A stretch of DNA of 44,604 bases, taken from NCBI GenBank assembly GCA_021298245.1, contig JAJTDZ010000032.1, forward strand, positions 1-44,604, given 5' to 3'. Position 1 is the stretch's first letter; each line of letters begins with the position of its first letter. Below the pieces are notes generated by a model that was not told the DNA's origin, ran no database searches, and saw only the letters and a list, made by a program, of their open reading frames with translations. The translations under genes and the position numbers were made by a program. Below are positions 1 through 44,604 of the stretch, piece by piece. This DNA comes from Algoriphagus sp. Its GTDB lineage: Bacteria; Bacteroidota; Bacteroidia; Cytophagales; Cyclobacteriaceae.

Positions 1-59
1 AAGCCCTGCAGCGCCGATGGTACTGGGGTTACACCCGGGAGAGTAGGTCGCCGCCACAT
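1..59 (+). rRNA. rrf: 5S ribosomal RNA, 3' part
   Basis: The opening bases read as the 3' half of a bacterial 5S rRNA (…GGGAGAGTAGGTCGCCGCC…) and are followed directly by a strong intrinsic terminator. The 5' part lies outside the window. The 3' end is placed at about base 55-59 by analogy, not exactly. Confidence 0.85.
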
Positions 60-65
60 TATTTA

Positions 66-96
66 AAGCCCTTCGATGACTCGAAGGGCTTTTTTT
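66..96 (+). terminator. Intrinsic terminator of the rRNA operon
   Basis: An 11-bp perfect stem (66-76 with 81-91, AAGCCCTTCGA / TCGAAGGGCTT) with a TGAC loop is followed by a T run to base 96. Its place just after the 5S gene fits termination of the upstream rRNA operon. Confidence 0.9.
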
Positions 97-114
97 GTAC
101 CAGGTAACTGGTAC
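97..114. repeat. Small inverted repeat after the rRNA terminator
   Basis: GTACCAG and CTGGTAC form a perfect 7-bp stem around a GTAA loop, next to the rRNA terminator and 24 bases from the convergent propeller gene. It may add to termination from either side; no function is proven. Confidence 0.5.
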
Positions 115-138
115 AGATTTTTAGGCTCTTTCCTTTAA

Positions 139-1050
139 TTAAAGTTTAGTATAGCGCACGTAGGCAATCCAGTTTCCATCGGGAGACCAACTGTGCACAT
201 TGATGGTGCCCTGGCCTCCATAAAACACCTTGGTAAGGTCCCTGATTTGCCTAGTGGCTACATCCATCATTCTCAATTTTACATCCTTTCCAAAAGGATG
301 TGCTCCTTTTTGATCTTCTAAGTAGGAAATGTACACCAGAGATTGATTGTCTGGGGAGGGATGAGGAAACCAGTTGTCTAAAGTATCGAATGTGAGTTGT
401 TCTTGATCGCTACCGTCTGGTCTCATTCGATAGACCTGCATTCTATTGGTTCTATGAGAGTTAAAATAGATCCACTTCCCATCGTAAGAATACTCTGGCC
501 CATCGTCTAGCCCTTCGGCGTCTGTCAGCCTTTTTTCTACTCCACCTTCCGTAGAAATCAGGTAGATATCCCATTTTTCTTCTCGCATCGCACAATAGGC
601 TAAATTTTTCCCATCAGGACTTATTCCATGCCAGTAGCTGGGAAAATTTGGGGTAATAAGTTGAGCTTCTCCACCTTCACTGGCGATGGTGTAGATTCTA
701 GAACCTAAGCCTTTATCATTGTTGCTGTAAACAAGTGTTTTTCCATCAAAACTATATCCATGATCGTTGTTTGCTGCTTTAATTGATTCTGGATATACTT
801 TGCCCAATGGATTTCCCTGCAAATCAATTTTTTCGAGGAGGCCACCTGAGTTGATTAGTAAAAATTGACCATCTCTTGACCAGTTGGGTGCTTCAAAATG
901 TCGAGATTCCTTCAAGATGGTTTTTTCCTCCCCCGTATGTACCTGGAGAAGTACCAATTCACTAATCAGGTTCGTGGGCCTTTGTGCTTGAACCGTAGTA
1001 CTTAAGGCAAGGAAAATGGAGGAGAAAAGGAGTAAGGGTTTTAGGGTCAT
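139..1050 (-). CDS. Secreted TolB-like beta-propeller protein (PD40 repeats)
   Basis: This is a 303-residue protein with an N-terminal signal peptide (about residues 1-22, ending VQAQ), so it is probably periplasmic or secreted. The rest is made of repeated PD40/WD40-like blades with the pattern W/Y-S-x-DG-x-x-hydrophobic (WSRDGQFLLI, YSFDGKTLVY, ISPDGKNLAY, YSYDGKWIYF, WSPDGNWIAY). These are typical of TolB C-terminal propellers and of secreted Bacteroidota proteins. There is no TolB N-terminal domain and no peptidase domain, so it is not TolB itself. Propellers of this kind often bind peptides, proteins or sugars, but the ligand cannot be read from the sequence. It lies 43 bases after selD on the same strand and may be read from that transcript, though a functional link to selenium is not evident. 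Confidence 0.85.
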   Translation of the reverse strand: MTLKPLLLFSSIFLALSTTVQAQRPTNLISELVLLQVHTGEEKTILKESRHFEAPNWSRDGQFLLINSGGLLEKIDLQGNPLGKVYPESIKAANNDHGYSFDGKTLVYSNNDKGLGSRIYTIASEGGEAQLITPNFPSYWHGISPDGKNLAYCAMREEKWDIYLISTEGGVEKRLTDAEGLDDGPEYSYDGKWIYFNSHRTNRMQVYRMRPDGSDQEQLTFDTLDNWFPHPSPDNQSLVYISYLEDQKGAHPFGKDVKLRMMDVATRQIRDLTKVFYGGQGTINVHSWSPDGNWIAYVRYTKL

Positions 1051-1093
1051 CTGGGGTGAGGGACGGTTTACCCCAAGTTACCATGAATTTTCG

Positions 1094-2140
1094 CTAATCT
1101 TTGACCACTTGAACTCGAAATTCTCCTTTCGGTATAAATTTTCCAACCTTCCAAGCGCTTTGATGGTGTAAGGCCATAGTCGTTTCAAACCAGTCTAAAT
1201 TTTCCTCTGCTACCGAAATAAGCAGTCCTCCGCTCGTTTGTGGGTCACAAAGCACTACCAAGTCCATTCCCTGTACTCCACTTACCTTGCCTTGAAACGC
1301 ATTCCAATTTCTGTAGGTATTGTCTGGAAAAACGAATCCGTGGATATACTCCCTCACGCCTTCAAGGAGGGGTAGGTGTTGAAAATAAAGTTGAATGGAT
1401 AGGTCTGCTCCCTCTGCCATCTCCAGGGCATGACCCAAAAGGCCAAAGCCGGTCACATCGGTGATGGCATGTACTTCCTCGTGGTTACCCAAAATTTCCC
1501 CAATACGATTGAGCTGGCAGGCCACTTCTAGAAATTTGTGGTATTCTTTTGGGGTAATTTTTTTCCTTTTAATAGCAGTCGCCATAACTCCTAATCCCAA
1601 GGGCTTGGTCAAAAATAGAAGGTCACCCTCTTTACTTCCCTCATTTTTTTTGATTTTTCTGGGATGTACCATTCCTGTGACCGAAAGACCGAAAACAGGA
1701 TCTTTCCCAGCAATAGAGTGCCCTCCTGCTAGCTCAATGCCAGCTTCTTTACAAATTTGTTTGGCGCCTGCTATTGCTTTTGCCGCTAATTCCGGAGACA
1801 GTTTTTCTACTGGCCAGCATAAAATAGCATTGGCAAATAAGGGTTTACCGCCCATGGCGTACACGTCAGAAATGGCATTGGTAGCAGATATTCTCCCAAA
1901 ATCAAAGGCATCATCTACGATGGGTGTAAAAAAATCTACCGTGTTGATTACTGCAATTTCCTCAGATACTTGGTATACTGCAGCATCGTCTTTGCTGGAG
2001 TTCCCCACCAGCAGCTGGGAATCTATTGAAGCAAAGCCTCCACTGGCATGCAAAATTTGTTCTAGCACTGCAGGTGCAATTTTACACCCACAGCCTGAGC
2101 CTTCACTCCATTCAGTCAGCAATACCGTAGAATTTTCCAT
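1094..2140 (-). CDS. selD: Selenide, water dikinase (selenophosphate synthase)
   Basis: The enzyme makes selenophosphate from selenide and ATP in the cytoplasm. The 348-residue protein has the usual family length. Near the N terminus the motif GSGCGCK holds the catalytic position as Cys17 with Lys20; many homologues carry selenocysteine there, but here it is an ordinary cysteine codon. The metal/ATP-binding aspartates appear in DDAAVYQ and VDFFTPIVDD, with the later glycine-rich AGGHSI and ITDVTGFGLLGH blocks of the AIR-synthase fold. It overlaps mnmH by 29 bases on the same strand, which suggests translational coupling and a dedicated supply of selenophosphate to MnmH. No selA, selB or selC is in the window. 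Confidence 0.96.
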   Translation of the reverse strand: MENSTVLLTEWSEGSGCGCKIAPAVLEQILHASGGFASIDSQLLVGNSSKDDAAVYQVSEEIAVINTVDFFTPIVDDAFDFGRISATNAISDVYAMGGKPLFANAILCWPVEKLSPELAAKAIAGAKQICKEAGIELAGGHSIAGKDPVFGLSVTGMVHPRKIKKNEGSKEGDLLFLTKPLGLGVMATAIKRKKITPKEYHKFLEVACQLNRIGEILGNHEEVHAITDVTGFGLLGHALEMAEGADLSIQLYFQHLPLLEGVREYIHGFVFPDNTYRNWNAFQGKVSGVQGMDLVVLCDPQTSGGLLISVAEENLDWFETTMALHHQSAWKVGKFIPKGEFRVQVVKD

Positions 2141-3167
2141 AAAAATTATTTTTTACCTGTAACAAGAGGTTGACTTGTTGAGACAGTGATTTTTTGTGAA
2201 GGTCCAAGACGATGGTTTTGTCAGGATCATGCCTCTGTAAGTCAAATTCATAAGCTTTATCGTAGTAAATCAACATATTGGCTATCCAAGATGCATGATT
2301 TTTATTTCTGATATCCTCTATGGCCTGCTGGGTTCGTAGACCTCCTAATCGTTTTTGAATTCGCTTTACAGCATCCATCAGTTCTATTGCATCCAATTGA
2401 GCATATTCCTGAGAAATGTGTGCGATCCGCTCCTCAGTAGTTTTTTGAATTTCTATTCTAGGACTTTGGGTCATCTGATCATACATGGATTCGGGTAGAA
2501 GTATATTGCCAATTCTTTGGCTTTCATTTTCTATCCAAATCGGATTTTTTGAATCAATCAGCCGAAGTTGTTCAGCAAGCAAATTTTCAAAATGTTCTAC
2601 AGAGGGCTGGGGTTTTTGACCTATGGCTCCAAAAGAAGATCCTTTGTGATGGGCCAGTGCCTCTAGATCAATAACCTGCTCTCCTTCCTCTCTCAATTTT
2701 TGAAGAAGCACGGTTTTTCCCGTGCCTGTTTTGCCTCCCAAAACGAGATAAGGATAGGAAAGTCTCACCTGATCGAAGGTAAATTTTCTATAGGATTTGT
2801 ATCCTCCTTCCAACCGGAACACCTGAAATCCAACTTGTGAAAGAAGCCAGGATAGGATCTGGCTTCTCATGCCACCCCTCCAGCAATAGAGAATCACTTT
2901 TCTATCAGGGAATTGAGTCAGAGCTGATTTTTGAATTTCATGAAATCGTGGCCCTACCAATTCAAATCCTTTTAATGTGGCAGGTAAGGCACCAGAGTTT
3001 TTGTACAAGGTTCCCACGTGTACCCGTTCTTCATCGTTTAAGATCGGTAGATTGATGGCCTTAGGTATATGGCTATGGCCAAATTCTCCCGGACTCCTTG
3101 CATCAACCAAGGGAATCTCCTGCCTCAATTGCCAGAATTTTTCTAAGGAAAGGGAAACTTCGACCAT
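2112..3167 (-). CDS. mnmH: tRNA 2-selenouridine synthase
   Basis: MnmH (SelU, YbbB) replaces sulfur with selenium at the wobble 2-thiouridine of tRNAs for Lys, Glu and Gln, using selenophosphate. The 351-residue protein shows an N-terminal rhodanese domain with catalytic Cys95 in YCWRGGMRS, followed by a P-loop domain with GGKTGTGKT at about residues 144-152. The length and two-domain order match the family. It precedes and overlaps selD. A strong terminator lies between trxA and this start, with only about 15 bases between it and the ATG. Expression therefore depends on readthrough or on a promoter inside or upstream of that hairpin; I could not identify one. Confidence 0.95.
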   Translation of the reverse strand: MVEVSLSLEKFWQLRQEIPLVDARSPGEFGHSHIPKAINLPILNDEERVHVGTLYKNSGALPATLKGFELVGPRFHEIQKSALTQFPDRKVILYCWRGGMRSQILSWLLSQVGFQVFRLEGGYKSYRKFTFDQVRLSYPYLVLGGKTGTGKTVLLQKLREEGEQVIDLEALAHHKGSSFGAIGQKPQPSVEHFENLLAEQLRLIDSKNPIWIENESQRIGNILLPESMYDQMTQSPRIEIQKTTEERIAHISQEYAQLDAIELMDAVKRIQKRLGGLRTQQAIEDIRNKNHASWIANMLIYYDKAYEFDLQRHDPDKTIVLDLHKKSLSQQVNLLLQVKNNFYGKFYGIAD

Positions 3168-3181
3168 GTGAAAATGAGGAT

Positions 3182-3213
3182 AAAAAAAGCCGCAAAGAGT
3201 TCTTTACGGCTTT
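3182..3213 (-). terminator. Intrinsic terminator after trxA
   Basis: Read on the minus strand, AGCCGTAAAG and CTTTGCGGCT pair (10 bp with one U-G) around an AACT loop and are followed by a run of T. It lies 22 bases past the trxA stop and just before the mnmH start, so it should limit trxA readthrough into the selenium genes. Confidence 0.8.
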
Positions 3214-3234
3214 GTACTATGCAAAATACTTGGC

Positions 3235-3555
3235 TTAAAGCTGAGCATCTAATTTTTGAGCCAATACTGCCTTTGGTACAGCACCAACTTGCTTGTCTAC
3301 GATTTCTCCGCCTTTGAAGAAAAGCAAGGTAGGGATAGATCGTATGCCAAAAGCTTGGGCCACTGAGGGATTAGAATCTACGTCCACCTTCCCAATGACT
3401 GCTTTTCCCTCGTATTCTGATGCAAGTTGCTCCACTACGGGCCCTATCATTTTGCAGGGACCACACCATTCTGCCCAAAAATCAACTAAAACTGGCTGAG
3501 TTCCGGAGATGATTTCTTCAAAATTTGCATCTGTAATTTCAATTGCTTTTCCCAT
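3235..3555 (-). CDS. trxA: Thioredoxin
   Basis: This is a small cytoplasmic protein-disulfide reductase of 106 residues, the normal thioredoxin length. It carries the redox motif WCGPC at Cys31/Cys34, preceded by VLVDFWAEW, and the later cis-proline loop IRSIPTLLFF. The reading frame stays open up to an ATG at 3600, but the protein aligns with the family from MGKAIEIT, and a TATATTTG -7 box sits at 3586-3593. The upstream ATG would therefore fall outside the transcript, so I chose the ATG at 3555. It is followed by its own terminator, so it is probably monocistronic. Confidence 0.96.
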   Translation of the reverse strand: MGKAIEITDANFEEIISGTQPVLVDFWAEWCGPCKMIGPVVEQLASEYEGKAVIGKVDVDSNPSVAQAFGIRSIPTLLFFKGGEIVDKQVGAVPKAVLAQKLDAQL

Positions 3556-3585
3556 GGTAATCTTGAATTTGTAAAGTTCTTTTTT

Positions 3586-3593
3586 CAAATATA
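3586..3593 (-). promoter_or_regulatory. Candidate -7 box for trxA
   Basis: Minus-strand TATATTTG matches the Bacteroidota consensus TAnnTTTG in all fixed positions. Transcription would begin near 3579, about 24 bases before the trxA ATG. No good TTTG is seen 19 bases upstream. Confidence 0.55.
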
Positions 3594-3659
3594 TGTCCAA
3601 AAGGCGATTGAATCCGAATAAGTTCCCTTCAACTTTAAATTATTCTTATTTAATGCCTT

Positions 3660-6600
3660 TTATTTCTCCATAATCTTATAGCTTAACTCTGGGAGTAAGC
3701 CTAATTCTTTGATCAAAGCTGCGCTAGGATCCACGGTGATTTTTTTAGAAAATAGTTCTAGACTGATGTTTTCCTTTTGATCTACTACTTCAAAGTAAAG
3801 TTTTGCATCTCCTTTGTAAGTGGAAGTAATCTTCTCTAGCTTTTCCATGAGCTCAAGGCTAAGGTCTTCCAATCGTACGTTTACTTTTAATCCTTTGACC
3901 AACTTGCCCCGAAGTTCACTTAAAAGGGAAAGCTGATTGATTTTAAATTCAAGTTCATTTTCATTGCCCCATTTTTTTGGGATCACCGATCCAGAGAGGT
4001 ATAAAAACCACCCAGACATGAAGTAGTGTTTGAATTTGACATAATCTTCTCCAAAAAGGAAAAAGGTGTTGGAGCCCTGATAATCTTCTAAGGTGAGGGT
4101 ACCAAAGGGTTTTCCATTCTTAGTTGTTCGGTGGGCAAAACTTGATACAGATCCTGCCATTCTTAGCTCTGGTTTTCCTCTCAGGGACACCAAGTCTGCC
4201 AAAGCGGCGAGGGAGGTATTGGTAAAGGAATCGATTTCTAGTTTGTATTGATCAAGGGGATGCCCAGAAATAAATAGGCCTACCACTTCTTTTTCTATAC
4301 TTAGTTGCTGCAAAGGAGAAAAGGGTTCTAGAGGAGCTACACTGGGGAGTGGTATTTCTACTGCTCCTGAGCTGCCTCCAAAAAGACTCACTTGAGCACT
4401 TTCTTCCTCTTGCTGCACTTTTTGAGCGTACCTAATCGCTTTTTCAATCAAGGTAACATCCCCTTCGGCAGCATCCAAATACTGTCTTCTATGGTGCTCT
4501 TTAAAGCAATCAAAGCTTCCAGCCATGGCCAAGGCTTCCATGGTTTTCTTATTTAAGGCTCTAGAATTTACTCGTTTGGCAAAATCAAAGATGCTGGCAT
4601 AGGGCCCTCGGCTGTTTCTTTCTTTAATGATTTCTTCCACCGCTCCAGCTCCAGCTCCTTTTATGGCTGCCATGCCAAATCGAATTTCTCCAGCTGAATT
4701 TACGGCAAATCCACTATTGGATTCGTTGACATCAGGTCCGAGCACTGGGATTCCCATTCGCCTACATTCTTCCATAAAAAAGGTCACCTGGGTAATATCG
4801 TTCATGTTGTTGCTCAACACAGACGCCATGTATTCTGCAGGATAATGGGCCTTGAGGTAAGCGGTTTGGTAGGCTATCCAGGCATAACAGGTGGAATGAG
4901 ACTTGTTGAAGGCATAGGAGGCAAAGGCTTCCCAGTCCGTCCATATTTTTTCTAATTTTTCGGGATCATGGCCTTTGGCGGCTGCTTGGCCCACAAACTT
5001 AGGTTTCATTTTATCCAAGACTTCCTTTTGCTTTTTACCCATCGCTTTACGAAGTACATCTGCCTCTCCCTTGGTAAAATCAGCTAATTTTTGGGATAAA
5101 AGCATGACTTGCTCTTGGTACACCGTGATCCCATAGGTCTCTTCCAGGTAATCTTTCATGTCCTCTAGGTCATAGCTTATGGGTTCTAATCCATGTTTCC
5201 TTTTGATGAAGGAAGGAATATAAGCTAAGGGACCTGGTCTATAGAGGGCATTCATGGCAATCAGATCTGCAAACACGGTAGGCTTGAGTTCTCGCATGTA
5301 TTTTTGCATGCCAGGACTTTCGTACTGGAATATGCCTACCGTTTCCCCGCGTTGAAACAACTCGTAGGTCTTCAGATCATCGATGGGAAAGGAATCTGCA
5401 TCTAGGAGAATCCCATGCCTTTCTTTGATGATTTTGATAGTATCTTTGATTAAGGTGAGGGTTTTTAGACCCAAAAAATCCATTTTTAATAAGCCAGCGG
5501 ATTCTACTACGGCATTGTCAAATTGGGTGCACACCATTTCCGAATCTTTGGCCAATGCCACGGGTACAAAATCGGTAATGTCGGATGGGGTTATGATTAC
5601 TCCGCAAGCGTGAATGCCCGTGTTGCGGACCGATCCTTCCAATACTGCAGCCTGGTGTATGGTTTTTGAAGATTCGTCTCCAACTTGAGCGATACGAAGG
5701 AGTTCTTCTGCCTTCTGTAAAAGTTCACCTTGACCTTTAAGTTTATCCAATAGGGCTGGCCTATTTTTAGCAAGTTCAAACAAGGTTTTAAGTTTGATAT
5801 CCGGCACCAAATTAGCTAATCTTCCTGCCTCTGAAAGGGGTAAATTGAGCACCCTGGCCGTATCTCTGATGGCGGATTTTGCTGCCATGGTACCATAGGT
5901 GATGATCTGGGCGACTTGGCTAGACCCGTATTTATTGATCACATAATCAATGACTGCCTGTCGTCCTTCGTCGTCAAAATCAATATCAATATCTGGCAAA
6001 GAGACTCGGTCAGGATTAAGAAATCGTTCGAATAGGAGGTTATATGCTATGGGATCTACATTGGTTATACCCACACAATAAGCCACGGCTGAGCCAGCAG
6101 CTGAACCCCTGCCGGGTCCTACGGCAACCCCCATTTCTCTAGCAGCTCGAGTAAAATCCTGTACAATCAAGAAATATCCTGGGTATCCTGTTTTTTCTAT
6201 GGTACTCAGCTCAAAATCCAGTCTTTCTTGTAGCTCCAAGCTAATTTCTGGATACCTTTTCTTTGCTCCTTCGTAAGCAAGATGACGTAGGTAGGCATTT
6301 TCTCCTCGTTTTCCTCCATCCAATTCGTCTTCAGGATGCTTAAATTCTTCGGGAATAGCAAATTTTGGTAAGAGTACCTCTCGGGTAAGCGCATAGGGCT
6401 CGCATTTTTCTACGATTTCTTGCGTACAAGAAATAGCCTGGGGAAGATCTGAAAATAGGGATTTCATTTCCTCCTGGCTTTTCAAATAAAATTCATCGTT
6501 GGGGAAGCCAAATCGAAATTCCCTACCTCGCTTTCCCATGTATTTTTTTGGTCTCTCCTGCAACTCTCCGTCTTTGACGCAGAGTAAGATGTCGTGCGCA

Positions 6601-7505
6601 TTCGCATCGGCTTTTTGATTGTAATAGGTGGAGTTGGCTGCGAAATATTTTACCCCATACTTTTGCGCAAAACTCAGCAATACTTCGTTGACCTTGTCCT
6701 CTTCAGGGATGCCGTGTCGGTTAAGTTCAACATAAAAATCCTCCCCAAACTGTTCTTTCCACCAAACAAAGGCTTCTTCGGCTTGCGTTTCGCCTACGTT
6801 GAGAATGAGGTAGGGGATTTCTCCCCAAAGCCCACCTGTAGTAGCGATCAAATTTGCTTTGTATTGAACTAAAAGTTCCTTGTCTATTCTTGGTACGTAA
6901 TAAAAACCCTCCATATTGGCATAGGAGGCAAGCTTTGCCAGATGGTGGTATCCAGATTTATTTTTTGCCAAAAGGACCGTTTGGTAGCCATCTTCTTTGA
7001 TGGATTTATTTTTTCTGTCCCTGCATAGGTAAAATTCAGCACCCACAATGGGCTTGATTTCTTTTCGAATTGCTTCTTGCACAAAATGAAAAGCCCCCAT
7101 CATATTGCCATGATCGGTAATGGCCAGGGCCTTCATGCCAAAGGCTTTGGCTTGGGCGAGTAAGGAAGGAATTTCAGAAGTGGCTTGTAGAACTGAAAAC
7201 TGAGTATGTACGTGCAAATGGGTGAAAGAAACGTCTTCTAGGGATTGCAGTCCCTGAACAGGGGTATTTTTTTGATGCGCTGGATCTTGTTGTGCCGAAG
7301 ATTTTTGCTTGGCTTGAGCAAAATTGGCCTCTGCCAACTGGGGTGCTTGGTAGCGAATTTCTTCTAGGGAAATTCCCGGTTCAGGACTGTGTATTTGCTG
7401 AGCAATCAATTCAAAAAAGCAGCGTGCGGTAGCATCTACATCGTAGGCTGCGTCATGGGCATCGTCAAAGCCGATTCCAAACAATTTTTGATGGAGCTCG
7501 GTCAA
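3660..7505 (-). CDS. dnaE: DNA polymerase III alpha subunit, with the end of a DnaQ-type exonuclease domain at its N terminus
   Basis: This is the replicative polymerase chain. The 1281-residue frame contains the PHP domain (FTHLHVHTQFS, from about residue 94), the VGPGRGSAAGS block (462-472), and the polymerase aspartates in LPDIDIDF (Asp505 and Asp507). It also has the fingers and helix-hairpin-helix regions, and a C-terminal OB-fold (MAGSVSSF…). Residues 1-30 are not DnaE. HDAAYDVDATARCFFEL is the Exo III block of a DnaQ-like exonuclease whose Exo I and II lie in the preceding frame. The start used here is a TTG at 7505 overlapping the upstream stop as TTGA, so reinitiation is possible. 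Upstream of that TTG the same frame stays open for at least a dozen codons and reads GGKYKWPT, which fits the joined protein, so this is probably not a native start. Confidence 0.9.
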   Translation of the reverse strand: MTELHQKLFGIGFDDAHDAAYDVDATARCFFELIAQQIHSPEPGISLEEIRYQAPQLAEANFAQAKQKSSAQQDPAHQKNTPVQGLQSLEDVSFTHLHVHTQFSVLQATSEIPSLLAQAKAFGMKALAITDHGNMMGAFHFVQEAIRKEIKPIVGAEFYLCRDRKNKSIKEDGYQTVLLAKNKSGYHHLAKLASYANMEGFYYVPRIDKELLVQYKANLIATTGGLWGEIPYLILNVGETQAEEAFVWWKEQFGEDFYVELNRHGIPEEDKVNEVLLSFAQKYGVKYFAANSTYYNQKADANAHDILLCVKDGELQERPKKYMGKRGREFRFGFPNDEFYLKSQEEMKSLFSDLPQAISCTQEIVEKCEPYALTREVLLPKFAIPEEFKHPEDELDGGKRGENAYLRHLAYEGAKKRYPEISLELQERLDFELSTIEKTGYPGYFLIVQDFTRAAREMGVAVGPGRGSAAGSAVAYCVGITNVDPIAYNLLFERFLNPDRVSLPDIDIDFDDEGRQAVIDYVINKYGSSQVAQIITYGTMAAKSAIRDTARVLNLPLSEAGRLANLVPDIKLKTLFELAKNRPALLDKLKGQGELLQKAEELLRIAQVGDESSKTIHQAAVLEGSVRNTGIHACGVIITPSDITDFVPVALAKDSEMVCTQFDNAVVESAGLLKMDFLGLKTLTLIKDTIKIIKERHGILLDADSFPIDDLKTYELFQRGETVGIFQYESPGMQKYMRELKPTVFADLIAMNALYRPGPLAYIPSFIKRKHGLEPISYDLEDMKDYLEETYGITVYQEQVMLLSQKLADFTKGEADVLRKAMGKKQKEVLDKMKPKFVGQAAAKGHDPEKLEKIWTDWEAFASYAFNKSHSTCYAWIAYQTAYLKAHYPAEYMASVLSNNMNDITQVTFFMEECRRMGIPVLGPDVNESNSGFAVNSAGEIRFGMAAIKGAGAGAVEEIIKERNSRGPYASIFDFAKRVNSRALNKKTMEALAMAGSFDCFKEHHRRQYLDAAEGDVTLIEKAIRYAQKVQQEEESAQVSLFGGSSGAVEIPLPSVAPLEPFSPLQQLSIEKEVVGLFISGHPLDQYKLEIDSFTNTSLAALADLVSLRGKPELRMAGSVSSFAHRTTKNGKPFGTLTLEDYQGSNTFFLFGEDYVKFKHYFMSGWFLYLSGSVIPKKWGNENELEFKINQLSLLSELRGKLVKGLKVNVRLEDLSLELMEKLEKITSTYKGDAKLYFEVVDQKENISLELFSKKITVDPSAALIKELGLLPELSYKIMEK

Positions 7506-7924
7506 TGTTGGCCATTTATACTTTCCTCCCCTTTGGTGTCTAGTTCAATTTTTTCATCAAAAGGCATCTGTAAGGATGCTCGCAAAAATTCAGCCCCTAC
7601 CACATGTACGTCAAAACCTATGTTGTGACCCACTACGTATCGTGACTGTACTAGATCTGCCTGAAAAATATCTAGGATTTCTCTTAAGTCGTGACCTTCC
7701 TCCAATGCCCTTTGCGTAGAAATCCCATGGACTTTTTCAGCATTGTAGGGGATAGTAAAACCCTCTGGACGAATGATGTAATTTTTTTGAGATAGTAAAG
7801 AACCCTTTCCGTCATGCAGTTGCCAAGCCACCTGCACTACCCGAGGCCAGTTGTCTACATCAGACATGGGGGCATGGTAGGTTCTGGGTAAGCCAGTAGT
7901 CTCGGTATCAAATATGAGGTACAT
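7502..7924 (-). CDS. N-terminal fragment of the DnaQ-like exonuclease normally fused to DnaE
   Basis: The 140-residue frame starts MYLIFDTETTGLP (Exo I, Asp and Glu) and contains VVGHNIGFD (Exo II), but stops at DTKGEESINGQH before Exo III. Exo III (HDAAYDVD) is in the next frame, at the start of the dnaE entry. In related Bacteroidota I recall one polypeptide of about 1430 residues, with a cysteine- and glycine-rich link (about a dozen residues) between DT and GGKYKWPT. That link is missing here and the frame shifts in bases 7526-7534. The fragment alone lacks a complete active site. It could be a real mutation, a very short-overlap two-gene arrangement, or a sequence error. Confidence 0.75.
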   Translation of the reverse strand: MYLIFDTETTGLPRTYHAPMSDVDNWPRVVQVAWQLHDGKGSLLSQKNYIIRPEGFTIPYNAEKVHGISTQRALEEGHDLREILDIFQADLVQSRYVVGHNIGFDVHVVGAEFLRASLQMPFDEKIELDTKGEESINGQH

Positions 7925-8173
7925 AGGTAAGGGTGGTATGAAGGCTCAAATTAAGGTTTAATATGGGAAGCAAAAAATGAATAGACAGAAATTGTCGGGA
8001 AGATTTTTCTAGATCGTTTTTTTTAAAAATAAAAATATAAATAATTGAAAATCAATATTTTATAATTTTTTATCGACTAAAATATCGAAAGAAAAAAAGA
8101 ACCAAAGGGTAAAAAACGGAAAATGAAGAGGAATTGATTTGGAAGGGAACTTTAGACCTGAAAGAAGGCAATT

Positions 8174-8818
8174 TCAGCGCTTCTCGGTCCAGGGCATGTA
8201 AATCACTTTTTTAGTTTCAAAAAATTCTTCCTCGAAAAAGGAAGGCAGGGGATACGTACGGTAGGGCTTACCTGTTTCCTGCATTTCTTCATCTATCTCC
8301 CCGCCTTTCAAATAGAGTATTCCATTTTGAAGGGAATTGAAATCCTTTTTTTTGATTTTTCCTTTGATCCACGGGTAAAATTGAATCATGCGTGTCACAG
8401 CCCTACTAACGACAAAATCATAGGTCCTATCCAGGCTTTCTGCCCTTGCCTGCTGTGCTTGCACGTTGGAAAGTTGCAGCGCCTTGGCTACTTCGGCAAC
8501 TACCGTAATTTTTTTTCCAATGGAGTCTACCAAATGAAATTGGGCCGCTGGAAAAAGTATGGCAAGAGGTATCCCAGGGAAGCCTCCGCCAGTTCCCACA
8601 TCTAAGATTTCAGATTTTGGCTCGAAGGAAATCACCTTGGCTATACCTAGAGAATGTAAGACGTGGTGCAGGTAGAATTGGCCCATGTCTTTTCTGCTGA
8701 TGACGTTGATCTTGGAATTCCAATCCTCGTAGAGCGCCTGGAGTTGGTCGAATTGCTGTATTTGTTTTGGACTAAGCTCGGGAAAATACTTTACTATAAG
8801 GTTAGAGGAAGTAGGCAT
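8174..8818 (-). CDS. rsmG: 16S rRNA (guanine-527-N7) methyltransferase
   Basis: RsmG (GidB) methylates N7 of G527 in 16S rRNA using S-adenosylmethionine. The 214-residue protein has the usual length. It shows the N-terminal YEDWNSKINVISRKD block, the SAM-binding motif ILDVGTGGGFPGIPLAI, the FHLVDSIGKK motif, and DFVVSRAV, all typical of the family. Its ATG overlaps the stop of the sigma-factor gene by one base (TAATG), so the two are translationally coupled as the last genes of a three-gene operon. No clear terminator was seen downstream; 7925-8173 is very AT-rich with no gene. Confidence 0.96.
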   Translation of the reverse strand: MPTSSNLIVKYFPELSPKQIQQFDQLQALYEDWNSKINVISRKDMGQFYLHHVLHSLGIAKVISFEPKSEILDVGTGGGFPGIPLAILFPAAQFHLVDSIGKKITVVAEVAKALQLSNVQAQQARAESLDRTYDFVVSRAVTRMIQFYPWIKGKIKKKDFNSLQNGILYLKGGEIDEEMQETGKPYRTYPLPSFFEEEFFETKKVIYMPWTEKR

Positions 8819-9429
8819 TACAGTTGATTTTCTTTTCCTGAGGCAATTTCATAAAGGAGTTCTCTAGATCGGTGAAGCTGTGCCTTTACCGTACCTAAGG
8901 GTTTATCCAGTTCTTGAGCGATTTCCTCGTAAGAAAGCTCGTCAAAATACCTCAATTGGACCAACCGTCTATATTTTGCGGGAAGCTTATCCACAAACAT
9001 GCGTACCATTTCCATACGCTGAGACTTGATAAATTCATCTTGAGGATTGTCCTCCCTGTCTTCAACATCTATGCTGACCGGATTGCCACTATCATCGGAT
9101 AGAGAGGTATTCAGACTTAGGGTTCGCAACTTTTTCTTGCGAATAAAATCTATGGTATTGTTGGTGGCTATGCGAAAAAGCCAAGTAGAAAAGGTGTAGT
9201 CTTTTTTAAACCGCTCGAGATTACGGAAAGCTTTTGCAAATGCCTCCATGGTCAAATCTTCGGCATCGTCAGCATCACGAATCATTTTGAGCACCATGAA
9301 ATAGACCGCTTTCTTGTAGCGCTTCATCAACAAGGCATAGGCGTGTTGATCTTTTTCAAGCACAGCCTTATCTATCAGATCGAAATCTTCAAGGGCTTTG
9401 GTAGAAAATCCGCGCTCGGGTAGACTCAT
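8818..9429 (-). CDS. RNA polymerase sigma factor, ECF subfamily
   Basis: The 203-residue sigma-70 family factor has region 2 (DADDAEDLTMEAFAKAF, then STWLFRIATNNTIDFIRKKK) and region 4 (LPAKYRRLVQLRY, then SYEEIAQELDKPLGTVKAQLHR). There is no extra domain. The frame is open further upstream, but I place the start at the ATG at 9429, whose ATGA overlaps the glycosyltransferase stop. This gives MSLPERGF and avoids coding deep inside the upstream gene. No anti-sigma factor gene is adjacent, unlike many ECF loci, and its partners (a glycosyltransferase and rsmG) give no clear stimulus. Such a stable housekeeping neighbourhood suggests a general envelope or stress role, but that is inference. Confidence 0.92.
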   Translation of the reverse strand: MSLPERGFSTKALEDFDLIDKAVLEKDQHAYALLMKRYKKAVYFMVLKMIRDADDAEDLTMEAFAKAFRNLERFKKDYTFSTWLFRIATNNTIDFIRKKKLRTLSLNTSLSDDSGNPVSIDVEDREDNPQDEFIKSQRMEMVRMFVDKLPAKYRRLVQLRYFDELSYEEIAQELDKPLGTVKAQLHRSRELLYEIASGKENQL

Positions 9430-10559
9430 TTCATGTTTTTTGCTTGGTAGGAAATAGATCCTAGAACCCAAAAGTAGGCGATATAAATAAGATCAAATAG
9501 TAAGATATTATATTTAAATCGAGTCCCTTCTAGTTTGGAAGTAGCGGACCGTATCACCCAAGATAGCAACAACGTCCGTGCCAACATGCAAGACAAAACG
9601 AAGGAAAATTGAATCCAATCGAATCCAATTCCAAAATACAGCAAAAGACCACTACCCCCTATCCAATACAGGGCCTGGGAAATGGCGTAGACCCCGATTT
9701 TTCTCTTGTCTTCTACTTTTAGGTTTCTCTCTGCTTGAAAGACTTGTTTTTCCTGAGCCATGTATTCCTTCCAATTCTCAGTGCATTCAGAAACGGTAAT
9801 GGCTTGAGGGTCTATCACTACTTGGGTGTTTTTACCCGTGGCGTAGGCATTTACAAAAAGAGTGTCTTCGCCGCCTTGTACGTCCCAAAATCCTTTAAAA
9901 GCTTTCACTTCCATGAAAAAGCTTTTTCTGTAACATAGGTTTCTGCCTACCCCCATAAATGGAGCTTTCCATAAGGAAAAAGAAAGGAAAAATAGTGCCT
10001 TCAATAAAGATTCGAATTTTACCCAACGGCCTAACATGGTGGAGGGTTGGGTATACCCAGCGTAGCCTAGGGCGAAAGTTTTACCTTGTTCCCTCACGGG
10101 AGCTGTCATTTTCCTAATCCATTGGTTAGAACTGGGTAGGGCATCAGCTTCGGTGAGAAGGATAACGTCATTTTTTGCTACTTTGATTCCTAAGGTAAGA
10201 GCAAATTTTTTGGCAGTCAGATGTTTTGGAGTGTATTTGATGGTGACAGACCTCAACTTAGGGTACTGAATGAGCAAGTCTTCCAAAAGGCGCTTGGTTC
10301 GATCTGTACTTTGATCGTTGACGATTAGGACATCAAATTTGGGGTAATCTTGTTCGAAAAGCTTGGGGATCAAAACCTTGAGGTAAGGGTACTTGTTTCG
10401 TGCTGTCACCAATACGGTTACACCTTCTTCAGGATAGCTGACGGGGGCTTTTTTGGAGGTGGATGAATACCAGGCTGTTCGACCAAAAACAACCAAAAGA
10501 AAAACGCCCTGTATGAGTAGTCCGAATACGAAGAAAGATCCTAATAAAAATAGGCCCAT
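9426..10559 (-). CDS. Membrane-bound family 2 glycosyltransferase
   Basis: The 377-residue protein has an N-terminal membrane segment (about residues 3-25) and a GT-A catalytic domain starting at VTVLVTARNKYPYLKVLIPKL. It carries the DXD-like motif TEADALPSS, a later GGEDTLF motif, and two or three hydrophobic segments near the C terminus (about 290-370). It should transfer a sugar from a nucleotide-sugar on the cytoplasmic face of the inner membrane, for a glycolipid or envelope polymer; the sugar and acceptor cannot be told. It is the first gene of an operon with the ECF sigma gene and rsmG (4-base overlap). A TATATTTG box lies 18-25 bases upstream of the start. Confidence 0.9.
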   Translation of the reverse strand: MGLFLLGSFFVFGLLIQGVFLLVVFGRTAWYSSTSKKAPVSYPEEGVTVLVTARNKYPYLKVLIPKLFEQDYPKFDVLIVNDQSTDRTKRLLEDLLIQYPKLRSVTIKYTPKHLTAKKFALTLGIKVAKNDVILLTEADALPSSNQWIRKMTAPVREQGKTFALGYAGYTQPSTMLGRWVKFESLLKALFFLSFSLWKAPFMGVGRNLCYRKSFFMEVKAFKGFWDVQGGEDTLFVNAYATGKNTQVVIDPQAITVSECTENWKEYMAQEKQVFQAERNLKVEDKRKIGVYAISQALYWIGGSGLLLYFGIGFDWIQFSFVLSCMLARTLLLSWVIRSATSKLEGTRFKYNILLFDLIYIAYFWVLGSISYQAKNMK

Positions 10560-10576
10560 AGGTCAATTATGCTGGA

Positions 10577-10584
10577 CAAATATA
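10577..10584 (-). promoter_or_regulatory. Candidate -7 box for the glycosyltransferase/sigma/rsmG operon
   Basis: Minus-strand TATATTTG fits TAnnTTTG and would start transcription about 10 bases before the ATG at 10559. The upstream -33 element is not convincing. Confidence 0.5.
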
Positions 10585-10620
10585 AATCCAAATTCAGCAA
10601 GTCATTTAAGAATAAGTGGA

Positions 10621-10628
10621 TATTTTTG
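10621..10628 (+). promoter_or_regulatory. Candidate -7 box for the tgt operon
   Basis: TATTTTTG fits TAnnTTTG 55 bases before the tgt ATG, giving a leader of roughly 45-50 bases. No clear TTTG lies 19 bases upstream. It is divergent from the glycosyltransferase promoter. Confidence 0.45.
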
Positions 10629-10682
10629 CAGTAGGACTAGGGAATCTAAAGACGCAGGTGTTGGACCCTACAAGTACCCCGC

Positions 10683-11813
10683 ATGAAATTTGATTTAGAA
10701 AAAAAAGATACAGCAACTCGGGCTCGTGCCGGCACAGTTTCTACGGCACACGGGGATATTCAAACCCCCATTTTTATGCCCGTGGGGACAGCCGCTACCG
10801 TCAAGGCGGTTCATCAGAGAGAATTGCGTCAAGATATTGGCGCACAAATCATTTTGGGCAATACCTACCATTTGTATTTACGGCCAGGCTTAGATACCCT
10901 TGAAAAAGCGGGAGGCCTCCACCGTTTTATGGGTTGGGATGGTCCAATCTTAACTGATTCGGGAGGCTATCAGGTTTTTTCACTTTCTGGTAACCGAAAA
11001 ATTCAAGAAGAGGGTGTCACCTTTAAATCTCATATCGACGGATCCAAACATGAATTTTCACCCGAAGGAGTCATGGATATACAGAGAAAGATAGGAGCAG
11101 ATATCATCATGGCTTTTGATGAGTGCACTCCCTATCCTTGTGAGTATTCCTATGCCAAAAAATCCATGGAAATGACCCACCGGTGGTTGTCTAGGTGTAT
11201 TCATAGATTTGATTCCACCCAGGGGCAGTACGGGTATGAGCAAAGCCTTTTCCCAATTGTGCAGGGCTCAGTCTATAAAGATTTGCGAATACAAAGTGCT
11301 GAATTTGTGGCTAGTCAACAAAGGCAAGGAAATGCCATAGGGGGATTGTCGGTTGGAGAGCCGGCAGAACTTATGTATGAAATGGCAGAAGCAGTCACGG
11401 AAATTTTACCATCCGATGCTCCCAGGTATTTGATGGGCGTGGGTACCCCAGCAAATATTTTAGAATGCATTGCTTTGGGAGTGGATATGTTTGACTGCGT
11501 CATGCCCACAAGAAACGCTAGAAATGGCATGTTGTTTACCTCTGAGGGAATCCTTAATATTCGAAATGAAAAGTGGAAGGATGACTTTAGCGCAATAGAT
11601 CCTGGAATTGGCAATGAAATTAGTGCTACGTATTCCAAAGCATACCTACGGCATCTGACCATTTCCAAAGAAATTTTGGCTTCTCAGATTGCAAGCATTC
11701 ACAATTTAGCCTTCTACCTTTGGTTGGTCGGAGAGGCTAGGACACATATCCTGGCTGGGGATTTTGGTACATGGAAAAATGCTATGGTGAAAAAGGTCAG
11801 CATAAGACTGTAA
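10683..11813 (+). CDS. tgt: tRNA-guanine transglycosylase
   Basis: Tgt exchanges guanine-34 for the queuine precursor preQ1 in tRNAs with GUN anticodons. The 376-residue protein keeps TPIFMPVGT, the active-site aspartate block LTDSGGYQVFSL, the FDECTP block, GGLSVGEP, and the second aspartate in DMFDCVMPTRNARNG. The usual zinc site (C-x-C-x-x-C before YSRAYLRHL) is absent: at 11605-11635 the protein reads DPGIGNEISATYSKAYLRHL, with no cysteine. The fourth ligand position, His in SIHNLAFYLW, is present. I believe this is a lineage feature of Bacteroidota Tgt rather than damage. The gene is followed one base later by the LptF/LptG-type permease. Confidence 0.95.
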   Translation: MKFDLEKKDTATRARAGTVSTAHGDIQTPIFMPVGTAATVKAVHQRELRQDIGAQIILGNTYHLYLRPGLDTLEKAGGLHRFMGWDGPILTDSGGYQVFSLSGNRKIQEEGVTFKSHIDGSKHEFSPEGVMDIQRKIGADIIMAFDECTPYPCEYSYAKKSMEMTHRWLSRCIHRFDSTQGQYGYEQSLFPIVQGSVYKDLRIQSAEFVASQQRQGNAIGGLSVGEPAELMYEMAEAVTEILPSDAPRYLMGVGTPANILECIALGVDMFDCVMPTRNARNGMLFTSEGILNIRNEKWKDDFSAIDPGIGNEISATYSKAYLRHLTISKEILASQIASIHNLAFYLWLVGEARTHILAGDFGTWKNAMVKKVSIRL

Positions 11814-11814
11814 G

Positions 11815-12888
11815 ATGAAGATCCTAGATAAACTTATTATTAAAGAGTTTTTGAAGACCTATTTTTTTGTGGTGGTCTTACTCATTCTTGTGGTTTTGGT
11901 GCTGGATTTTACCGAAAAAAACGATACCTACATTAGAAATCAGGTGCCGGCAAAAGATATTCTCAAGTACATGGGAAACTATGGGCTGTACCTCAACAAC
12001 TTGTTGACACCCATCACGGTATTTATTGCTGTAATCTTCATTACCTCCAAGATGGCAGGACGTACCGAAATAGTTGCTATGCTGAGTTCGGGCATAAGTT
12101 TTATCCGCCTTCTAAGACCTTTTCTATTGGCAGCTACCTTGATCGGAGGGGTTAGTTTTTTTCTCAATGGATGGGTATTACCGGGCGCTACTGGAAGCGT
12201 TTCTCAATTTCGGATACGCTATTTAGAAAAAGGGGAGGCATCTACCGACCCCAATATTCATATTAAGGTTGGACCCACTGGCTATGCCTACCTAAGTAGA
12301 TTTTACAAAACGAGCTATACGGGATATAATTTTACCTTAGAAGAGATCAAGGAAGGAAGGCTTCTCTCCAAGCTTTCCTCGGATGTCATTCAATGGGATA
12401 CCACCAAAAACGTGTGGAGGCTAGAAAATTGGAGGCTTAGGGTGCTTCAGGAGCGTGGAGAAGAATATACTACTGGAGCTTCCTTGGATACCTTGCTTTC
12501 CATTACTCCAGTAGATTTTGACTTGCCAGAAAACCATCATGAAACCCTAAAACTTCCAGAATTAAGCAGGCAAATTCGCCTCCTTGAGGAGCGTGGTGCC
12601 GATAACGTAAGTTACTACCGCATCGAGCGCATAGTGCGGTTTATGTCTCCTTTTGCTTCAGTGATTCTCACCTTTATTGGAGTGATCATGTCTGCACGCA
12701 AGACTCGTGGAGGCTCTGGATTTAAGATTGCTTTGGGATTTTTTATGGCATTCGTTTACATCATTTTGTTTTTGCTATCGAGGACTTTTGCAGAAGCCGG
12801 AACACAATTTCCCGTGTTGGCCGTTTGGCTGCCCAACTTGGTTTTTGCGGCTATGGGGTTAATTCTCTATAAAACGGTACCTAGGTGA
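11815..12888 (+). CDS. LptF/LptG family permease (YjgP/YjgQ)
   Basis: The 357-residue inner-membrane protein has the family layout. There are three N-terminal membrane segments (about residues 15-32, 55-75 and 95-115), a soluble periplasmic domain of roughly 150 residues, and three C-terminal segments (about 275-352). It opens with KILDKLIIKEFLKTYFFVV, the typical LptF/LptG start. In the LPS transport complex such a subunit pairs with a second permease and LptB to extract lipopolysaccharide and feed the LptC/A bridge. Whether it is LptF or LptG cannot be decided here. It follows tgt by one base and overlaps the EamA gene by 4 bases (GTGA). Confidence 0.92.
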   Translation: MKILDKLIIKEFLKTYFFVVVLLILVVLVLDFTEKNDTYIRNQVPAKDILKYMGNYGLYLNNLLTPITVFIAVIFITSKMAGRTEIVAMLSSGISFIRLLRPFLLAATLIGGVSFFLNGWVLPGATGSVSQFRIRYLEKGEASTDPNIHIKVGPTGYAYLSRFYKTSYTGYNFTLEEIKEGRLLSKLSSDVIQWDTTKNVWRLENWRLRVLQERGEEYTTGASLDTLLSITPVDFDLPENHHETLKLPELSRQIRLLEERGADNVSYYRIERIVRFMSPFASVILTFIGVIMSARKTRGGSGFKIALGFFMAFVYIILFLLSRTFAEAGTQFPVLAVWLPNLVFAAMGLILYKTVPR

Positions 12889-13839
12889 ATTCCCTCGCTT
12901 CCATCAAGGATTACTTGTTGCTCCATTTTTTGGTATTGATTTGGGGGTTTACCGCCATTTTAGGCCTATTGATTAGCTTGCCTCCTTTGGAGTTGGTTTT
13001 TTACCGAACCCTCCTGGCTGCCTTGGGGGTGGGCTTGCTGATAGGGTACAAAAAAGAATCCTTTAGCATTCCCTGGCGCCAATTGCTCCGTATTTGCGGA
13101 GTGGGGGTCTTGATTTCCCTTCACTGGATTTTTTTCTTTTGGTCAGCCAAGGTATCTACTGCTTCGGTGTGTTTGGCAGGGATGGCCACTACCTCCCTTT
13201 GGACAGCATTTGTGGATCCTTTGATCAATCGTACTCGGGTGAAATGGTACGAGGTTGGACTTGGAATTACGGTGATTTCTGGGCTTTTGGTAATTTTTCA
13301 ATTCGAAAGTGGGTATTGGTTGGGACTATCCATGGCCATAATCTCTGCTTTGCTAAGCGCTCTCTTTTCCGTGCTCAATGGGCTTTTGACTCGGTACCAC
13401 AGTCCTTATCAGATTACCTTTTATGAAATGGGAACTGCAAGTTTGGTCGCCTTACTAGTTTTACCCTTTTACGCCTACTTTTTTTCTGATGGGGGAGAAA
13501 TTCAATGGTATTGGAAAGGGTTGGATTGGTTGTGGCTGTTTCTTTTGGGAGGGATTTGTACGGTATTTGCCTTTTCGGCTTCGGTAGAATTGATGAAACG
13601 GCTGCCTGTATTTTCTATTAATTTGACTATCAATTTGGAACCGGTGTATGGAATCGTTTTGGCAGTTTTGATTTTTGGAGAAAATGAAAAAATGACCAGT
13701 TTTGATTTTTGGAGAAAATGAAAAAATGACACCTGGATTTTACCTAGGTACTTTGATTATTCTGGTTTCAGTGCTGAGCTACCCGGTGTTGCACTACGGA
13801 CTTAGGAAGGCTAGCGAAAAAACAACAAAAACTAGGTAA
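12885..13839 (+). pseudogene. EamA/DMT-superfamily transporter, frame broken by a 34-bp tandem duplication
   Basis: The frame starts with GTG at 12885 and runs 278 codons to a stop at 13721. It encodes a drug/metabolite transporter of the EamA type (LIWGFTAILGLLISLPPLELVFYR, with repeated membrane segments), but the end reads FGENEKMTSFDFWRK. Bases 13663-13696 are repeated exactly at 13697-13730; 34 is not a multiple of three, so the second copy shifts the frame. With one copy removed the frame continues as FGENEKMTPGFYLGTLIILV… to a stop at 13837-13839. That gives a 306-residue protein with the last membrane segment (VSVLSYPVLHYGL) restored. The third gene of the tgt operon, its substrate is unknown. 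Loss of only the last helix might leave partial function. Confidence 0.88.
13663..13730. repeat. Perfect 34-bp tandem duplication inside the EamA gene
   Basis: Copies 13663-13696 and 13697-13730 are identical, each beginning CAGTTTTGATTTTTGGAG and ending AAAAAATGAC. The flanks differ immediately outside. The duplication is what breaks the transporter frame. Confidence 0.95.
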
Positions 13840-13852
13840 AAAAGGAAGTTCC

Positions 13853-14659
13853 TTAGAGAATGGCCTCCGATACAAAATAATGGCTAGGCCATGCCAGCGG
13901 TTTTGGAGATTGCTCAAATAATCCAAAAACGCTGGACCCTGAACCCGACATGGCAGCATAGAAGGCACCTGCCTCGTATAGAGAATTTTTAATCTGGGCA
14001 ATTTCTGGGTAAAGAGGAAGAATGCTAGGTTCAAAATCATTGACTAGTGCCTCTTTCCATTGTTTTTTGTCTTTTAGAACCTCTTCTAGGGGGATTTTTG
14101 GAGGTCTCGGGCTTACTCCCGCATAGGCTTCTTTGGTTCCAATATGGATTCCCGGGTAAATCAAGATAAGGTGCATCCCCTGAAGAGATACCTCTGAAGG
14201 CTCCAATATCTCTCCTCGACCTCTGGCAATTTTTGGAGTATTTTCAATAAAAAAGGGGCAATCGCTTCCTAGTCGGGAAGCATATTCTTCAAGAAAAAAA
14301 TCATCCAAATGAAGTTCAAATAATGAATTCATCAGCTTGAGTGCAAATGCTGCATCTGCCGATCCTCCGCCTAATCCTGCTCCCATGGGGATATGCTTGT
14401 GCAAGTGAATCTGAAGCTGTGGAAGACCTGGAATGTCCTTTCTAAGTAATTTTTCTGCCTTCAGGATTAGGTTTTCAGAAGGGGAGCCGGGGATAGGAAT
14501 TCCTGTAGCTGTCCAAAAAGATTTCGTATCCAAAATCATCTCTAATGCATCATAGACTGGGATAGGATACATACAGGTCTCAATATCATGGTACCCATCC
14601 TTTCTTTTTTGGGTGATGTGAAGCCCTAGATTGATTTTTGCATTGGGAAATGTGATCAT
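13853..14659 (-). CDS. ispE: 4-diphosphocytidyl-2-C-methyl-D-erythritol kinase
   Basis: IspE phosphorylates CDP-methylerythritol with ATP in the MEP route to isoprenoids. The 268-residue GHMP kinase shows the N-terminal PNAKINLGLHI, the DGYHDIET substrate block, the ATP-binding loop PMGAGLGGGSADAA (about residues 88-101), and the C-terminal AAMSGSGSSVFGLF motif. I chose the ATG at 14659 over a TTG two codons earlier. A TACTTTTG box lies at 14677-14684. It is convergent with the EamA gene, with 13 bases between them, and stands alone as a transcript. Confidence 0.95.
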   Translation of the reverse strand: MITFPNAKINLGLHITQKRKDGYHDIETCMYPIPVYDALEMILDTKSFWTATGIPIPGSPSENLILKAEKLLRKDIPGLPQLQIHLHKHIPMGAGLGGGSADAAFALKLMNSLFELHLDDFFLEEYASRLGSDCPFFIENTPKIARGRGEILEPSEVSLQGMHLILIYPGIHIGTKEAYAGVSPRPPKIPLEEVLKDKKQWKEALVNDFEPSILPLYPEIAQIKNSLYEAGAFYAAMSGSGSSVFGLFEQSPKPLAWPSHYFVSEAIL

Positions 14660-14676
14660 GGACAAACCTCTTTTGA

Positions 14677-14684
14677 CAAAAGTA
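14677..14684 (-). promoter_or_regulatory. Candidate -7 box for ispE
   Basis: Minus-strand TACTTTTG fits TAnnTTTG and would give a leader of only about 10 bases before the ATG at 14659. No clear -33 TTTG is seen. Confidence 0.5.
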
Positions 14685-15043
14685 AGGGAAATCTATGCAG
14701 GAGAACTAATCGAAACTTAGATTATCTGAAATGTTAAACAAGTGATAAAAATTTAACTTTTTATTAGCAAAAATATTTTTTCGTTGCATAAAATGAGTTA
14801 ATCAGCTTAAAAATTTACAATTATGAAAATCAGAAGAAAATTTTGAGTAAGATCAAAATAAATACATTTTTTCAATTTCAATTTGGTAAAATAAAATAAT
14901 TAGAAATAAAATTTTAATAAAAATCAATAAACCCAATTTTATTCTAGGTTTATTTCCGATTTTGGAAAATTAAATATTGTAAGTGTCGCTCCAGAGTTTT
15001 ATTTTTGTTTATTGTTCTCAAACCGTCAATCATATAAAAAGCG
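14685..15043. other. AT-rich intergenic region upstream of the ilv operon
   Basis: About 360 bases carry no gene that I can support. The stretch is strongly AT-rich and holds a perfect 8-bp inverted repeat at 14926-14933 / 14947-14954 (AATAAACC / GGTTTATT, 13-base spacer). This is followed about 23 bases later by the candidate ilv promoter. The repeat could be an operator for a regulator, but no binding protein can be named. Confidence 0.5.
14977..15007 (+). promoter_or_regulatory. Candidate promoter of the ilv-leu operon
   Basis: A -7 box TATTTTTG at 15000-15007 fits TAnnTTTG, with TTG at 14977-14979 as a partial -33 element 20 bases upstream. Transcription would begin near 15014, about 30 bases before the leader-peptide ATG. 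Confidence 0.55.
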
Positions 15044-15100
15044 ATGAATTCAAAAGTATTTCCCTTACGATTTTGCCTGCTTGTTTGTAGCGGTAGCTAA
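15044..15100 (+). CDS. Putative leader peptide of the ilv-leu attenuator (18 aa)
   Basis: A short frame encodes MNSKVFPLRFCLLVCSGS and then TAA. It contains three leucines and two valines in 18 codons, including the run Leu12-Leu13-Val14 (CTG CTT GTT, 15077-15085). It lies between the candidate promoter and a terminator hairpin placed just before ilvD, which is the classical position. Slow translation of the Leu/Val run would leave the ribosome over the segment that otherwise pairs with the antiterminator strand. The peptide is too short for homology evidence, so the case rests on position, composition and the RNA pairing. Confidence 0.65.
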   Translation: MNSKVFPLRFCLLVCSGS

Positions 15101-15165
15101 GGCACTAGATCTTTTGATTCGTTAGTATTCCTTCACAAGTGCCTCAGGAAGCTGAGGCATTTTTT
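15074..15165 (+). promoter_or_regulatory. Transcription attenuator of the ilv-leu operon
   Basis: Three mutually exclusive pairings are visible. The terminator is TGCCTCAG (15140-15147) with CTGAGGCA (15152-15159), followed by TTTTTT at 15160-15165. The antiterminator is AGGCACT (15100-15106) with AGTGCCT (15139-15145), which uses the terminator's 5' arm. The anti-antiterminator is TGCCT (15074-15078) with AGGCA (15100-15104), whose first arm lies in the leader-peptide codons. A ribosome stalled at Leu12-Val14 would mask 15074-15078 and favour antitermination. ilvD starts 12 bases after the T run. Confidence 0.75.
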
Positions 15166-15177
15166 ATAAAAAATTGC

Positions 15178-16863
15178 ATGAATCGTAGTCCATTAAAAAA
15201 ATACAGTTGGGAAATCAGTGATAATCCCGAGCATCCGGCAGGCATGGCCATGCTCTATGCTACGGGTATGTCAGATAAAAAGATGAAACAACCCTTTGTA
15301 GGAATTGCCAGTTGTGGCTACGAGAGCAATCCCTGCAACATGCACCTCAATGACTTTGCCGGTTTGATCAAGTCCTCTTCCCAGGAGCAAGATCTGACCG
15401 GTTTGGTTTTTAATACCATGGGAATTTCTGACGGCACTTCTATGGGGACCTTAGGGATGCGTTATTCTCTAGTATCTAGAGAAATTATTGCAGACTCTAT
15501 AGAATCCTTCATTTTAGGCCATTCTTTTGATGCTTGTGTAGCGGTAGCAGGATGCGATAAAAATATGCCAGGGGCCATCATGGGTATGCTCCGCATCAAT
15601 AGACCCAGCATCATGGTTTATGGAGGCACCATAGCTTCAGGGATTTACAAGGGGGAAAAACTCAATATCGTTTCTGCATTTGAAGCTTTTGGAAAGAAAA
15701 TTCAAGGCACCAGTTCAGATGAGGATTACCAGTGGGTCATAAGAAATGCCTGTCCTGGAGCTGGAGCTTGTGGGGGGATGTATACCGCAAATACCATGTC
15801 TTCAGCGATTGAAGCCATGGGCATGTCCTTGCCTTATTCTGCCTCCTACCCTGCTAATTCTCCCGAGAAGGCAAGAGAATGTCGGGAGGTGAATCGGTAC
15901 ATCAAAGTGCTTTTGGAAAAGGACCTCAAGCCCAAAGATATTGTGACGCGAAAAAGTATAGAAAATGCCGTTCGTGTGGTCATTGCTTTGGGAGGTAGTA
16001 CCAATGCCGTCCTTCATATTTTGGCTATTGCTCGTACCGCTGGAGTGGCATTTACCCTGCAGGATTTCAAGGAATTGAATGCCAAAACTCCTTTGCTGGG
16101 GGATTTTAAACCTTCGGGAACATTCCTGATGGAAGACTTGCATGAGCAAGGGGGTCTGCCTGCTTTCATGCGGTATTTTTTGGATAAGGGCTATCTCCAT
16201 GGAGACTGCATGACCGTCACCGGAAAGACCTTGGCCGAAAATTTAGAACAGGTACAGGCCATTGTTCCCTCTGCAGTCAATGTCATTCATCCGGTAGAAT
16301 CCCCTATAAAAGAATCGGGTCATTTGTGTATTCTCTCAGGTAACCTTGCTCCACAGGGTGCTGTAGCTAAAATTACTGGTAAAGAGGGAAGAAGATTTAC
16401 AGGTCCAGCCAAGGTATTTGATTCTGAATTGGAGGCCAACAATGCCATCCGAGACCATCAGGTCAAGGCGGGGGACGTGGTGGTCATACGAAATGTAGGA
16501 CCCAAAGGAGCTCCTGGAATGCCAGAAATGCTCAAACCTACCTCCATGATCATCGGAGCGGGACTTGGGGCAGACGTGGCCCTGATCACCGATGGAAGAT
16601 TTTCCGGAGGTACTCATGGATTTGTGGTAGGTCATGTAACACCCGAAGCTTGGTGCGGAGGTCCCATAGGTTTGCTCCGAGATGGAGATGTGATTACCAT
16701 AGATACAGACCAGCAAGCACTGGAAGTAAACGTGAGCGAGGAGGAATTTGCAAAAAGGAAGGCAAGCTGGTCTCCCAAGCCCATTGAAGGACTTCAAGGA
16801 ACGCTAAAAAAATACAATGCCTTGGTTGCTACCGCTTCGGAGGGATGTGTAACCGACAATTAA
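15178..16863 (+). CDS. ilvD: Dihydroxy-acid dehydratase
   Basis: IlvD dehydrates 2,3-dihydroxy acids to the 2-keto acids of valine and isoleucine, using an iron-sulfur cluster and Mg. The 561-residue protein has the normal length. It carries the cluster-cysteine blocks [26 protein letters not shown] and [14 protein letters not shown], plus [16 protein letters not shown] near the C terminus. The frame is open back to a GTG at 15139, but that start lies inside the terminator hairpin. The ATG at 15178 ([14 protein letters not shown]) aligns with the family and lies just past the hairpin, so it is preferred. It is the first structural gene of the operon, 7 bases before ilvB. Confidence 0.97.
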
Positions 16864-16870
16864 ACAAGTA

Positions 16871-18562
16871 ATGGATAAGAACTTAAGAGGCGCAGATATG
16901 GTGGTTCGGTCCTTAATTGCCGAACAAGCAGACCTGATTTTTGGGTACCCTGGTGGGGCTATCATGCCCGTGTACGATGCCTTGTACGATTACCACGATC
17001 AAATCAAGCATGTCCTTACCCGCCACGAGCAAGGAGCTATACATGCGGCACAAGGCTATGCACGGGTATCGGGAAGGGTAGGCGTTTGCTTAGCCACCTC
17101 TGGCCCCGGAGCTACCAATTTGATCACTGGATTGGCCGATGCCTTGATAGATAGTACTCCCTTGGTTTGCATTACTGGCCAAGTGGCCGCCCATTTGTTG
17201 GGATCCGATGCCTTTCAGGAGACCGATATGGTCGGGATTTCTATGCCAGGGACCAAATGGAATATACAAGTAAGAAGGGTAGAAGACATCGCTCCTGCCA
17301 TTGCAAAGGGGTTTTACATTGCTCGTTCCGGTAGACCGGGTCCCGTATTGATCGATATTACTAAAAATGCCCAAGTGGATTTCGGATCCTTTCGATACGA
17401 ACCCTGTCTAGGTTTTCGATCTTATAAAACCCATCATCCTGTAGATCCTGCTTCTGTTTATGAGGCAGCTGCTTTGATAAATAAGGCAGAAAGGCCTTAT
17501 CTTCTTTTTGGACAAGGGGTAATTTTGGCACAGGCAGAAACAGCACTCAAACAGTTTTTGGACAAATCTGGCATACCTGCTGCCTCCACCCTATTGGGTT
17601 CTGGAGCTTTGTCGCAAGATCATCCTAATTTTGTGGGCAAACTGGGCATGCACGGCAACTATGCTCCAAATCTGCTCACCAACCAGTGTGACGTATTGAT
17701 CGCCGTGGGGATGCGCTTTGACGATAGGGTCACAGGAGATTTGTCAAGGTATGCCAAACAAGCCAAGGTGATACATCTGGAACTCGATCCTTCCGAAATC
17801 AACAAAAATGTAAAGGCTACCGTGGCCATCCAAGGGGATTGTAAAGAAAGTTTGACGCTGCTCTCAGAAGCCATTTCTCCCAAAAAACACGATACATGGA
17901 TGGCTAATTTCCGATCTCTGGAAAAGCAAGAAAAGGAAGCTGTAGTAAACCTTGACCTGACCCCCACCAAACCGGGGCTGACCATGGGAGAAGTAATCCA
18001 TCACATCAATAAATACAAGGCGGATGACGCCGTGTTGGTGACCGATGTGGGACAACACCAAATGATAGCCTGGAGGTACTTCAATTACAAAAAACCCAGA
18101 ACCCAAATTACCTCAGGGGGACTTGGGACCATGGGGTTTGCATTGCCTGCAGCTTTGGGAGCCCAATTGCACGACTATTCCCGTCAGGTCATCTGTGTGG
18201 TAGGAGATGGGGGCATTCAAATGACCATTCAAGAATTGGGTACCATCATGCAAACCAAGGCTCCGGTAAAAATTGTGTTGTTGAATAACAATTACTTGGG
18301 CATGGTTCGTCAATGGCAGCAAATGTTTTTTGACAAACGCTATTCATTTACCGAACTAGATAATCCAGATTTTATCAAGCTCTCTGAAGCCTACGGAATC
18401 AAGGCTCAAAAAGTATCTGAAAGATCCGATTTGAAAGAAGCTGTAGAAGATATGCTTATTTACGATGGCCCCTTCTTCCTAGAAGTTGTGGTGGAGAAAG
18501 AGGACAATGTCTTCCCCATGATTGCTACGGGATCTTCCGTGGAAGAAGTTAGACTGCGTTAA
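16871..18562 (+). CDS. ilvB: Acetolactate synthase, large (catalytic) subunit
   Basis: The enzyme condenses two pyruvates to acetolactate, or pyruvate with 2-ketobutyrate, using thiamine diphosphate, FAD and Mg. The 563-residue protein shows the catalytic glutamate in TRHEQGAIHAAQGYAR, the FAD region RFDDRVTGDLSRYAKQA, and the TPP/Mg motif GDGGIQMTIQE…NNNYLGMVRQWQ near residues 440-480. The length is typical of bacterial IlvB/IlvI. It is followed 9 bases later by the regulatory subunit, so an IlvBN holoenzyme is expected. It shares the attenuated ilvD transcript. Confidence 0.97.
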   Translation: MDKNLRGADMVVRSLIAEQADLIFGYPGGAIMPVYDALYDYHDQIKHVLTRHEQGAIHAAQGYARVSGRVGVCLATSGPGATNLITGLADALIDSTPLVCITGQVAAHLLGSDAFQETDMVGISMPGTKWNIQVRRVEDIAPAIAKGFYIARSGRPGPVLIDITKNAQVDFGSFRYEPCLGFRSYKTHHPVDPASVYEAAALINKAERPYLLFGQGVILAQAETALKQFLDKSGIPAASTLLGSGALSQDHPNFVGKLGMHGNYAPNLLTNQCDVLIAVGMRFDDRVTGDLSRYAKQAKVIHLELDPSEINKNVKATVAIQGDCKESLTLLSEAISPKKHDTWMANFRSLEKQEKEAVVNLDLTPTKPGLTMGEVIHHINKYKADDAVLVTDVGQHQMIAWRYFNYKKPRTQITSGGLGTMGFALPAALGAQLHDYSRQVICVVGDGGIQMTIQELGTIMQTKAPVKIVLLNNNYLGMVRQWQQMFFDKRYSFTELDNPDFIKLSEAYGIKAQKVSERSDLKEAVEDMLIYDGPFFLEVVVEKEDNVFPMIATGSSVEEVRLR

Positions 18563-18571
18563 TCCAAACCT

Positions 18572-19072
18572 ATGAAACGATATACGATTTTTGTCATTAC
18601 GGAGAATTTTATCGGCATACTCAATAGAATCACCATCATTTTTACCCGAAGGGGAATCAATATTGATGCCCTCACAGCCTCTGAGAGTAGGGTGCCGGGA
18701 GTTCACCGTATTACCATAGAAGTGACAGTCAACGAAGAAACTGTAATTCAACTGGTCAATCAAATTGAAAAAGTCATTGACGTGATCAAGGCATTTTATC
18801 ATGAAGATACGGGTGTAGTTTATCAAGAATTGGCCTTGTACAAGCTTCCAGTCTCTAGACTGGATGGAGGCTTAGAAAAAATCATTAGAGACCACCATGC
18901 AAAAATTATAGCTGCAGAACCAGATTTTGTGGTCTTGGAACTCACTGGTCACAAAGAAAAAACTCGGGAGCTTTTGGAAATTTTGAAAGGCTACGGAATC
19001 TTAGAATTTGCCCGGTCTGGTAGAGTTGCCGTAGCCAAACGCATGCTTACCATTGACTCATTTGTCAATTGA
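18572..19072 (+). CDS. ilvN: Acetolactate synthase, small (regulatory) subunit
   Basis: The 166-residue protein begins with an ACT domain (YTIFVITENFIGILNRITIIFTRRGINIDALT) that binds valine for feedback inhibition in this family. It ends with the ALS small-subunit C-terminal domain. The length matches IlvH/IlvN proteins of about 160-170 residues. It sits directly after ilvB and 37 bases before ilvC. Whether this variant is valine-sensitive cannot be told from the sequence alone. Confidence 0.95.
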   Translation: MKRYTIFVITENFIGILNRITIIFTRRGINIDALTASESRVPGVHRITIEVTVNEETVIQLVNQIEKVIDVIKAFYHEDTGVVYQELALYKLPVSRLDGGLEKIIRDHHAKIIAAEPDFVVLELTGHKEKTRELLEILKGYGILEFARSGRVAVAKRMLTIDSFVN

Positions 19073-19109
19073 CATCCTATTTAGTTAACTAGAAATTAAT
19101 CCCCAACCT

Positions 19110-20153
19110 ATGAAATTAAAATTTGGAAACGTAGAAGAAAACGTGGTGACCAGAGAAGAATTCCCTTTAGAAAAAGCCAGGGAGGTTCTCCAAAACGAAG
19201 TGATTGCAGTCATTGGATATGGCGTGCAAGGTCCAGGTCAAGCCCTAAATCTGAAAGACAATGGATTTAACGTCATCGTTGGTCAACGAAAAGGTTCCAA
19301 AACTTGGGACAAGGCAGTTTCCGACGGATGGGTGCCTGGCAAAACCCTTTTTGAAATCGAAGAAGCCTGTTCCCGTGGAACTATCCTCCAATTTTTGCTT
19401 TCTGATGCAGGACAAATTGCCCTTTGGCCTACTTTGAAAAAATACTTAAGTCCAGGAAAAGCTTTGTATTTCTCTCATGGATTTGGCATTACCTACAAGG
19501 AGAAAACAGGAATTATCCCCCCAGCAGAGGTGGATGTCATTTTGGTGGCTCCTAAGGGCTCGGGTACTTCCTTGAGAAGAATGTTTGTAGAAGGCAGAGG
19601 CTTAAATTCCTCCTATGCCATCTATCAAGATGCTACAGGAAAGGCCAAGGACCGCGTGATTGCCTTGGGTATTGGGGTAGGTTCCGGATATTTATTTGAA
19701 ACCGATTTTTACCGTGAGGTAACTTCTGACCTAACTGGAGAACGTGGCACCTTGATGGGGGCCATTCAGGGTATTTTTGCTGCCCAATACGAAGTGCTTC
19801 GCGCAAATGGGCACACCCCTTCCGAAGCTTTCAATGAAACGGTAGAAGAACTCACCCAATCCTTGATGCCCTTGGTTGCAGAAAATGGAATGGACTGGAT
19901 GTATGCCAATTGCTCTACCACCGCACAGCGAGGTGCTTTGGATTGGTGGAAGCCATTTCGAGATGCCACCAAACCAGTCTTTGAAGCCTTGTACCAGTCC
20001 GTAAAATCAGGGGTAGAGGCTCAAAAATCTATTGATTCCAACTCCAAGGCAGATTACAGGGAAAAATTAGAAGCAGAATTAGCCCAATTGAGGGAGTCGG
20101 AAATGTGGCAGGCAGGAGCCGTGGTGCGCAAGTTGAGACCAGAAAATAATTAA
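19110..20153 (+). CDS. ilvC: Ketol-acid reductoisomerase
   Basis: IlvC isomerises and reduces acetolactate or acetohydroxybutyrate with NAD(P)H and Mg. The 347-residue protein has the Rossmann motif VIGYGVQGPGQALNLKDNG (about residues 34-52) and the cofactor-specificity loop GQRKGSKTWDKA. It also has the acid-rich metal region (SDLTGERGTLMG) and the conserved ETVEELTQSLMPL helix. The loop holds Arg, Lys and Ser, which fits NADPH preference. It is of the shorter class I size with a slightly longer N-terminal part. It lies between ilvN and leuA, the join between the common valine path and the leucine branch. Confidence 0.96.
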   Translation: MKLKFGNVEENVVTREEFPLEKAREVLQNEVIAVIGYGVQGPGQALNLKDNGFNVIVGQRKGSKTWDKAVSDGWVPGKTLFEIEEACSRGTILQFLLSDAGQIALWPTLKKYLSPGKALYFSHGFGITYKEKTGIIPPAEVDVILVAPKGSGTSLRRMFVEGRGLNSSYAIYQDATGKAKDRVIALGIGVGSGYLFETDFYREVTSDLTGERGTLMGAIQGIFAAQYEVLRANGHTPSEAFNETVEELTQSLMPLVAENGMDWMYANCSTTAQRGALDWWKPFRDATKPVFEALYQSVKSGVEAQKSIDSNSKADYREKLEAELAQLRESEMWQAGAVVRKLRPENN

Positions 20154-20174
20154 CCTTACTAATCCTAGAAGGAC

Positions 20175-21683
20175 ATGAGTGAAAAGCTATGGATATTTGA
20201 TACTACCCTTAGAGATGGGGAACAAGTGCCTGGGTGCCAGCTAAACTTTGAAGAGAAAATCAGAGTTGCCAAAGCCCTGGAGGAATTGGGTGTAGACATC
20301 ATTGAAGCTGGATTTCCCATTTCGAGTCCTGGAGATTTCAAATCTGTAGAAGAAATTTCCAAAGCGGTATCTGAGCCGATTATTTGCGCTCTTTCAAGAG
20401 CAGTCGAGAAAGATATAGAAGTGGCTGCTGCGGCCTTGCACTACGCAAAAAAAGGCCGAATACACACCGGAATTGGAGTTTCTCCCTACCATATACAATT
20501 TAAATTGCGTTCTACCCCCGAGGATATCATACAGCGGGGAGTCGCTGCCGTGAAGTTTGCAAAAAAGTTTGTGGAGGACGTGGAGTTTTATGCCGAAGAT
20601 GCTGGCCGTGCTGAGCCTGATTTTCTCTGTAAGATCATAGAGGAAGTGATCAAAGCAGGGGCGACGGTGGTCAATATTCCAGATACTACAGGCTATTGCT
20701 TGCCTGAGCAATACGGGGCCATTATCTCTAATCTAAAAAATAGAGTACCTAACATTGACCGCGCCATTATTGCTACCCATTGCCACAATGACCTAGGCAT
20801 GGCCACGGCTAATACCGTAGCTGGGGTGCAACACGGTGCAAGACAAGTAGAAGTGACGGTCAATGGCATAGGAGAACGGGCAGGCAATACTTCCATGGAA
20901 GAGGTGGTCATGGCCATCAAGTGCCATGCCTCGATTCCTGTACACACCCAAATAGTTACTCCTAAAATTTACCAAACCAGTAGATTGGTTTCTAAGTTGA
21001 TGAACATGCCTGTTCAACCCAACAAAGCAATCGTGGGTAGAAATGCCTTTGCGCATTCTTCAGGAATCCATCAGGATGGGGTGCTCAAGCACAGAGAAAA
21101 TTACGAAATCATAGATCCGAAAGAGGTTGGGGTAGAAGAGTCGACCATTGTACTTACCGCCCGATCCGGAAGAGCTGCCCTGAAGCACCATTTGGATGCT
21201 TTAGGAGTGGTATTAGAAGGAGAAGAATTACGAGAAGTGTATGAAGCCTTTCTCCTTTTGGCCGATAAAAAGAGAGATATCGGAAGAAAAGATTTACTGG
21301 AACTTGTTGGCAAATACATGGATGAGTCCAACTTTATAGAACTCGAACACGTAAGCTATTCTTCCCAAGGTAGCCTCCAAGCCAGCGTTCAACTTAAAAT
21401 TGGAAATACCACTCATCAAGCTACTGCTACAGGAGTAGGACCGGTAGATGCGGTGCTGAAGGCCATTGAATCCCTGGTAAAACCTCAAGTAGATATGGAG
21501 GAGTTTTTGATTCAAGCCATGACCCAAGGTAGCGATGATGTAGCCAAGGTACATATGCGACTGATCAAATCTGAAAAACCTTACTACGGATTTGCTTCAA
21601 ATCAAGACATTGTCTTGGCTTCAGCACAGGCCTTTGTAGATGCCCTCAACAAAATTCCAGTCAAAGAATACGTGACTGCTTAA
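20175..21683 (+). CDS. leuA: 2-isopropylmalate synthase
   Basis: LeuA condenses acetyl-CoA with 2-ketoisovalerate, the first leucine-specific step. The 502-residue protein opens with [21 protein letters not shown]. It has the metal-binding [12 protein letters not shown] motif, the [14 protein letters not shown] block, and a C-terminal regulatory (LeuA dimer) domain (about residues 380-500) that normally binds leucine. Its catalytic loop and length match bona fide LeuA. A second, divergent member of the same family lies downstream at 23588, so the two probably differ in substrate. It is followed by leuC after 2 bases. Confidence 0.95.
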
Positions 21684-21685
21684 TT

Positions 21686-23092
21686 ATGGAAAAGAAAACA
21701 TTATTTGATAAGATTTGGGATGCACATGTGGTCAAATCGGTACCTGAAGGTCCAGATGTATTTTTTATTGACAAGCATTTCATTCATGAAGTGACTTCTC
21801 CTGTGGCCTTCCTAAACCTGGAAAAAAGAGGGATAGGGGTCAGGTATCCTCACCGAACCATCGCCACTCCAGATCATAATGTGCCTACAGTAGACCAAGA
21901 TCAAACCATCAAAGACAAACTTTCTCGCATGCAAGTGGAGAAGTTGCGGGAGAATTGTGCGAAGTACGGCATTGAACTTCATGATCTGGGTTCTGCACAC
22001 CATGGAATCGTCCATGTCATCGGACCCGAACTGGGGGTGACTCAGCCAGGCATGACCATAGTTTGTGGCGACTCCCATACTTCTACCCATGGGGCTTTTG
22101 GAGCCATTGCTTTCGGTATTGGTACTTCAGAAGTAGAAATGGTTTTGGCTACGCAATGCATCATGCAATCCAAACCCAAGAAAATGAGGATTTCGGTAGA
22201 AGGGAAATTGGGTGCTGGAGTAACCTCCAAAGACATTATTCTATATATCATCTCCAAAATCTCTGCTGCCGGAGCTACGGGATACTTTGTGGAATACGCA
22301 GGATCTGCTATCCAAAGTTTGTCCATGGAAGCCCGCATGACCGTCTGCAACATGTCCATAGAGATGGGAGCTCGTGGGGGCTTGATTGCTCCTGACGAAA
22401 CTACTTTCGCTTACCTCAAAGGAAAAACCTATGCTCCTTCCGGAGAGGAGTGGACCAAGGCCCTAGCCTATTGGCGTACCTTGAAGACCGATGAGGGAGC
22501 AAGTTTTGACGAAGAGTTGCAATTTGATGCCAAGGACATAGAACCTATGATTACTTACGGAACCAATCCTGGCATGGGGATCAAGGTCAATGCAAGCATT
22601 CCTACCGCCGAAGGAATGGAAGGATCCAATAAGTCCTCCTACCTCAAATCTTTGGAGTATATGGGATTTTCTCCAGGCGAAGCCATCCTTGGTAAAGCGG
22701 TAGACTATGTCTTTGTGGGCTCTTGTACCAATGGACGAATCGAAGACATTCGATCGGTAGCCCAAATGGTCAAGGGCAAGAAAAAAGCCAGCAACATTAC
22801 GGCTTGGATCGTACCTGGATCAAGGGAAGTAGAAAAGCAAGCCCACGCGGAAGGCTTGGTTGCTATCTTAGAAGAAGCTGGATTTGAGTTGAGACAGCCG
22901 GGCTGCTCTGCCTGCTTGGCCATGAATGACGATAAGATCCCGGCTGGTAAATACGCCGTTTCTACTTCCAATAGGAATTTCGAAGGTCGCCAAGGGCCTG
23001 GAGCAAGAACCATGCTTGCCTCACCTTTGACGGTGGCAGCAGTTGCCATCACTGGGCGCATCACCGATCCACGGGAAGTATTTGGAAATTGA
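21686..23092 (+). CDS. leuC: 3-isopropylmalate dehydratase, large subunit
   Basis: LeuC and LeuD together isomerise 2- to 3-isopropylmalate with a [4Fe-4S] cluster. The 468-residue LeuC has the substrate/metal block [20 protein letters not shown]. Its cluster cysteines lie in [13 protein letters not shown] (one) and [14 protein letters not shown] (two), so it looks complete and active. The partner leuD directly downstream is badly truncated, which leaves this subunit without its swivel-domain partner unless leuD exists elsewhere. After the stop there is a 92-base gap with a palindromic repeat, the longest gap inside the operon. Confidence 0.97.
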
Positions 23093-23097
23093 AAATA

Positions 23098-23116
23098 CCT
23101 GCCTGCGGCAGGCAGG
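23098..23116. repeat. Dispersed palindrome, copy 1
   Basis: CCTGCCTGCGGCAGGCAGG has 9-bp arms around one base. It lies 6 bases after the leuC stop, between leuC and leuD. A near-identical copy (one substitution) is at 32723-32741. It could fold as an RNA hairpin within the operon transcript and alter expression of the genes after it. Confidence 0.8.
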
Positions 23117-23184
23117 CGTAATTTATGGAATGCAGGGAAAAGACCACCCGAAGTCCTATTTGACCACCTTTGAACGAACAACAA

Positions 23185-23576
23185 ATGGCTTACGATAAAT
23201 TTACCCAGGTAAAAATTTTGGATGCGGTTCCAGTAGAGAGCATGCCGTATGGGCAATCTATGACTATGGGTTCCGTTGTGTGGTTTCCAGTTTTTTTGCA
23301 GATATATTCAAAAACAACTGCCTCAATATAGGGGTGCTCCCGGTCACCGTGTCGGCCTCTTTTGCGGATCGTATCCTGAGCGAAGTAGCAAAGCATCCCG
23401 ATACCGAATTGGAAATAGATCTTCAAAACCAGCGCATTACGCTTTTGTCGACCGGAGATGGAGAAACATTTGACATCAATGCCTACAAAAAAGGCAACAT
23501 GCAACATGGCTTTGATGACATCGATTACTTGCTCAACATGGCCTCAGCCATTGATACTTTCGCAGCATCGAGGTAA
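23185..23576 (+). pseudogene. leuD: Remnant of leuD (3-isopropylmalate dehydratase, small subunit)
   Basis: The ATG at 23185 begins MAYDKFT, a proper LeuD start. From about 23208 the match moves to another frame reading GKNFGCGSSREHAVWAIYDY, then FFADIFKNNCLNIGVLP and, at the end, GFDDIDYLLN, the LeuD middle and C terminus. The stretch that normally lies between these (the ENVDTDQIIPARFLK region and about 60-70 further residues) is absent and the frames do not match. A short GTG-started frame (23280-23576, 98 codons) remains open but lacks the GCGSSREH motif. The family is usually about 200 residues; about 130 codons are left. As given the gene cannot make LeuD. Confidence 0.9.
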
Positions 23577-23587
23577 TGTAGTTTGTC

Positions 23588-25117
23588 ATGGGGGCAAGGA
23601 AAATAGAACTGATGGACACCACCCTAAGGGATGGGGAACAAACCTCTGGGGTTTCCTTTTTGCCATCAGAAAAGCTTCAAATTGCCAAAGCTTTGTTGGA
23701 AGAGCTCAAGGTAGACCGCATAGAAGTAGCCTCTGCAAGGGTATCCGAGGGGGAATTGGAAGGAGCGCAACGAATTACCCAATGGGCAGCGCAAAAAGGG
23801 CTCTTGGACAAGGTAGAGGTTTTAGGCTTTGTAGATACTCCAGTTTCTGTGCATTGGATCTTAGAGGCAGGAGCTAAAGTGCTCAACCTGCTGACCAAAG
23901 GTTCACTCAATCACCTGCAGCACCAGTTGAAGAAGACTCCAGCGCAACACTTTTCTGAAATCGAGACCTGTATTTCCTATGCCGTAGATAAAGGGCTCGA
24001 GATCAATGTATACCTGGAGGATTGGTCCAACGGCATGAAGCACTCCCCGGAATATACCAAAAGTATCATTGAATTTCTTTCCCGGCAGCCCATACGGCGC
24101 ATCATGCTTCCAGATACTTTGGGCATCCTATCACCCAAAGAAGTTAGGGAATATCTCCATCAGTTTCTTTCAGCATATCCTCAAATCCACTTTGATTTTC
24201 ATGCGCACAATGACTACGACCTGTCGGTAGCCAATGTACTGGAAGCCCTTCAAGTAGGAGTCTCGGGTATCCATACCACAATCAATGGTCTTGGAGAACG
24301 GGCTGGAAATGCTCCCTTGGAATCGGTAATAGCGGTAATCAAAGATTTCACTGATTTGGAAGTAGGTATTCAAGAACAAAAAATCTATAGGGTATCCAAA
24401 TTGGTGGAACAAATCTCCGGTCAATACATTCCAGCCAATAAGCCCGTAGTAGGAGAAAATGTGTTTACTCAAACAGCAGGGATTCATGCCGATGGGGATA
24501 ATAAAAAGAATCTTTACTTCAGTGATTTGCTGCCAGAGCGATTTGGAAGGCAGCGGAGATATGCCCTAGGCAAAACTTCTGGCAAAGCCAATATTGTAAA
24601 AAACTTAGAAAGCCTGGGCATTTCCCTAGAGCCCGAAGAATTAGCAAAAGTGACCCAAAGGATCATAGCACTGGGAGATAAAAAAGAGCGGGTAACTACC
24701 GAAGATTTGCCCTACATCATTTCCGATGTTTTGCAACACGATGCCATTGCCAAACTCATCAGTATAGAAGATTACCAGATGACCCAAGCCAAAGGCTTGC
24801 GCCCAAGCATGCACCTTCGTCTCCAAGTGAATGGAAAAGGTTATGACGCAACCGGTACTGGGGATGGACAATACGATGCATTTATGAATGCAGTTGCCAA
24901 CATCTATTCCTCCCTTCACCGAGAACTTCCTAAATTGGTTAATTATCATGTTACCATCCCTCCAGGAGGAAAAACAGATGCCTTGGTAGAGACTGTCATT
25001 ACTTGGGAGCATGGAAAACTTTTCAAAACCAAAGGACTTGATCCTGACCAAACTGTAGCTGCCATGATGGCTACTGAGAAAATGTTGAATATATTAGAAA
25101 CTTTACCTTCTGTCTAA
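23588..25117 (+). CDS. Second LeuA-family synthase, candidate (R)-citramalate synthase
   Basis: The 509-residue protein belongs to the HMG-CoA lyase-like/LeuA family. It has [16 protein letters not shown] at the start, the metal-binding DFHAHNDYDLSVAN, INGLGERAGNAPLE, and a C-terminal regulatory dimer domain (about residues 385-505). It is clearly different from the neighbouring leuA. In Bacteroidota this type is often annotated only as an isopropylmalate synthase regulatory-domain protein. A role as citramalate synthase (pyruvate plus acetyl-CoA, giving a threonine-independent route to 2-ketobutyrate and isoleucine through LeuCD and LeuB) would fit its place between leuD and leuB. Function is inference; a second isopropylmalate synthase is the alternative. 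Confidence 0.85.
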   Translation: MGARKIELMDTTLRDGEQTSGVSFLPSEKLQIAKALLEELKVDRIEVASARVSEGELEGAQRITQWAAQKGLLDKVEVLGFVDTPVSVHWILEAGAKVLNLLTKGSLNHLQHQLKKTPAQHFSEIETCISYAVDKGLEINVYLEDWSNGMKHSPEYTKSIIEFLSRQPIRRIMLPDTLGILSPKEVREYLHQFLSAYPQIHFDFHAHNDYDLSVANVLEALQVGVSGIHTTINGLGERAGNAPLESVIAVIKDFTDLEVGIQEQKIYRVSKLVEQISGQYIPANKPVVGENVFTQTAGIHADGDNKKNLYFSDLLPERFGRQRRYALGKTSGKANIVKNLESLGISLEPEELAKVTQRIIALGDKKERVTTEDLPYIISDVLQHDAIAKLISIEDYQMTQAKGLRPSMHLRLQVNGKGYDATGTGDGQYDAFMNAVANIYSSLHRELPKLVNYHVTIPPGGKTDALVETVITWEHGKLFKTKGLDPDQTVAAMMATEKMLNILETLPSV

Positions 25118-25135
25118 ACAAAGTCTTTCAAGCTC

Positions 25136-26206
25136 ATGCAACTAAAAATAGCCCTCTTACCCGGTGATGGTATTGGTCCAGAAGTGATAGATCAGGCCGT
25201 AAAAGTGGTCAAGGCCATAGGAAAAAAATTTGGACATAGCCTCAGTTTTGAAACGGGCCTCGTAGGAGCTTGTGCCATAGATGCTACAGGAGACCCTTAC
25301 CCTGATACTTCCCACGACATCTGTGTGGGCGCTGATGCGGTACTTTTTGGAGCAATTGGTGATCCCAAATACGACAACGATCCCAAAGCCAAAGTGCGTC
25401 CGGAACAGGGTTTGCTTCGCATGCGACAAAAATTGGGACTCTTTGCCAATGTACGTCCTACCTTTACTTTTCCTTCTTTGGTGCACAAATCCCCCCTCAA
25501 ACTAGACCGTGTGGATGGGGTAGATTTTGTCTTCTTTAGAGAGCTAACGGGAGGGATTTATTTTGGTGAGCCTAGAGGAAGAAACGAGCAAGGCACCAAG
25601 GCTTTTGACACCAATGTCTACAGCAAAGAAGAGATTGTACGTTTGGCAAGAATGGGATTTGAAGCGGCCAGAGGGAGAAGAAAATTGCTCACTTGCGTAG
25701 ACAAAGCCAATGTCATGGCTACTTCGCGCTTGTGGAGAGAGACGGTACAGGAACTTGCCTTGGAATACCCGGACGTGAAAGTAGAGTATGAATTTGTGGA
25801 CGCCGTGGCCATGCGACTGATTCAATGGCCCAAGGCCTACGATGTGTTGATTACTGAGAATCTTTTTGGAGATATTTTGACCGATGAGGCCTCTGTGATT
25901 TCGGGATCTATGGGATTGATGCCCTCCGCCTCTTTGGGATCAAAGGTCAAGTTGTTTGAACCTATTCATGGATCTTATCCCCAAGCAGCTGGAAAAAATA
26001 TTGCCAATCCTCTTGCCACTATTTTGTCTGCTGCGATGATGTTTGACTATGCGTTTGGTTTGAAAGCCGAATCAAATGCTATATCCGATGTAGTGAATCA
26101 ATCCTTGGCGGAAGGAATGGTGACAGAAGATATTGCTGAAGGGGGCAAGGCCTATACAACTTCCGAAGTGGGGGATTGGTTGGCGGAAAGGCTAGCCACC
26201 AACTAA
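25136..26206 (+). CDS. leuB: 3-isopropylmalate dehydrogenase
   Basis: LeuB oxidises and decarboxylates 3-isopropylmalate to 2-ketoisocaproate with NAD. The 356-residue protein shows the family start LKIALLPGDGIGPEV, the RPEQGLLRMRQKLGLFANVRP block, FFRELTGGIYFGEPRGR, the metal aspartates in ITENLFGDILTDEAS, and the NAD region FEPIHGSYPQAAGKNIANPLA. The length is typical. It is the last gene of the ilv-leu operon, 18 bases after the second synthase. Together with a citramalate synthase it could also act on methylmalate. Confidence 0.97.
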   Translation: MQLKIALLPGDGIGPEVIDQAVKVVKAIGKKFGHSLSFETGLVGACAIDATGDPYPDTSHDICVGADAVLFGAIGDPKYDNDPKAKVRPEQGLLRMRQKLGLFANVRPTFTFPSLVHKSPLKLDRVDGVDFVFFRELTGGIYFGEPRGRNEQGTKAFDTNVYSKEEIVRLARMGFEAARGRRKLLTCVDKANVMATSRLWRETVQELALEYPDVKVEYEFVDAVAMRLIQWPKAYDVLITENLFGDILTDEASVISGSMGLMPSASLGSKVKLFEPIHGSYPQAAGKNIANPLATILSAAMMFDYAFGLKAESNAISDVVNQSLAEGMVTEDIAEGGKAYTTSEVGDWLAERLATN

Positions 26207-26262
26207 GGCCAAGCATTTACCCTGCTGAGGAGGGAATTGGACGTCCAACTTGAAATTTGTTC

Positions 26263-27033
26263 ATGAATAAACCTTTCTCTTACCTTTTCACCATTGCTTA
26301 CTACGGAGCCCGCTTCAAAGGATGGGCCAAGCAAGCCCATCAGGTCACTGTGGAAGGTAAACTGGAAAAGGTATTTCGCTATGTCTTGGGTCACGAGGAC
26401 TTCCGATTGATTGGTGGAAGTCGAACTGATTCTGGGGTAAGTTGTAGGAAAGGATTTATCCAGGTATTTGTGAAGGAGGAGGTGCTTTTTCAAGCCTTGC
26501 TTCCCACGCTTAATGCGCATTTGGAAGGCCAGATCCTGCTCAGCCAGGTACGCCAGGTACCCAGGTCATTTAATTTGATACAGTCCATACATTCCAAAAC
26601 ATACCGCTACTTTTTTTCGGATGCTGCAGAGTTTCATCCATTTGCCTCCGCTTTGGTGTGTTGGCTTTCCCCAAGCCATTCCCTGGAGCAAATGCGGAAA
26701 AACGCAAAGCTATTTCTCGGAGAGCATAATTTTAAGGCCTTTTGTACTGCTTCAGCGACTAAAAATAATTTCGTTAGAGAAATCAAATCCATAGATCTGG
26801 GGGAAATGAATCTTGAAGAAGGGGCATTTTTCCCCAACCAAGTAAAGTACCTAGAAATAACTGGAAGTGGATTTCTTCACCATCAGGTAAGGAAAATGAT
26901 GCATGCCATTTGGCATAGTTCTTCAGAAGAAATCGCTGCTAGATTAGAACGACCCGATGACTTTTGGCCTGCAGCACCCAAGGCCCCTGCCTTAGGCTTG
27001 GTGCTGTGGGAGACCCATTTGGATGAACCCTAA
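26263..27033 (+). CDS. truA: TruA-like tRNA pseudouridine synthase
   Basis: TruA makes pseudouridine at positions 38-40 of tRNA anticodon arms. The 256-residue protein has the family fold signals: YYGARFKGWAKQ at the start, the catalytic aspartate in GGSRTDSGVSCRKG (canonical GRTDAGVHA), and GSGFLHHQVRKMM near the end. The catalytic motif is slightly divergent (Ser for Gly, SVSC for AVHA), so it may be a specialised paralogue. I chose the ATG at 26263 over a TTG two codons upstream. Its stop overlaps that of the convergent GNAT gene by 4 bases. It lies 56 bases after leuB and may be read through from the operon. Confidence 0.85.
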   Translation: MNKPFSYLFTIAYYGARFKGWAKQAHQVTVEGKLEKVFRYVLGHEDFRLIGGSRTDSGVSCRKGFIQVFVKEEVLFQALLPTLNAHLEGQILLSQVRQVPRSFNLIQSIHSKTYRYFFSDAAEFHPFASALVCWLSPSHSLEQMRKNAKLFLGEHNFKAFCTASATKNNFVREIKSIDLGEMNLEEGAFFPNQVKYLEITGSGFLHHQVRKMMHAIWHSSSEEIAARLERPDDFWPAAPKAPALGLVLWETHLDEP

Positions 27034-27533
27034 GGGGTGGAAAAATCCTTTCTCATGACGTAATCGTCCATGACATAGCCATTCCCAATGTCAATCACCT
27101 CCTCCTGGGCGATAGTAAAATCCATTCTCAAGTAGAAATCAATGGCTTTTCTATTGAACTTATTGACGTTGAGTACCACTGCTTCCTGAACTCCAAGTCG
27201 AGCCCCTTGTACCACTTCTTGGAGTAAGGACTTTCCAATTCCTTTCCCATGATGGGTAGGGAGCACATAAAGTTTGTGGAGTTTGGTGGTAGCCTCTACG
27301 GCATTGGACTGGTATACGGCAAACCCAAGCGCTTGGTCTTCCTCTTCCGCCAATAAAAAAGTATATCCTGCTTCGAGTTGACTTGAGAGCAAGCGTAGGT
27401 CATACATCCAATTTAACATGTACTCGATCTGCTGGGAGCTCAATATGCCAGCGAAGGTACTGGGCCAAGTAGCTCTTGCTATGGTTTCCACTTTGAAAAG
27501 TTCAGGGGTAGAAATAGCGCGAATCCGAACCAT
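27030..27533 (-). CDS. GNAT family N-acetyltransferase
   Basis: This is a 167-residue acetyl-CoA-dependent transferase. The acetyl-CoA loop is seen in KLYVLPTHHGKGIGKSLLQEV (Q/R-x-x-G-x-G/A type: HHGKGIG), followed by VVLNVNKFNRKAIDFYLRMDF, the usual motif B region. The length is typical. The acceptor (small molecule, peptide or protein) cannot be told. It starts 13 bases after the E1 dehydrogenase stop on the same strand and is probably co-transcribed with it. Confidence 0.9.
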   Translation of the reverse strand: MVRIRAISTPELFKVETIARATWPSTFAGILSSQQIEYMLNWMYDLRLLSSQLEAGYTFLLAEEEDQALGFAVYQSNAVEATTKLHKLYVLPTHHGKGIGKSLLQEVVQGARLGVQEAVVLNVNKFNRKAIDFYLRMDFTIAQEEVIDIGNGYVMDDYVMRKDFSTP

Positions 27534-27546
27534 GGGAAAAACTAGA

Positions 27547-29550
27547 TTAATAGGCGATTAATTCCTGTAATTTTTTTACAAATCGGGCTTCGGGCAAGAA
27601 CTGTTTTTCTAGGGAAGGCGCAAAAGGTACTGGGGTATCTAGGCTGCCTTCTCTGAAAATGGGCGCATCCAAGTCGGAGAAGCAGTGTTCTGCGATCCAA
27701 GCACAAATCTCTGCACCAATCCCACCGGTAAGCGTGTCTTCGTGTAGGAAGATGATTTTTCCTGTTTTTTTGACCGTTTCGGCTACTGCTTCCTTGTCCC
27801 AGGGGAGTAGGGTGCGCAGGTCCAAAATATCTGCAGAGATTCCCAGTTCTTCCACAGCTTTGCTCGCCCAATGCACCCCCATGCCGTAGGTAATAATAGA
27901 AACTTGGGTACCTACCTTCACCAAAGCAGCTTTTCCTACTTCAACCGTGTAGTACTTGTTTGGAACAGGTCCAGAGATGGAGCGGTACAGGAGTTTGTGC
28001 TCAAAGTATAGGTAAGGGTTAGGGTCTTCCAAGGCCGCATTTAGGAGTCCTTTGGCGTCATGCGGATTGGAGGGATAGACGATCTTTAAGCCTGGGGTAT
28101 GAAAAAACCAGGCTTCATTGGATTGAGAATGGAAAGGTCCAGCAGCAGTACCTGCTCCTGTTGGCATGCGAATCACCACATCTGCATGTTGGCCCCAGCG
28201 GTAATGGATTTTAGCTAGATTATTTACGATTTGGTTAAAACCTACGCTTACAAAATCTGCAAACTGCATCTCTACCATGGCCTTATAGCCTGCGATGGAT
28301 AAACCAAGGCCAGCTCCTATGATGGCGCTTTCGCAAAGGGGGGTATTGCGTACCCTATCTCCTCCAAATTGAGATTTAAAACCCTCGGTGATTTTAAATA
28401 CGCCTCCATATTCGCCTATATCTTGACCCATCAAGATGAGCTGGGGATATCGTTCCATGGATTGCCTCAGCCCCTCGCTTATGGCATCAATAAATCTTTT
28501 TTCTGTTGCCTCGGCACTGGGCGAAATAATTTCCTGTGGGTAGGGAGCATATACATCTGCCAATTCCTTCTCTACCTCGGCCAAAGCAGGTTCCTGGGCA
28601 AAAGCGATTTCCAAAGCATCTTGGATATTCTTTTTTATTTTTTTATCCAACCTTTCTTTGGTGGCTTGATCCAATACCCCGGTGGAGGTAAGGTATTCTT
28701 CGTATCGATCTACAGGATCGAGTTTGGCCCAGTCCTCCATCAAGTAATTGGGGACATACTTGGTGCCGGAAGCTTCTTCGTGACCACGCATGCGGAAGGT
28801 GATAGCTTCTACTAATACGGGTCTTGGGTTTTCTCGAAGATCTTCGGCTAGGCGTAGAATGGTGTCGTAGACCTCTAGGACATTGTTGCCTTGAATGCGT
28901 ACCGCTTCCATGCCATATCCTGGCCCTTTTTCGGTGAAGTATTGGAAAGCAAACTGTTCCTCACTGGGGGTAGAAAGGCCGTAGCCGTTGTGTTCTACCA
29001 CAAAGATCACGGGTAGTTTCCATACGGCTGCTACATTGAGTCCCTCGTGAAAATCCCCCTCTGAACTGGCTCCATCTCCTGAAAAAACCAAGACGACTTT
29101 TTTCTCTTTTGAGAGTTTATGCGCCAATCCAATTCCATCTGCGATGGCCAATTGAGGACCTAAGTGAGAAATCATTCCCACCAGGTGATGTTCGATACTT
29201 CCAAAGTGAAAGGATCGGTCGCGGCCTTTGGTAAATCCCAGGGCTGTTCCCTGAAATTGAGAAAACAAGCGTTCCAAGGGCATTCCTCTTCCAGTGAAAA
29301 TCCCCAAGTTGCGGTGCATGGGAAGGATAAATTCATCCGGAGCTAGGGCATTCACTGCCCCTATAGAGATGGCTTCTTGCCCCCATCCACTAAACCACTT
29401 GGATATTCGTCCTTGACGAAGAAGAATTAGCATTTTCTCCTCAATTCTTCGCGGCACGAGCAAAGATTCGTAGAGTTTCAGGAGGGTCTCGTCTGAATAA
29501 TTTTTACGATCAAAAGTTAATTTTTGGGCGTTTGGGGCGGTAAACTCCAT
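27547..29550 (-). CDS. Fused alpha/beta E1 component of a 2-oxo acid dehydrogenase, probably branched-chain type
   Basis: The 667-residue protein joins both E1 subunits. Residues ~1-340 are alpha-like, with GWGQEAISIGAVNAL, HRNLGIFTGRG and the TPP motif FSGDGASSEGDFHEGLN ending EHNGYG. Residues ~350-667 are beta-like, with MGQDIGEYGGVFKITEGF, TPLCESAIIGAGLGLSIAGY and a transketolase C-terminal domain. It decarboxylates a 2-oxo acid and passes the acyl group to lipoyl-E2. The alpha part resembles branched-chain E1 more than pyruvate E1, which would make it the catabolic counterpart of the valine/leucine genes next door; this assignment is inference. A well-formed promoter (TTTG-N19-TACCTTAG) lies just upstream. 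Confidence 0.9.
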   Translation of the reverse strand: MEFTAPNAQKLTFDRKNYSDETLLKLYESLLVPRRIEEKMLILLRQGRISKWFSGWGQEAISIGAVNALAPDEFILPMHRNLGIFTGRGMPLERLFSQFQGTALGFTKGRDRSFHFGSIEHHLVGMISHLGPQLAIADGIGLAHKLSKEKKVVLVFSGDGASSEGDFHEGLNVAAVWKLPVIFVVEHNGYGLSTPSEEQFAFQYFTEKGPGYGMEAVRIQGNNVLEVYDTILRLAEDLRENPRPVLVEAITFRMRGHEEASGTKYVPNYLMEDWAKLDPVDRYEEYLTSTGVLDQATKERLDKKIKKNIQDALEIAFAQEPALAEVEKELADVYAPYPQEIISPSAEATEKRFIDAISEGLRQSMERYPQLILMGQDIGEYGGVFKITEGFKSQFGGDRVRNTPLCESAIIGAGLGLSIAGYKAMVEMQFADFVSVGFNQIVNNLAKIHYRWGQHADVVIRMPTGAGTAAGPFHSQSNEAWFFHTPGLKIVYPSNPHDAKGLLNAALEDPNPYLYFEHKLLYRSISGPVPNKYYTVEVGKAALVKVGTQVSIITYGMGVHWASKAVEELGISADILDLRTLLPWDKEAVAETVKKTGKIIFLHEDTLTGGIGAEICAWIAEHCFSDLDAPIFREGSLDTPVPFAPSLEKQFLPEARFVKKLQELIAY

Positions 29551-29568
29551 GAGCTTTTAATTTCGAAC

Positions 29569-29599
29569 CTAAGGTACGTTACGGGAAGTTAAGCCCAAA
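29569..29599 (-). promoter_or_regulatory. Promoter of the E1 dehydrogenase gene
   Basis: On the minus strand, TTTG (29599-29596) and TACCTTAG (29576-29569) are separated by exactly 19 bases, matching the TTTG/TAnnTTTG pattern with one mismatch. Transcription would start near 29562, about 12 bases before the ATG. Confidence 0.65.
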
Positions 29600-29833
29600 A
29601 GATTTTTGCCTACTAAAAAATAGAAAAGTTAGAAATTACCTGATGGGTCTTCCCTGCAAGGTGCCCCGGCAAAAGCCGGGGCTAAAAATAAAATGCAAGG
29701 AAAAAAATCGCTGTATGCCACGAATGTAGGCATACGTTAGTCCTCAGGGCGAAGCTCTGCGTTAAGGTTGTTTTATGAAAGTGTTAAGTTCTTCTTCCCT
29801 TCAGCACCTTTTCTTCCTTCACTCCTTTTTACC
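29577..29833. other. Intergenic region with two GC-rich or perfect hairpins
   Basis: Between the divergent E1 and rimO genes there is no supported coding frame. The region holds a perfect 8-bp stem GCCCCGGC-AAAA-GCCGGGGC (29663-29682) and a perfect 7-bp stem GTATGCC/GGCATAC with a 9-base loop (29713-29735). Neither is followed by a T run, so they are not ordinary terminators. They may be dispersed palindromes. Confidence 0.6.
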
Positions 29834-29841
29834 TACCTTTG
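29834..29841 (+). promoter_or_regulatory. -7 box of rimO
   Basis: TACCTTTG is a perfect match to TAnnTTTG and is followed by C-rich sequence; the -33 position is only TTCT. It would start transcription near 29848 and helps decide the rimO start codon. Confidence 0.65.
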
Positions 29842-29862
29842 CCCCACGTTGAATCGATTCTT

Positions 29863-31176
29863 GTGAAGGCTAGAACATTAAAGAAAGATAAGGTCAATAT
29901 CATCACCATGGGTTGCTCCAAGAATTTGGTTGACTCGGAGGTACTTCTTACCCAACTTCGGGGCAATGGCATTGAGGCGAGTCATGAGGCTTCAGGGGAG
30001 GACAATAACATCATCATTATCAATACCTGCGGTTTTATAGACAATGCCAAGCAGGAATCCATCGATACTATCTTGCAGTATGTCGATGCCAAAGAACGGG
30101 GTTTGGTAGACAAGGTCTACGTGACGGGCTGCCTTTCACAGCGGTACAAGGATGATTTGGAGCAGGAAATCCCACAGGTGGATGCATTTTTTGGGACGAG
30201 AGATTTGCCGGCTATTTTGAAAAAATTCAAAGCCGATTACAAGCATGAATTGGTAGGGGAGCGCTTGCTTACCCATGCCAGTCACTATGCCTACATGAAG
30301 ATATCCGAGGGCTGTGATCGACCTTGCTCTTTCTGCGCTATCCCGCTGATGCGGGGAGGACACGTATCCAGGCCTATCGATGAATTAGTGAAAGAAGCAC
30401 AGCATAAGGCGGCTAATGGCACCAAAGAGCTGTTACTGATTGCCCAAGATTCGACCTACTATGGTTTGGATTTGTATAAAAAGAGAAACTTAGCTGAACT
30501 CCTGCGCAAGCTTTCTGACGTGGAAGGCATCGATTGGATTCGACTTCACTATGCCTATCCTACAGGATTTCCCATGGATGTCATGGAAGTGATGAAAGAG
30601 CGTCCGAATATTTGCAAGTACCTGGATATTCCTCTTCAGCACGGATCTACGGATGTGCTCAAGGCCATGCGTCGTGGAACTACCCGTGAGAAGCAAGAAG
30701 AATTGATTCACAGCATCCGTGACTTGATTCCGGAGATTGCGATTCGTACTACGCTCATTGCTGGGCATCCCGGGGAAGGGGAAAAGGAGTTCCAAGAGAT
30801 GCTAGACTTTGTGGAGCGCATGAAGTTTGAGCGTCTAGGTGTATTTACCTATTCCCATGAGGAAAATACGCATGCCTATGGGATGGAGGACAAGCTTTCC
30901 CAAAAAGAAAAGCAAGCCCGAGCCAATGCCCTGATGGAGGTGCAAGAACAGATCAGTTATGAGCTCAATCAGGAGAAAATTGGTAAGACCTTTAAGGTGT
31001 TGATTGATAAAAAAGAGGGAGGGTATTTTGTAGGTCGCACGGAGTTTGATTCTGTGGAGGTGGACAACGAAGTGCTTATTGACGCCGCTACCCAGTACTG
31101 TAGAGTCGGCGATTTTGTTCAGGTTAAGGTATATGATGCCACAGAGTTTGACTTGCATGCGACTGTAATTGATTAA
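29863..31176 (+). CDS. rimO: Ribosomal protein S12 methylthiotransferase
   Basis: RimO is a radical-SAM enzyme with two [4Fe-4S] clusters that methylthiolates an aspartate of ribosomal protein S12. The 437-residue protein has the UPF0004 domain (ITMGCSKNLVDSEVL, NTCGFIDNAKQES, VTGCLSQRY holding three cysteines), the radical-SAM motif SEGCDRPCSFCAIPLMRGG, and a C-terminal TRAM domain. The frame opens at a TTG at 29839, but that lies within the -7 box. The GTG at 29863 (MKARTLKKDKVN) matches family N termini and leaves a leader of about 15 bases, so I chose it. A strong terminator follows the stop. Confidence 0.94.
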   Translation: MKARTLKKDKVNIITMGCSKNLVDSEVLLTQLRGNGIEASHEASGEDNNIIIINTCGFIDNAKQESIDTILQYVDAKERGLVDKVYVTGCLSQRYKDDLEQEIPQVDAFFGTRDLPAILKKFKADYKHELVGERLLTHASHYAYMKISEGCDRPCSFCAIPLMRGGHVSRPIDELVKEAQHKAANGTKELLLIAQDSTYYGLDLYKKRNLAELLRKLSDVEGIDWIRLHYAYPTGFPMDVMEVMKERPNICKYLDIPLQHGSTDVLKAMRRGTTREKQEELIHSIRDLIPEIAIRTTLIAGHPGEGEKEFQEMLDFVERMKFERLGVFTYSHEENTHAYGMEDKLSQKEKQARANALMEVQEQISYELNQEKIGKTFKVLIDKKEGGYFVGRTEFDSVEVDNEVLIDAATQYCRVGDFVQVKVYDATEFDLHATVID

Positions 31177-31203
31177 AAAAAAGGAGCATTTGCTCCTTTT
31201 TTT
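31176..31203. terminator. Intrinsic terminator after rimO
   Basis: A stem AAAAAAAGGAGC (31176-31187) with GCTCCTTTTTTT (31192-31203) around an ATTT loop begins at the rimO stop and ends in a T run. It could work on both strands. Confidence 0.85.
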
Positions 31204-31294
31204 ACGTCAGGTAGAAAAAATTTACTAAACCTCCCGCTCGTTCCTTAGTTGTCATACTAATTCCTGTGATTTTGATTCTTCCATCAGTTCACTC

Positions 31295-32671
31295 ATGAAA
31301 ACCTTTCCAACATTAGTTTTTCTACTTTTCCTAGGTACTCAGGCTACGCTAGCGCAAGGTTTTTTTTACTTCGGTAATTCCAATGTGGTAGGAACTGGAA
31401 AAATGCTGGGGGATAAGAAGGAAGGCCTTTGGCGAATTTATGCTAGAAAGGTGCTTGCTGATAATCCTGGTCCTGCCGTAGCTGCGGTAGACGAGCAGGA
31501 AGTAAAGGAAAATTTTAATCTAGATGTGCCCCTGTACCAAATGGAGTTTAAAGAAAACCTGTTGGATGGGATCTTTGAGGAATTTTACCCCGAGGGGACT
31601 ACCAAGAAAGTAGTCAACTATCAAAAAGGGATGCTTCATGGAGATTTTTTTGAATTTACGAAGGAGGGAGAACTCCTTCTTTCAGGGGCGTATTTTCAAG
31701 GAGAAAAAATAGGGGACTGGTTTGTTTACCGATCTGACGGGAGCTTAAAATCAGAATATAGTTACCAAGACAACCTATTGAATGGTACTTCCATCTCCTA
31801 TTATGGTTCTGGACAAGTTGCCGAACGCATTCCTTTCAAAATGGGTGAAATTAATGGGGTGTATGAATCCTTTTTCCCAGACGGAAGACCACATCAGCGG
31901 GTAGCTTTTGTAGATGGACGGGAGCAGGGAGAGTTTACCCAATTTCATGCGGATGGGACCCTGGCCATTGTAGCTAATTTTTCTAAGGGGATCTTGGATG
32001 GAGTCTGGGAAGAGTACGATGATCAAGGTCGCCTGCTTGCGCAAGGAAGCTACCGACAAGGAGATCGCTTTGGGGAATGGAAGGAGGTTTATCCTGAAAT
32101 ACCTGGGTTTTTTCAAAAAGGGAATTACGAAAAAGGTATTAAAAGTGGGGCATGGCAAGTACTAGGGCCTAGTGATTTTGTCCATCAAGAGGAAACCTAC
32201 CAGAATGGGATTTTAGTGGCTATCAGTGCATTTACTACTCGATTGGGGGAGGTTCTGGATGCAGGAAGTTTGACAAATGGAGATGGGAAGAGAGTGCTGT
32301 ACGATGCTGAGGGAAATCGACTGGAAAAGGGAAGGTATACCAATGGCATGCGTACCGGAACCTGGTATTCTTATTTCCCGCAAACTAGCTTAGTCGCCAG
32401 TTCGGGCACCTATGCTGCTGGACAAAAAAGAGGCACCTGGAAGCAATATGACTTCAAGGGGCAGCTAGTCAGTGAACAAGTTTTCGAAGGAGGCCCAACC
32501 AGTGAATCAGAACAAACCTCAAATCTGCCAACATCATCCTCTCCAAATAGATCAAGATTGTATCGCCCAAATCAAACCCAAGGCGGTATGGTCAAGCCTC
32601 AAATTTTTGTGCTAACACCAGATGGACAGGTAGGCGTCTCTGGACCCGGCATGTTTCAGTTGGGGAATTAA
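31295..32671 (+). CDS. Secreted MORN/YwqK-repeat protein
   Basis: The 458-residue protein starts with a signal peptide (about residues 1-20, ending TLAQ). It then consists of many ~22-residue repeats of the form G-x-W/F-x-x-Y-x-x-(D/N)G-x-L (e.g. GDWFVYRSDGSLKSEYSY, GVWEEYDDQGRLLAQGSY, GEWKEVY, GTWYSYF). These fit the MORN variant found in YwqK-type proteins. Annotation pipelines often label such proteins as toxin-antitoxin immunity proteins; here there is no toxin gene nearby, so I do not support that role. A low-complexity Ser/Asn/Pro-rich tail follows residue ~400. It probably acts at the cell surface or in the periplasm, function unknown. A weak TGATTTTG box is at 31267-31274. Confidence 0.85.
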   Translation: MKTFPTLVFLLFLGTQATLAQGFFYFGNSNVVGTGKMLGDKKEGLWRIYARKVLADNPGPAVAAVDEQEVKENFNLDVPLYQMEFKENLLDGIFEEFYPEGTTKKVVNYQKGMLHGDFFEFTKEGELLLSGAYFQGEKIGDWFVYRSDGSLKSEYSYQDNLLNGTSISYYGSGQVAERIPFKMGEINGVYESFFPDGRPHQRVAFVDGREQGEFTQFHADGTLAIVANFSKGILDGVWEEYDDQGRLLAQGSYRQGDRFGEWKEVYPEIPGFFQKGNYEKGIKSGAWQVLGPSDFVHQEETYQNGILVAISAFTTRLGEVLDAGSLTNGDGKRVLYDAEGNRLEKGRYTNGMRTGTWYSYFPQTSLVASSGTYAAGQKRGTWKQYDFKGQLVSEQVFEGGPTSESEQTSNLPTSSSPNRSRLYRPNQTQGGMVKPQIFVLTPDGQVGVSGPGMFQLGN

Positions 32672-32691
32672 ACGAATTGGAATACAGTGGA

Positions 32692-32868
32692 GTACCAAGT
32701 ACCAAGTACGAAGTATGAGCTACCTACCTGCGGCAGGCAGGCGAAATACGATCTAAGCTAATGTCGAATGTCTAACACCAAATACAGAATATTGTGGTGG
32801 AAATTCGTAAATCATGAGAAACTCGTACCACGTAAATCTTCTTTCTAAGAATACTTGGTACTTGGTAC
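32692..32868. repeat. 177-bp segment bounded by 17-bp inverted repeats (possible non-coding mobile or repeat element)
   Basis: GTACCAAGTACCAAGTA (32692-32708) is the exact reverse complement of TACTTGGTACTTGGTAC (32852-32868). Each arm is itself built from a repeated GTACCAA unit. The interior holds the dispersed palindrome at 32723-32741 and no supported frame. Its layout resembles a small MITE-like element in the 294-base gap between the YwqK-repeat gene and the next gene; no flanking target duplication was found. Confidence 0.65.
32723..32741. repeat. Dispersed palindrome, copy 2
   Basis: CCTACCTGCGGCAGGCAGG differs from the copy at 23098-23116 by one base (A for G at position 4). It lies inside the inverted-repeat-bounded segment 32692-32868. 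Confidence 0.8.
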
Positions 32869-32939
32869 CTTGTACAGCTTATTTTCACCGTATTTCTATT
32901 CTATTCCCCTATCCTTTTTCCCAAATGATTCTTTCCTAG

Positions 32940-32947
32940 TAACTTCG
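32940..32947 (+). promoter_or_regulatory. Candidate -7 box for the GNAT-like/kinase pair
   Basis: TAACTTCG matches TAnnTTTG at all but one fixed position and lies 19-26 bases before the ATG at 32966. It favours that start over the longer open frame. Confidence 0.45.
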
Positions 32948-32965
32948 CATCAAAATCCCCATTCA

Positions 32966-34129
32966 ATGAAATTGATCGAAGTGGTTACCCCTGCTCAGCA
33001 AAAAGCATTTTTAGAGCTAGCTGTGCGGCTGTATCGCAACGAGAAAAACTGGATTCGTCCCATCGATCAAGACATCGAAGGACTTTTTCATCCGGAGACC
33101 AACAAGCTTTTCCGGCAGGGGGCCAAAGCAAAGCGCTGGTTGCTCCAAGAGGATTCTGGAAACACCATTGGCCGGATTGCTGCCTTTATCAATCCTAAAA
33201 TGAAGGAAAAGCAACCTACTGGGGGAATTGGGTTTTTTGAATGCATTGACAATCAGGAGGCTGCTTTTTTACTCTTTGACCAAGCCAAAGCTTGGCTTCA
33301 AAGTGAGGGGATGGAGGCCATGGACGGCCCCATCAACTTTGGAGAGCGAGACAAGTGGTGGGGGCTTTTGGTGGATGGATTTTCCGAGCCCAACTACAAC
33401 ATGCCTTGGAACTTTGCGTACTACCAAAAACTATTTGAGGCCTATGGCTTTCAGCTTTATTTTAAGCAATATACCTATGCCCGAAAGGTGCAGGAGGTAG
33501 GATTTGGTCAAAAAATGAAAGACCGGGCGCAAGTGATTTTAGAGGATAAGAAGTATACTTTTCGCTACATCAAAGGAAAGGAACTGCGTGAAAAAGCCCC
33601 TGAATACTTCATGACGGTGTACAACAAAGCTTGGGCGAGACATATGGGAAAATCAATTGCCTTAAAAGAAGCCCAACTCATGTTTGCCAAGATGAAACCT
33701 ATTTTGGATCCTAGACTCATCTATTTTGCTTTTTACCAAGAAGAACCGGTGGGTTTTTTTATTCAGATCCCTGAGATCAACCAAATCTTCAAGCATGTAA
33801 ATGGCAAGCTGGACCTGATCGGCAAACTCAAATTTCTCTGGTACAAAACCTTTTTTCCACCCAATAAAATGCTAGGCTTGGTCTTTGGGGTAGTTCCAGA
33901 GCACCAAGGCAAGGGGGTAGAAAGTGCCATTGTAATTAGCTACGATCGCATGAGCGGTAAGGCTTCTTTTCCCTACAAGACCATAGAAATGAATTGGATT
34001 GGAGACTTCAATCCCAAGATGATGCGCGTATGTGAGCAATTATTAGCTGAAATTTATAAAACCCACCATACCTATCGCTACCTATTTGATCGCGAAAAAT
34101 CCTTTGAAAGACACCCTATTTTTAACTAA
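32966..34129 (+). CDS. GNAT-like acyltransferase-fold protein, function unknown
   Basis: The 387-residue protein belongs to a Bacteroidota family that looks like an enlarged or duplicated GNAT fold. An acetyl-CoA-loop-like motif VPEHQGKGVESAIV lies near residue 310, followed by MNWIGDFNPKMMRVCEQL and a conserved C-terminal YLFDREKSFERHP. The first half (RNEKNWIRPIDQDIEGLF, GPINFGERDKWWGLLVDGF) is equally typical of the family. The frame is open for 37 codons before the ATG at 32966, but that part has no family resemblance and would precede the -7 box. Substrate unknown. It lies 9 bases before a PfkB kinase gene and is probably co-transcribed. Confidence 0.8.
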   Translation: MKLIEVVTPAQQKAFLELAVRLYRNEKNWIRPIDQDIEGLFHPETNKLFRQGAKAKRWLLQEDSGNTIGRIAAFINPKMKEKQPTGGIGFFECIDNQEAAFLLFDQAKAWLQSEGMEAMDGPINFGERDKWWGLLVDGFSEPNYNMPWNFAYYQKLFEAYGFQLYFKQYTYARKVQEVGFGQKMKDRAQVILEDKKYTFRYIKGKELREKAPEYFMTVYNKAWARHMGKSIALKEAQLMFAKMKPILDPRLIYFAFYQEEPVGFFIQIPEINQIFKHVNGKLDLIGKLKFLWYKTFFPPNKMLGLVFGVVPEHQGKGVESAIVISYDRMSGKASFPYKTIEMNWIGDFNPKMMRVCEQLLAEIYKTHHTYRYLFDREKSFERHPIFN

Positions 34130-34138
34130 CTCCCTCAT

Positions 34139-35134
34139 ATGAGAAAATACAACGTAACGGGCATAGGAAATGCCCTAGTGGATATTGAATTTAAAGTCAC
34201 CGATTCATTTTTTAAGGATAATGGCGTAGAAAAAGGCCTTATGACCCTGGTGGATGAGGAGCGTCAAAATCACCTCATGCAAGTGATTCATCATGCCGAA
34301 GCCAAAAAGCAAGCGGGTGGATCTGCAGCCAACTCCGTCGTCGCAGTTAGCCAGTTTGGAGGAAAATCTTTCTACTGTTTCCGCGTGGCCAATGACGAAT
34401 TGGGGCATTTTTACCTCCAAGATTTGATTGATTCGGGAGTGGATATTGCCTTGACTTCTACTCAGCTCCAGGCTGGAGTGACTGGCAAATGCTTGGTGAT
34501 GGTGACCGAGGATTCGGAGCGGACGATGAACACGTTCCTAGGGATTACTCAAAATTTCTCTAGCCAGGATGTACAAGATGAAGCCATCAAGGACTCTTCC
34601 TATTTATTTATCGAAGGATACTTGGTGACCTCCCCCAATGGCAAAGAAGCTATGCTTCATGCCAAGAAGGTGGCCGAAGCAGCAGGCACCAAAGTAGCCT
34701 TGACCTTTTCGGACCCAGCCATGGTCAAGTATTTTAAGGCCAACTTTGACGACGTGATCGGTCCAAGTGTGGATCTTCTTTTTGCAAACGAAGAGGAAGC
34801 GATGTTGTATACAGGCAAAAGCACCCTGGCAGAAGCGCGTGAAGAAATGAAGAAGGCCGCCAAGCATTTTGTCATCACCATGGGGAAAAATGGAGCCATG
34901 ATCTACGATGGGGATACCTTTGTCGATATTGAGCCTTATCCTACGCAGGCTATCGATAGCAATGGCGCTGGGGATATGTTTGCCGGCGCTTTCTTGTATG
35001 GGATTACCAACGGCCACAGCTATGCTTCCAGCGGAAAATTAGCCTCTATGGCAAGTTCTAGAATCGTTAGCCAGTTTGGCCCTAGACTCAAGTGGCATGA
35101 GGCCAAGGAAATTCTTGAAAGGTTACATGCCTAA
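34139..35134 (+). CDS. PfkB-family sugar/nucleoside kinase, probably adenosine kinase-like
   Basis: The 331-residue ribokinase-fold enzyme shows the N-terminal GIGNALVDIEF block, the glycine motif KKQAGGSAANSVVAVSQFGG, and the C-terminal signature with catalytic aspartate IDSNGAGDMFAGAFLYGI (about residues 261-278). The pattern around GNALVDIE and the length resemble adenosine kinases of bacteria and eukaryotes more than fructokinase or ribokinase, but the substrate is inferred. It follows the GNAT-like gene by 9 bases, ending the pair; a weak terminator lies about 90 bases downstream. Confidence 0.85.
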   Translation: MRKYNVTGIGNALVDIEFKVTDSFFKDNGVEKGLMTLVDEERQNHLMQVIHHAEAKKQAGGSAANSVVAVSQFGGKSFYCFRVANDELGHFYLQDLIDSGVDIALTSTQLQAGVTGKCLVMVTEDSERTMNTFLGITQNFSSQDVQDEAIKDSSYLFIEGYLVTSPNGKEAMLHAKKVAEAAGTKVALTFSDPAMVKYFKANFDDVIGPSVDLLFANEEEAMLYTGKSTLAEAREEMKKAAKHFVITMGKNGAMIYDGDTFVDIEPYPTQAIDSNGAGDMFAGAFLYGITNGHSYASSGKLASMASSRIVSQFGPRLKWHEAKEILERLHA

Positions 35135-35465
35135 AAGATGTCCATAGGATTTGCTTTGAGGCTTGTGTTTTTAGAAGATGAAGTGTGCGCTTGCGAACAA
35201 AACTCTGTACGAAACCTGTACAAGAAAGATGTGGCATCTTTCATTTTTAGCTTTTAAAAGCAAATTTTCCTTTTGGCATACTCTTGGATCTTAAGGGTGA
35301 TGTTTAAACCAAGTGTGACAAGAGGACGACAAATAGCTGACATGTAAATCAAATATTTCTTCAACTTGGCGACACTGCCGAAGAAAGGCACTAAGTTTGG
35401 AAAAAACTAAAATGTACTTGCAACCGTACAAGAGCAAATAGATCACCAATTACCTAACTCTTTTT
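35135..35465. other. Intergenic region before the M16 peptidase operon
   Basis: These 331 bases contain a hairpin (35224-35242, GAAAGATG/CATCTTTC, TGG loop) followed by ATTTTT, a likely weak terminator for the kinase gene. A 39-codon frame (35138-35257) runs through that hairpin and has no recognisable features. The promoter of the M16 operon must lie in the second half. TTTG at 35396-35399 is present, but no well-spaced TAnnTTTG box was found. Confidence 0.55.
35224..35247 (+). terminator. Possible terminator after the PfkB kinase
   Basis: An 8-bp perfect stem GAAAGATG/CATCTTTC with a 3-base loop is followed by ATTTTT. The AT content makes it weak. Confidence 0.45.
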
Positions 35466-36797
35466 ATGAAAAAAATCATCTTATTGGGCATTTTCTTGGG
35501 CTGGATTATCCTCCCTCTAGCTGCTCAAAACAAAATCGAATTCAAGGAATTTACCTTGGACAACGGACTTCACGTGATCATGCACCAGGACAATACCACG
35601 CCAATCGTGGTCACTTCCGTGCTTTACCACGTGGGCTCTAAAAACGAAAATCCAGAGCGCACGGGCTTTGCTCACTTTTTTGAGCACCTGATGTTTGAAG
35701 GCTCTGAAAATATTGATCGCGGTCAATACATGAACATTATCCAAAGCCGTGGGGGAACGCTCAATGCCTACACTTCCAACGACATCACTTATTACTACGA
35801 ACTTTTGCCTTCCAATGAATTGGAATTGGCCCTCTACATGGAAAGTGAGCGCATGCTTCATTCCAAGGTGGATTTGACTGGGGTAGAAACCCAGCGTGAA
35901 GTAGTGAAGGAAGAGCGTCGGCAGCGATACGAAAACCAGCCATACGGCACTATCTTGCCAGAGACGCTGAAAAGAGCGTACACCACGCACCCCTATCAAT
36001 GGGCTCCCATCGGTTCTATGGATCACTTGAATGCGGCTACCATCGAAGAGTTTCAGCAGTTTTACAAAGACTTTTACGTACCCAACAATGCTACCCTGAC
36101 CATTGCTGGGGACATAGACTACAACAAAACAGAGGCCTTGGTTAGAAGTTATTTTTCAGAGATTCCAAAAGGAACGAAAGAAATTTACAGACCAAAGGTG
36201 ACGGAGCCAAAAAAGACTGCTGAGGTGCGTGATGTGATCTACGACAACATCCAGATTCCAGCAGTCATTCAGGCCTACAATTTACCCCCAAGAAATCATC
36301 CGGATAGCTATGCCTTGTCTATGCTTTCTACCTACCTCACAGGAGGAAAATCTTCCCTAATGACCAAAGAGTTGGTGGATAAGCAGCAAAAAGCCTTGGC
36401 TGTGGCTGCAATTCCTTTGGAGCTAGAAGATGGGGGAGTGTTTTTGATGTACGGAATTACCAATATGGGAGTAGATCCTAAAGATTTGGAGTCAGAGGTG
36501 GACCGCTTGATCAAGCAGGTTCAGGATCAAGGCATCAGCGAGGAAGAATTTACCAAGTTGAAAAACATCATGGAAAATAATGTGGTAAGTGGCAATTCCA
36601 CCATTGCTGGTATCGCCGAAAATTTGGCGGAAGCCAAGGTGATTTTTGGAGACACCAACTACATCAACCAAGTGATGGAGGCCTATTCCAAAGTGACCAG
36701 GGAAGATATACAGCGGGTAGCCAAGCAATACATGGATCTTAGTGGCAGGGTGGTGCTATACTACTTGCCCAAATCCGCGCAACCAGCCACTGAATAA
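35466..36797 (+). CDS. M16 family zinc metallopeptidase (catalytic partner)
   Basis: The 443-residue protein has a signal peptide (about residues 1-20, ending PLAAQ), so it acts in the periplasm or at the surface. The inverted zinc motif HxxEH is intact as AHFFEHLMFEG (His70, Glu73, His74), and the distal glutamate region VVKEERRQRYENQPYG follows about 75 residues later. It is a half-size M16 (pitrilysin-like) subunit that usually needs a second, non-catalytic subunit to close its chamber; that partner is the next gene. Such pairs degrade or process peptides; the substrate is unknown. Confidence 0.93.
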   Translation: MKKIILLGIFLGWIILPLAAQNKIEFKEFTLDNGLHVIMHQDNTTPIVVTSVLYHVGSKNENPERTGFAHFFEHLMFEGSENIDRGQYMNIIQSRGGTLNAYTSNDITYYYELLPSNELELALYMESERMLHSKVDLTGVETQREVVKEERRQRYENQPYGTILPETLKRAYTTHPYQWAPIGSMDHLNAATIEEFQQFYKDFYVPNNATLTIAGDIDYNKTEALVRSYFSEIPKGTKEIYRPKVTEPKKTAEVRDVIYDNIQIPAVIQAYNLPPRNHPDSYALSMLSTYLTGGKSSLMTKELVDKQQKALAVAAIPLELEDGGVFLMYGITNMGVDPKDLESEVDRLIKQVQDQGISEEEFTKLKNIMENNVVSGNSTIAGIAENLAEAKVIFGDTNYINQVMEAYSKVTREDIQRVAKQYMDLSGRVVLYYLPKSAQPATE

Positions 36798-36823
36798 TCG
36801 TTGACCTTACGAATCGAATAGAC

Positions 36824-38869
36824 ATGAAAAAATATATAGTAGGAATACTCGTAACCCTTCTAGCTACAGCAGTAGCTGTAGCTCAAGTAGATAGAAGCAA
36901 ATTGCCTTCCTCTGGACCAGCACCAGAAATCAAGATCGGAGAAGCCGAATCGTTTACACTCCCCAATGGGTTGAAAGTCTTTGTGGTTAAAAACACCAAG
37001 CTTCCTAGAGTTTCTTTTACGCTGGTGTTGGAACGCGACCCCATTTTGGAAGGAGAAAAGGCGGGTTTGTCCACCTTTATAGGAGAAATGATGCTGGGAG
37101 GAACCAAAACCAGAACAAAGGACCAATTGGATCAAGAGATAGATTTTATTGGAGCTAATATCAGTGCTTCCTCCACCTCTGTTTCGGCTACTTCCTTGAA
37201 AAAGCATCAAGGTAAAGTATTGGACTTGATGGCAGACGTTCTTTTTAATCCCATTTTCCCACAGGCAGAATTGGATAAATTGAAAAAGCAATCGCTCACT
37301 GGGCTTGCCACCACCAAAGATGATCCTCAAGCCATTTCTTCTAGACTTTCTAGGGCTGTGGTTTTTGGAAAAAATCATCCCTATGGAGAAACTGAAACAG
37401 AGAAGACCATCAAAAACATCACCTTAGAGGATGTGAAGGCCTATTACCAAACCTATTTCAAGCCCAATATTGCCTACTTGGCGATAGTAGGGGATATGGA
37501 TAAGGCAGAAGCACAAAAGCTAGTCACCCAGTACTTTGGTAAATGGAAGAAGGGGGTGGTGCCTACGTTTACCTACCCCATGCCCGTACGTGCTGCTAAG
37601 CAGGCGGTTGCCCTCGTAGACCGTAGTTCTTCCGTGCAATCTGTGATCGACGTGACCCAGCCAGTCAAGATGAAAATTGGAGATCCAGACTATATTTCCA
37701 GCAGATTGTTGAACCAGATTTTGGGTGGAGGATCAGCTTCGCGCTTGTTTATGAACCTTCGCGAGGACAAAGGCTTTACCTACGGAGCTTACTCTTCTAT
37801 TGATGCCGATAAATTGGTAGGAACCATTTCCGCTTCTGCATCCGTACGTACCGAAGTGACTGACTCTGCGGTATATGAGTTTATCTATGAAATCAAAAAT
37901 CTCGTAGAGAAGGGAGTGACCCAAGAAGAATTAGACAAAGCGAAAGCAGAGCTTGCGGGTAGCTTTGGACGTTCCTTGGAGCAACCTGGGACGGTGGCCA
38001 ACTTTGCCTTGAACACAGCGCGATACAACCTGCCTAAGGATTACTACGCAACGTATTTGCAGAAGCTAAATTCCTACACTGTAGCCGATATCAATGCTAC
38101 TGCCAAACGATTAATCGAACCTGACAAGTTTGTGATTACGACTGTGGGGAATGGGGCGGAGATTAAAGAGAAGTTAGCACAGTTTGGAGAGGTGGTGGAA
38201 TACGATAATATGGGAGAGCCCGCTAAAAAGCTGGAAGCAGAAGCAGACATGACCGCTGAAAAAGTGCTTCAAAACTACCTGAATGCAATCGGAGGCGCTA
38301 CCCAAGTGGAAGCTATTAAAACGGCCAAAATTAGTATGGATGCCAACGTAATGGGTACTGCTTTGACCATTTCCTTCGTATATGATTCTCAAAATGGTAG
38401 ATATGGACAGAAGCTTTCCATTGCGGGAAATGTCATGCAAAAGACTACCCTTTCTGGTGGAAAGGGATCTGTATCCATGCAGGGCAAAGTCCAAGAAATG
38501 AATCCGGAGCAATTGGCTGAAGCACAGTTGAATTCCTACCTATTCCCTGAGGCGGTATACAAAGCCAATGGCTATACTGCTACGCTCGATGGGTTGAAGG
38601 ATGTAGATGGAAAACCAGCCTACAAGGTGGTGATTGCGACTGCTTCAGGCGCCAAATTGATCAACTACTATGCTCAAGATTCTGGCTTGAAGATCAAGTA
38701 CGAAAATCCAGCTTCTGGAGACACCTTCTATTCCGATTATCAGACGCAGAATGGCGTATTGATTCCTATGGCTTGGACGATTAAGTCCCCTCAAATCCCT
38801 ATACCATTGGAGGCTAAGGTAACTTCTCTACAACTCAATGTCCCCGTGACCGATGAGGATATCAAATAA
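36824..38869 (+). CDS. M16 family protein lacking the zinc motif, with an extra C-terminal domain (non-catalytic partner)
   Basis: The 681-residue protein has a signal peptide (ending AVAVAQ) and an M16 fold over residues ~40-460. At the position of HxxEH it reads LSTFIGEMMLGGT, with no zinc-binding histidines. It keeps the conserved FMNLREDKGFTYGAYS block of the C-terminal half, which binds substrate. Residues ~465-681 form an additional beta-rich domain (VLQNYLNAIGGATQVEAIKTAKISM…), resembling lipoprotein-like periplasmic domains seen in Bacteroidota. It follows the active subunit by 26 bases, so a heterodimer is likely. A strong terminator lies right after the stop. Confidence 0.92.
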   Translation: MKKYIVGILVTLLATAVAVAQVDRSKLPSSGPAPEIKIGEAESFTLPNGLKVFVVKNTKLPRVSFTLVLERDPILEGEKAGLSTFIGEMMLGGTKTRTKDQLDQEIDFIGANISASSTSVSATSLKKHQGKVLDLMADVLFNPIFPQAELDKLKKQSLTGLATTKDDPQAISSRLSRAVVFGKNHPYGETETEKTIKNITLEDVKAYYQTYFKPNIAYLAIVGDMDKAEAQKLVTQYFGKWKKGVVPTFTYPMPVRAAKQAVALVDRSSSVQSVIDVTQPVKMKIGDPDYISSRLLNQILGGGSASRLFMNLREDKGFTYGAYSSIDADKLVGTISASASVRTEVTDSAVYEFIYEIKNLVEKGVTQEELDKAKAELAGSFGRSLEQPGTVANFALNTARYNLPKDYYATYLQKLNSYTVADINATAKRLIEPDKFVITTVGNGAEIKEKLAQFGEVVEYDNMGEPAKKLEAEADMTAEKVLQNYLNAIGGATQVEAIKTAKISMDANVMGTALTISFVYDSQNGRYGQKLSIAGNVMQKTTLSGGKGSVSMQGKVQEMNPEQLAEAQLNSYLFPEAVYKANGYTATLDGLKDVDGKPAYKVVIATASGAKLINYYAQDSGLKIKYENPASGDTFYSDYQTQNGVLIPMAWTIKSPQIPIPLEAKVTSLQLNVPVTDEDIK

Positions 38870-38870
38870 A

Positions 38871-38898
38871 AAAAGAGGGCTTTACGCCCTCTTTTTTT
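38871..38898. terminator. Bidirectional terminator between the M16 and M61 genes
   Basis: AAAAGAGGGC (38871-38880) pairs with GCCCTCTTTT (38886-38895) around TTTAC, with A and T runs on either side. It can serve both the M16 operon (+) and the convergent M61 gene (-). Confidence 0.88.
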
Positions 38899-38924
38899 AT
38901 CTAGACCCAAAATAAAGTCGGGAT

Positions 38925-40577
38925 TTACTTTATCCATTCCTCTCTGAGCCCAGTGCTAGTTTGTAGGCAAAGAGAGAGCGTGGGATAGAATGGCCCATCT
39001 TCGCTTTCGAAGCAAAGCTGAAGGGTCCTTCCTTGTCGATCTATGTCAAGTTTCCAAAGGAGGCTTTCTTCTTCAAGGCGATAGGTTAGTATGCGGTCGT
39101 TCCTCATTAAGTAATTAAAAGCCTTGCTAGAAGGATGGATGCGCTGTATCTCATCTAACTCGTCCACGATCACCCCCATGCGATGTAGCAATGCATTTGG
39201 CCCCACATTTTCTACTAGTGAAATTCCTAATTCGCGGAAGCATTTTTGGAGCAGTGGAAAAAGATCTTCTTTGCCGACGATGTAGGCATCTATGAAGCCT
39301 CTTATTTTAGCAGGTTCCCCTACCTGGCTTATCAATAGGCCTTCTACCTCTTCTAGGGTATACCCTTGAAAAGGGACTCCATACGCTTTCCAAAGTTGAG
39401 ACATGAATTGGGCTAGAGAACTACCTTCTTTTAATAAAAGTACGTCCAAGCAAAATGATATAAGGGCCCCTCTGCTGTAAATATTGACTTTTCTATCGGG
39501 AATTCCCGGCACATAGCCATCTAGCCACAGGTCAAAGGAGGATTCTCTAATGGAGTAATTTTTCCAGCCCAAGTGGGTAGATTCTCGATTTACTATTTTT
39601 TCAAAGTGCTTCAGGTAAGTAGGCAAATCGTACACCCCAGACTTGAGCAAATAGAGATCTCCAAAATAGGTGGTTATTCCTTCTAAGATCCAACCGGCTT
39701 GCGTGTAGGTTTCCTTAGAAAAATCATAGGGAAGCAGTTCTTTAGGGCGGATGCGACAGACGTTCCAAGCATGATACAGTTCGTGGCAACTTATTCCTAT
39801 TAATTCCTCCATGGCGGTAGTATCCTGTAAAGATACTGCAGGTCCAAAAGTAATCACGGTACCTTTTCTATGTTCTACACCGTGGTAATGGGGGTAGGGC
39901 AAGAGTTGAAAAATGAAGGTATAGGAAGGCTCAGGAAATTCTCCAAAATCATCCATCATCCGCTGGGTGAAGGCTTGGAATTGATTCAAGAACTGCTCTG
40001 GATTAAAATGAACTTCTCCATGGATGCAGCAGCGAAAAGTAGTGGCACCTACCCTATAATCCCATTGAATGAGCTCTTTTGCCGCCAATAATGTGGCATC
40101 GGCGAGCTCCTGGAAGTTTTTAGCACTCCAGACGCAGGGGCTTACTTCCGTCAGGGCGAGGACTTGCTGGGGATAGTCAGGAATTTGGACCTGTATTTCT
40201 ATTTCCTCCTCCTTAAATTCCAAAACTTCAAAGCAGAAATTGACCAAGTTCAGGTACACCTGTTGATCGTCAGTCCAGGCACTTCCCGCATCCATTTTTC
40301 CTGCCCAATACGAATAGGATACTAGAACTTCGCTAGGGTGAGGTACCTGTAATTCCCAGCAATCTTTTGTTATTTTTTGGAAAGCTACCAGCTTTCCATC
40401 CGAAGTATGCACCTGAAATCCTCTGATATTTTGCGCAAAGTTGGCCAACTGATACCTACCGGCTCTCCAGGCAGGCAATTGTAATCTGATCAGCCCTGCT
40501 GTGCTACAAGGAATACGAAGTTCAATTTCTACAAATTGAGAAGTAGGCTTAGGGCAAGAAATAAAATAGTGAAGCAT
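38925..40577 (-). CDS. M61 family metallopeptidase
   Basis: The 550-residue protein shows the M61 zinc motif HELYHAWN (HExxH) followed by RIRPKELLPYDF and the downstream glutamate in WILEGITTYFGDLYLL, typical of glycyl-aminopeptidase-like M61 enzymes. The N-terminal ~200 residues form the usual beta-rich domain, and the C-terminal part is a reduced or degenerate PDZ-like region. No signal peptide is seen, so it may be cytoplasmic. The frame is open 29 codons further upstream, but a perfect TACATTTG box at 40598-40605 makes the ATG at 40577 (MLHYFISCPKP) the likely start. Confidence 0.9.
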   Translation of the reverse strand: MLHYFISCPKPTSQFVEIELRIPCSTAGLIRLQLPAWRAGRYQLANFAQNIRGFQVHTSDGKLVAFQKITKDCWELQVPHPSEVLVSYSYWAGKMDAGSAWTDDQQVYLNLVNFCFEVLEFKEEEIEIQVQIPDYPQQVLALTEVSPCVWSAKNFQELADATLLAAKELIQWDYRVGATTFRCCIHGEVHFNPEQFLNQFQAFTQRMMDDFGEFPEPSYTFIFQLLPYPHYHGVEHRKGTVITFGPAVSLQDTTAMEELIGISCHELYHAWNVCRIRPKELLPYDFSKETYTQAGWILEGITTYFGDLYLLKSGVYDLPTYLKHFEKIVNRESTHLGWKNYSIRESSFDLWLDGYVPGIPDRKVNIYSRGALISFCLDVLLLKEGSSLAQFMSQLWKAYGVPFQGYTLEEVEGLLISQVGEPAKIRGFIDAYIVGKEDLFPLLQKCFRELGISLVENVGPNALLHRMGVIVDELDEIQRIHPSSKAFNYLMRNDRILTYRLEEESLLWKLDIDRQGRTLQLCFESEDGPFYPTLSLCLQTSTGLREEWIK

Positions 40578-40597
40578 TTTCCTGGGCTTGTGATAAA

Positions 40598-40605
40598 CAA
40601 ATGTA
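40598..40605 (-). promoter_or_regulatory. -7 box of the M61 peptidase gene
   Basis: Minus-strand TACATTTG is a perfect TAnnTTTG match; transcription would start near 40591, about 14 bases before the ATG. The region overlaps the divergent rpmH promoter. Confidence 0.6.
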
Positions 40606-40614
40606 GAGCCTAGG

Positions 40615-40645
40615 TTTGTAATTAAGAAAATGGTGCATATCTTTG
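40615..40645 (+). promoter_or_regulatory. Promoter of the rpmH-rnpA operon
   Basis: TTTG (40615-40618) and TATCTTTG (40638-40645) are separated by exactly 19 bases, a perfect match to the Bacteroidota vegetative pattern. Transcription would start near 40652, with a leader of about 60 bases before rpmH. Confidence 0.8.
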
Positions 40646-40711
40646 CAATCCTTTTTGAAGGCAATCTTCAAAGAATTAGATAAGAGAGCAACTAGATAAC
40701 GATATTCGATC

Positions 40712-40870
40712 ATGAAAAGAACATTCCAGCCTTCTCGTAGAAAGAGAAAAAATAAGCACGGATTCAGAGAAAGAATGGCTACTGCTAATGGCAGAAGAGT
40801 GTTGAGAGCTAGAAGAGCTAAAGGCAGACACAAATTGACTGTGTCTGATGAAAAGACGCTTAAGAAGTAA
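40712..40870 (+). CDS. rpmH: 50S ribosomal protein L34
   Basis: This is a 52-residue, very basic protein that begins [20 protein letters not shown] and contains [18 protein letters not shown], the hallmark of L34. It binds 23S rRNA in the large subunit. It is the first gene of an operon with rnpA, 48 bases downstream, the arrangement seen in most bacteria, though no dnaA is nearby. Confidence 0.98.
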
Positions 40871-40918
40871 TTCTTTGGAGAGTTTTTCGTATGTTTCCCA
40901 TACGATAACCTTTTTGAG

Positions 40919-41290
40919 ATGGAGAGTAGACTTCGAAAATCTGAAAGGCTTTGCGCCGAAAAAGAGATACAGGAACTTTTTGATAAAGGTTCCTCTTTTT
41001 TTTTATATCCTCTTAAAGTCCTTTTTTTAGAAGGAATAGAAGGTCAGAATGGAGTAAATCAAGTCTTATTTTCTGTTTCCAAGAAAAAAATAAAAAAAGC
41101 TACGGGCAGAAATTACATCAAGAGAAGGATGAAGGAGGCTTATCGGCTCAATAAATCGATGCTGGAGCAGGGCGGGCATAAACTTGGGTTAATTTTTGTA
41201 GGAGATCCTGACATGAGTTTTTCTGAAATGGAGCCTAAAATGAAATTGGCTTTACAACGTTTGCAACAGGACATGACTAAACTTGGATAA
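40919..41290 (+). CDS. rnpA: Ribonuclease P protein component
   Basis: The 123-residue basic protein helps the RNase P RNA remove 5' leaders from pre-tRNA. It has the N-terminal RLRKSERLCAEKEIQELFDKG, typical of Bacteroidota RnpA, and the conserved RNA-binding motif GRNYIKRRMKEAYR. The length is normal. It follows rpmH and overlaps the S41 peptidase gene by 8 bases. The usual yidD/yidC genes do not follow. Confidence 0.93.
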   Translation: MESRLRKSERLCAEKEIQELFDKGSSFFLYPLKVLFLEGIEGQNGVNQVLFSVSKKKIKKATGRNYIKRRMKEAYRLNKSMLEQGGHKLGLIFVGDPDMSFSEMEPKMKLALQRLQQDMTKLG

Positions 41291-42956
41291 TTTCATGCAA
41301 CAAAAATCAAAACTACTTTGGATAGGTATCCCCTTGCTGCTTTTACTTACGGCAGGCCTTTTCGCCTTTCAATTCAAAAATGATCGTCTTTTTGCTATTG
41401 CCAAAAATATTGAAATTTTTGCCACTCTCATTCGGGAATTGAATACCTATTACGTAGATGAGATAGACCCCGATCATTTGGTAAGCGTGGGTATTCAGGC
41501 CATGCTGGAGGAGTTGGATCCTTATACAGAATACATTCCCGAAGAAGAGTCTGACGATTTCAGACAACTTACTACTGGGGAATATGCGGGCATTGGTGCC
41601 CTCATCGGCGCAAGGGGTGAGGGAAATATGGTGTTGATGCCGTACACAGGTTTTCCAGCTCAGCAAGCAGGCCTTCGTATTGCCGATTACATCCTTTCGG
41701 TAGATAGTGTGGATGTTTCACAAAAAACTACCTCTGAAATTTCAGATTTACTCAAGGGGCCTCCCAATACGGGGGTAAAATTGAGCGTACGTCGAGGGCA
41801 AGACACCTTGGAATTTTCTTTGACAAGAAAAAAAATTAGCCTAAAAAATGTACCTTATTATGGTAAGATTAATTCCCAAACGGGATATATCAAGCTTTCA
41901 GATTTTACAGGCACAGCTTCGGCTGAGGTTAGAAATGCCTTGGTTACGCTAAAAGCGCAAGGAATAAATCAATTGGTCCTTGATCTAAGGGACAATCCAG
42001 GGGGCTTAATTCATGAGGCGGTAGAAATTGTGAATTTATTTATTCCTAGGGGGAAAGTAGTGGTCAAAACCATAGGCAAACTGCAGCAAGTAAACTACAC
42101 CTATGCTACTACCAAAACACCCGTAGATAAGGAAATTGCCCTGATTGTACTGATCAATGATCGAAGCGCTTCAGCTGCAGAAATCGTGGCAGGAGCCTTA
42201 CAAGATTACGATCGGGCAGTGATTTTGGGTAGAAAGTCATTTGGAAAAGGCTTGGTGCAGACTACCTTGCCTTTAGGGTACAATGCACAGGTTAAGCTTA
42301 CTACGGCCAAATACTATATCCCAAGCGGGAGATGCATACAAGCCATAGACTATGCCAAATCTAGGGAAGAAGGGGAGGTATTTGCTGTGCCAGATTCCCT
42401 CAGAAAAGTGTTTAGGACTGCCAATGGCAGGGTGGTTAAGGATGGAGCAGGCATTGAGCCGGACGAATTGGTTACTGAGGTGAGCTATGCCCCTATATCT
42501 TACACTTTAGTGGCGGGCAACCATATTTTTGACTTTGCTACCCAATTTGCGTTTACCCATCCTTCCATTTCTAGTCCATCCGAATTTCGGGTAAGTGATC
42601 CTTTGTACGAAGAGTTTAAAAAATTTTTAGTGGGAAGGGAATACGATTACACTACCTATTCGGAAAAGTCTGTAGCCGATATGGAAAATTACCTCAAAAA
42701 AGAACCCTTCTATGAGGAAATTAAGGCCCAAGTAGATCTATTGAAGGCCAAGGTAAATCATAGTAAAGAATCTGATTTGGATACCCATAAGAAGGAGATA
42801 AAAAAAATCCTAGCAGAAGAAATTGTCTCGAGGTATTATTTTCAGGAAGGCATGATAGAAGCAGGCCTGCAGGGGGATCCAGCCATTGCCCTGGCAACTT
42901 CCTACTTCACTACTCCCTCTCGCATGGCAAAAACCTTGAATGCACCAATAAAGTAG
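41283..42956 (+). CDS. S41 family carboxy-terminal processing peptidase
   Basis: The 557-residue protein has an N-terminal membrane anchor or signal (about residues 11-30), then a CtpA-type domain order. There is an N-terminal helical part with LDPYTEYI, a PDZ domain (about 100-185: GEYAGIGALIGARGEGN, FPAQQAGLRIADYILSVD), and the protease core. The catalytic Ser297 lies in NDRSASAAEI and Lys322 in SFGKGLVQ, 25 residues apart as in Prc/CtpA. A C-terminal extension of about 170 residues follows. It trims or degrades proteins from their C terminus in the periplasm. Its start lies within the rnpA end, so translation is coupled. Confidence 0.95.
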   Translation: MDNFMQQKSKLLWIGIPLLLLLTAGLFAFQFKNDRLFAIAKNIEIFATLIRELNTYYVDEIDPDHLVSVGIQAMLEELDPYTEYIPEEESDDFRQLTTGEYAGIGALIGARGEGNMVLMPYTGFPAQQAGLRIADYILSVDSVDVSQKTTSEISDLLKGPPNTGVKLSVRRGQDTLEFSLTRKKISLKNVPYYGKINSQTGYIKLSDFTGTASAEVRNALVTLKAQGINQLVLDLRDNPGGLIHEAVEIVNLFIPRGKVVVKTIGKLQQVNYTYATTKTPVDKEIALIVLINDRSASAAEIVAGALQDYDRAVILGRKSFGKGLVQTTLPLGYNAQVKLTTAKYYIPSGRCIQAIDYAKSREEGEVFAVPDSLRKVFRTANGRVVKDGAGIEPDELVTEVSYAPISYTLVAGNHIFDFATQFAFTHPSISSPSEFRVSDPLYEEFKKFLVGREYDYTTYSEKSVADMENYLKKEPFYEEIKAQVDLLKAKVNHSKESDLDTHKKEIKKILAEEIVSRYYFQEGMIEAGLQGDPAIALATSYFTTPSRMAKTLNAPIK

Positions 42957-42958
42957 GG

Positions 42959-43654
42959 ATGGCGAGGATAATTTCCATAGAAACTTCCACCGAGGTATGT
43001 TCGGTTGCTCTTCACGAGCAGGGTCAACTTGTGGCTTTAAGCGAAATCAAGCAACAGGGAGCTCATGCTGAAAAATTGATGGGATTACTGGAAGAGGTGG
43101 TGCTTGCTGGGGGCATTACATTTTCAGGTATAGATGCGTTGGCAGTTTCTCAAGGCCCTGGTTCGTATACGGGTCTTCGAATTGGAGTATCTACCGCTAA
43201 AGGGCTAGCCTATGGCCTAGGCAAGCCCTTGATAGGAATCAATACCTTAGAAGCCATCGCCTCTAGTGTGGAGGCAGAGCAAGGGGGAAGCATAGTTGTC
43301 GCCTTGGATGCACGCAGGATGGAAATTTTTACCCAAACTTTTGATTGTCATGTGGTAGCAAAGGGGCCTATAAGGGCATTAATTTTGGATGAAGGGGCTT
43401 TTTCAGAAGAACTTACCCAGGGAAAGGTCTTTTTTGTGGGAGACGCCATAGAAAAAATGAAAGAGGTGGTTCAGCATCCTCATGCGGTATTTGTAGAGAA
43501 TTTTCCCCATATGCTCTCCGCAAAGTGGATGGGAATGCTGGCCTTTGACAAGTACAGGCAGAAAAAGTTTGAAGATATTGCCTATTTTGTTCCCAATTAT
43601 TTAAAAGAATTTAAAGCCTTGCACTCAAAAAAGAATCCTTTTCAAAGCCTATGA
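42959..43654 (+). CDS. tsaB: tRNA threonylcarbamoyladenosine biosynthesis protein TsaB
   Basis: TsaB is the non-catalytic partner of TsaD in making t6A37 of ANN-decoding tRNAs. The 231-residue protein shows the family blocks IISIETSTEVCSVALHE, the HAEKLMGLLEEVV helix and the glycine-rich SQGPGSYTGLRIGVSTAKGLAYG (about residues 61-83). The length is typical. It starts 2 bases after the S41 stop and overlaps the DUF2480 gene by 4 bases (ATGA). Confidence 0.95.
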   Translation: MARIISIETSTEVCSVALHEQGQLVALSEIKQQGAHAEKLMGLLEEVVLAGGITFSGIDALAVSQGPGSYTGLRIGVSTAKGLAYGLGKPLIGINTLEAIASSVEAEQGGSIVVALDARRMEIFTQTFDCHVVAKGPIRALILDEGAFSEELTQGKVFFVGDAIEKMKEVVQHPHAVFVENFPHMLSAKWMGMLAFDKYRQKKFEDIAYFVPNYLKEFKALHSKKNPFQSL

Positions 43655-44160
43655 GTGAAATATCTAATAGAGTAGCAGCAAGCCCCATTATTTCCTTGAA
43701 TATGGAGGAGTTTTATCCCCGTGAGGAGCGGCTAGGGTTTGATGTGTCTAACTATTTGGTAGAAAGACTCCTGCTCAAAGAAAAAGAATTTAGACAGGCC
43801 TTGAAAGAATTGGATTGGTCTATCTACAAGGACAAATGGGTAGCCATTTATTGCTCGGAAGATGCCATAGTACCTACCTGGGCCTATATGTTGGTATGTA
43901 CTTATTTGGATGGACTAGCCAAGGGCTACTGTGTGGGTAATTTGGAAAATTTGGAGCAATACATTGCAGAACAAACCTTGAGAAACCTTCCTTTGGAAGA
44001 ATTCAAAGATAGGCCAGTAGTGATTAAGGGATGTTCCAAAGTATCCATTCCTCTTTTTGCCTACGGCAGGTTGGTCTCTTTATTGCAAAAGGAGGCAAAA
44101 AGCTTGATGTTTGGGGAGCCATGTAGTACGGTGCCCCTGGTGAAGAAGCCTAAGTCTTAA
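43651..44160 (+). CDS. DUF2480 family protein
   Basis: The 169-residue protein of unknown function matches the DUF2480 pattern of Bacteroidota by its N-terminal SLNMEEFYP, LLLKEKEFRQALKELDW, WVAIYCSEDAIVPTWAYMLV and VVIKGCSKVSIPLFAYGRLVS. It has no signal peptide or membrane segment. Coupled to tsaB by a 4-base overlap, it is the last gene before the rRNA operon. Several conserved cysteines and aspartates could bind a metal, but that is speculation. Confidence 0.85.
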   Translation: MSEISNRVAASPIISLNMEEFYPREERLGFDVSNYLVERLLLKEKEFRQALKELDWSIYKDKWVAIYCSEDAIVPTWAYMLVCTYLDGLAKGYCVGNLENLEQYIAEQTLRNLPLEEFKDRPVVIKGCSKVSIPLFAYGRLVSLLQKEAKSLMFGEPCSTVPLVKKPKS

Positions 44161-44234
44161 GTTTTTTGATTTGCCTAGTGGATTAGGACAATTTTTGTTG
44201 CCCAAACGCTTGTGTAATCCCCTTCTCTAGTCTA
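44161..44234. other. Gap between the DUF2480 gene and the first rRNA promoter
   Basis: An imperfect stem around 44174-44188 (CCTAG/TTAGG, TGGA loop) followed by CAATTTTTG could be a weak terminator for the tsaB/DUF2480 transcript. No coding frame is seen. Confidence 0.35.
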
Positions 44235-44267
44235 TGTTTGCACTCCCATTCAAAAAATGAATGGGAA
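44235..44267 (+). promoter_or_regulatory. Upstream rRNA promoter (P1) and start-site hairpin
   Basis: TATGTTTG (44235-44242) fits TAnnTTTG and is followed by CACTCCCATTC; the -33 element is weak (TGTG at 44211-44214). A perfect 8-bp stem CCCATTCA/TGAATGGG (44247-44254 with 44260-44267) begins where transcription would start. Confidence 0.5.
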
Positions 44268-44325
44268 AATGTGCGAAGAAGGCTTGGGTGAGGATATAAA
44301 AATCCAAACTTTTTTTTCGGTAAGG

Positions 44326-44357
44326 TTTTGTTAAGAAGAAACAAAATAGGATCTTTG
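44326..44357 (+). promoter_or_regulatory. Main rRNA operon promoter (P2)
   Basis: TTTTG (44326-44330) lies 19 bases before GATCTTTG (44350-44357), one mismatch from TAnnTTTG. It is followed by CACTCTCATTTT, closely like the sequence after P1. It would produce a leader of about 145 bases to the 16S gene. A perfect 6-bp stem TGAGAC/GTCTCA follows at 44369-44384. Confidence 0.7.
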
Positions 44358-44410
44358 CACTCTCATTTTGAGACGAGGGTCTCACAATTTTCCAAAAAAG
44401 TTGGAAAAAA

Positions 44411-44420
44411 AGTTCTTTGA
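44411..44420 (+). promoter_or_regulatory. Candidate boxA-like antitermination site in the 16S leader
   Basis: AGTTCTTTGA lies about 90 bases before the 16S gene and resembles the boxA-like leader motif (around TTCTTT) found in Bacteroidota rRNA operons. Such sites recruit NusB/S10. The assignment is by position and likeness only. Confidence 0.4.
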
Positions 44421-44507
44421 AGTGATGTAAGGCGAAAAAAATACTCTGAGAAGAGGGGCTTTATGGGTATGCTTTACCTATAGGGCGAATAATAGAATAG
44501 TTACTTT

Positions 44508-44604
<97 letters not shown>

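Follow-up and report, generated by a model that had tools for sequence, protein, structure and literature searches.

A 199-nucleotide gap in the leuD gene of an Algoriphagus draft genome, very probably an artefact of assembly

Draft genomes from the environment are a frequent source of inferred auxotrophies. The contigs of short-read drafts can carry mis-joins, which share no bases at the join, take no account of the reading frame, leave exact tandem duplications or a run of N as a placeholder, and hit core genes along with others. We analysed a stretch of 44,604 nucleotides from Algoriphagus sp. (called the window here), which contains a broken leuD gene at 23185-23576 of the forward strand. 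This gene resembles the LeuD family (TIGR00171) in its MAYDKFT start, in its C-terminal part GKNFGCGSSREH and in its position directly after leuC. It differs from the family in that about 66 residues are missing, including the ENVDTDQIIPARFLK stretch of its relatives, and in that the frame changes.

The draft genome to which the window belongs, as contig C15, has 2,478,186 bases in 96 contigs, with a completeness of 83% and a contamination of 0.7%. Our reference is the closest genome compared (G002, the sister genome below), which is itself a draft and has a nucleotide identity of 93.6% across the window. Its counterpart contig is collinear with the window, and its leuD has 201 codons. A 16S rRNA gene (RF00177) begins within the right end of the window (44508-44604). 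The left end (1-100) has no match in Rfam and resembles the 3' end of a 5S rRNA. The sister contig spans nearly the same interval, hence both contigs probably stop at rRNA operons.

The leucine operon and the gap in leuD

The row of genes at 15139-26206 reads ilvD-ilvB-ilvN-ilvC-leuA-leuC-leuD-(citramalate-synthase-like)-leuB, and leuD is the only broken gene in it. A preliminary description of this DNA had considered leuA, leuC and leuB to be intact, and indeed all three exceed their family cut-offs, with 701 bits (NF002086), 668 bits (TIGR00170) and 451 bits (TIGR00169), respectively. On the forward strand, the full-length leuC (21686..23092) is followed by the leuD start at 23185, and the full-length citramalate-synthase-like gene (23588..25117) lies between leuD and the full-length leuB (25136..26206). 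The best match of the citramalate-synthase-like gene is the Leptospira-type CimA model, under the cut-off of that model. We also observed a palindrome, CCTGCCTGCGGCAGGCAGG, at 23098-23116 and 32723-32741 (with one mismatch in the second copy), both intergenic and with no counterpart in 100 shuffles; it is perhaps a small repeat element.

The preliminary description had also proposed an internal out-of-frame deletion of leuD, with 60-70 residues lost and a missing piece of about 200 bases, and the comparison with relatives bears this out. The 5' remnant (MAYDKFT, 23185..23205, forward strand) lies in the frame of the ATG at 23185, which runs for 48 residues (MAYDKFTQVKILDAV...TTASI) into a stop, and no single open frame leads from the N- to the C-terminus. 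The C-terminal part of LeuD (122 residues) is open in a different frame from the GGT at 23208 to the stop at 23574-23576, and this 3' remnant (23208..23576, forward strand) matches the sister protein in 119/122 residues. We collected 126 leuD loci of relatives, some genomes being represented twice since two collections were used. The distance from the ATG to the GK codons is 222 nt in 114 of these 126 loci, including 59/59 of the loci L014-L072, and the remaining 12, which are more distant, differ in their start positions. In the window this distance is 23 nt, hence 199 nt (1 mod 3) are missing at the join (23205..23206, forward strand), in agreement with the alignment to the sister gene.

In the sister genome the missing piece is bounded by TTTACC|TTGCTTCGC on the left and by GTAG|CAGGTAAAAATTTTGG on the right, and the window has TTTACC|CAGGTAAAAATTTTGG. 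No base is common to the two ends. The preliminary description had placed AGGTAAAA at 23207-23214 and let it fit both ends of a deletion between short direct repeats. Its position is correct, but in the relatives it fits the right-hand end only. We rejected the direct-repeat model, as no bases are shared in the sister genome and AGGTAA is absent from the first 60 nt in 114/114 of the loci with the standard start.

The remnant scores 102.3 bits against TIGR00171, covering model positions 70-184 of 188, and falls under the cut-off of 116.25 for membership in LeuD. All the other genomes of the genus that we searched (58/58, i.e. 35/35 and 23/23) reach this cut-off, so that among 59 genomes the draft alone falls short. 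Beyond the genus, the cut-off is reached by 14 of 22 genomes of the order, and in the other 8 LeuD is absent or below it. Across the wider order, then, leuD has indeed been lost at times, which is a point against an artefact.

A search for a second leuD, which the preliminary description had called for, found none in the draft by profile, the other match being a 755-aa aconitase. When the missing piece was searched for as DNA in the draft, only 22 bases to the right of the join were matched. With the draft just 83% complete, the absence of a second leuD or of a displaced middle piece is weak evidence if taken alone.

The genes leuA, leuB and leuC and what is left of leuD showed no relaxed selection, with dN/dS at about 0.025-0.04 (leuC 0.025, leuB 0.038, and for the remnant 0.04 at a dS of 0.49 against the sister gene). 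The remnant is still conserved much like leuC and leuB, and hence the loss is not old: if the organism has the deletion at all, it arose extremely recently.

If it does have it, the sampled cells would have undergone a real deletion very recently, giving a lineage without leucine synthesis, and perhaps without isoleucine synthesis if this runs via the citramalate route. The clean join without any N, the lack of a second leuD in the incomplete draft and the 8 of 22 genomes of the order without a LeuD above the cut-off would agree with it. The lack of a repeat at the join, the leucine genes without relaxed selection and the 58 congeners with LeuD argue against it, and so do eight more genes, several of them core genes, that are broken alike in a sample of 15% of the draft. 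We therefore regard a real deletion as unlikely, and with it the leucine auxotrophy that had been deduced from the gap.

As to isoleucine, the regulatory domain of threonine deaminase (PF00585) matched none of 16 genomes of the genus, in a search whose control was positive in just 5/14 genomes. The draft has four matches to the PLP family: one is tryptophan synthase beta, the second is like cystathionine beta-synthase or cysteine synthase, the third is like D-cysteine desulfhydrase, and the fourth is a fragment that comes closest to hydroxyaspartate dehydratase and matches threonine deaminase more weakly, below the cut-offs.

Genes broken alike in the same draft

We compared 19 stretches of the draft, i.e. 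the window and 18 more, with their counterparts in the sister genome. They cover 362,562 bases of the draft including the window, or about 15% of it, and the aligned span is 333,912 bases (~334 kb). The 18 additional stretches were picked around ABC-transporter and PLP-enzyme genes present in both genomes, and thus the sample is not random. Segments of more than 6000 bases between anchors were left out of the comparison, and clustered or compensated coding gaps of at least 20 nt (21 shorter in the draft and 14 longer) were left out of the deletion count.

Nine isolated out-of-frame deletions, of 23, 32, 37, 85, 104, 109, 173, 199 and 217 nt, break genes of the draft that are open in the sister genome, leuD with its 199 nt being one of them. 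The frame change is seen at the protein level for each of the nine, in leuD by a match from the 3' part only. The reverse search over the same 19 stretches found no out-of-frame deletion of at least 10 nt in the sister genome against an open gene of the draft, and a second count with a threshold of 20 nt found none either; the sole out-of-frame case in that direction is a 49-nt duplication of the draft's own. The lesion is thus found at many loci of the draft but not in its sister, 9 vs 0 in the aligned span. No base is shared at the join in 8/9 of the deletions, and one base is shared in the remaining one. Besides the 9 out-of-frame cases, the isolated coding deletions of the draft include 6 in frame, a proportion near the 2:1 of frame-blind joins, and there are 2 in-frame cases in the opposite direction.

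Outside open genes, the indels of at least 20 nt are about even (40 shorter in the draft and 42 longer), and short gaps (1-3 nt) that put a gene out of frame go both ways (4 shorter in the draft and 7 longer over the 334 kb). The one-sidedness is therefore specific to the larger deletions within genes. The even indels and two-way short gaps also count as a point against an artefact. An assembly from error-prone long reads was rejected as an explanation, as the 1-3 nt gaps are few and not one-sided towards the draft. A cruder screen flagged 24/269 genes of the sister genome as broken in the draft and 22/279 genes of the draft as broken in the sister genome; many of these are single stops, overlaps near gene ends or small frame changes, and by these totals the two genomes cannot be told apart.

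Using Pfam and NCBIfam on the sister genes, we identified the broken genes besides leuD as dnaE, a xylulokinase-like kinase, mnmE, a metal ABC permease fused to a repressor domain, hemB, pgi and uvrB; one more encodes a 402-aa protein with no family in either scan. In the window, dnaE with an N-terminal exonuclease domain (3660..7924, reverse strand) has its 37-nt out-of-frame deletion at 7531, inside the exonuclease domain, and the polymerase frame is spared. The draft has only two pieces of hemB (porphobilinogen synthase), in different frames, compared with a sister piece that begins at model position 55. Only pieces of pgi (glucose-6-phosphate isomerase) are present, split at the deletion on contig C68 and with the 3' end on contig C40. 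The UvrB domain PF12344 is absent from the draft, in a search whose control was positive in 12/14 genomes. Some bacteria can do without mnmE or uvrB, which, like the spared polymerase frame, is a point against an artefact. The pooled dN/dS is 0.054 for the nine broken genes vs 0.076 for the other genes.

A tenth candidate, a deletion of 103 nt in a MOSC-domain gene (L165:7391), was rejected, since the proteins match unbroken over 268/268 residues with 67% identity and the alignment of this diverged gene had slipped. One stretch (L163, positions 1-18000 of contig C12) accumulates six isolated deletions in coding sequence within 17 kb, with sizes of 63-217 nt, and two of these are out of frame; this contig is perhaps one of low depth.

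The draft also carries perfect tandem duplications. One of 34 nt (13663..13730 of the window, forward strand) causes a frameshift close to the 3' end of a gene for an EamA-type transporter (12885-13721) and is not in the sister genome, and the 49-nt duplication lies in a gene for a glycoside hydrolase of family 3 (L183:2921, contig C60). The same scan found none in the stretches of the sister genome. At one place (L183:9445, contig C60) the draft has a run of exactly 25 N where the sister genome has 118 bases. About 2.5 kb of the draft at L161:10902 (contig C4) are missing from that place in the sister genome.

Origin of the gap

Several core genes are broken alike in the same draft, and hence the gap in leuD is most likely a mistake of assembly. 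Our analysis suggests that it is not a real mutation and that leuD is very probably intact in the organism. Two contig ends flanking a short stretch of leuD that the assembly could not resolve, the 199 nt, would have been abutted and the gap left unmarked. Contig ends abutted without overlap would give deletions with no shared bases, and the sizes found would fit inside one read-pair insert. Where the ends of neighbouring contigs overlap, the same joining without merging would give exact tandem duplications. Judged from the assembled sequence, such a joining step is the most likely cause. Two further points speak against it. The draft marks one gap with N, hence the other joins would have been left unmarked, and the comparison depends on a single sister genome, a draft, with stretches that were not chosen at random.

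Drafts from communities blend strains, so the deletion could be carried by a part of the population and the assembler could have taken that version; an assembler also normally needs reads across a join. We consider such a strain mixture very improbable. Many unlinked gene-breaking variants would have to be chosen in one draft, and the tandem duplications and the run of N would be left unexplained. The remaining explanation takes all the deletions to be real: the lineage would just have lost parts of the proofreading domain of its DNA polymerase and of UvrB, and would be shedding leuD, hemB, pgi and mnmE by repeat-free deletions while living off the community. We give this the least credence of all, as a simultaneous recent loss of parts of hemB, pgi, uvrB, mnmE and dnaE is hard to believe, and abutted contig ends are preferred.

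A clean-looking loss of leuD in a complete operon would pass as leucine auxotrophy, and one sister genome is enough to expose core genes broken alike. A cheap check before believing a gene loss is to take the nearest relative and count the repeat-free out-of-frame deletions and the exact tandem duplications.

Compared with the pseudogenes of amino-acid pathways, the locus is similar in that one biosynthetic gene is broken in an operon that is otherwise complete. It differs from them in that genes outside amino-acid synthesis (hemB, pgi, mnmE, uvrB and dnaE) are broken alike and the leucine genes show no sign of relaxed selection. The mis-joins of contigs in short-read drafts are the closer match: the joins of this draft share no bases, are at most 217 nt in size, are blind to the frame, affect core genes, and are accompanied by exact tandem duplications and a run of N. 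The difference here is that a single sampled site bears the N mark.
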